A stretch of DNA of 32,705 bases from Methanobacteriota archaeon (GTDB lineage: Archaea; Thermoplasmatota; Thermoplasmata; RBG-16-68-12), in the NCBI GenBank assembly GCA_005878955.1, contig VBMI01000052.1, positions 1-32,705 of the forward strand, read 5' to 3'. The notes under the pieces are model-generated. The model saw only the letters and a list, made by a program, of their open reading frames with translations, made no database searches and was not told the origin of the DNA. Below are positions 1-32,705 of this stretch, piece by piece. How positions within the stretch are numbered: the stretch's first letter is position 1; the number at the start of each line of letters is the position of its first letter. The translations under genes and the position numbers were made by a program.

Positions 1-63
1 AGGCGCCTCCCGGGTGATAAAGGCATGGTTCGCACAAAACACCGCTCCAATCTCCTGAAATAG
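1..63 (+). CDS. possible C-terminal tail of an upstream gene (partial)
   Basis: One frame is open from the window edge to a TAG at 61-63 and ends ...MVRTKHRSNLLK. A second frame is also open, to a TGA at 56-58, and ends ...WFAQNTAPIS. Codon use does not separate the two clearly. A run of six T at 144-149 downstream would fit termination of a plus-strand transcript coming from the left. The product cannot be recognised from about 20 residues, and the coding status itself is uncertain. Confidence 0.3.
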   Translation, partial: RRLPGDKGMVRTKHRSNLLK

Positions 64-141
64 GCCCGCGGGAAATCAATCCGTTGGGCCGAAGAGGGGG
101 CCGGCCCGGCGTTCGACATCCTGAACCTGCTCCCTCACCCT

Positions 142-150
142 CCTTTTTTC
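142..150 (+). terminator. T-run, possible archaeal terminator
   Basis: CCTTTTTTC is the longest T-run in this GC-rich stretch and lies about 80 bp after the possible gene end at 63. Archaeal RNA polymerase commonly terminates at oligo-T, so this may end the transcript entering from the left. The assignment is inference only. Confidence 0.3.
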
Positions 151-185
151 GTTGATGGGCCCGTGGGGGCGGCCGTGAGGAACAG

Positions 186-201
186 GGTAAACAAGTTTAC
201 C
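186..201. repeat. palindrome copy 1, GGTAAACAAGTTTACC
   Basis: This is a perfect 7-bp inverted repeat around a central AA. It is the first of four copies in the first 840 bp. The sequence continues CATCACGC to the right, exactly as in copy 2 at 255. The size and symmetry are typical of a site for a dimeric helix-turn-helix regulator, but the cognate protein is not identified. Confidence 0.75.
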
Positions 202-254
202 ATCACGCGCACCTCGACGTCAAGCAAGACCATCCCATCGGCGCGAAGGACCTT

Positions 255-270
255 GGCCAACTTGTTTACC
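255..270. repeat. palindrome copy 2, GGCCAACTTGTTTACC (degenerate left arm)
   Basis: The right arm GTTTACC and the following ATCACG match copy 1, while the left arm has two changes from GGTAAAC. It starts 69 bp after copy 1. It lies just beyond the 3' end of the minus-strand gene 284-607, so it is not in that gene's promoter. Confidence 0.6.
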
Positions 271-283
271 ATCACGCCGAGCC

Positions 284-607
284 TCACCGAAGCCGGAGGA
301 AACTCCTCAGGGAGAGCGCCGAGATCCCAACGGGCTCGTGGACCACCCGGACCCCCATCGAGCGGAGCCTCCCCGTCAGTTCGTCCGCATCGCGCGGCGG
401 GAGGACGAGGACGGACTGCCCGATCCAAACGACGCCCGGACGGTGAATGAATCCCCGCTCGATTCTCTCGGCGGCGTCTCCGTTCTCGCCGCGCCGGACC
501 CGGCCGAACACGATGTGGCACACCCTCGATGCGACCGGGCGGGCCACCCCCCTCACGTCGTACGATAGGAGACGCCTCTCCGATCCGCTGTATCCCTCGA
601 TGACCAT
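284..607 (-). CDS. conserved-looking small protein of unknown function, 107 aa
   Basis: I do not recognise this product. The composition is protein-like: alternating hydrophobic strands (RRLLSYDV, GVVWIGQSVLVLP), a predicted helix (RDADELTGRLRSMG) and a closing strand (VRVVHEPV), which could be a small alpha/beta fold. The track starts it at a GTG at 655, but ATG 607 is preferred. AGGTGG lies 5 nt upstream of that ATG, and A/T-rich boxes (CATATATCC, TATATAGC on the minus strand) lie about 22 and 34 bp upstream. It stands alone, with palindrome copies beyond both ends, and no function can be assigned. The gene is moderately likely to be real. Confidence 0.55.
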   Translation of the reverse strand: MVIEGYSGSERRLLSYDVRGVARPVASRVCHIVFGRVRRGENGDAAERIERGFIHRPGVVWIGQSVLVLPPRDADELTGRLRSMGVRVVHEPVGISALSLRSFLRLR

Positions 608-637
608 CCATTCCACCTGGACTTGGATATATGAAGC

Positions 638-647
638 TATATAATAG
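638..647. promoter_or_regulatory. TATA-like box in the 608-904 intergenic region
   Basis: TATATAATAG lies in the near-palindrome GCTATATAATAGC, the most A/T-rich spot in the first 900 bp. It can read leftward for the small gene at 607 or rightward for an unannotated transcript starting near 665. The rest of 608-904 holds two palindrome copies, the rlmE promoter and no convincing ORF. Confidence 0.45.
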
Positions 648-761
648 CTGTTCACGGGGGAGGTGGCCGAAAGTACTCTGGCCCAGCAGGCTGGTCGGCG
701 AGGTCCCGCGCCCGTACCGAGCCTGGGGGATCCGAAAGGCCGAGGCGTGGAGACCTCCGCT

Positions 762-777
762 GGTAAACTTGTTTACC
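762..777. repeat. palindrome copy 3, GGTAAACTTGTTTACC
   Basis: A perfect 7-bp inverted repeat around a central TT, followed by ATCGCG much as copies 1 and 2 are followed by ATCACG. It lies about 110 bp upstream of the likely rlmE TATA box and 60 bp upstream of copy 4. Confidence 0.75.
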
Positions 778-821
778 ATCGCGCTCCAAGGGATCGTAGG
801 AGATGCGCGGGCGTCCACGGT

Positions 822-837
822 GGTAAACTTGTTTACC
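822..837. repeat. palindrome copy 4, GGTAAACTTGTTTACC
   Basis: Identical in its 16-bp core to copy 3 and exactly 60 bp downstream of it. It ends about 33 bp before the likely rlmE TATA box at 870-880. That position would suit an activator or upstream-bound regulator of rlmE. A regulatory role is inferred from symmetry, copy number and location. Confidence 0.75.
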
Positions 838-869
838 ACGCGCTCGGTCGGCGAGCCTCCCTCCCGCAA

Positions 870-880
870 CGATTAACTAT
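870..880 (+). promoter_or_regulatory. TATA box of rlmE
   Basis: CGATTAACTAT is centred about 31 bp upstream of the ATG at 905, in GC-rich surroundings. The spacing fits an archaeal promoter giving a leader of only a few nucleotides. Confidence 0.6.
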
Positions 881-904
881 CGCGGGCCGCATCGAACGCC
901 CGCC

Positions 905-1507
905 ATGGGGAAGGCGTGGGTGAAGGCCCGGAGGCGGGACCCGTACTACCGCGCTGCGAAGGCGCAAGGCCTCCGAAGCCGCGCGGTGTTCAAGCTCGTC
1001 CAGATCCAGGAGCGGTTCGGCCTGATCTATGCCGGAGACACGATCCTCGACCTCGGGGCGGCCCCCGGAGGGTGGTCCCGCGCCGCCGCGGAGCTCGTCG
1101 GGCCGCGCGGCCGGGTGGTCGCCGTGGACCGCGTCCGGCTCGCCCCGATGGACGGAGTCACGTTCGTCCATGGAGACTTCACCGACGCGGACACGCAGGC
1201 CGCAATCTTCGAGGCGCTCCGGACGCCCGCTGACGTCGTGATCTGCGACGCCGCCCCGAAGCTCAGCGGGCACCGCTCCCTGGACGTGGCCCGCACCCTC
1301 GACCTCGCCCGGGCGGCCCTCGGGCTCGCCCGCAGGGCCCTGCGCCCCGGGGGCCGGTTCGTCACGAAGGTGTTCCAAGGTGACGGATACCGCACGTTCC
1401 TGTCCGAGGTGCGGGAGGACTTCGACGCCGTGAAGGGCTACGTGCCGCCCGCGACCTCGAAGGGTTCCGCGGAGACGTACGTCGTGGGGCTCGACCGGAC
1501 GGCCTAG
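905..1507 (+). CDS. rlmE: 23S rRNA (uridine-2'-O-)-methyltransferase, FtsJ/RrmJ family
   Basis: The 200-aa product is an almost complete match to the pattern of the FtsJ/RrmJ family, which methylates a ribose 2'-OH in 23S rRNA using S-adenosylmethionine. The AdoMet-binding motif ILDLGAAPGGWS lies at about residues 47-58. The K-D-K-E catalytic tetrad can be placed at K30 (AVFKL), D115 (ICDAAP), K155 (VTKVF) and E190 (SAETYVV). The length is normal for archaeal members, which often consist of the catalytic domain alone. ATG 905 suits the TATA box at 870-880 and the family's usual N-terminus (K...RRRDPYYRAAK). The gene ends convergently against the TPR gene with a 4-nt overlap at 1504-1507. The palindrome pair upstream may control it. 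Confidence 0.93.
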   Translation: MGKAWVKARRRDPYYRAAKAQGLRSRAVFKLVQIQERFGLIYAGDTILDLGAAPGGWSRAAAELVGPRGRVVAVDRVRLAPMDGVTFVHGDFTDADTQAAIFEALRTPADVVICDAAPKLSGHRSLDVARTLDLARAALGLARRALRPGGRFVTKVFQGDGYRTFLSEVREDFDAVKGYVPPATSKGSAETYVVGLDRTA

Positions 1508-2685
1508 GCCCCGAGGGCCCGCGCCCGCGCCAGGCACCGCTCGGCCTCGGCCCGGTCCCCGAGCCGCGCGAGCACCTCGCCGCGGTTCAGCCACGCGGCG
1601 ACGTACCGCGGCTTCAGCGCAACGGCCCGGTCGTGGCACGTCTTCGCGTCCTCGTACCGTCCCATCTTCGCGAGCGCCGCGCCCTTGTTGTTCCACGCGA
1701 TCGCGTACTTCGGTCGGAGCCCGATCGCCTTGTCGAAGCACTCGATCGCGCGCTCGAGGCGGCCCGCCCGGAAGAGGATGTCCCCCTTGTTGCACCAGGC
1801 GATCTCGTTCTTCGCGTTCAGCTTGAGCGCGGCGTTGTGGCACCGCATCGCCTCGTCGAGGCGCCCGAGCCGCTTGTACGCGACGCCCTTCGACGTCCAC
1901 GCCGTGGCGGGCCGCGAGCCCATGCGGATCGCGCGGTCGTACATCCCGATCGCCTCGTCGTACCGGCCCTCCTTGACGAGCCGGTCGCCCGTCGCGATCG
2001 CGGACGTGCTCGTGCGGAAGAGGCCGAGGCCGGCGCCGAACCCGCCCGCCGCGATGGCGAGGAACAGGACGATCGCGATCGGGTTGCCGGTGATCGCGTT
2101 CCACGACCACATCCCGAAGAGGAAGAAGATGAGGACGAGGGCGGCCGTCGTGCCCCCCACGATGAGATCGATGAGACGCCCGCTGAGCGCGCCCACCTTC
2201 GACGTCTCCGTCTCCGAGACGGCCACCGCGGGCGCCTCGGGCTCCGCGAGTTCCTCGGGCGCGACGGTCCCCGGCTCCTCCGCGGGGGCCTCCACGGGGG
2301 CGCCGAACTTCGTGCCGCACGAGGGACACGCGGCGGCGTCCGCCTCGACCTCCGCCCCGCACACGGGGCACTCGAACACCTCGACCGTCTCGGCCTCCGG
2401 GGCCGCGGGCGGTCCGGCGGTCTCCGCCTCCGCGGCGGACGTCTCGACGAGCAGGGAGTCGAGGAGCTCGTCCACGATCTCCTTGTCCAGGTCGAGGGAC
2501 TCCTCGCCCCCCTTGTCCGCGCCCTCGTCCGTCGCGGGGGCCTGGCTCAGCTCCTCCAGGAGCCGGTCCATCTCCCCGCCCCTCCCGCCGCCCTTGAGCT
2601 TGACCCCGCACTGCTGGCAGTCCGTCGCCGTCGCGGGGTTCGTGGCCCCGCACACCTCGCAAACGATCTCCGGGGCCGTGCCCAT
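1504..2685 (-). CDS. membrane protein with two zinc ribbons and C-terminal TPR repeats
   Basis: The 393-aa product has four parts. A short zinc ribbon comes first (C9-x2-C12, C23-x2-C26), then an acidic linker and a second ribbon (CPVCG...CPSCG) near residues 105-125. About residues 170-220 form two membrane segments (ALVLIFFLFGMW and IAIVLFLAIAAGGFGAGLGLF). About five TPR units follow to the C-terminus (for example GDILFRAGRLERAIECFDKAI). TPRs bind peptides or partner proteins and the ribbons probably bind zinc; the cellular role is unknown. The track ORF begins at 3030, but ATG 2685 is preferred because CGATATAAGG lies about 35 bp upstream and the ribbon then starts the protein. It is divergent from the coiled-coil operon at 2825, whose second gene also carries zinc ribbons. 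Confidence 0.85.
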   Translation of the reverse strand: MGTAPEIVCEVCGATNPATATDCQQCGVKLKGGGRGGEMDRLLEELSQAPATDEGADKGGEESLDLDKEIVDELLDSLLVETSAAEAETAGPPAAPEAETVEVFECPVCGAEVEADAAACPSCGTKFGAPVEAPAEEPGTVAPEELAEPEAPAVAVSETETSKVGALSGRLIDLIVGGTTAALVLIFFLFGMWSWNAITGNPIAIVLFLAIAAGGFGAGLGLFRTSTSAIATGDRLVKEGRYDEAIGMYDRAIRMGSRPATAWTSKGVAYKRLGRLDEAMRCHNAALKLNAKNEIAWCNKGDILFRAGRLERAIECFDKAIGLRPKYAIAWNNKGAALAKMGRYEDAKTCHDRAVALKPRYVAAWLNRGEVLARLGDRAEAERCLARARALGA

Positions 2686-2715
2686 GGACAACCGGACCGC
2701 GTTACCCGGGCGGGT

Positions 2716-2725
2716 CGATATAAGG
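2716..2725 (-). promoter_or_regulatory. TATA box of the zinc-ribbon/TPR gene
   Basis: On the minus strand the site reads CCTTATATCG and is centred about 35 bp upstream of ATG 2685. Confidence 0.55.
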
Positions 2726-2786
2726 GTTGCGCGGTGAGTCTCCGGAAGCGATTCGGGTCGCGGCGGCGTCGACCCGCCCGCGTTAC

Positions 2787-2796
2787 GATTAAATAG
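2787..2796 (+). promoter_or_regulatory. TATA box of the coiled-coil operon
   Basis: GATTAAATAG is centred about 33 bp upstream of ATG 2825. The two divergent promoters sit in a 139-bp gap. Confidence 0.6.
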
Positions 2797-2824
2797 AACT
2801 CCGGTCCATCGTTTCCCGAATCGC

Positions 2825-5491
2825 ATGGCGGGGAGGGGACCTAGGCTCAGCGCTGTCGGCCTCAGCGGCGTCCTCGGCATCGCCCTCGCGTTCATCGTGA
2901 CGATGTCCCTGCCGTTCCTCGGCCTCCCCGTGTTCCTGATCTCCGCGATCGTGATCGGCGGCGCGACCGCGGGCGTGCAGCACCGGCTCCACGTCCAGCT
3001 CGTGACGCACAACGACATCGACGCGTTCACGAAGCGGGAGGAGCTCGAGGCGCTGTGCCGAATCTACGGCCTCCTGCCCACCGGCGACATGGAGACCGTC
3101 CGGGCGCGCCTCCACGACTTCGTGGACTGGAAGGGGGCGCCCGGGGAGCGGGTGTACGTGTCCCCGCGCGTGCTGTTCCCGTCCCTCAGCCCGCCGAAGG
3201 TCAAGCCCGTCCGGATCCCGACCCCCGCGGAGGTCGCGAAGCTCTCCCGGCGGGAGGACCTGAGGAAGATCGCGCGGGCCCTCCACGTCTCCCCCGCGGG
3301 GACCGTCGAGGAGATCCGCTCGCACGTGCAGGCGGCGGTCGTCGAGCGGATGAAGCGCCGGCTCGCCCCCGACCCGTCCGCGGAGAAGCGGACCTTCGTG
3401 CCGCGGGTCGCCCGGATCCCCGCGGACTCGATGAACGACCCCGGGGCGCTCCGCGCAGAACTCCTGCGGGTGATGAAGGAGATGGGGGATGTCGAGGTCC
3501 AGCTGAATGCACGCGTGCGGGACCTGGAGGCGCGCCTCGAGGCCGCGTCCCGCGAGCGGGCGGCGCTCAAGTCCCGCCACGAGGCCGTCGAGGCGAAGGC
3601 CGAGGAGGTCGAACGGCGGGAGCGGGAGACCTCCTCGCTGAGCGAGTCCCTTTCGAAAAAGGAATCGGAGCTCACGAAGTATGAGGAAGAGGTGAAGGCC
3701 TCCGCGGTCCTGCTGACGCGGGAGACGGGCCGCGTGACGCAGGAGCTCGACGAGACGCGCTCGAAAGGGCGGAGCCTCGCGACCAAGGAGGAGGAGATCG
3801 CCCGGCGGGAGGAGGCGATCGCCCGCGCCCGCCGGGACGTCGAGGAGCTCCAGGAGGCCGCGGTCCAGGGGAAGGGGCAGCTCCTCGAGATCCAGCTCGC
3901 CCAGGCCCGTGTCCAGGAGGAGGCCCTCAAGGCCTCGAAGGCCTCGCTCGACGGGAAGCGGGAGGTCCTCGTCCGGGAGCGGGACGGCCTCGCGGCCGAG
4001 CGGGACTCCCTCGCGCGGGAGCGCCAGGAGATGCTTGCGGAGATGAAGGCGTTCGAGGCCCGGCAGGCCGAGGCGGCCGCGCGGGAGGCGAGCCTCACGA
4101 AGATGGTCGCGGACCTCCAGGCCCGCGCCGCGCAGGCGCAGGAGGCCTCGGACCGGATGCGCTCCTTGGAGTCCCGCCTGATGCGGTCCGAGGAGAAGCT
4201 CGCGGAGTCGGAGCGGATCCTCGCGACCCGGGAGGAGCTCGCGGAGCAGGAGCGGTCCCTCCGGCAGCGGGAGGAGGAGGTCGAGGCCGCGACCGCCGCG
4301 GGGCCGTCGCTGCAGGCGGAGGTCGGCGAGCGGCTGGAGGCCGTCCGTGACCGCGAGGAGGCGATCCGCCAGCGGGAGGTCGCCCTCGCCACGGACCGGG
4401 AGGCGCTCGCAATCGCGCAGGAGCGGTCCGCGCGGACCCTGGAGGAGATCGAGGAGGAGCGCGACGGGCTCGCGAACATGAGGCGGGACTTCGAGGTCCG
4501 GGAGGCCACCCTGCAGGCCGCGATTGCACGCATCGACGCGGGCACGGACGACGTCGAGCGGGTCTCCGACGGCGTGCGGGTGCGGGAGGCGGAGGTGCAG
4601 GCCCTCAGCGAACAGATGCAGGCCGCCCTCGACGGGCTGAACGCGAAGCGGGCGGAGATCGAGGAGGCCCAGCGGAAGCTGCAGGACCGGGAGTACGAGG
4701 TCGAGTCCCGCCGGGCGTCCCTCCGCGGCCAGGAGCGGGAGCTCGCGCAGCAGCGCGGACTCCTCGAGACGGGGATGCGGGAACTCGCCGCGCGCGAAGG
4801 GAAGCTCGACGCCAAGTTGCGGGAGCAGGCGGAGGCGGAGGAGCGACGCCGCTCCGAGATGGCCGCCCTCCGGTCCGAGATCGAGAAGGCCCGGTCCGAT
4901 GTCGCCCTTCGGGAGCGGTCCCTCCGTCAGAGGGAGGTGGAGGTCGGGCAGCGCGTGGCGACGGTGGACCGCATCCGCGCGAGCGTCGAGGACAAGCTCA
5001 CCCTGGAGAGCGCGAAACAGCGGGACGACCTGTTCCGCCTGAAGGAGGACCTCGAGCGGCGCGAGAAGGCCCTCGCCGAGCGGCAGGCCAGCGTGGCGGT
5101 GCCGCACGCAACGCCGGCGGCGACCGGGACCCTCGGGGCGGAGATCGAACAGGCGCGCCAGGAATTCGAGGCGGAGTTCGCCCGGCGCCTCCAGGCGGTG
5201 GAGGAGCGGGAGGCCCGGATCGCGGCCACGGAGGGCGACGCGTCGCGGGCCGGGCAGGACCTCGCGGACCGGTTCGCCAAGGTCGCCGCGGAGGAGCAGC
5301 GGCTCGCGGAGGTGGAGTCCCGCCTCCAGCGGTACCGCGACGAAATCCACAACGCCCGCCAGGCCCTGATGACGGTCGACGAGATGCTCACGAAGATGCC
5401 GTACGAGGTGATCGAGAACTTCACCCGGACGGAGAACTTCGATGTGTACGAGAAGGCGTTCAAGGCGGTCGTGAAGGGGTACAAGGAATGA
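2825..5491 (+). CDS. membrane-anchored protein with two SAP-like segments and a long coiled coil, 888 aa
   Basis: Residues about 11-55 form two hydrophobic helices (GVLGIALAFIVTMSLPFLGL and VFLISAIVIGGATAG), a membrane hairpin that would leave both ends in the cytoplasm. Two SAP-like helix-extended-loop-helix segments follow: KREELEALCRIYGLLPTG at 70-87 and SRREDLRKIARALHVSPAG at 141-159. SAP domains usually bind DNA, though some bind other ligands. From about 205 to 850 the protein is a continuous heptad-rich coiled coil full of E/R/Q/A. The last 40 residues are a conserved-looking non-coiled tail (MLTKMPYEVIENF...YEKAFKAVVKGYKE). There is no Walker motif, so it is not SMC or Rad50. Its stop overlaps the next ATG, implying coupled translation. 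A role in tethering DNA or ordering the envelope is inference. Confidence 0.85.
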   Translation: MAGRGPRLSAVGLSGVLGIALAFIVTMSLPFLGLPVFLISAIVIGGATAGVQHRLHVQLVTHNDIDAFTKREELEALCRIYGLLPTGDMETVRARLHDFVDWKGAPGERVYVSPRVLFPSLSPPKVKPVRIPTPAEVAKLSRREDLRKIARALHVSPAGTVEEIRSHVQAAVVERMKRRLAPDPSAEKRTFVPRVARIPADSMNDPGALRAELLRVMKEMGDVEVQLNARVRDLEARLEAASRERAALKSRHEAVEAKAEEVERRERETSSLSESLSKKESELTKYEEEVKASAVLLTRETGRVTQELDETRSKGRSLATKEEEIARREEAIARARRDVEELQEAAVQGKGQLLEIQLAQARVQEEALKASKASLDGKREVLVRERDGLAAERDSLARERQEMLAEMKAFEARQAEAAAREASLTKMVADLQARAAQAQEASDRMRSLESRLMRSEEKLAESERILATREELAEQERSLRQREEEVEAATAAGPSLQAEVGERLEAVRDREEAIRQREVALATDREALAIAQERSARTLEEIEEERDGLANMRRDFEVREATLQAAIARIDAGTDDVERVSDGVRVREAEVQALSEQMQAALDGLNAKRAEIEEAQRKLQDREYEVESRRASLRGQERELAQQRGLLETGMRELAAREGKLDAKLREQAEAEERRRSEMAALRSEIEKARSDVALRERSLRQREVEVGQRVATVDRIRASVEDKLTLESAKQRDDLFRLKEDLERREKALAERQASVAVPHATPAATGTLGAEIEQARQEFEAEFARRLQAVEEREARIAATEGDASRAGQDLADRFAKVAAEEQRLAEVESRLQRYRDEIHNARQALMTVDEMLTKMPYEVIENFTRTENFDVYEKAFKAVVKGYKE

Positions 5492-7071
5492 GCCCCCTCT
5501 TCCGGAGCAAGGCCCGGGAGGAGGCGGAGGGCGCGCTCGTGTCGGCGGACGACACCCTCGCGATCCTCGAGTCCGGGCGCGCGGACCTCGGACCCGCCCG
5601 CCGCATGCGAGAGCGCGCGGCGTCCCTCCTGGCGCGGGGGGCGTACCGGGAGGCCGCGCAGGCCGCCCGGAAGGCGGAGGAGACCGCGAGGCTCCTGGAC
5701 CGGCTGCACACCGCCGCCTCGCAGGGGATCGTCCGTCTGCGGGCCGAGCGGGGTCGCATGGCGAAGCTCGGCATGAGCGTCGAGGACGTGGACGCGCTCG
5801 TCGCCTCTGCGGAGGCCTGGATGTCCAAGACGGTCGAGCGGGACGGCGACCCGGCGTTCCCCGCCTATGCGAAGTCGGCGGAGCTCGCCCTCCGGGGGCT
5901 GAAGCTCGCATCCGGGCGGATCCCCAGGTACAAGGAGGCCTCGGCGGCGGTGTACGAGTCCGTGCAGGCGCTCCGCAAGATGGTCGAGGCGAACCGCTTC
6001 GTCGACCGGGAGGCGTTCCAGTTCTTCGTGCTCAAGCCCGCGAACGACGTCCTCGTGGAGGCGAAGGGGAAGCTCTCGGCGAACGAGTACGGAGAGGCGA
6101 AGGACCTCGCCCGCTGGACCATCGCGGCGGCGAAGCAGATCGAGGACACGTACGGCCGCGTGACCGCCGCGTTCACGCGGGTCGACGAGGGGCTGCGGGC
6201 CCTCCGGTCGGAGGGCGGCCTCGCGAGGGACGTGGAGAACCTCCTTGCGCTCTGTCGCACGGCCCTCGAACGGGGGAAGTTCGACGAGGCCGCGGACGTC
6301 GCGGAACGGGCCGGGCGGCGCCTCGAGGACGTGCGGGAGGCGTACCGGTCCCTCGTCCTGCGGCGCCGGAACGCGGAGGACGCGATCGCGGAGGCCGAGC
6401 GGTGGGGGTTCGACGCGCAGGAGCCCCGCGCGGTCCTGAAGGACGCGGTGCAGCTCATGGAGGGCGGCCGGTGCGACGACGCGGGGCCCCGGATGGACGA
6501 GACGCGACGGGCCGCGCAGGGGCTGCGGGAGACGCACAAGGCGACCGCCGCGCGGATCCAGGCGATGCGCACGAGCGTGGCCGCGATGCGGGCCACGGAC
6601 CGGGTGGCGGCCGGGGAGGCGGAGGGGCTGATTGCGAAGGCGGAGGCGCTGCTCGAGGAGGGTCGGTACCGCGCGTGCGACGAGAACCTGCAGATCGCTT
6701 CCCTTCTCCTAGTGGATTTGGAGGCCGCGGGCCACCCAGCCGCGGACCCCGGGCGGGGCTTCGCATCCCTCCTCCAGGCCGCGAGGGCGGTGCAACCGAC
6801 GTGCCCGACGTGCGGCGGGCCCCTCTCGAACGACGGGACGTGCCTCACGTGCTCGACCCTCCCCGAACCCGAGAACGTCCCGACGGTGAGCCCGATCGCC
6901 CAGGCGGTCGAGGGAGCGCGGAAGGTCCTCGCGGAAATCGGCCGGGAGGACCGGGCCCTCATGGAGGCCGTGGCCGCGAGCGTCGAGGCCTGCGCGATGT
7001 GCGGCGGGCCCCTCGCCGGCGAGGACGTCCTCTGCGGGAAGTGCCAGGCGACCGTGAGGGGCCGCGGGTGA
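5488..7071 (+). CDS. alpha-helical protein with two C-terminal zinc ribbons, 527 aa
   Basis: The ATG overlaps the stop of the preceding coiled-coil gene (ATGA), so the two are probably translated together and act together. Residues 1-430 are almost wholly helical, with TPR-like pairs such as LLARGAYREAAQAARKAEE and LLEEGRYRACDENLQIAS, and no membrane segment. Two zinc ribbons close the protein: CPTCGGPLSNDGTCLTC near 438-454 and CAMCGGPLAGEDVLCGKC near 502-519. I recognise no named family. A soluble partner that docks on the membrane-bound coiled coil is a reasonable inference. The 3' end lies 4 bp from the convergent radical SAM gene. Confidence 0.8.
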   Translation: MSPLFRSKAREEAEGALVSADDTLAILESGRADLGPARRMRERAASLLARGAYREAAQAARKAEETARLLDRLHTAASQGIVRLRAERGRMAKLGMSVEDVDALVASAEAWMSKTVERDGDPAFPAYAKSAELALRGLKLASGRIPRYKEASAAVYESVQALRKMVEANRFVDREAFQFFVLKPANDVLVEAKGKLSANEYGEAKDLARWTIAAAKQIEDTYGRVTAAFTRVDEGLRALRSEGGLARDVENLLALCRTALERGKFDEAADVAERAGRRLEDVREAYRSLVLRRRNAEDAIAEAERWGFDAQEPRAVLKDAVQLMEGGRCDDAGPRMDETRRAAQGLRETHKATAARIQAMRTSVAAMRATDRVAAGEAEGLIAKAEALLEEGRYRACDENLQIASLLLVDLEAAGHPAADPGRGFASLLQAARAVQPTCPTCGGPLSNDGTCLTCSTLPEPENVPTVSPIAQAVEGARKVLAEIGREDRALMEAVAASVEACAMCGGPLAGEDVLCGKCQATVRGRG

Positions 7072-7075
7072 CGGC

Positions 7076-8794
7076 CTAGCGGCGTTGCAGGATCTCGATC
7101 GGCGTCGCCGGCTCCTGCAGGGCGGGCCCCCCGGGGATCGACACGGTCCCCGCGACCTTCGAGATCATCGCCTCGTCGTCCGCGCAGTACCGCGGGTTCA
7201 CGGAGGCGGGCCCGCCAGGCGGGAACTTCTCCGGCATCCCGGCGAGGACGGGCAGGTTCGCGATCTTCATAATCGGCCGGAACACCTTCGTCCCGTGCTT
7301 CCAGCGGAAGTACGCGAAGTAGCTGAAGAGGGACGCGAACGTCAGGAGCGGTTGCATCTCCTTCGCCCACACGTCGATGTTGAACCGCCAGGACTCCGCG
7401 AAGAAGTCCCACTGCTCCGCCGTCAGCTGGTCCAGGGACACCCGCCGCTCGTTCTTGAGTTTCGTGTCCTCGAGAGGGATGAAGAGGAGGGGCACCAGGA
7501 ACAGGTCGTGGCCCCGCAGCTTGTCGATGAGCTCGAGGCTCTGCACGGTGTCGTCCGGGGTCTCGTCCGGCCATCCGGAGATCATCGTGGCCATCGGCTT
7601 CCACCCGTTGTCGTTGAGGATGCCCGCGCCCTGGACGTTGACCTCGTGGTACCGCTCGATCGGGTAGGGCCAGATCTTCCCGCGCATGTACTTCTTCATG
7701 ATCCGGATCGAGCCGCTCTCGATCCCGAACAGGGCCGTGACGAACGGGTCCTTGTACTCGTGCCGATACTCGTGGGTGTACCGGGTCTTCTCCAGGAGGA
7801 GCGGCGAGATCATCTCGACCGCCTTCGGGTCGTACGCGACGGGGGCGATCGCGATGTGGCTCAGGTGGATGAACTCGACGCCGGGGACGTTCCCGACGCT
7901 CTCGATCAGCCGCACGAGGGCCGGGCCGTTCGGCTCGAACTTCGGCCCGCACTCGTAGAGGAACAGGTCCTCCGTGGCGAAGAAGATGGAGTCCGAACCC
8001 GCGCGGACGTTCGTCTCGACCTCGTTCAGGATGTGCGGGATCGGGAGGGAGTGGCGGCGGCGGTTCGTCGGGGAGCAGAACTGGCAGCCCCGGCCGCAGC
8101 CCCGCGTAATCTCCACCACGCCGTAGCTCGCCGCGCTCGCGATCGGCGGGATGAGCTCGATCGGGACCTTGCTCCCGTGCACTTCCTTGGGGAGCGGGCT
8201 GCCCGCGACCGCGCTCTTGAACACGTCCGTGACCGTCAGCTCCCCTTCCCCGTGGACGAGGACGTCGATCCCGAACTCCTCGACCTTCCCCGCGTGGCGC
8301 ACCTGCCATGCGCCCGCGCCGCCGAGGATGATCGTGGGGTCGTAGCGCCGGAGGGCGGGGTTCTCGATCACGCGACGGAACTCGAGCGCGTCCACGCTCT
8401 CTCCCGGCACCGCGATCATCGAGTTATATGTCACGGACACGTACGCGAGCCCCATCGGGTCCATCGACGTGATGCCGACGACCTTCGTCTTCGGCCCAAC
8501 GAACCGCTCGAGGTTGTCCGGGTGGCACGCGACGACCTCCTCCCGCGGGAAGTGGCGGAGGAGCAGGGACTCGACCTTCCGGAGCCCGTAGGGCAGGAAC
8601 TTCGCAGAGCCGTCCGCGCGGTCCTCGGGACGGAACCACTCCGGCCTCAGGATCGGGCGGGGGATGACCTTCTCCGGGAACACCGCGATGAAGGCGCCGA
8701 AGGGGTCGCCGTTGTACCGGCTCATCTCCCCGCGGGGCGCCGTGAGGACGATCTTCACGCCCTCGGGGTCGTACCGGACCGACTCAGCGTCCAC
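7076..8794 (-). CDS. B12-binding-type radical SAM protein
   Basis: The product (572 aa from this start) has an N-terminal cobalamin-binding-like region containing VVGITSMDPMGLAYVSVTYNSM and ILGGAGAW. The radical SAM cluster motif follows: GCGRGCQFC, the CxxxCxxC that holds the 4Fe-4S cluster. The layout is that of the BchE-like class, whose members perform methylations, cyclisations or rearrangements; the substrate is not predictable. The track extends it to 11584, which is a shadow. Start candidates are GTG 8794 (GGGGAGG 12 nt upstream), GTG 8758 (just before KIVLTAPRGEMS, where related proteins usually begin) and GTG 8848. It is divergent from a winged-helix gene, and their start regions share one TATA element. 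Confidence 0.87.
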   Translation of the reverse strand: MDAESVRYDPEGVKIVLTAPRGEMSRYNGDPFGAFIAVFPEKVIPRPILRPEWFRPEDRADGSAKFLPYGLRKVESLLLRHFPREEVVACHPDNLERFVGPKTKVVGITSMDPMGLAYVSVTYNSMIAVPGESVDALEFRRVIENPALRRYDPTIILGGAGAWQVRHAGKVEEFGIDVLVHGEGELTVTDVFKSAVAGSPLPKEVHGSKVPIELIPPIASAASYGVVEITRGCGRGCQFCSPTNRRRHSLPIPHILNEVETNVRAGSDSIFFATEDLFLYECGPKFEPNGPALVRLIESVGNVPGVEFIHLSHIAIAPVAYDPKAVEMISPLLLEKTRYTHEYRHEYKDPFVTALFGIESGSIRIMKKYMRGKIWPYPIERYHEVNVQGAGILNDNGWKPMATMISGWPDETPDDTVQSLELIDKLRGHDLFLVPLLFIPLEDTKLKNERRVSLDQLTAEQWDFFAESWRFNIDVWAKEMQPLLTFASLFSYFAYFRWKHGTKVFRPIMKIANLPVLAGMPEKFPPGGPASVNPRYCADDEAMISKVAGTVSIPGGPALQEPATPIEILQRR

Positions 8795-8884
8795 GAAGAT
8801 GCATCGCCTCCCCGCGGGATGGGGGGGACCCCGCTTAAGGATTCTCACGTGGTTATCCGGAACGCTGACGTATGCAAACGAATC

Positions 8885-8895
8885 TTCATATATCG
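8885..8895. promoter_or_regulatory. TATA element shared by divergent radical SAM and wHTH genes
   Basis: TTCATATATCG (minus strand CGATATATGAA) is the only A/T-rich box between the two genes. It is about 33 bp upstream of ATG 8924 on the plus strand and would start minus-strand transcripts near 8866. One symmetric element may serve both directions. Confidence 0.55.
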
Positions 8896-8923
8896 CGAGT
8901 CCCCTTTTCGATGCGGGTTGCGG

Positions 8924-9280
8924 ATGGTGCAGCGTTCCCGGTCCTCGGAGTTCGCGCGGGCCCTCTCGGAGGCCCTGTCCCTCCCGAGGACGGCGGCCCG
9001 CATCATCGGCGCCCTCGTCCGCGCACGCGCCGCGCTCGACGTCGACGAGATCGTTCGGCGGGTGCGGAGTTCGGAGAGGAGCGTGCGGGAGAACCTCCGG
9101 ATCCTCCTGCAACGGGGCATCCTGATCCGGCGCGCGTTCGTCACCGCGAACAAAAAGCTCGCGTACGCGTACTCGTTGCGCCCGCTGGAGGACCTCCTCG
9201 GCGCCGCCCGCCGGGACGTCGCCCGCACGCTCGCCCGCATCGAGGCCGTCGCGCGCCGCCTCCGGGAGACCGCGGCCTAG
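8924..9280 (+). CDS. winged-helix DNA-binding protein, 118 aa
   Basis: After a short lead the sequence runs LSLPRTAARIIGALVRARAALDVDEIVRRVRSSERSVRENLRILLQRGILIRR, a winged helix-turn-helix like those of MarR, TrmB and ArsR regulators. A wing (VTANKKLAYAYSL) and a C-terminal dimerisation-like helix follow. The track's 731-aa ORF is a shadow upstream of this point; ATG 8924 is the first start after the TATA box. It is divergent from the radical SAM gene and could regulate it. Its last 4 bases overlap the end of the convergent helicase gene. The effector is unknown. Confidence 0.78.
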   Translation: MVQRSRSSEFARALSEALSLPRTAARIIGALVRARAALDVDEIVRRVRSSERSVRENLRILLQRGILIRRAFVTANKKLAYAYSLRPLEDLLGAARRDVARTLARIEAVARRLRETAA

Positions 9281-11931
9281 TCCCAGAACCGCTTCGTCCG
9301 CGCGTAGTTCACTTCCGCCGCGAGGACATCCCTCAGGAAGTCGTCCTCCGTCTCGTGGTACCCGCGCAGGATCCGCGCGGCGGTCTCCTCCCCGACGCCG
9401 CGGGCGACGAGGGCGAGCGCCGCCTTCTTCCCGTGCCCCATCACCAGGCTCGCGTTCGTGAACAGCTTCTTCACCATCGGCCGGTCCTGCGTGGACGGCG
9501 TGTTGAGGTCCAGCCCCGCGACCTTGTCCCGCTCGTAGTGGCGGAGGACCGCGACCATCGCTCCCGAGCACGTCGGGCACCGGATGTGCGGCGGGAGGTC
9601 CGCGACGACGGATCGCCACGACGTGCGGCAGTTCAGGCAGAGCATCTGCGCGACCTCCTTCTCGAGGCGCGCCTTGACCGCCATCAGGGTCGCGTGGTCC
9701 GCCTTCTGCGGCGCGACGAGGCGGAGGCTCCCCTCGAGGCCCGCCCGCCCCACGTTCGAGAGCTGTGTGACCTCGACCGCGATCTCGCCCGCCTTGATCT
9801 TCCGGAGGACGTCCGCCGTCCGCGGCAGGTCCATCCGCTCCCAGAAGATTCGGTCCAGCACCTCTTCGAAGAGCGGCGTGTTCTCGAACGCCTTCAGGAG
9901 GCGGGGGATCGACACCGCCTCCCAGTCCACCTCCCGGCGCAGCGCCCCGAACTTCTTCGCGACGTGGACGAACGCCCACCGCAGGTACGCCGAGTTCCGC
10001 AACACGACCCGCAGCAGCGGCTCGAGGGCGTCGGGGTCCTCCGGTTTCAGGATCTCGATCACCCGCTGCGCCTCGATCGAATGCGGGGCCTCGACGACGA
10101 TCCGGTACGGGTCCGACTGCACCCCTACGCTCTGCCCGAACCGCGCGGAGATGAGGGACGAGATCAGCTGCGCGAGGGTCTCGTTCACGCGGCTCCCAAA
10201 GCACGCATTGATGACGACGAGGTCCCTCGCGACCTCGACGGTGACCCGCCGGTCCGTGGGGACGGGCTTGCCCGCGAGGCCCCCGACGTACTCCCGGAAC
10301 CGCCGGACACCCTCGTCGCCCGCAGGATACGCTGCGAAGTCGAGAGTCCCCCGGAGCCGGCCGACCTCCTGGGCGACGGCGAAGGAGACCGGGATGTCCT
10401 CCCCGATCCAGCTCGGGACATCCCCGATGTCCCGGACGGGCTCGACGAGGATGTGGTCCTCCTTGAACTCGACGAACCTCCACGTCGTGCCACGCATGAC
10501 GAAGGACGCGCCAAGCTTCGCGTTCTCCGCGACGAACCATTCGTCGAGCGTGCCGATGACGCGGCGGGAGGTCACGTCGACGACGCGGTACGTCCGGACG
10601 TCCGGGATCATCGAGATGTTCTCGAGGAAATAGAGCCTCGAACCGGGCGTGCGGCCGAACCGGTCCTCCTTGTACCAGATCCTCCGGAGGGAGGCGAGCT
10701 GCTCGACGACGTCGACGAAGTCGACGCGCTTGAGGTCTTTGAACGGGTACGCCCGCTTCACGGTGCCGTGGCCCTCGTCGATCGAGACGGAGGGCCGGGT
10801 CATCGCCATCGCGACGACCTGGTTCGCAAGGACCGCGAGGTCGTCCTGCCGGATCGGGACGGGCTCGAGCTCCTCCGCGAGCGCCCGCCGCGCGATCACC
10901 GCGGCCTCGGCGAAGTCGTCCTCGTGGGTCGCGATGACGAGGCCGTCGGAGACCTCGCCCACGCCGTGGCCCGAGCGGCCGATCCGCTGGACCAGCCGGG
11001 AGACCTCGCGCGGGGAGTTGTACTGCAGGACGAAGTCCGCGGACCCCACGTCGATCCCGAGTTCGAGGGAGGACGTGCAGATGAGCCCCTTCAGCACCCC
11101 CGCCTTGAAGTCGTCCTCCATCTGGATCCGGACATCCTTCGAGAGGGAGCCGTGGTGGACCCCGAGGCTGACGTCCGGGAACCACGTTCGCATCCGGGAT
11201 GAGATGAACTCGGCGGTGTCCCTCGTGTTCACGAAGAAGAGCGTCGATCGGTGGGCGTCGATGAGCTCCTTGCATCGGCGGATCGCCCCCGCCTGAATCT
11301 CCTGGAGATGCAGCCGCTCCGCGATCGCCTTGTCCTCTAGGGCCGGGACGGGGTACTCGACAAGGAGCTTCATCCCCTTCGGGATCGGGACCTTGATCAC
11401 CTCGACCTCCCGCCCGACGCCGCCGAGGAACGCCGCGACCTCCGCCGGGGTCCCCACGGTCGCGGACAACCCGATCCTCTGGACGTCGTGCCCCACGAGG
11501 TCGACGAGCCGCTCGAGGGCGACGGCGAGCTGCGCGCCCCGGTCGTCCCCCGCCAGCTCGTGGATCTCGTCGACGACGACCCACCGAAGGGTCCGGGCCC
11601 GCTCCTTCGCGGGGGTGTCCCCATGGCGGACCGCGACGCGGACACCGAGCTGCTCCCCGAAGAACGTCATCCTCCGGAGCATGTCGCGGTTCAGGGCCCG
11701 GAGCGGCGTGATGTACAGGCAGCTCACGGGCTCCGGCTTCTCGGTGAGGATCTTGTGGAGGATTGGGAGGATCGCCGCTTCCGTCTTCCCGATCCCCGTC
11801 GGGGCGATGACAAGGACGCTCTTCCCGGCCATGATTCGCGGCACGGCGAGGCGCTGGGGCTCGGTAAACTCGTGGAACCCGAGCTTCCGGAGCGCGTCGA
11901 GAATCGGGGGATGAAGATCCAGAGTCTCCAT
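9277..11931 (-). CDS. lhr: Lhr-type ATP-dependent DNA helicase with an apparent internal deletion
   Basis: This is a superfamily 2 helicase of the Lhr group, active in DNA repair or recombination. Visible motifs are Q-motif-like FTEPQ, Walker A APTGIGKT (43-50), motif Ia TPLRALNRD (75-83), DEIH (121-124), LSATVG (motif III) and QRIGRSGHG (motif VI). Near the C-terminus a four-Cys ribbon (CLNC...CPTC) is present. Between HGDTPAKERAR and TLRWVVVDEIHE the family normally has about 50 residues, including the motif Ib segment (I-TTPE-L). Here only about 17 residues lie between GDT and DEIH, so about 33 residues are missing in frame. ATG 11931 (884 aa) is preferred to the track start because GATAAAAAG on the opposite strand gives a TATA box about 31 bp upstream. 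Confidence 0.9.
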   Translation of the reverse strand: METLDLHPPILDALRKLGFHEFTEPQRLAVPRIMAGKSVLVIAPTGIGKTEAAILPILHKILTEKPEPVSCLYITPLRALNRDMLRRMTFFGEQLGVRVAVRHGDTPAKERARTLRWVVVDEIHELAGDDRGAQLAVALERLVDLVGHDVQRIGLSATVGTPAEVAAFLGGVGREVEVIKVPIPKGMKLLVEYPVPALEDKAIAERLHLQEIQAGAIRRCKELIDAHRSTLFFVNTRDTAEFISSRMRTWFPDVSLGVHHGSLSKDVRIQMEDDFKAGVLKGLICTSSLELGIDVGSADFVLQYNSPREVSRLVQRIGRSGHGVGEVSDGLVIATHEDDFAEAAVIARRALAEELEPVPIRQDDLAVLANQVVAMAMTRPSVSIDEGHGTVKRAYPFKDLKRVDFVDVVEQLASLRRIWYKEDRFGRTPGSRLYFLENISMIPDVRTYRVVDVTSRRVIGTLDEWFVAENAKLGASFVMRGTTWRFVEFKEDHILVEPVRDIGDVPSWIGEDIPVSFAVAQEVGRLRGTLDFAAYPAGDEGVRRFREYVGGLAGKPVPTDRRVTVEVARDLVVINACFGSRVNETLAQLISSLISARFGQSVGVQSDPYRIVVEAPHSIEAQRVIEILKPEDPDALEPLLRVVLRNSAYLRWAFVHVAKKFGALRREVDWEAVSIPRLLKAFENTPLFEEVLDRIFWERMDLPRTADVLRKIKAGEIAVEVTQLSNVGRAGLEGSLRLVAPQKADHATLMAVKARLEKEVAQMLCLNCRTSWRSVVADLPPHIRCPTCSGAMVAVLRHYERDKVAGLDLNTPSTQDRPMVKKLFTNASLVMGHGKKAALALVARGVGEETAARILRGYHETEDDFLRDVLAAEVNYARTKRFWD

Positions 11932-11956
11932 CGTGAACACCGGCCTAGCGCGCTGT

Positions 11957-11967
11957 CCGATAAAAAG
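11957..11967 (-). promoter_or_regulatory. TATA box of the Lhr helicase gene
   Basis: The minus strand reads CTTTTTATCGG, centred about 31 bp upstream of ATG 11931. The remainder of 11968-12139 shows no ORF or RNA gene that I can support. Confidence 0.55.
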
Positions 11968-12139
11968 ATGCACTCCGGGCTCCAACCGCGTTCGGGAGCG
12001 GATGCTGATCCGGTCGCAACGACTCGCCGAGGGCGATAATCAGAATCAGTTCGACCCATAAGAACCAGGAAGCGGCCGCTCCGAGAGGATGGGGGGCCGC
12101 ACTTAGCCTGGCGTCGGGTCTCTGAAGTCTGCGGACGGG

Positions 12140-12409
12140 CTAGGCCCGCGCCCACGTCTGCAAGGTCCAGCCCACACCGGTCAGCATGACGGCGACACCC
12201 GACACGTAGAGGATGTTCGCAAGGGCCCGAAACGCAGCGAACGGGTCGTTCGGGTTCGCCAAGGCTTCGGGATTCCCGATCCACTGACCGAGCAGGATGA
12301 GGGCCACGCCCCCGAGGATGGCTCCCACAATCCTGAGGGCGGCACCTGAGGCCATGAGGGCTTTCCGGGCTCCGGGCGAGGGTCCAGGCGGTGGCTGAGC
12401 AGGCATCAT
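12140..12409 (-). CDS. small membrane protein, 89 aa, unknown function
   Basis: A proline-rich, hydrophilic N-terminus (PAQPPPGPSPGARKAL) is followed by two hydrophobic helices, ALRIVGAILGGVALILLGQWIG and ILYVSGVAVMLTGVGWTL. A short loop (NPEALANPNDPFAAFRALA) lies between them. The layout is a two-pass integral membrane protein with both ends on the same side. ATG 12409 and ATG 12406 are both possible. It lies between the helicase and a tRNA gene on the same strand with no obvious operon partner. Confidence 0.6.
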   Translation of the reverse strand: MMPAQPPPGPSPGARKALMASGAALRIVGAILGGVALILLGQWIGNPEALANPNDPFAAFRALANILYVSGVAVMLTGVGWTLQTWARA

Positions 12410-12488
12410 GGAATCGGCCCGGCATCCGTCGCCCTCCTGATAATCCTGCCGGGTGAGTCCCGCGGGCCCGTTGAATCGAGGGAAGCGA

Positions 12489-12562
12489 TGGGCCCGGCCG
12501 GATTTGAACCGACGACCATCTGGTTATGAGCCAGACGCTCCCCCAGGCTAAGCTACGGGCCC
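12489..12562 (-). tRNA. tRNA with CAT anticodon (elongator Met, or Ile2)
   Basis: The minus strand gives acceptor arms GGGCCCG/CGGGCCC, D arm GCTTAGCCTGGGGGAGC, anticodon arm TCTGG-CTCATAA-CCAGA and T arm with loop TTCAAAT. The anticodon CAT is at 12526-12528, the discriminator is A, and no CCA is encoded. The anticodon stem lacks the three consecutive G-C pairs of initiator tRNAs, so it is the elongator tRNA-Met or the tRNA-Ile whose C34 is modified to agmatidine. These cannot be separated by eye. Confidence 0.95.
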
Positions 12563-12586
12563 TCAGGGGCGAGGAACGCTCCGTCT

Positions 12587-12597
12587 CTACTTAATCG
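12587..12597 (-). promoter_or_regulatory. TATA box of tRNA(CAT)
   Basis: The minus strand reads CGATTAAGTAG, centred about 31 bp upstream of the mature tRNA 5' end at 12562. Confidence 0.55.
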
Positions 12598-12621
12598 TAG
12601 GGAGCGATGAGCGTGCTCCTG

Positions 12622-13704
12622 TCACGTGCCCTCGGGAGGCTTCTCCTCGGACTTTGATTTCCCCGCCCTCCGCCTGCGCCGCGCCCACACCGCGACACCG
12701 ACAATCGCCACCGCCGCGACGAGCCCGGCCACCCCAATCCAGAGCAGGAGGTTCGGGCCCTCGGCGGAGTGGAACACCTCGATCGCATTCGAGTACGCGG
12801 TCCCGTTCCACCCGCCGAAGACGTACGCGCGGTCCCCGATCGCTGCCGCTGCGGTCAATCCCCTCGGCGGCGCGAAGACCGCAGTCGACGTCCCGGAGTC
12901 CGCGGGCTCGACCCGGAGACGTTGGATTCGATTCACGTACCCGGGGCCGACCTGCCACCCGCTGAAGACATACGAGTACGTGCCAATCTGCACGGACGAA
13001 CCGGTCACGACCCGGCTGAACGCCGTCGCGTTGAGGTAGGAATAGGTTTCCGTCGCGGGGTCGAACGTCATTACGCTAAACGCGGCGTCGCCGCCCCCGA
13101 AGATGATCGCGCGCGTCCCATCCCACGTCGCGGTGATTTGCCGGGGGAACCCCGGGAGACGGGAATTTGGCACGACGACCATGGCCTCCGTCTGCGGGTC
13201 GTACCGCAGCGCATCGTACCGGATCTGGTCGAGGCCCCACGCGCCGCCGAAGAGGTACGCGTAGTGTCCGGTCCAGACCGTCGGAGCGAAGGAGCGGGTG
13301 GAGGTCATGTTCGTCCCGTACCGGAGGACCTTGGTGACGGGGTTGAAGTGCAGCGTGTCGTTCCAGTCGCCGGTCCACGTCGCGCCCCCGAAGATCAGGA
13401 TCTCGGTACCGGTCCACAGCGCGGAGGCCCCGTACCGGGCCCCCGGGAGCTGGACGGTCTCGTCGACTAACGCGCCTGTCGCAGGGTCGAACCGCGTGAT
13501 GGCGGTCGAAAGCTCCCCGTTCCGGATGCCTCCGATGAGGTATATCGTGGAACCCGTCGACACAGCGGCGGCGCCGGCGAGCGTCCACGGGAGCCGCGTG
13601 GGGAACGCGTCGAGCGATTCCGTCGGGGCTGCGGATGCGACCGGGGTGACGAGAATCATGGAAATGAAACAGGCGATGACCAGAAGCGCCCGAGACCTGA
13701 GCAC
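12622..13704 (-). CDS. exported kelch-like beta-propeller protein with C-terminal membrane anchor, 360 aa
   Basis: The product starts with a signal peptide (VLRSRALLVIACFISMILVTPVASAAP). Repeated blades with the kelch signature follow, for example STIYLIGGIRNG, EILIFGGATW, YAYLFGGAW, RAIIFGGG and RAYVFGGWNGT. Near the C-terminus is a membrane helix (LLLWIGVAGLVAAVAIVGVAVWA) with a basic cytoplasmic tail (RRRRRAGKSKSEEK). It is therefore probably a cell-surface propeller binding proteins or glycans. The track starts at 13782, but GTG 13704 is preferred: GGGGGAGG lies 5 nt upstream and it places the signal peptide at the N-terminus. No ligand can be inferred. Confidence 0.85.
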   Translation of the reverse strand: MLRSRALLVIACFISMILVTPVASAAPTESLDAFPTRLPWTLAGAAAVSTGSTIYLIGGIRNGELSTAITRFDPATGALVDETVQLPGARYGASALWTGTEILIFGGATWTGDWNDTLHFNPVTKVLRYGTNMTSTRSFAPTVWTGHYAYLFGGAWGLDQIRYDALRYDPQTEAMVVVPNSRLPGFPRQITATWDGTRAIIFGGGDAAFSVMTFDPATETYSYLNATAFSRVVTGSSVQIGTYSYVFSGWQVGPGYVNRIQRLRVEPADSGTSTAVFAPPRGLTAAAAIGDRAYVFGGWNGTAYSNAIEVFHSAEGPNLLLWIGVAGLVAAVAIVGVAVWARRRRRAGKSKSEEKPPEGT

Positions 13705-13717
13705 GGCTTCCTCCCCC
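13705..13717 (-). promoter_or_regulatory. Shine-Dalgarno site fixing the kelch gene start
   Basis: On the minus strand GGGGGAGG is followed by 5 nt and then GTG 13704. It is one of the clearest ribosome binding sites in the window and overrides the longer ORF start. Confidence 0.7.
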
Positions 13718-13772
13718 GCAGGCCGTAACGAGGGGTCCCGTTGATAGGCCTTCCGGGTAAGCACCACGGCAC

Positions 13773-13780
13773 CTTTATCC
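13773..13780 (+). promoter_or_regulatory. TATA box of the J-domain gene
   Basis: CTTTATCC predicts transcription from about 13800, which favours ATG 13808 over the in-frame ATG 13790. Confidence 0.5.
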
Positions 13781-13807
13781 AATGGGGGAATGAATCCGCC
13801 CTCCGCG

Positions 13808-14368
13808 ATGGCCCGCGACCTCTACGAGATCCTGGGAGTGAAACCCACCGCCCCGCTCGACGCGATCAAGCGGGCATACCGCCGACTCGTCAAGCGCTAC
13901 CACCCGGACGTGAACAAGCACCGGGGCGCGAAGGAGATGTTCCTCGAGGTCAAGGACGCGTACGAGACCCTGTCGAACCCGCTGCTGCGGCGCGAGTACG
14001 ACGAGCGGATCGCCCGCCGCGGGGAGGATGTCCCCCGCCGGACCCCGTCTCGTCCGGGGACTCCGAGAAAGGTCCGCGTTCCCCAGGCCTACGTCCGCGT
14101 CTCCCCGCCCTTCGCGGGGTATCGGGATCGGATGGAGAGGGTCGAGGACCGCTCGATGGCCCGGAGGGCGCGCGTGGCCCAGTTCGTCTGGCGGGCGTAC
14201 GTGGTCACGGTCGTCTCGATGGGCGGGACTCTCTCGGTGTTCGGTGGCTACCTCCTCTCGATGGGGCAGGGGTTCCAGGGCGGGGTCACCGTGGGCGCGG
14301 GCGTGATGATGCTCGTCCTCCTGGTAATCGCGTGGGCCGCGAAGGGCACGATGGCCCCGGAGCTGTGA
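13808..14368 (+). CDS. membrane-anchored J-domain (DnaJ-like) protein, 186 aa
   Basis: The product opens with a complete J domain, [37 protein letters not shown], including the HPD tripeptide that stimulates Hsp70 ATPase activity, and [16 protein letters not shown]. There is no G/F region or zinc domain as in true DnaJ. After a basic linker come two hydrophobic helices ([26 protein letters not shown] and [19 protein letters not shown]). It may recruit Hsp70 to the membrane. The track start is 13790; 13808 is preferred because it gives the canonical J-domain N-terminus and fits the TATA box. A 30-codon ORF follows after one base. Confidence 0.85.
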
Positions 14369-14369
14369 G

Positions 14370-14462
14370 ATGAAGAGGAAGGAGAAGCCCCCGAAGGACG
14401 CGCGGCCGAAGGAGGTCCGCTACCGCCACGGAGGACGGAAGGGATCGCGAAGACCTCGTTAG
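14370..14462 (+). CDS. candidate 30-aa highly basic peptide
   Basis: This ORF is too short for the track. ATG 14370 lies 1 nt after the J-domain stop, with GGAG 7 nt upstream inside that gene's last codons. It encodes MKRKEKPPKDARPKEVRYRH and then a Gly/Arg tail, so 14 of 30 residues are K or R. It could be a coupled small nucleic-acid-binding protein. I recognise no family; the position and ribosome binding site are the main support, and chance remains possible. Confidence 0.4.
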   Translation: MKRKEKPPKDARPKEVRYRHGGRKGSRRPR

Positions 14463-14481
14463 AGCGACCGCTATACGGGGG

Positions 14482-14742
14482 ATGAGACATCGCCCTCTCG
14501 ACATGACCGCGCGCTGGGGGGAGTGGGCGAAGCGAATCGGCCGATGGTACCTCCTTCATCTACTGATCTTTGGCATCGCAGGGCCCGCCCTCGGCGCCGC
14601 AATCCTGACCCTGAGCCCGTTCTCGATCGGCGAAACCGCAGTTCTGTTCTCCCTGTTCGTCGGCGCGATCCTCTTCCTCGGCCTCACCGTCTTTCTGGTG
14701 CGCCGCCGCCTCGTCGAGCGGCGGAGGCCCAAATCCCCCTGA
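14482..14742 (+). CDS. small two-pass membrane protein, 86 aa
   Basis: An amphipathic N-terminus (TARWGEWAKRIGRWYLLHLLIFGIAGPALGAAIL) runs into the first helix. A second helix (TAVLFSLFVGAILFLGLTVFLV) and a basic tail (RRRLVERRRPKSP) follow, which would place the C-terminus in the cytoplasm. ATG 14482 is the longest start; ATG 14503 is also possible given a CTATAC box near 14473. The function is unknown. Confidence 0.6.
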   Translation: MRHRPLDMTARWGEWAKRIGRWYLLHLLIFGIAGPALGAAILTLSPFSIGETAVLFSLFVGAILFLGLTVFLVRRRLVERRRPKSP

Positions 14743-14790
14743 GGTCGTGTCTAGAAAGGGTGATTCTTCCTCAGTAAATCTGGATGGGAG

Positions 14791-14864
14791 CGCCGTCGTG
14801 CGGATTTGAACCGCAGACCACCCGGTTAACAGCCGGGGGCTCTACCAGACTGAGCTACGACGGC
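14791..14864 (-). tRNA. tRNA-Asn (GTT)
   Basis: The minus strand gives acceptor arms GCCGTCG/CGACGGC, D arm TAGCTCAGTCTGGTAGAGC, anticodon arm with GTT at 14828-14830 (CCGGCTGTTAACCGG) and T loop TTCAAAT. The discriminator is G and no CCA is encoded. GTT reads asparagine codons. Confidence 0.96.
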
Positions 14865-14887
14865 CCGAGGGCGCCAAAGGGAGGGGG

Positions 14888-14898
14888 CCGTTAAAAGC
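14888..14898 (-). promoter_or_regulatory. TATA box of tRNA-Asn
   Basis: The minus strand reads GCTTTTAACGG, centred about 29 bp upstream of the tRNA 5' end at 14864. It overlaps the 26-bp zone just before the end of the permease gene. Confidence 0.55.
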
Positions 14899-14907
14899 TT
14901 GCCGCGG

Positions 14908-16422
14908 TCACAGCTCGAACCGGAGGGCCGCGCGCCGGGGAAGCCGGTCGAACAGGTACAAAATCAGCACGGCATAAGCGATCACGAGCGGCCACGCGAT
15001 GAGCCCAAGGGAGCCCGCGAAGATCGCGACGGCGATCGCCGGCCCGCCGACCGCGAGCGCGACCGGGGGCACGACGAGGAACGGGAGCACCGATTTCAGG
15101 GAGAACGCGTCCGTGGGAATCTTCACCGCGGCCACGACGGTGACCGCGGTCCCGCAGGCGGCGAACGCCATGAGGATGGAGGCGACGACCCCGATCGGCG
15201 ACCCGGCATTTCCCGCCAGAGCGCCCACGACGGAGGCCACGAGGGTGACGACCGCGGCCGCGCGGTAGAACCCGCGGAAGTACGTGCCGAGGTACTTGGG
15301 GGCCATCGCAACCGTCCACAAGTTGGCCCGCTCCGTCGCGTTCCAGTTGAACGACAGGATCACGGGAATCATGAGGGCGGTCCATCCCGTCGTGAATGCG
15401 GAGAAGTCGGAAGGGCTGTCCGAGGAAACACGGTTCGCCGCCCCGATGACGACGAGGATGCCCGTGAGCAGTCCCACCATCAGGATGCTTCCGTCCCTGA
15501 GAATTCGCATGAGATGGAACCGGGTCATCATCGCGATGGGCGCGCCCTTCATCAGGTCCACGGTGACGCGGCGGGTCAGCCGGCCGAGCCCCCGCGTGAG
15601 GGCCTCCTGCCGCATCGCGACCTTGCGCAGGTCCGCCTGGCCGAACGCGACACGCATTGTGGGCCGGAGGTTGGGGAAGATGTCGCGCCCGCTCTGCACG
15701 ATCCACACGACGAGGATCGCGACCCCGAAGAGGGCGAACTCCACCGCCGGGCCGAGGACGTCCCCGCCGAAGAGCGACCCCGCGATGACCCCGGCGGCCG
15801 CGGTCGACGGAAACGGGACCTGCGCGTACCCGGGAACGAGCGGGGAGTACCAGCGGACGGAGGGGAGGAGCAGCACGATCACCATCGCCACCAGGACCGA
15901 CTTCGCGCCGCGCTTCCCCGCGGCGACCGCGAGGCCCATCGCCTGCCCGAGGACGAGGCCCATCGCGGCAAACAGGAGGAAGACGACGATCGAGGAGAAA
16001 ATCCCCGCCCAGTTCCCGGTCCGGAGCCCCAGGCCGATCGCGCCGAGGCCGAGGACGGGGATCGCAAGCGCGTCCGTCACGGTGAACTGGAACAGCAGGT
16101 CCGCGGCCAGGTATTGCCGGGGTCGGAGGGGCGCCGTCGCGAAGAAGTCGATCTCGGCGGGGTGGGTCAGCGTCCCCCCGCTGACCGCGAAGAGCAGATC
16201 GAAGGCGAGGAACGCCGAGAGGCCGGCGCCGAAGAGGCCCGCGAGCTCCGTGGAGCGCCACAATGGCGTGTCCGGGAGGAAGAACCCCGCGACCAGGACG
16301 GAGGGCAGCGTGACCAGGCCCGCGAGCCCGAGGAACGCAATCGTCGCGGCGGAACGGAAGACCGGGCCGAAGAACTGCCGGACCTTGAACTCGTACACCG
16401 TACGGATCCGGCCCACGGTCAC
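14908..16422 (-). CDS. ABC exporter permease, about 12 membrane segments, 504 aa
   Basis: The product is mostly hydrophobic helices in two halves separated by a basic cytoplasmic stretch (FGQADLRKVAMRQEALTRGLGRLTRRVTVDLMKGAP). The second half starts near LRDGSILMVGLLTGILVVIGAAN. GTG 16422 overlaps the stop of the upstream ATPase gene (GTGA), so the pair is translated together as one transporter. The longer track start (16608) lies inside the ATPase and is a shadow. The substrate is not predictable; export is inferred from the absence of a binding protein. A similar ATPase-permease pair lies at 19090-21275. Confidence 0.85.
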   Translation of the reverse strand: MTVGRIRTVYEFKVRQFFGPVFRSAATIAFLGLAGLVTLPSVLVAGFFLPDTPLWRSTELAGLFGAGLSAFLAFDLLFAVSGGTLTHPAEIDFFATAPLRPRQYLAADLLFQFTVTDALAIPVLGLGAIGLGLRTGNWAGIFSSIVVFLLFAAMGLVLGQAMGLAVAAGKRGAKSVLVAMVIVLLLPSVRWYSPLVPGYAQVPFPSTAAAGVIAGSLFGGDVLGPAVEFALFGVAILVVWIVQSGRDIFPNLRPTMRVAFGQADLRKVAMRQEALTRGLGRLTRRVTVDLMKGAPIAMMTRFHLMRILRDGSILMVGLLTGILVVIGAANRVSSDSPSDFSAFTTGWTALMIPVILSFNWNATERANLWTVAMAPKYLGTYFRGFYRAAAVVTLVASVVGALAGNAGSPIGVVASILMAFAACGTAVTVVAAVKIPTDAFSLKSVLPFLVVPPVALAVGGPAIAVAIFAGSLGLIAWPLVIAYAVLILYLFDRLPRRAALRFEL

Positions 16423-17222
16423 CGCCCCCAGGGGAACCGGGGGCGGCGGGGAGGTTCCGGCGATAGCGGGATCGCGGCCTCCTCCGTGAGCCGGAGGAAC
16501 ACGTCCTCGAGCGTCGAGTCCGCCCCCGTGCGCGCCGCGCCCCGGAGCTCCGCGAGCGTGCCCATGGCGGCGATCCTCCCGCGATGGACCACGGCGATCC
16601 GGTCGCACAGCTTCTCCGCGGTGTCGAGCATATGGGTCGAGACGACGACCGCGCCCCGCTGGCGGGTGACCGCGCGGGCCTCCTCCTTGATCGCGTGCTG
16701 CCCCGCGGGGTCCACGCCGATGAGGGGTTCGTCCAGGATCAGCATCCGCGGGCCGTGCACGACGGACGCCGCGAACCCGAGCTTCTGCCGCATCCCTTTG
16801 GAATACGTGACGATGAGGTCCCGCTTCGGCCCGTCGAGGTCGAGGCGCCGGAGGAGATCCGCGATGCGGGCCTCCAGGGCCTCCCGGGGCATCTCTCGCA
16901 GCCGACCGACGAAGGTGAGGAACTCGAGCCCCGTGAGGTAGTCGGGGAGGGTCGTCGACTCCGGGAGATATCCGACGCCGGCCTTGTATTCGAACGGATT
17001 CTCGGCGACGTCCCGGCCGTCGACCACAATCCGACCGTAGTCCGGCTTCAGAAGCCCCACGACGATTTTGAGGGTCGTCGTCTTCCCGGCGCCGTTCGGT
17101 CCGACGAGTCCGAAGATCTCCCCGGGTTGGACGAAGAGGCTCAGGCCCTCGACCGCGGGCTTCCCGTCGTACCGCTTCCAGAGGTTCTCGATGATGAGGG
17201 AAGCGGGGACCGGGGCGGCCAT
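16419..17222 (-). CDS. ABC transporter ATP-binding protein, 267 aa
   Basis: All nucleotide-binding motifs are present: Walker A GPNGAGKTT, Q-loop region GVGYLPE, signature YSKGMRQ, Walker B LILDEP and the switch His in STHML. The C-terminal extension (ADSTLEDVFLRLTEE) is usual for CcmA/DrrA-type exporter ATPases. ATG 17222 is preferred to the TTG start in the track because GGGATAAAG on the plus strand supplies a TATA box about 31 bp upstream. It is followed by its permease with a GTGA overlap. Confidence 0.93.
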   Translation of the reverse strand: MAAPVPASLIIENLWKRYDGKPAVEGLSLFVQPGEIFGLVGPNGAGKTTTLKIVVGLLKPDYGRIVVDGRDVAENPFEYKAGVGYLPESTTLPDYLTGLEFLTFVGRLREMPREALEARIADLLRRLDLDGPKRDLIVTYSKGMRQKLGFAASVVHGPRMLILDEPLIGVDPAGQHAIKEEARAVTRQRGAVVVSTHMLDTAEKLCDRIAVVHRGRIAAMGTLAELRGAARTGADSTLEDVFLRLTEEAAIPLSPEPPRRPRFPWGR

Positions 17223-17246
17223 GACGTTCCCGCTACCCAAGGGGGC

Positions 17247-17259
17247 GGGATAAAGATAT
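17247..17259 (-). promoter_or_regulatory. TATA box of the minus-strand ABC operon
   Basis: The minus strand reads ATATCTTTATCCC, with its core about 31 bp upstream of ATG 17222. Confidence 0.55.
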
Positions 17260-17301
17260 GGCGGGAGGGCCGAGGCCGCGGTCGCTACCGTCGCGGGCGG
17301 G

Positions 17302-17640
17302 TCACCCCAGGGACTTTCGGAGCTCCTGCACAGTGTTCGACATCATGTCGAGGACGCTCTTCAGGTAGTCCAGGAACTCTTCGAGCTTGTCCGTCGTCAC
17401 TGCGCCCTCCGGCGAGGGCTTGATTAACCCCTCCTGCTCGAGAATCCGCAGGGAGTAGCGGACCTTGTGCTGGGGGACGTTCAGCATCTCGCTGAGCCGG
17501 ATGATGCCGATCGGCTGGTTCTCGTTGATCGCCTTCAGCATCTGGACGTGCCGCTCGAGGAGCTTGACCTCGACCTCGATTTTGCTGGTGAGCACGGACT
17601 TGCGCGACAAGAAATCGTCCCCCCGTTCAAGGAGTAGCAT
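17302..17640 (-). CDS. winged-helix transcriptional regulator, 112 aa
   Basis: A short N-terminal helix is followed by HVQMLKAINENQPIGIIRLSEMLNVPQHKVRYSLRILEQEGLIKPSPEGAVTT, a clear winged helix-turn-helix. A C-terminal helix (KLEEFLDYLKSVLDMMSNTVQELRKSL) probably mediates dimerisation. ATG 17640 is preferred to the track start inside the asparaginase gene: it begins MLLLERGDDFL and has a TATA-like box (CGTTTAAGATTA) about 24 bp upstream. It sits immediately upstream of the ABC exporter operon on the same strand, a plausible target. The effector is unknown. Confidence 0.82.
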   Translation of the reverse strand: MLLLERGDDFLSRKSVLTSKIEVEVKLLERHVQMLKAINENQPIGIIRLSEMLNVPQHKVRYSLRILEQEGLIKPSPEGAVTTDKLEEFLDYLKSVLDMMSNTVQELRKSLG

Positions 17641-17658
17641 GGGGCATGATAACGCGTG

Positions 17659-17670
17659 TAATCTTAAACG
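17659..17670 (-). promoter_or_regulatory. TATA-like box of the wHTH regulator
   Basis: The minus strand reads CGTTTAAGATTA, about 24 bp upstream of ATG 17640. It overlaps the 3' end of the asparaginase-like gene. Confidence 0.5.
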
Positions 17671-18593
17671 ATGCGGTGGGATGCGCGTCCTCGGGCGCGG
17701 CCGTTCGTCCACCACGCCATTTCTCGGTTGCACGCCTCCGCCGGGCCGTCCGCGCCCACGGCGATGATCCCCACGGGGACCGTCCTCGGGAAGAGCTTCA
17801 GTCCTTCCCGGCACGCGACGCGTGTGCTCCGCCCCCGGGCCATCCGGTCGTACACGTCCTTCGAGAGCACGCGGCGGACGATCTCCTCGCCCGCGCCCGT
17901 GACCGAGACCGCGCCCGCGGGGCCGCAGTAGATCCCCGACCCGACGATCGGCGAATCACCGACCCGCCCGGGCATCATGAACGCGGTGCCACCCGTGGAA
18001 CTGCCCGCACAGAACCGTCCCCGGGAATCCCGGGCCACCGCGCCCACGGTCCCGACGAGGTCACGGAACCGTCTCCACCTCTTCGCGTGCGGCGGCAGCC
18101 TTCCGCTCCGGATCCGCTCGAGGGACTCCCGCCACCTCTCCCTCGAGGCGGGCGTGATTGGGTCGTAGGGGCCGAACCCCATCCGCCGCGCAAAGCGCAC
18201 CGCGTCCTCCCCCACGAGGAGGACGTGGGGCGTCTCCATGACCTTCCTCGCCACGAGGATCGGATTGCGGACCCCCTCGAGGGCCGCGACGGCGCCGCAC
18301 TCAAGGTCGTCCGTCATCAGGGACGCGTCCATCTGCGCCCTCCCGTCGATCCGGAGGCGCGAACCTGTTCCGGCGTTCGTGCGCTCGTCGTCCTCCAGGA
18401 TGACAATCGCTTGCGTCACCGCGTCCAAGGCGGAGCCCCTTCGCTCCAAGATCGAGAGAGCGCCGCGACCCGAGGCCTCCGCCGCATCGACGATCTCCAT
18501 CGAAGAACCCGCACCGCAATGGGTCACGATGGTGGGCCCGCTCCCCCGATTTCGACGCCGCGTCTTTCGAGCCAAGCGACCTGCCCCTGTCAC
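17664..18593 (-). CDS. asparaginase/isoaspartyl peptidase-like Ntn hydrolase, 309 aa
   Basis: The protein fits the plant-type asparaginase (isoaspartyl aminopeptidase) family, which matures by self-cleavage before a catalytic threonine. Visible family features are THCGAGS near the N-terminus, ERRGSALDAV, TNAGTGS, MDASLM, GAVAALEGVRNPI, the cleavage site GTVGAVARD with Thr182, STGG, and GRVGDSPIVGSG. The length is normal. The starting GTG 18593 overlaps the stop of the ArsC-like gene (GTGA), so the two are translationally coupled. The substrate could be isoaspartyl peptides or asparagine. The substitution IYCGPAG, where family members often have TYADN, leaves specificity open. Confidence 0.9.
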   Translation of the reverse strand: MTGAGRLARKTRRRNRGSGPTIVTHCGAGSSMEIVDAAEASGRGALSILERRGSALDAVTQAIVILEDDERTNAGTGSRLRIDGRAQMDASLMTDDLECGAVAALEGVRNPILVARKVMETPHVLLVGEDAVRFARRMGFGPYDPITPASRERWRESLERIRSGRLPPHAKRWRRFRDLVGTVGAVARDSRGRFCAGSSTGGTAFMMPGRVGDSPIVGSGIYCGPAGAVSVTGAGEEIVRRVLSKDVYDRMARGRSTRVACREGLKLFPRTVPVGIIAVGADGPAEACNREMAWWTNGRARGRASHRIV

Positions 18594-18985
18594 TCGGGCA
18601 ACCGGCGGATCAGGTCAAACACACGGTTCTCCAGGTCGAGCCGGATCCCGCGGAGCTGGGCCTCCGTCTTCCCCGGCGAACCGGGGACCGGCCAGTCCTC
18701 GCTCTTCCCGGCGGCTCCCGCGGGACAGCGGTCGAGGCACCCGAACGTCACCACCCGCCAGGCCTTCTGGATCATCTCCGGAGTGACCTGCTCCGGATGT
18801 CTCTTCTTCACCCGCAGGCCGATCTCCTCCAAGAGGGTGTTCGCGATCGGGTTGATCGCCTTGCCCACCGCGTCCACGCCCGCGCTCGCCGCCCGCCATC
18901 CCGGCGGGGCGTGCGCGTTGAACAGCGCCTCCGACATGATGCTGCGGAACGAGTTCTCCACGCACACGAACAGGATCGTGCGCAC
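18590..18985 (-). CDS. arsenate reductase/LMW protein-tyrosine-phosphatase-like protein, 131 aa
   Basis: The P-loop CVENSFR (C8 to R14) is the CX5R nucleophile motif shared by LMW phosphatases and thioredoxin-linked ArsC. C83 and C87 (FGCLDRCPAG) could form the ArsC-type redox pair. In the usual DP loop (W-x-L-P-D-P) this protein reads DWPVPGSPGK, so the general acid Asp seems to be missing; that is odd and makes activity uncertain. The track start at 19072 gives an unnatural lead. GTG 18985 is preferred because GCTTATCCG on the minus strand lies about 27 bp upstream, giving a leaderless start. It is coupled to the asparaginase-like gene. Confidence 0.82.
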   Translation of the reverse strand: MRTILFVCVENSFRSIMSEALFNAHAPPGWRAASAGVDAVGKAINPIANTLLEEIGLRVKKRHPEQVTPEMIQKAWRVVTFGCLDRCPAGAAGKSEDWPVPGSPGKTEAQLRGIRLDLENRVFDLIRRLPE

Positions 18986-19008
18986 GGCGACCGCAACGCA
19001 CCTCCGCG

Positions 19009-19017
19009 GATAAGCCC
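19009..19017 (-). promoter_or_regulatory. TATA box of the ArsC-like/asparaginase operon
   Basis: The minus strand reads GCTTATCCG, centred about 28 bp upstream of GTG 18985. Confidence 0.5.
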
Positions 19018-19068
19018 GCCGCCGGGAAATCCCCGGGAGTCCGCACCAGGAGAATCTCCCCCATACCC

Positions 19069-19078
19069 TCAAATAACG
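19069..19078 (+). promoter_or_regulatory. TATA box of the plus-strand ABC operon
   Basis: TCAAATAACG predicts transcription from about 19099, coinciding with GTG 19099 as a leaderless start. GTG 19090 is the longer alternative. Confidence 0.5.
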
Positions 19079-19089
19079 CCCTCGAAATC

Positions 19090-19815
19090 GTGCGCCGCGT
19101 GAAGGCGATCGAGGCGAGGGGCCTCACGAAGCGCTACGAGGGCGTCACGGCGCTCGACGACGTGGACCTCTCGATCGACGCGGGGGAGTTCTTCGGGCTC
19201 GTCGGACCGAACGGTGCGGGGAAGACGACGCTCCTGCGGATCCTCACGGGACAGCTCGCCCCGACGCACGGGACGGCCCGCGTCCTCGGCATCGACCCCG
19301 CGCGGGAGCCCCTGCGTGTGAAGGCCGCGATTGGCATCGTCCCCGAGGTCGAATCCCCGCCGTCGTACCTCACGGCCGCGGAGTACCTGTATTTCGTCGG
19401 CCGCGTGCGCGATGTCCCCAGACTCCAGGACGCGATCGACCGATGGATCGGCTTCTTCGACCTCGACGAGGCCCGCGGGACGATCTGCCGGGACCTCTCG
19501 AAGGGGACCCGCCAGAAGCTCATGCTCGCGGCCGCCTTCCTCCACGCGCCCGACCTCCTGTTCCTCGACGAGCCGTTCATCAACCTCGACCCGATCCACC
19601 AGCGGCGGCTGAAGGACTTCCTCCTCGAGTACGGGGCCGCGGGGCATACGGTCTTCATGTGCTCCCACCTCCTCGAGATCGCCGAGAAGCTCTGTGACCA
19701 CGTCGCGGTCCTCGACCGCGGCCGGGTGATCGCGCAGGGGTCCGTCGCCGCGGTGCGGCGGGACGAGAAGGACCTCGAGACCGCGTTCCTGAGGCTCGTC
19801 GGGGAGCGGCGATGA
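19090..19815 (+). CDS. ABC transporter ATP-binding protein, 241 aa
   Basis: Motifs present are Walker A GPNGAGKTTLL, Q-loop region IGIVPE, signature LSKGTRQK, Walker B LLFLDEP and switch His CSHLLE. The C-terminus (EKDLETAFLRLVGERR) is of the exporter type. Starts at GTG 19090 or GTG 19099 are both possible. The next gene begins within the stop (ATGA), giving an ATPase-permease operon. It is related in plan to the ATPase at 16419-17222 but is not identical in sequence. Confidence 0.92.
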   Translation: MRRVKAIEARGLTKRYEGVTALDDVDLSIDAGEFFGLVGPNGAGKTTLLRILTGQLAPTHGTARVLGIDPAREPLRVKAAIGIVPEVESPPSYLTAAEYLYFVGRVRDVPRLQDAIDRWIGFFDLDEARGTICRDLSKGTRQKLMLAAAFLHAPDLLFLDEPFINLDPIHQRRLKDFLLEYGAAGHTVFMCSHLLEIAEKLCDHVAVLDRGRVIAQGSVAAVRRDEKDLETAFLRLVGERR

Positions 19816-21275
19816 GCTACCTGCTCAAGCTCATGCTGACCGAAGAGTACCGGATGCACGCGCGGTACTCCAGCCGCCGGATGTTCCTCGCGTTCCCCGC
19901 GTTCGTGGGCCTGTTCTCCTTCGCAATCGGCGCGACGTCCGCGCGGCTCCTCGAGGTCACACCCCTCGGGCAGGCGGTGCTGATGCTCCACGTCTCCGCG
20001 TTCCTGTACGGGCTCGGGGTCGGCGCGTTCGGGTTCCTGGGCGCGCAATACCTGGAGCGGAGGCACGGGGACCGGAACTACATCGTCGCGATGCCCGCCC
20101 TCCTCCCCATGTCCTTCCGCCGCACGTTCCTCGGGATGTACCTGCGCGACGCAATCTTCTACGTGGCCCTCGTCCTCGTGCCCATGGCCCTCGGCCTCGT
20201 GGCGAGCGTCCCCCTGACCGGGTTCCGGATCACGAGCATCGGCTTCCTGTTCCTCGCCGCCCTCCTCTCCTTCCTCCTTGGAATGAGCCTGAGCTTCTTC
20301 GTATCCACATTGTACATGCGCAGCCGCATTGCATTCGCCGGAGCCGTGGCGGTGATCTGCGGCGCGTTCGCCGCCCATGGGCTCTTCCGGCTCGTCCCGA
20401 TCGAAACCCTCCTTCCGGGGCTCGCGATGCACTACGCCCTCCCGCCCTTCGCCCCTCCTGGAGGCGCGGCGCTCATCGCGGGGCTGGCGGGCCTGGGACT
20501 CATCGCGGCGTGCGTCGCAGGCGCCCTCGTCCTGGTCCCGGACCAGTACGAACCGCGGTCGAAGCCGGAAGGCGAGGAACTCCCGGGCGTGGACGCCCGC
20601 CTCGGCATCGCGAGGGGCTACCGCATCCTCCTCGCCAAGGAGTTCGTGGACCTGAAGCGGAGCGGCACCGTCGCCAAGATGTTCTTCTCCTTCGTCACCC
20701 CGCTGATCTTCCTGAGCTTCACCGCATGGTTCGTGCGGACCGGCCTGCGGGCCCCCGTCGGGTTCAACTCCGTGTTCTACGGCGGGATGGTCGGGTTCTT
20801 CGGGGTCCTCCTGTACAACTGGCTGAACAGCGTCGACTCCATGGACTACTACGCGACCCTGCCCGTCGGCGTCCCGACGGTGATCCGGACGAAGCTCCTC
20901 GCGTTCCTCGTCCTCACGACGGGGATCAGCACCGCGTTCGTCGTCGGGGTGAGCGCCCTGAACGGCGACGTCCGCCTGCTGTGGCTCGCCCTCCCGGTGA
21001 TGTTCGTCACGTCCGTGTACATGGTCGTAATGACGGCGTACCTCACGGGCTTGCGAACGAACTCGTTCCTCTTCGACCCCGCTATCCTCGCGCAGTTCAG
21101 CGTCCTGGCGGTGCTCCCCGACCTCGGGCTGACAATCCTCTCCTTCACCGTGGACCGCGACCCCGTGTTCACCGTGGCCGGGATCTCGCTCGTCCTCGCC
21201 GCGCTCGCGATCGCGACCCTGTTCCTGTACCGAGGCCTCGACCGGAAGTGGGCGGGGTCGTCGTTCACGGAGTGA
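19812..21275 (+). CDS. ABC exporter permease, 487 aa
   Basis: The protein is largely hydrophobic, with about 12 predicted membrane segments in two halves. The linker (PDQYEPRSKPEGEELPGVDARLGIARGYRILLAKEFVDLKRSG) separates them. Segments such as LLYNWLNSVDSMDYYATLPVGVPTVIRTKLLAFLVLT resemble the coupling region of ABC-2-type permeases. ATG 19812 overlaps the ATPase stop (ATGA) and its own stop overlaps the next GTG (GTGA). Three genes therefore form one coupled unit. The substrate is unknown; the lipid-linked third gene hints at a lipid or envelope component, which is inference. Confidence 0.83.
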   Translation: MSYLLKLMLTEEYRMHARYSSRRMFLAFPAFVGLFSFAIGATSARLLEVTPLGQAVLMLHVSAFLYGLGVGAFGFLGAQYLERRHGDRNYIVAMPALLPMSFRRTFLGMYLRDAIFYVALVLVPMALGLVASVPLTGFRITSIGFLFLAALLSFLLGMSLSFFVSTLYMRSRIAFAGAVAVICGAFAAHGLFRLVPIETLLPGLAMHYALPPFAPPGGAALIAGLAGLGLIAACVAGALVLVPDQYEPRSKPEGEELPGVDARLGIARGYRILLAKEFVDLKRSGTVAKMFFSFVTPLIFLSFTAWFVRTGLRAPVGFNSVFYGGMVGFFGVLLYNWLNSVDSMDYYATLPVGVPTVIRTKLLAFLVLTTGISTAFVVGVSALNGDVRLLWLALPVMFVTSVYMVVMTAYLTGLRTNSFLFDPAILAQFSVLAVLPDLGLTILSFTVDRDPVFTVAGISLVLAALAIATLFLYRGLDRKWAGSSFTE

Positions 21276-21871
21276 GGGCGGTGGGAGAGCAGGTGCCCCC
21301 GCCCCATCTGTTCCGTCGGCTGTTCCACCTCGCCTCCCCCGTGTTCCTCCTGTATTACTGGATTCCCCGGGACCTGGGGAACCCCGCGACCGGGCTCACG
21401 CGGGAGGCCCTCCTCGTCCTCGCCGTGGGGACGGTGCTGGCAGTCGATATCGGCCGGCTCGCCCTCCGGATCCCCGTCTTCGGACTGCGGAAGTACGAGG
21501 CGGGGCGGATGTCCGCATACGCGTGGGGGACAATCGGGCTCGGTCTCGCGCTGGCCTTCTTCCCCCCGCCGCTCGTCATCCCCGTCTTCTGCGGGATGGC
21601 CTGGGTCGACCCGCTGGCCGCGTGGTCGCGGAAGACGGGGCGCTACCCGTGGGTCCCCGCGCCGGCCTACGCGCTCACCGTCGCCTTCCTGCTCGCGGCG
21701 ATCGGCGGATTCGACCCGCTCGAGATCCTCGCGCTCACCGCGATCGCGACGCCCGTCGCGCTGCTCGCGGAGTACCCCGACATCCGCGTCGTGGACGACG
21801 ACTTCACGATGACGATCGTCCCGCTCCTCGCGCTGACGCCGCTCCTCTATCCGATCACGGCGCTACTTTAG
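21272..21871 (+). CDS. dolichol/polyprenol kinase-like integral membrane protein, 199 aa
   Basis: The N-terminal HLFRRLFHLASPVFLLYYW resembles the R-K/R-x-x-H start of the SEC59/CTP-dependent polyprenol kinase and CdsA-like families. The middle, RMSAYAWGTIGLGLALAFFPP...FCGMAWVDPLAAWSRKTGRY, has the conserved layout of helix, acidic residue and G-R before a loop. Six or seven hydrophobic helices are visible. Members transfer phosphate or CMP to isoprenoid or lipid alcohols at the membrane. GTG 21272 overlaps the permease stop; GTG 21281 and GTG 21293 are alternatives. The 3' end overlaps the convergent OB-fold gene by 9 bp. Confidence 0.7.
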   Translation: MRAVGEQVPPPHLFRRLFHLASPVFLLYYWIPRDLGNPATGLTREALLVLAVGTVLAVDIGRLALRIPVFGLRKYEAGRMSAYAWGTIGLGLALAFFPPPLVIPVFCGMAWVDPLAAWSRKTGRYPWVPAPAYALTVAFLLAAIGGFDPLEILALTAIATPVALLAEYPDIRVVDDDFTMTIVPLLALTPLLYPITALL

Positions 21872-22060
21872 GACCTCGAGGCGGCCGTACCGGCCGGCGC
21901 TCACCTGGAGGTTCCCTCGCCACTCCCGCACCCACCCGTTCGAGATCCGAACGCGGTCGTTCGCCTGGACCCGCTCGATCTCCTGGACGTCGCCCTTCGA
22001 CGTGACCGTCAGCTCGATCGCCTCGACCTTGCTCTCGGGCCGGAGGTCCTTGACCTTCAT
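21863..22060 (-). CDS. short OB-fold nucleic-acid-binding protein, apparently missing its central strands, 65 aa
   Basis: The start MKVKDLRPESKVEAIELTVTSKGDVQE and the end RVQANDRVRISNGWVREWRGNLQVSAGRYGRLEVLK match both ends of archaeal RPA/SSB-type OB folds. Normally about 30-35 residues lie between them, including the DxTGSIxLxLW block that makes the middle strands and carries a key aromatic residue. Here the two ends are joined in frame. It may be a degenerate or miniaturised protein, or reflect a sequence deletion. ATG 22060 has a TATA box (CGTTTATCATG on the minus strand) about 28 bp upstream. It is convergent with, and overlaps, the polyprenol-kinase-like gene. Confidence 0.75.
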   Translation of the reverse strand: MKVKDLRPESKVEAIELTVTSKGDVQEIERVQANDRVRISNGWVREWRGNLQVSAGRYGRLEVLK

Positions 22061-22082
22061 TCGCGGCTCGAAACCCGGAAAT

Positions 22083-22093
22083 CATGATAAACG
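22083..22093 (-). promoter_or_regulatory. TATA box of the OB-fold gene
   Basis: The minus strand reads CGTTTATCATG, centred about 28 bp upstream of ATG 22060. Confidence 0.6.
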
Positions 22094-22157
22094 TTCCGCC
22101 GAGGGTGACGCGACCCTAGAGGTGTCCGCGGACCTTCCGGTCGGGCGCGGAGCCCAC

Positions 22158-22168
22158 GTTTTATATCC
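22158..22168 (+). promoter_or_regulatory. TATA box of the coiled-coil gene at 22199
   Basis: GTTTTATATCC is a strong archaeal TATA sequence and predicts transcription from about 22189. That excludes the track start ATG 22178 and supports GTG 22199. Confidence 0.65.
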
Positions 22169-22198
22169 CGGCGTGCGATGAACGGGCGGGGTGCACTC

Positions 22199-22510
22199 GT
22201 GCAGAACATCGAGAACATCTTCCAGCGGATCGACAACGAGTTCCGGGACCTCAAGCAGGCCGAGAACGCGAACGTGGATGAGATTCGCAAGATCATGAAC
22301 CGACAGGCGGAGGCGATCTCGTACCTCGTGACCCGCGTAAAGGACCTGGAGCAGCGGCTCGAGGTCGAGGAAGCATGGGACACGAACGTCGACGAGATCA
22401 TCAAACTCATGGCGCTCGACGACGCCAAGATCTGGAAGTTCCGGAAGCACAAGGAGATCTACGAGGAGATCGCGCGCAAGGGCGTCGCGGAGACCGCCGA
22501 GACCCTCTAA
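22199..22510 (+). CDS. coiled-coil protein of unknown function, 103 aa
   Basis: The sequence VQNIENIFQRIDNEFRDLKQAENANVDEIRKIMNRQAEAISYLVTRVKDLEQRLEVEEAW is a continuous heptad-like helix. A second helical part (NVDEIIKLMALDDAKIWKFRKHKEIYEEIARKGVAETAETL) follows. There are no membrane segments or metal motifs. GTG 22199 is chosen from the promoter position, with GGGTG a few bases upstream; the track uses ATG 22178. The well-formed promoter and acidic, charged composition suggest an expressed structural or regulatory protein, but I recognise no family. Confidence 0.72.
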   Translation: MQNIENIFQRIDNEFRDLKQAENANVDEIRKIMNRQAEAISYLVTRVKDLEQRLEVEEAWDTNVDEIIKLMALDDAKIWKFRKHKEIYEEIARKGVAETAETL

Positions 22511-22584
22511 TCCGCCGGAAACGGACCCCTTTCCTCTGGAGCCGGGCCCATGGCAGTCGATGCCGTGTCAATTTCTTTCAAGCG

Positions 22585-22600
22585 TTCAAATAATTATTTA
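22585..22600 (+). promoter_or_regulatory. A/T-rich promoter of the wHTH/membrane/trm56 cluster
   Basis: TTCAAATAATTATTTA is one of the most A/T-rich stretches in the window, with the TATTTA core about 35 bp before ATG 22632. It probably drives the three closely spaced genes 22632-24195. The preceding bases 22511-22584 hold pyrimidine-rich sequence that could end the gene before. Confidence 0.55.
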
Positions 22601-22631
22601 GCGCGTCCCCCCCATACGGCGGTCGTCCGGA

Positions 22632-23129
22632 ATGAACAGAATCAAGGTCGTCAGCGAGCCTGCTGAACTCGTGCCCATCCTCCGGACGGTGGACACGCCC
22701 GTGAAGCGGGACGTCTTCAAAGAGGTCACGACGGACTGGCGGACCGCCAAGCAGATCGAGGAGAAGTTCGGCCCGGAGGGCGTCGAGGCGCTGAACTTCT
22801 TCGAGAAGATGAAGCTCGTCGAGACGAAATGGCAGACCTCCGCCCAGATGCAGCCGGAGAAGGCGTACCACGCGTTCTACTCGAGCTTCCACATCAACGC
22901 GACGGCCCCCGTCACGGAGATCTCCGACGTCCTCCACGCGGCGATGATGCAGGAGAAGGAGTACGCGAAAATCGAGAAGCAGATCTTCGAGATGGTGGGG
23001 GAGGAAGGCAAGTTCGCGGGGGACGTCGCCGAGAACCTGAAGGTGTCGCAGACGATGCTCAAGTCACTCGTGAAGCGGTCCTCCCGCCTCGACTTCCGGG
23101 GCCACCGGGTGATGCGCTTCGAGGAGTAG
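22632..23129 (+). CDS. ArsR-like winged-helix transcriptional regulator, 165 aa
   Basis: The product begins MNRIKVVSEPAELVPILRTVDTPVKRDVFKEVTTDWRTAKQIEEKFGPEG, where the helix-turn-helix is recognisable (VKRDVFKEVTT-DWRTAKQIEEKFG). VEALNFFEKMKLVETKW follows. A conserved second half contains FYSSFHINATAPVTEISDVLHAAMMQEKEYAKIEKQIFEMVGEEGKFAGDVAENLKVSQTMLKSLVKRSSRL, itself ending in a second HTH-like unit. This pattern resembles a conserved archaeal regulator group, though its ligand is not known to me. It is followed after 3 nt by a membrane protein and then trm56, probably one transcript. Confidence 0.83.
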   Translation: MNRIKVVSEPAELVPILRTVDTPVKRDVFKEVTTDWRTAKQIEEKFGPEGVEALNFFEKMKLVETKWQTSAQMQPEKAYHAFYSSFHINATAPVTEISDVLHAAMMQEKEYAKIEKQIFEMVGEEGKFAGDVAENLKVSQTMLKSLVKRSSRLDFRGHRVMRFEE

Positions 23130-23132
23130 CCG

Positions 23133-23669
23133 ATGGGCGCCCAGGGCGAATGGGAGGAGGTCGCCGAGGAGCCTGAGGAGGAGTACGAGGAGCCGGCCCC
23201 AGAGGAGGCCCCCGAGGCGGAGGTCGAGTACGCCGAGGAAGAACCGCCCCCCTCCCGGGAGCCGACGCGGGCCGTCGCACGCCCGGACAAGAGCGTCCTT
23301 GCGATGCTCTCCGGGCTCGGGTTCTTCGTCGCGGTCCTCCTGCTCATCTTCGGGGTCTGGAACCTCAGCGCCTCCGTCCCGGCCGGCGCGCCCGCGTTCA
23401 CCGCCCTCGTGATCGTGGGCCTCGTCCTCGCGATCGCGATCCCGTACCTGTGGATGCTGGACGACCTGCGGGTCCGTCCGCGGAGGCTGCGGCGGACCCA
23501 CGCGCGCTTCATGGCGGGCCCGCTGATCGGCATCCTCGCGATCGTCCTCTTCGCCCTCTTCAGCCTCGCGAACCAGGACTGGATTCTCGTCATCCTCGCG
23601 GTCGCGGTCGTCGCGATCACGCAGGCGTCCGTCGCGCTGTTCCTGTACTCGATGTTGTGGGAAGAGTAG
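23133..23669 (+). CDS. four-helix membrane protein with acidic N-terminus, 178 aa
   Basis: Residues 1-50 are strongly acidic and proline-rich (EEVAEEPEEEYEEPAPEEAPEAEVEYAEEEPPP). Two helical hairpins follow: VLAMLSGLGFFVAVLLLIFGVW with FTALVIVGLVLAIAIPYLWML, then FMAGPLIGILAIVLFALFSLA with WILVILAVAVVAITQASVALFLYSML. The basic loop RVRPRRLRRTHAR lies between the hairpins and should be cytoplasmic. It starts 3 nt after the wHTH gene and ends 10 nt before trm56, so co-transcription is likely. No family is recognised. Confidence 0.72.
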   Translation: MGAQGEWEEVAEEPEEEYEEPAPEEAPEAEVEYAEEEPPPSREPTRAVARPDKSVLAMLSGLGFFVAVLLLIFGVWNLSASVPAGAPAFTALVIVGLVLAIAIPYLWMLDDLRVRPRRLRRTHARFMAGPLIGILAIVLFALFSLANQDWILVILAVAVVAITQASVALFLYSMLWEE

Positions 23670-23679
23670 GCGGGCCGCG

Positions 23680-24195
23680 ATGACGATCGCGGTGCTCCGG
23701 CTCGGCCACCGACCTGCCCGGGACAAGCGCGTCACGACGCACGTCGCCCTCGCCGCGCGGGCCTTCGGCGCGGACGCGATCCTCGTCTCCACGAAGGACG
23801 CGGGCCTCGAGCGCACGGTCCGGAACCTGACGGCGAAGTTCGGCGGGGGGTTCGAGGTCCGCACGGGGGTCCCGTGGCGGGAGACGATCAAGGGGTGGCC
23901 GGGCATCGTGGTCCACCTGACAATGTACGGCGAGGCCCTCGAGGAGGCGATCCCTCGGATCCCCCGGGACCGGGACCTCCTGATCGTCGTGGGCGCGGAG
24001 AAGGTCCCGCGGGCCGTCTACGACCTCGCGACCCTCAACGTGTCCGTCGGCAACCAGCCCCACTCCGAGGTTGCGGCCCTCGCGGTGTTCCTCGATCGCT
24101 GGCTCGGGGGAAAGGGATTGAAGCGGGCGTTCTCGGGGAAGGTCCGCGTGGTCCCGTCGAGGCGCGGAAAGGTCGTCGAGAACCTCAATCGCTAG
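23680..24195 (+). CDS. trm56: tRNA (cytidine(56)-2'-O)-methyltransferase
   Basis: The sequence has the hallmark pattern of archaeal Trm56, a SPOUT-fold enzyme that methylates the ribose of C56 in the tRNA T loop using S-adenosylmethionine. Diagnostic segments are VLRLGHRPARDKRVTTHVALAARAFGAD, VVHLTMYG, LLIVVGAEKVPRAVYDLATLNVSVGNQPHSEVAALAVFLDRW and a C-terminal VPSRRGKVVENLNR. The knot residues VGAEKVP and GNQPHSE form the cofactor pocket. The length (171 aa) is normal. In this window it is last in the wHTH/membrane/trm56 cluster. The family is typical of archaea, which supports the taxonomic assignment. Confidence 0.96.
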   Translation: MTIAVLRLGHRPARDKRVTTHVALAARAFGADAILVSTKDAGLERTVRNLTAKFGGGFEVRTGVPWRETIKGWPGIVVHLTMYGEALEEAIPRIPRDRDLLIVVGAEKVPRAVYDLATLNVSVGNQPHSEVAALAVFLDRWLGGKGLKRAFSGKVRVVPSRRGKVVENLNR

Positions 24196-24236
24196 CGACC
24201 GAAGCGGGGCGGCGAAGCCTTATCCTTCGTCCCCGA

Positions 24237-25208
24237 ATGCGTTTTCGGATGCCGCGGTTTCTGCCGCTCCTCGCGATCGCGTCCCTCCTGCTCCTCGCGG
24301 GCGGGGCGCGCGCGCCCCTCCCGAGCGCGATGGAGGCGCCCGCATGGTCCGCGGGGGACTACTGGGAGTACCGGTTCAACTCCACGTTCGAGGGGTCGGT
24401 GTTCCTGAACGGGACCCTCCGGGCCGACATCACGGGCCTGGAGAACCGGACCGTCCGCGGGATCGCCCAGGACGTCATCGTCGTGGGGACGGGCGGGACG
24501 GGCAGCCTTGAGGGGACCTTCGAGACGCCCTCGGGGAACGTCTCCGCGACGGGCGTGTGGAACCTGACGGGGGAAGAGCTGTTCGCGGAGGCCTCCCGCA
24601 AGATCGTGAAGACGCTCGTCCGGATCTCCGCGTCGGGCCATGTGGACATCCTGAACGTGCCGTTCACCCTCCTGTGGACGAACTCCACCTCGAGCCGCGT
24701 CGTCGCGGACGACTGGCGGTACCCGGTCCCCGTCGGATTCTCGGGGGCGGTGACGCTGAACTCCTCGATGGCGGAGGACGTGTTCCTCGAGTTCGATTCG
24801 AACCCGCCGCTGATCCTGAACTCGACCTTGGAGGCGGAGATTACGATCGCTGTTTCGCTGACCTCGATGTCGAACGCGACGGTCCCCGCAGGCGCCTTCG
24901 AGACGTACCTTGTCCAAGAGGCCTGGCCGGACGGAGGGCACGAGATGTTCGAGTACGCGCCCGCAGCGGGCAACAACGCGCGCACGCGGACGTTCAACTC
25001 GACGGGCGCCGAGGTGACCCGTACGGAGCTCGTCTCGTACCGGTATCGAGCCGCCGAGCCCTCCGCGGACCCCCGGGTCGTGTGGGTCGCCGTAGCGGGA
25101 ATCGCGGTGGCCGTCGCCGCGGCCATCGCCCTCGGGGTGCTCCTCGCGCGCCGCCGGCGACGGGAGCGAGCGTACACGCCCCCGAGCCTGCGGGACCCGC
25201 CTACATGA
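24237..25208 (+). CDS. secreted, C-terminally anchored protein of unknown function, 323 aa
   Basis: A signal peptide (MPRFLPLLAIASLLLLAGGARAPL) is followed by an extracellular domain rich in strands and N-x-S/T sites (for example NSTFEGS, NGTLRAD, NSTSSRVV, NATVPAGAF). A membrane helix (VVWVAVAGIAVAVAAAIALGVLLA) and a basic tail (RRRRRERAYTPPS) close it. It begins EAPAWSAGDYWEYRFN, a pattern seen in many archaeal surface proteins, with function unknown. ATG 24237 or ATG 24249 could be the start; a CCTTATCC box at about 24220 favours 24249. The 3' end overlaps the convergent SerK-like gene by 8 bp. Confidence 0.78.
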   Translation: MRFRMPRFLPLLAIASLLLLAGGARAPLPSAMEAPAWSAGDYWEYRFNSTFEGSVFLNGTLRADITGLENRTVRGIAQDVIVVGTGGTGSLEGTFETPSGNVSATGVWNLTGEELFAEASRKIVKTLVRISASGHVDILNVPFTLLWTNSTSSRVVADDWRYPVPVGFSGAVTLNSSMAEDVFLEFDSNPPLILNSTLEAEITIAVSLTSMSNATVPAGAFETYLVQEAWPDGGHEMFEYAPAAGNNARTRTFNSTGAEVTRTELVSYRYRAAEPSADPRVVWVAVAGIAVAVAAAIALGVLLARRRRRERAYTPPSLRDPPT

Positions 25209-25629
25209 GATCCTTCAGGCGCACAGGGGACTCCGGGAGCTTCTCCTTCAGGAGGTGGCGGGTCGTCTTCGGGGGGAAGAGGTCACCCTTCACGCCGTGG
25301 GCCACGACCTCCGCCTTCGTCACCCGCGCCACAATCGCGCCGGGCCACGTCGTCAGCGCGATCTCTTCGGATGCGTAGTCCACGACGTACGCGGGGATCC
25401 TCCGGCACCCGAGCCGACGCAGCGCCTCGTACCGGTGGTGGCCGTCGAGGATCACGTGGTGCTCCCGCTCCACGAGCACGGGCAGCTTCAGCACCCCGTC
25501 CCGCCGGATCTCCTCGGTGAGCTGCGCCAGGAGCTCGTCCCGGGTGCGCTCGTGGGGCCTCAGGACGTCGATCTCCAGGACCTCGAGGACCACCCGCACC
25601 CGTAGCTCCTCCGCCCCGACCCCGGGCAT
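25201..25629 (-). CDS. ParB/SerK-like protein, possible ADP-dependent serine kinase, 142 aa
   Basis: The compact ParB/sulfiredoxin-like fold is recognised from VLEIDVLRPHERTRDELLAQLTEEIRRDGVLKLPVLVEREHHVILDGHHRYEALRRLGCRRIPAYVVDY. The DGHHR motif is the nucleotide-binding signature. The C-terminal PPKTTRHLLKEKLPESPVRLKDL resembles archaeal SerK proteins, which phosphorylate free serine with ADP. It lacks the DNA-binding helix-turn-helix of chromosome-partitioning ParB. Two starts are plausible: ATG 25629 (TATA box ending about 22 bp upstream) and GTG 25599 (GGAGGAG 6 nt upstream). The serine kinase role is a family inference, not proven here. Confidence 0.78.
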   Translation of the reverse strand: MPGVGAEELRVRVVLEVLEIDVLRPHERTRDELLAQLTEEIRRDGVLKLPVLVEREHHVILDGHHRYEALRRLGCRRIPAYVVDYASEEIALTTWPGAIVARVTKAEVVAHGVKGDLFPPKTTRHLLKEKLPESPVRLKDLM

Positions 25630-25650
25630 CGATCGCCGGGATGGCCCGCG

Positions 25651-25663
25651 GGGGAATAAAACC
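25651..25663 (-). promoter_or_regulatory. TATA box of the SerK-like gene
   Basis: The minus strand reads GGTTTTATTCCCC, centred about 28 bp upstream of ATG 25629. Confidence 0.55.
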
Positions 25664-25672
25664 GTCTCGTCC

Positions 25673-26020
25673 CTATCGTTCGGATACCGCGGCGGGGACG
25701 GCGGGGGCGGCCTTCTTGAGGGAGACCCGCTTCGGGAAGTACCGGAGAATCACGATGTCCCCGACGCTTTGGATCCAGCGGTACGGGACGGAGACCGCGC
25801 GGCCGCCCTCCACCAGGAGGGGGTTCGTCTCCCCGACGAAGACCCCGTCGACGGCACCGTTCTCTACGTCCACGACCAGATTGTTCACGTTCCCCAGGAA
25901 AACGCCCGTGTTCGTGTACACCTGGAGTCCGATGATCTCAGAAATCTCTTCGAGCGTGCGAACACCATCCCTTGCGTCGCGTATTCGACAACGGCGATAT
26001 GAAATCTTCGGTGATTCCAT
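25673..26020 (-). CDS. PRC-barrel domain protein, 115 aa as read
   Basis: The core IIGLQVYTNTGVFLGNVNNLVVDVENGAVDGVFVGETNPLLVEGG...VPYRWIQSVGDIVILRYF is a PRC-barrel, a small beta fold found in RNA-processing and photosynthetic proteins and in many archaeal orphans. The first about 25 residues are unlike the rest, with A/T-rich third codon positions. A good promoter (TTTCATATCG on the minus strand, 25995-26004) and an ATG at 25968 stand where such proteins normally begin, but that ATG is in another frame. The true N-terminus is therefore uncertain; ATG 26020 is the only in-frame canonical start that keeps the whole barrel. Confidence 0.75.
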   Translation of the reverse strand: MESPKISYRRCRIRDARDGVRTLEEISEIIGLQVYTNTGVFLGNVNNLVVDVENGAVDGVFVGETNPLLVEGGRAVSVPYRWIQSVGDIVILRYFPKRVSLKKAAPAVPAAVSER

Positions 26021-26053
26021 GACGCGGCGTTAGTTTCATCCCGTGGACCCGCC

Positions 26054-26647
26054 ATGAGGGCACCGATGGCCCAACCCGCACCCCCTCCGGGGGTCCCGCC
26101 CCCGGGGCCTCCGGTCGCGCCGCCTCCCTATCCGCCCACCTATCCGCCGCCGTACTACTATCCCCCGCCCCCGCCGAAGTCCACGAACGTCGTGCTCATC
26201 ATCGTCGTCGTCATCATCGTCGTCGTGGCGATCACGGTCATCCTCTCAGCGGTCCTCTACTTCATGGTGTCCGGGCTCCTCACCGACGGGGGCGGCAACC
26301 GCCCCGTCGTGGCCCTTGCCCCGCCGAACTTCTCGGGCAACACCGCCGTCCTCGTCGTCGCCGGCGTCAGCAGCCCCGCGAAGCCGTTCACGGACTTCTC
26401 CGCCACCCTGATCGTCAACGCGACCCTGGGCACGAGGCAACCGGTGACGTCGAACTTCACGATCACCGTCGCCGGCGACCCGTACCCGGTCACGTTCTCG
26501 GACATCGACGGGAACGGTCTGTTGAGCCTCAACGACGAGTTCACGATCGCGCACGCGGGGGGCTTCCCACCCGGCACGGACTACACGTTCGAACTCCTCT
26601 GGACGGACCTCTCGCCCGTCGCGTTCCGGAGCTGGACGACGCCCTAA
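26054..26647 (+). CDS. pilin-like membrane protein with proline-rich N-terminus, 197 aa
   Basis: Residues 1-41 are almost all Pro, Tyr and small residues (PPPGVPPPGPPVAPPPYPPTYPPP). They are followed by a hydrophobic helix, NVVLIIVVVIIVVVAITVILSAVLYFMVSGL, resembling the N-terminal helix of archaeal type IV pilins, though no prepilin cleavage site is clear. The outer domain has a DxDGNGxLSLxDE loop (DIDGNGLLSLNDEF), an EF-hand- or dockerin-like calcium site. Starts at 26054 and 26066 are possible. It is divergent from the PRC-barrel gene with only 33 bp between, so the promoters overlap coding sequence. A surface or filament role is inference. Confidence 0.7.
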   Translation: MRAPMAQPAPPPGVPPPGPPVAPPPYPPTYPPPYYYPPPPPKSTNVVLIIVVVIIVVVAITVILSAVLYFMVSGLLTDGGGNRPVVALAPPNFSGNTAVLVVAGVSSPAKPFTDFSATLIVNATLGTRQPVTSNFTITVAGDPYPVTFSDIDGNGLLSLNDEFTIAHAGGFPPGTDYTFELLWTDLSPVAFRSWTTP

Positions 26648-26656
26648 GGGCGGCCC

Positions 26657-28330
<1,674 letters not shown>

Positions 28331-28341
28331 CGAGGGGGCCC

Positions 28342-28353
28342 GGAGTATAAAAC
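28342..28353 (-). promoter_or_regulatory. TATA box of the small gene upstream of pyrB
   Basis: The minus strand reads GTTTTATACTCC. Its spacing favours ATG 28318 (about 30 bp) over ATG 28330 (about 18 bp). Confidence 0.6.
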
Positions 28354-28444
28354 AGAATTGTCAACCGTCTGCGGGTTGAGAACTACTCCGATGAACTCCG
28401 GGTGAAATCGCCCACGGCGCGACGGCATGCGACCTCATCCATCG

Positions 28445-28483
28445 GGAAATAAAGTAGGCAAGTCGAGGGGATCTCGACCTGCC
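28445..28483 (-). terminator. hairpin plus T-rich tail, probable terminator
   Basis: On the minus strand GGCAGGTCGAG-ATCCC-CTCGACTTGCC forms an 11-bp stem with one G-U pair, followed by TACTTTATTTCCC. On the plus strand the same position is an A-C mismatch, so the fold favours minus-strand RNA. It lies 21 bp after the stop of the wHTH gene 28504-28869 and probably ends its transcript. Confidence 0.55.
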
Positions 28484-28503
28484 TGTGGGTTGTGGAGGAG
28501 GGG

Positions 28504-28869
28504 TTATAGGTAGTTCGTCTGGGCGGGCTCCTCGACCTCGACGGCCTTCCAGTCGCCGCCGAAGTCCCGCGTCACGCCGGTCGCGAGTTGGAACCGAACG
28601 CGCAGCTTCCCGTTCTCGAAGAAGATGTACGCGTTCTTGAGCTGGGACATGTAGAGGGAGATCCGCTTGCCCTTCTGCGTGAGCGCCCGCTCCGTGCACC
28701 GGACGAGGCCCGCCTTCTCGAGGGCGTGGATGCGGCGGTAGCACGCGGCGATCGGGATGCCGTACTCGCGGCTCAGGTCGATCGCGGACCGGGGCCGCTT
28801 GAACGTTGCGACGAGGATCTTGGCCGAGTACTCATCGGTCACAAGTCTCGACGCTTCAAGGGGATCCAT
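28504..28869 (-). CDS. winged-helix transcriptional regulator, 121 aa
   Basis: The N-terminal MDPLEASRLVTDEYSAKILVATFKRPRSAIDLSREYGIPIAACYRRIHALEKAGLVRCTERALTQKGKRISLYMS is a complete winged helix-turn-helix of the ArsR-like type. A short strand-rich C-terminal part (KNAYIFFENGKLRVRFQLATG) may form a wing extension or dimer surface. ATG 28869 has a strong ribosome binding site (GAGGAGG 7 nt upstream) and a TATA box (CATCATATAGGG) about 43 bp upstream, so it has a short leader. It seems to be a single-gene unit closed by the hairpin at 28457-28483. The target and effector are unknown. Confidence 0.82.
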   Translation of the reverse strand: MDPLEASRLVTDEYSAKILVATFKRPRSAIDLSREYGIPIAACYRRIHALEKAGLVRCTERALTQKGKRISLYMSQLKNAYIFFENGKLRVRFQLATGVTRDFGGDWKAVEVEEPAQTNYL

Positions 28870-28906
28870 CGGGGCGCCTCCTCTTATGGAAACAGAGCGT
28901 CCGCGA

Positions 28907-28918
28907 CCCTATATGATG
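28907..28918 (-). promoter_or_regulatory. TATA box and strong ribosome binding site region of the wHTH gene
   Basis: The minus strand reads CATCATATAGGG and predicts transcription from about 28886. The AGAGGAGG site at 28877-28884 follows, 7 nt before ATG 28869. This is one of few genes here with both a leader and a clear Shine-Dalgarno site. Confidence 0.6.
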
Positions 28919-28967
28919 GTCCGGTCGTGATTATGTCCGGTGATTCTCAAATAGAGAAATGTCCGAG

Positions 28968-29144
28968 TCAGCCGCCGCAGCACCCGTCGCTTTCCGCGCC
29001 GCCGCACCCGCAGCCATCCCCGCACTGCCCCTCGTGCTCGTGCTCCTTCTTGATCAGCGGGAGGATCGTGAGCTCTGCGGGCGGGGCGGCCACGGGCTGC
29101 GCGGCGGCCTTCTTCCGGGCGAGCCGCTCCATCATCGTCTCCAT
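28968..29144 (-). CDS. Cys/His-rich miniprotein, 58 aa
   Basis: This ORF is below the track's length cut. ATG 29144 opens METMMERLARKKAAAQPVAA, continues through PPAELTILPLIKKEHEHEGQ and ends CGDGCGCGGAESDGCCGG. Five cysteines and two histidines lie in the last 25 residues, as expected for a small metal-binding or redox peptide. It begins 49 nt after the thioredoxin stop on the same strand, without an obvious promoter of its own, so it may be co-transcribed with trxA. The stop is followed by T-rich sequence (CATTTCTCTATTTG). I recognise no named family. Confidence 0.65.
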   Translation of the reverse strand: METMMERLARKKAAAQPVAAPPAELTILPLIKKEHEHEGQCGDGCGCGGAESDGCCGG

Positions 29145-29193
29145 GGGGTCACCACATCCGGGCGGCCGTACTTGTATCTGACGGTTCAGGTTA

Positions 29194-29523
29194 TCACGCG
29201 AGGTGCTTCAGGACCCGCTGCTCGAACGGGCCCTTCGGCATCGCCCCGATCACCTGGTCGACGAGCTTCCCGCCGCGGAAGAAGAGGAGGGTCGGGATGC
29301 CCATGACCCCGAACTCCTGGAACTTCACCTGGTTGTCGTCGCTGTTGATCTTCGCGAACAGGACCTTGCCCGCGTACTTCTGCGCGAGCTCGTCGATCAT
29401 CGGGGCGATCGCGTGGCAGGGGCGGCACCACTCCGCCCAGAAGTCCACGATGACGTACGGGTTCTCCTTCATCACGCGGTCGAAGTCCGCGTCCGTGATG
29501 TGAATTGGATGATCTTGCACCAT
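29194..29523 (-). CDS. trxA: thioredoxin
   Basis: The 109-aa product has the thioredoxin fold with active site WCRPC (C33, C36), FAKINSDDN, and the cis-proline segment GIPTLLFF. Arg replaces the usual Gly between the cysteines (CRPC for CGPC), which may shift its redox potential. Thioredoxin reduces protein disulphides in the cytoplasm and could serve the ArsC-like protein elsewhere in the window. The track starts it at 29592; ATG 29523 is preferred, giving the usual N-terminus and fitting the shared TATA element at 29560-29570. The Cys-rich miniprotein follows. Confidence 0.95.
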
Positions 29524-31660
29524 GTGCGCTGCACCACCGGGGTTTGAAACCGGCCCGCGCGATATAAACCTGAGCGTACGTCGGGGACGCACGCGGGGTC
29601 GCCGCGCGGCGGGGGAGGGACCGAACGATGCGAGGGCTCATTACCGCATCCGACCTTCGCGGAGGGGTTCTCCGCGCCACCGCGGGGGTGCCGCACTGGT
29701 CGTCTCCGGCGCCACGATCGACAGCCTTCTCCGGGAGAAGGAACAGTACCCGCCTCCCGACGCGTTCCGCAGCCGCGCGGTCGTCGCCGACCGCCGCGTG
29801 TACGAGACCGCGGACGCGGACCCCGAGGCCTTCTGGGCCGCGGAGGCGCAGCGTCTCGACTGGATCCGCCCATGGGACCGCGTCCTCGACTGGGACCCGC
29901 CCTTCGCGCGGTGGTTCGTCGGCGGCCGGATCAACGCATCCGTGAACTGCCTCGATCGACACGCCAAGGGACCGCGCCGGAACCGGGCCGCGATCGTCTG
30001 GGAGGGGGAGCCGGGGGACCGCCGGGTCCTCACGTACCACGACCTCTGGCGGGAGGTGGGCCGCATGGGGAACGCCCTCCGGGGCCTCGGCGTGAGGAAG
30101 GGGGACCGCGTCACGATCTACATGCCGATGATCCCGGAACTCCCCGCGGCGATGCTCGCGTGCGCGCGGATCGGGGCGGTCCACAGCGTGATCTTCGGTG
30201 GGTTCAGCGCCCGCGCGATCCGGGACCGGATGGAGGACGCGGAGTCGAGGATCCTCGTCACCGCGGACGCCGGGTACCGGCGCGGGAACGTGCTCCCGCT
30301 GAAGCGGATCGCGGACGAGGCCGTCGCGGGCCTCGACCTCGTCGAGCACGTCGTCGTGTACCGGCGGGCGGGCGTGGACGTGGCGATGTCGGAGGGTCGC
30401 GACCACTGGTGGCACGAACTCGCCGCGGCCGCGGACTCGCGCTGCGAGCCGGAGCCCATGGAGGCGACGGACCCGCTCTTCATCCTCTACACCTCGGGGA
30501 CCACCGGGGCCCCGAAGGGGATCCAGCACTCCACCGGGGGGTACCTCGTCGGCGTCGCGGCGACGACGCGGCTCGTGTTCGACCTGCGGGACGACGACCT
30601 GTACTGGTGCACCGCGGACTGCGGGTGGGTCACCGGCCACTCGTACATCGTGTACGGGCCCCTCGCGAACGGCGCGTCCGTGTTCATGTACGAGGGCGCC
30701 CCGGACTGGCCCGCACCGGACCGCTGGTGGCGGATGGTCGAGGACTACGGGACGACGGTCCTCTACACCGCGCCGACGGCGATCCGCGCGTTCATGCGGT
30801 CGGGGGACGAGCACCCGAAAAAGCACGACCTCTCGAGCCTCCGGCTCCTCGGGACGGTGGGGGAGCCGATCAACCCCGAGGCCTGGCGATGGTACCACCG
30901 CACGATCGGGGGCGGCCGGTGCCCGATCGTCGACACGTGGTGGCAGACGGAGACCGGGATGATCCTGATCACGCCCCTCCCCGGGGTCACGACGACGAAG
31001 CCGGGGTCGGCGACCCGGCCGTTCCCCGGCGTCGCGGCGGAGGTCGTGGACGATCGGGGGCGCCCGGTCCCCGTGAACACGGGCGGGTACCTCGTGATCA
31101 CGAAGCCATGGCCCGCGATGCTCCAGACGATCTTCCGGGACCCGGAGCGCTACAAGGACGTGTACTGGTCGAAGGTCCCGGGGAAGTACTTCACCGGGGA
31201 CGGGGCGCGCGTCGACGAGGACGCGTACTTCTGGCTCATGGGGAGGATCGACGACGTGATCAACGTCGCGGGGCACCGGATCGGGACGATGGAGGTCGAG
31301 TCCGCGCTCGTGAGCCACGCGGCGGTCGCGGAGGCCGCGGTCGTGGGGAAGCCCCACCCGCTGAAGGGGCAGTCACTGGTCGCCTACGTCGTCCTCAAGG
31401 CTGGCGGGACACAATCTGAGGGGCTCACGAAGGACCTCCAGAAGCACGTCCGGGAGGTGATCGGTGCGATCGCCGTCCCGGACGAGGTTTACATCACGAG
31501 CAAGCTGCCGAAGACCCGCAGCGGCAAGATCATGCGGCGGGTGATCCGCGCGCTCGTCTCCGGGCAGGAGATCGGGGACACGACGACGCTCGAGGACCCC
31601 GGGGCGGTGGACGAGGTGCGGAAGTGGCTCGCGGAGGTCGAAGGGGACCCGCCCCGCTGA
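29522..31660 (+). CDS. acs: acetyl-CoA synthetase (AMP-forming), true start uncertain
   Basis: The enzyme activates acetate to acetyl-AMP and then acetyl-CoA. Conserved parts include [11 protein letters not shown] (ATP loop), [43 protein letters not shown] and [11 protein letters not shown], whose Lys is the adenylation residue and acetylation target. Related enzymes begin close to the segment [16 protein letters not shown], which here is at about 29710. Counted from there the protein is about 650 aa, the normal size. The only canonical in-frame start before it is ATG 29522, adding about 60 residues of Arg-rich, unnatural lead that overlaps the trxA start. ATG 29628 with a GGGGGAGG site is better placed but one base out of frame. 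Confidence 0.93.
29560..29570. promoter_or_regulatory. TATA element between divergent trxA and acs
   Basis: CGATATAAACC on the plus strand reads GGTTTATATCG on the minus strand. Leftward it would start trxA mRNA about 16 nt before ATG 29523. Rightward it would start near 29591, just before a GGGGGAGG site and ATG 29628. Confidence 0.6.
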
Positions 31661-31680
31661 GCCCGCGAGGCCCCGGAACG

Positions 31681-31690
31681 CTTATATAGA
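31681..31690 (+). promoter_or_regulatory. TATA box of the thermosome gene
   Basis: CTTATATAGA is centred about 34 bp upstream of ATG 31719. It is a near-consensus archaeal TATA box, as expected for a highly expressed chaperonin. Confidence 0.7.
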
Positions 31691-31718
31691 AGTCCTCACT
31701 TAGAACGACGGGATTCTC

Positions 31719-32705
31719 ATGATGCAGGGCCAGCCGATCATCATCCTGAAGGAGGGAACGGAGCGCTCGAAGGGGAAAGGGGCGCAGTCGAACAACATCG
31801 CGGCGGCACGGGCCGTCGCGGACGCGGTGCGGTCGACCCTCGGGCCGAAGGGCATGGACAAGATGCTCGTGGACTCGATGGGCGACGTGACGATCACGAA
31901 CGACGGGGTCACGATCCTCAAGGAGATCGAGGTCGAGCACCCCGCCGCGAAGATGATCGTGGAGGTCGCGAAGACCCAGGACGACGAGGTCGGGGACGGG
32001 ACAACGACCGCGGTGATCCTCGCGGGGGAGCTCCTGAAGAAGGCGGAGACCCTCGTGGAGCAGAACGTCCATCCGACGATCATCGTGAACGGCTTCAAGA
32101 TCGCCGCCGCGAAGGCGGTCGAGCTCCTCGACGAGCTCGCGTTCCCCGTGAAGCTCTCGGACACCGATCTCCTGAAGGAGATCGCGTCCACCGCGATGAG
32201 CGGGCGGAGCGTCGGCGCCTCCCGGGAATTCCTCGGGACGATCGCCGTCAAGGCGGTGAAGTCTGTCGTCGAAGAGATCGCGGGCAAGCCCGTCGTCGAC
32301 GTGGACAACATCCTCGTCGTGAAGAAGCACGGCGCATCCCTCACGGACACCCAGCTCGTGGACGGCATCATCCTGGACAAGGAGCGGGTCCACCCGCGGA
32401 TGCCCGCGTTCGTCCGGGACGCGAAGATCGTCCTGCTCAACCGAGCCCTCGAGATCAAGAAGACCGAGTTCTCCTCCGAGATCCGGATCCACGACGCGGG
32501 CAAGATGCAGGCGTTCCTCTCCCAGGAGGAGGCGACGCTGAAGGGCTACGTCGACGCGATCACGAAGTCCGGGGCGAACGTCGTCGTGTGCCAGAAGGGC
32601 ATCGACGACTTGGTCCAGCACTACCTCGCGAAGGAAGGGATGTACGCGGTCCGGCGGGCGAAGGAGAGCGACATGAAGAAGCTCGCGAAGGCGACCGGCG
32701 GGAAG
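31719..32705 (+). CDS. thsA: thermosome (group II chaperonin) subunit, 5' part
   Basis: The first 329 residues are present and the frame is open at the window end, so the gene is cut by the window. It is missing from the ORF track for that reason. The start (M)[69 protein letters not shown] is textbook thermosome, and the nucleotide site [15 protein letters not shown] is intact. Apical-domain sequence ([21 protein letters not shown]) follows. Thermosomes form double eight- or nine-fold rings that refold proteins with ATP. Whether this is the alpha or beta subunit cannot be decided. Confidence 0.97.

Follow-up and report, generated by a model that had tools for sequence, protein, structure and literature searches.

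A two-gene archaeal unit encoding a predicted membrane-hairpin, SAP-domain and coiled-coil protein and a helical-repeat partner with zinc ribbons

Two overlapping genes, named here A and B, constitute a conserved two-gene unit built from known domains plus one tail module that is not annotated, and a function can be proposed for it. They were found in a window of 32,705 nt, the whole stretch of DNA analyzed, which belongs to an archaeal MAG of 2.15 Mb in 180 contigs, probably of Candidatus Thermoplasmatota as judged by its gene content and by named relatives. The reading that we favor, to which a probability of roughly 40% can be given, is that A–B would be a lineage-specific scaffold in which A holds nucleic acid at the membrane, the tail of its rod docks a partner, and B is a soluble adaptor.

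Gene A (2825..5491, plus strand) encodes 888 aa with a membrane hairpin, two SAP domains, a coiled coil and a conserved tail, and it has orthologs of 62–69% identity in both other genomes of its genus (g1). Gene B (5488..7071, plus strand) encodes 527 aa with a helical-repeat rod followed by two zinc ribbons near the C-terminus; it is 64% identical in one sister species (G001), while in the other (G002) the copy is divided over two contig ends. The start codon of B lies inside the stop codon of A, in a 4-nt ATGA overlap that is identical in both sister species (3/3 genomes of the genus); the open reading frames, their sizes and the coupled start given by the initial annotation were all borne out. 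Between species, both proteins align over their full length with 62–69% identity, and the length of A is constant (881–888 aa in the three species). The substitutions per codon position 1/2/3 were 0.24/0.21/0.42 for A against one sister species and 0.21/0.15/0.31 against the other, and 0.23/0.23/0.41 for B between species. This third-position excess indicates that A and B are real genes under protein-level selection.

Concerning the surroundings of the two genes, a TATA-box-like element, TTAAATA (2789..2795, plus strand), was read directly about 30 nt upstream of the start codon of A; the same element occurs at about the same distance before A in G002, and TTATATA in G001. It would be the promoter of A, giving a transcript with a short leader or none. 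The divergent neighbor gene (1504..2685, minus strand) encodes zinc ribbons, one or more membrane segments and TPR repeats (TPR_1, 8e-35; Zn_Ribbon_1, 2e-8), with full-length matches in g1 and matches of 50–61% identity in most genomes of the sister genus (g2). Its order next to A is conserved, and it may or may not be linked functionally to A–B. Further upstream, four copies of the palindrome TGGTAAACTTGTTTACCA are found between window positions 182 and 838, two perfect (761–778 and 821–838) and two near-copies (185–202 and 254–271). The perfect 18-mer, with any two middle bases allowed, had no further occurrence anywhere in the assembly, and its 17-base core occurs once in G002. The array looks like a locus-specific operator or an origin-type array.

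Protein A begins with a two-helix membrane hairpin (2852..2989, plus strand; residues 10–28 and 35–55), recognized by hydropathy, by the helices of the AlphaFold model and by arginine residues just outside both helices. The 19-residue hydropathy windows exceed 1.6 from residue 6 to about residue 48, and the hairpin is present in all A orthologs, which agrees with the two-helix anchor proposed at the outset. Since the flanks bear arginine and the loop is uncharged, the positive-inside rule predicts that the N- and C-terminal sides of the hairpin are probably both cytoplasmic.

The hairpin is followed by SAP domain 1 (3008..3133, plus strand; residues 62–103) and SAP domain 2 (3224..3364, plus strand; residues 134–180). 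The Pfam profile SAP_new25 (PF18953) matched two stretches of the N-terminal fragment of A with an E-value of 3.9e-5, the first domain among them. The G002 ortholog scored 33.5 bits, above the cut-off of 26.3, and the window protein 23.6, below it; PF02037 also matched the G002 ortholog, twice. The isolated SAP2 segment gave weak SAP_new25 hits (0.016–0.16), and hhalign related the SAP1 and SAP2 families with 93% probability. In the AlphaFold model, whose mean pLDDT of 68.5 is moderate overall, both regions form helix-extension-helix units (helices 71–80/89–103 and 143–152/161–180) with pLDDT around 80–87, about 85 in SAP1. A Foldseek search gave no match below 0.001, and its list was dominated by solved SAP domains (DEK, 3′hExo, Hcc-1, FAN1 and others); that of 3′hExo superposed at 0.9 Å over 42 columns, the E-values of the SAP matches being above 0.3 for a tiny domain of about 40 residues. 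Taken together, the ortholog above the Pfam cut-off, hhalign, the model and Foldseek support the two SAP-like segments noticed initially and identify residues 62–103 and 134–180 as SAP domains. They are likely DNA-binding. Their charges differ: SAP1 is near-neutral (−2 to 0 in the genus), whereas SAP2 is basic in 3/3 species (+5 to +7 over 42 residues). SAP2 was seen only in the g1 orthologs and is absent from G024, a genome of the same order.

Other proteins carry related N-terminal segments. In G038 and G051, a protein of 223–234 aa has a hairpin, a SAP domain and a zinc ribbon without a coil (L053:5789-6493 and L054:3603-4274), its gene being flanked on one side by a nicotinate-nucleotide-pyrophosphorylase-like gene and on the other by a transporter-like gene. 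These stand-alone proteins show that the N-terminal module of A is a unit of its own. The SAP1 profile also picked out an L32e-like ribosomal protein that carries a SAP domain. In the genome of the window it further matched a protein of 669 aa (G000:C123; L136:1191-3200), which combines numerous zinc ribbons and a SAP-like segment with a membrane region at the C-terminus.

The long coiled coil of A (3440..5134, plus strand; residues 206–770) shows a heptad period of 3.5 above all 200 shuffles. After a break containing Pro and Gly, near residues 771–795, a shorter second helical stretch follows (5210..5359, plus strand; residues 796–845), with a periodicity that was not above all shuffles. The total of about 615 residues corresponds to about 90 nm if continuous (0.15 nm per residue), and coil identity among the species of the genus is 42–72%. 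Neither a Walker A motif nor LSGG was found, so the initial description of a coil of about 600 residues, of SMC length and without an ATPase, stands. A as a relative of SMC or Rad50 was considered and rejected: the matches reflect coil composition, with no ATPase motif.

At the end of the coil lies the tail module (5360..5488, plus strand; residues 846–888, 43 residues), with the pattern LD.LL..LP...I..F..S..F..YEK and the consensus LDELLGxLPxxxIxxFAKSxxFxLYEKVLxxY. The tail is 86% identical in both sister species; no other stretch of A except SAP1 is as well conserved. Such conservation points to a docking function, or to closure of the dimer, at the distal end of the coil. No credible match was obtained in Pfam, NCBIfam or the PDB. 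Its profile matched 144/390 genomes of the phylum and 16/22 of the family; a search for related loci gave four (Thermoplasmatota, unclassified archaea and Woesearchaeota, the last with one tail-bearing protein) and added little on distribution. Elsewhere the tail ends zinc-ribbon coiled-coil proteins, paired coil proteins, a KaiC + DUF7504 + coil protein of G058 and a similar coil protein of G047. As judged from these occurrences, it is an archaeal C-terminal module new to annotation, recurring on coiled-coil and KaiC-like proteins. The G058 protein (L055; G058:C64:193358-195976) has 872 aa with KaiC-like and DUF7504 regions, coil and tail, and a stand-alone KaiC-like ATPase is encoded upstream of it, a position that ties the tail to archaeal KaiC-type signaling. 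In the genome of the window (G000:C48; L135, L126), a 385-aa protein with zinc ribbon, coil and tail has as its downstream neighbor a coil protein of about 1800 aa whose sequence starts with MGLRQKAKKSL; this pair recurs across the phylum with varying neighbors.

Regarding protein B, its helical-repeat region (5509..6729, plus strand) consists of units of about 64 residues, each with a 15-residue helix, a turn and a helix of about 41 residues, as indicated by AlphaFold and by homology to a protein of about 1500 aa. The AlphaFold model is a rod with a mean pLDDT of 83, mostly above 90 in the helical core. Zinc ribbon 1 (CPTC...CLTC; 6802..6852, plus strand; residues 439–455) matches DZR/DZR_2 below cut-off and is absent from the six paralogs inspected; zinc ribbon 2 (CAMC...CGKC) occupies 6991..7044 (plus strand; residues 502–519). 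B had been described initially as helical with two terminal zinc ribbons, and the helices and two CxxC...CxxC ribbons are indeed there, but both ribbons are at the C-terminal end and not one per end. Ribbonless paralogs of about 430 residues are spread through the family. The genome of the window has two, and several of the paralogs adjoin ribosomal-protein, rpoD or prenyltransferase genes. On these comparisons, B is a diverged duplicate whose zinc ribbons were gained in g1 only. Assignment of B to the TPR or YfdX proteins was discarded, its scores being sub-threshold only. Foldseek against the PDB gave nothing significant for B, only long-helix rods (EzrA, E 0.71), and a profile search of the PDB with the B family gave nothing.

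The B family is homologous to the protein of about 1500 aa just mentioned (hhalign 99.5%, E 3.5e-23). With hmmsearch, the B family matched the 1500-aa proteins with E-values of 3e-42 to 9e-77, the best shuffled control reaching 1.2, and SMC and A were unmatched. The large protein consists of helical repeats and a C-terminal RING-like zinc domain, Prok-RING_1 being above cut-off in G039. In the genome of the window it is encoded after SMC (954 bits), ScpA and ScpB (G000:C18:8175-17939; L187), and the order smc-scpA-scpB followed by the 1500-aa gene was found in 10/10 order-level loci with flanking sequence, from three families (L187, L188–L194, L197, L201), ScpA and ScpB being named from sequence features and position and not by family search. 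In the class-level loci examined, the 1500-aa gene was not near SMC. The protein was detected in 57/61 class relatives at E ≤1e-10, although some of the weaker matches counted here may represent different members of its family. An in-frame TAG inside the ScpA gene of the same genome (L187:6309-6311 = G000:C18:12308-12310) may be a sequencing error, decay or read-through. No description of a 1500-aa protein of the SMC operon was found in the literature searched, and it is possibly an unrecognised condensin-associated subunit. B itself is not encoded with smc-scpA-scpB: in this genome B is on C125 and SMC on C18.

The expectation that A and B would keep together across relatives largely did not hold. 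They are paired in g1 only (3/3 genomes), and full-length A, with hairpin, SAP, coil and tail, was present in those three genomes and in G024, out of 37 genomes of the order searched. Outside g1, sequence searching recovered five A-like genes, of which G024 has one and the family f3 four; none of them is followed by B. In f3, a coil-tail protein of 529–532 aa is encoded at the same place, with a lysine-rich start replacing the hairpin and SAP part, and its gene is followed not by B but by an unrelated one of 73–76 aa. In g2 (L181–L183), which lacks the block, the zinc-ribbon TPR gene is directly beside a Lhr-type helicase gene, and A, B, a radical-SAM gene and a small helix-turn-helix gene are absent. 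The simplest history would be that the coil-tail gene is ancestral here and was lost with its neighbors in g2, and that B joined in g1. By this distribution, the A–B pairing is recent and lineage-specific, and not a general two-component system.

When compared with known systems, A comes nearest in design to the class II HeH/LEM membrane proteins of the eukaryotic inner nuclear membrane. These span the membrane with two helices, so that both termini face the chromatin, and have a SAP-like helix-extension-helix domain able to bind DNA (PMC4810098). Like Src1/Heh1, MAN1 and Lem2, A has a SAP-like domain and two membrane helices, but its SAP domains follow a tight hairpin, it adds a coil of about 600 residues, and HeH/LEM proteins belong to the eukaryotic nuclear envelope only. 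No sequence homology between them was found, and A gave no Pfam match to the MSC (MAN1/Src1) domain, so that A is not a member of HeH/LEM and the likeness is in design only. The coil has the length of that of SMC, with weak, coil-driven scores of 33–35 bits against cut-offs of 567–729 (34.9 against 300 for the archaea-specific SMC-related proteins, NF045487), but A lacks the ATPase head, Walker A and signature motif and has a hairpin and SAP domains instead. The zinc-ribbon coil-tail proteins (C48), of which no published description was found, share the tail on a coil, but they have no hairpin or SAP and carry ribbons at their own N-terminus. B has helical repeats and a C-terminal zinc module in common with the 1500-aa protein, which is three times longer, ends in a RING-like domain and not in ribbons, and is fixed in the SMC operon. 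EzrA is a long-helix rod like B but is itself membrane-anchored, with no homology to B shown. RNase Y has an N-terminal membrane anchor and then a long coil, as A does, but A is without KH or HD catalytic domains. Literature on the combination of SAP, membrane and coil in archaea gave nothing relevant, and, in agreement with the initial annotation, no described archaeal system of such make-up was found in the literature searched.

A membrane-chromosome scaffold had been proposed from the start. It is still the leading idea and has an independent line in its favor, B being homologous to a protein encoded directly after smc-scpA-scpB. The geometry is different, since the SAP domains come right after the hairpin: any bound nucleic acid would lie close to the membrane, and the coil cannot space membrane from DNA. 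In the scaffold as we favor it, A would sit in the cytoplasmic membrane by its hairpin, with both ends inside, and the ligand of the SAP domains would be a nucleic acid, in all likelihood the DNA of the chromosome, contacted mainly by the basic SAP2. The coil, probably a parallel dimer, would reach up to about 90 nm off the membrane, and the conserved tail at its end would dock a partner or close the dimer. Co-translation makes B the natural candidate partner of the tail. Made from the same message, B would be a soluble rod of long-helix repeats with two zinc ribbons that probably adapts A to the chromosome-organizing machinery or its DNA, a role proposed from the gene position of its large relative, right behind smc-scpA-scpB. 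The scaffold would thus act in the manner of the eukaryotic HeH/LEM proteins, by which chromatin is held at a membrane, without belonging to that family. We infer the topology, DNA as the ligand, dimerization, the contact between A and B and the SMC link of B itself. The lysine-rich start of the f3 protein in place of hairpin and SAP is compatible with nucleic-acid contact and so would support the scaffold. Against it, the charge of SAP1 is neutral to acidic, RNA is also a possible ligand of SAP domains, and DNA binding by A is a prediction; SAP2 alone is weakly detected and missing in G024, and the pairing is limited to one genus; the nearest B paralogs are beside ribosomal-protein/rpoD and prenyltransferase genes, not SMC; and the tail also occurs on KaiC-like signaling proteins.

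This last occurrence, with the similar coil protein of G047 and the zinc-ribbon coil proteins, favors another interpretation, namely an envelope or cytoskeletal/signaling scaffold in which the helices of the SAP folds would bind protein, the coil would act as a spacer, and signaling or structural partners, KaiC-like proteins for instance, would be recruited by the tail. The non-basic SAP1 and the presence of the spectrin-like division protein EzrA among the non-significant Foldseek matches of B point the same way, while the tandem SAP domains, one of them strongly basic in 3/3 species, and the tie of the B family to the SMC operon argue against it; we regard it as somewhat unlikely. Less probable, and doubtful on present evidence, is a stronger version of the favored scaffold, in which A–B would be a chromosome membrane anchor working with SMC-ScpAB: the SAP domains would keep DNA at the membrane, and B, as a short relative of an unrecognised fourth product of the smc-scpA-scpB operon, would bring condensin-type machinery via coil and tail, an independently evolved prokaryotic counterpart of HeH/LEM.

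The SAP domain of 3′hExo, a Foldseek match of A, reads an RNA loop (PMC12775136), which would suit a membrane-anchored RNA scaffold like RNase Y or membrane-bound RNase E, with SAP domains holding RNA or ribosomes and a coil gathering processing factors. The presence of an RlmE/FtsJ-type rRNA methyltransferase and the Lhr-type helicase in the conserved neighborhood, the reach of the SAP1 profile to the L32e-like protein and a weak likeness of the G024 coil to the N-terminal region of RNase Y (0.0024, below cut-off) are in line with this. On the other hand, A and B contain neither a nuclease nor a known RNA-binding domain, and their transcription unit is separate from both neighbors, which stay together without A–B in g2, so this reading seems quite improbable. 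About as improbable is that A and B share a transcript but have separate roles, with an overlap that merely reflects recent insertion of a duplicated B behind A, as the unrelated gene following A outside the genus and the two other B copies in the genome might suggest, against which stand an overlap kept in all three species at 62–69% protein identity and zinc ribbons of B gained in g1 only.

How the archaeal chromosome is held or positioned at the membrane is largely an open question, for which A–B would be a concrete candidate with testable parts. Besides, the locus defines an unannotated tail module and leads to a conserved neighbor of smc-scpA-scpB throughout an archaeal order.
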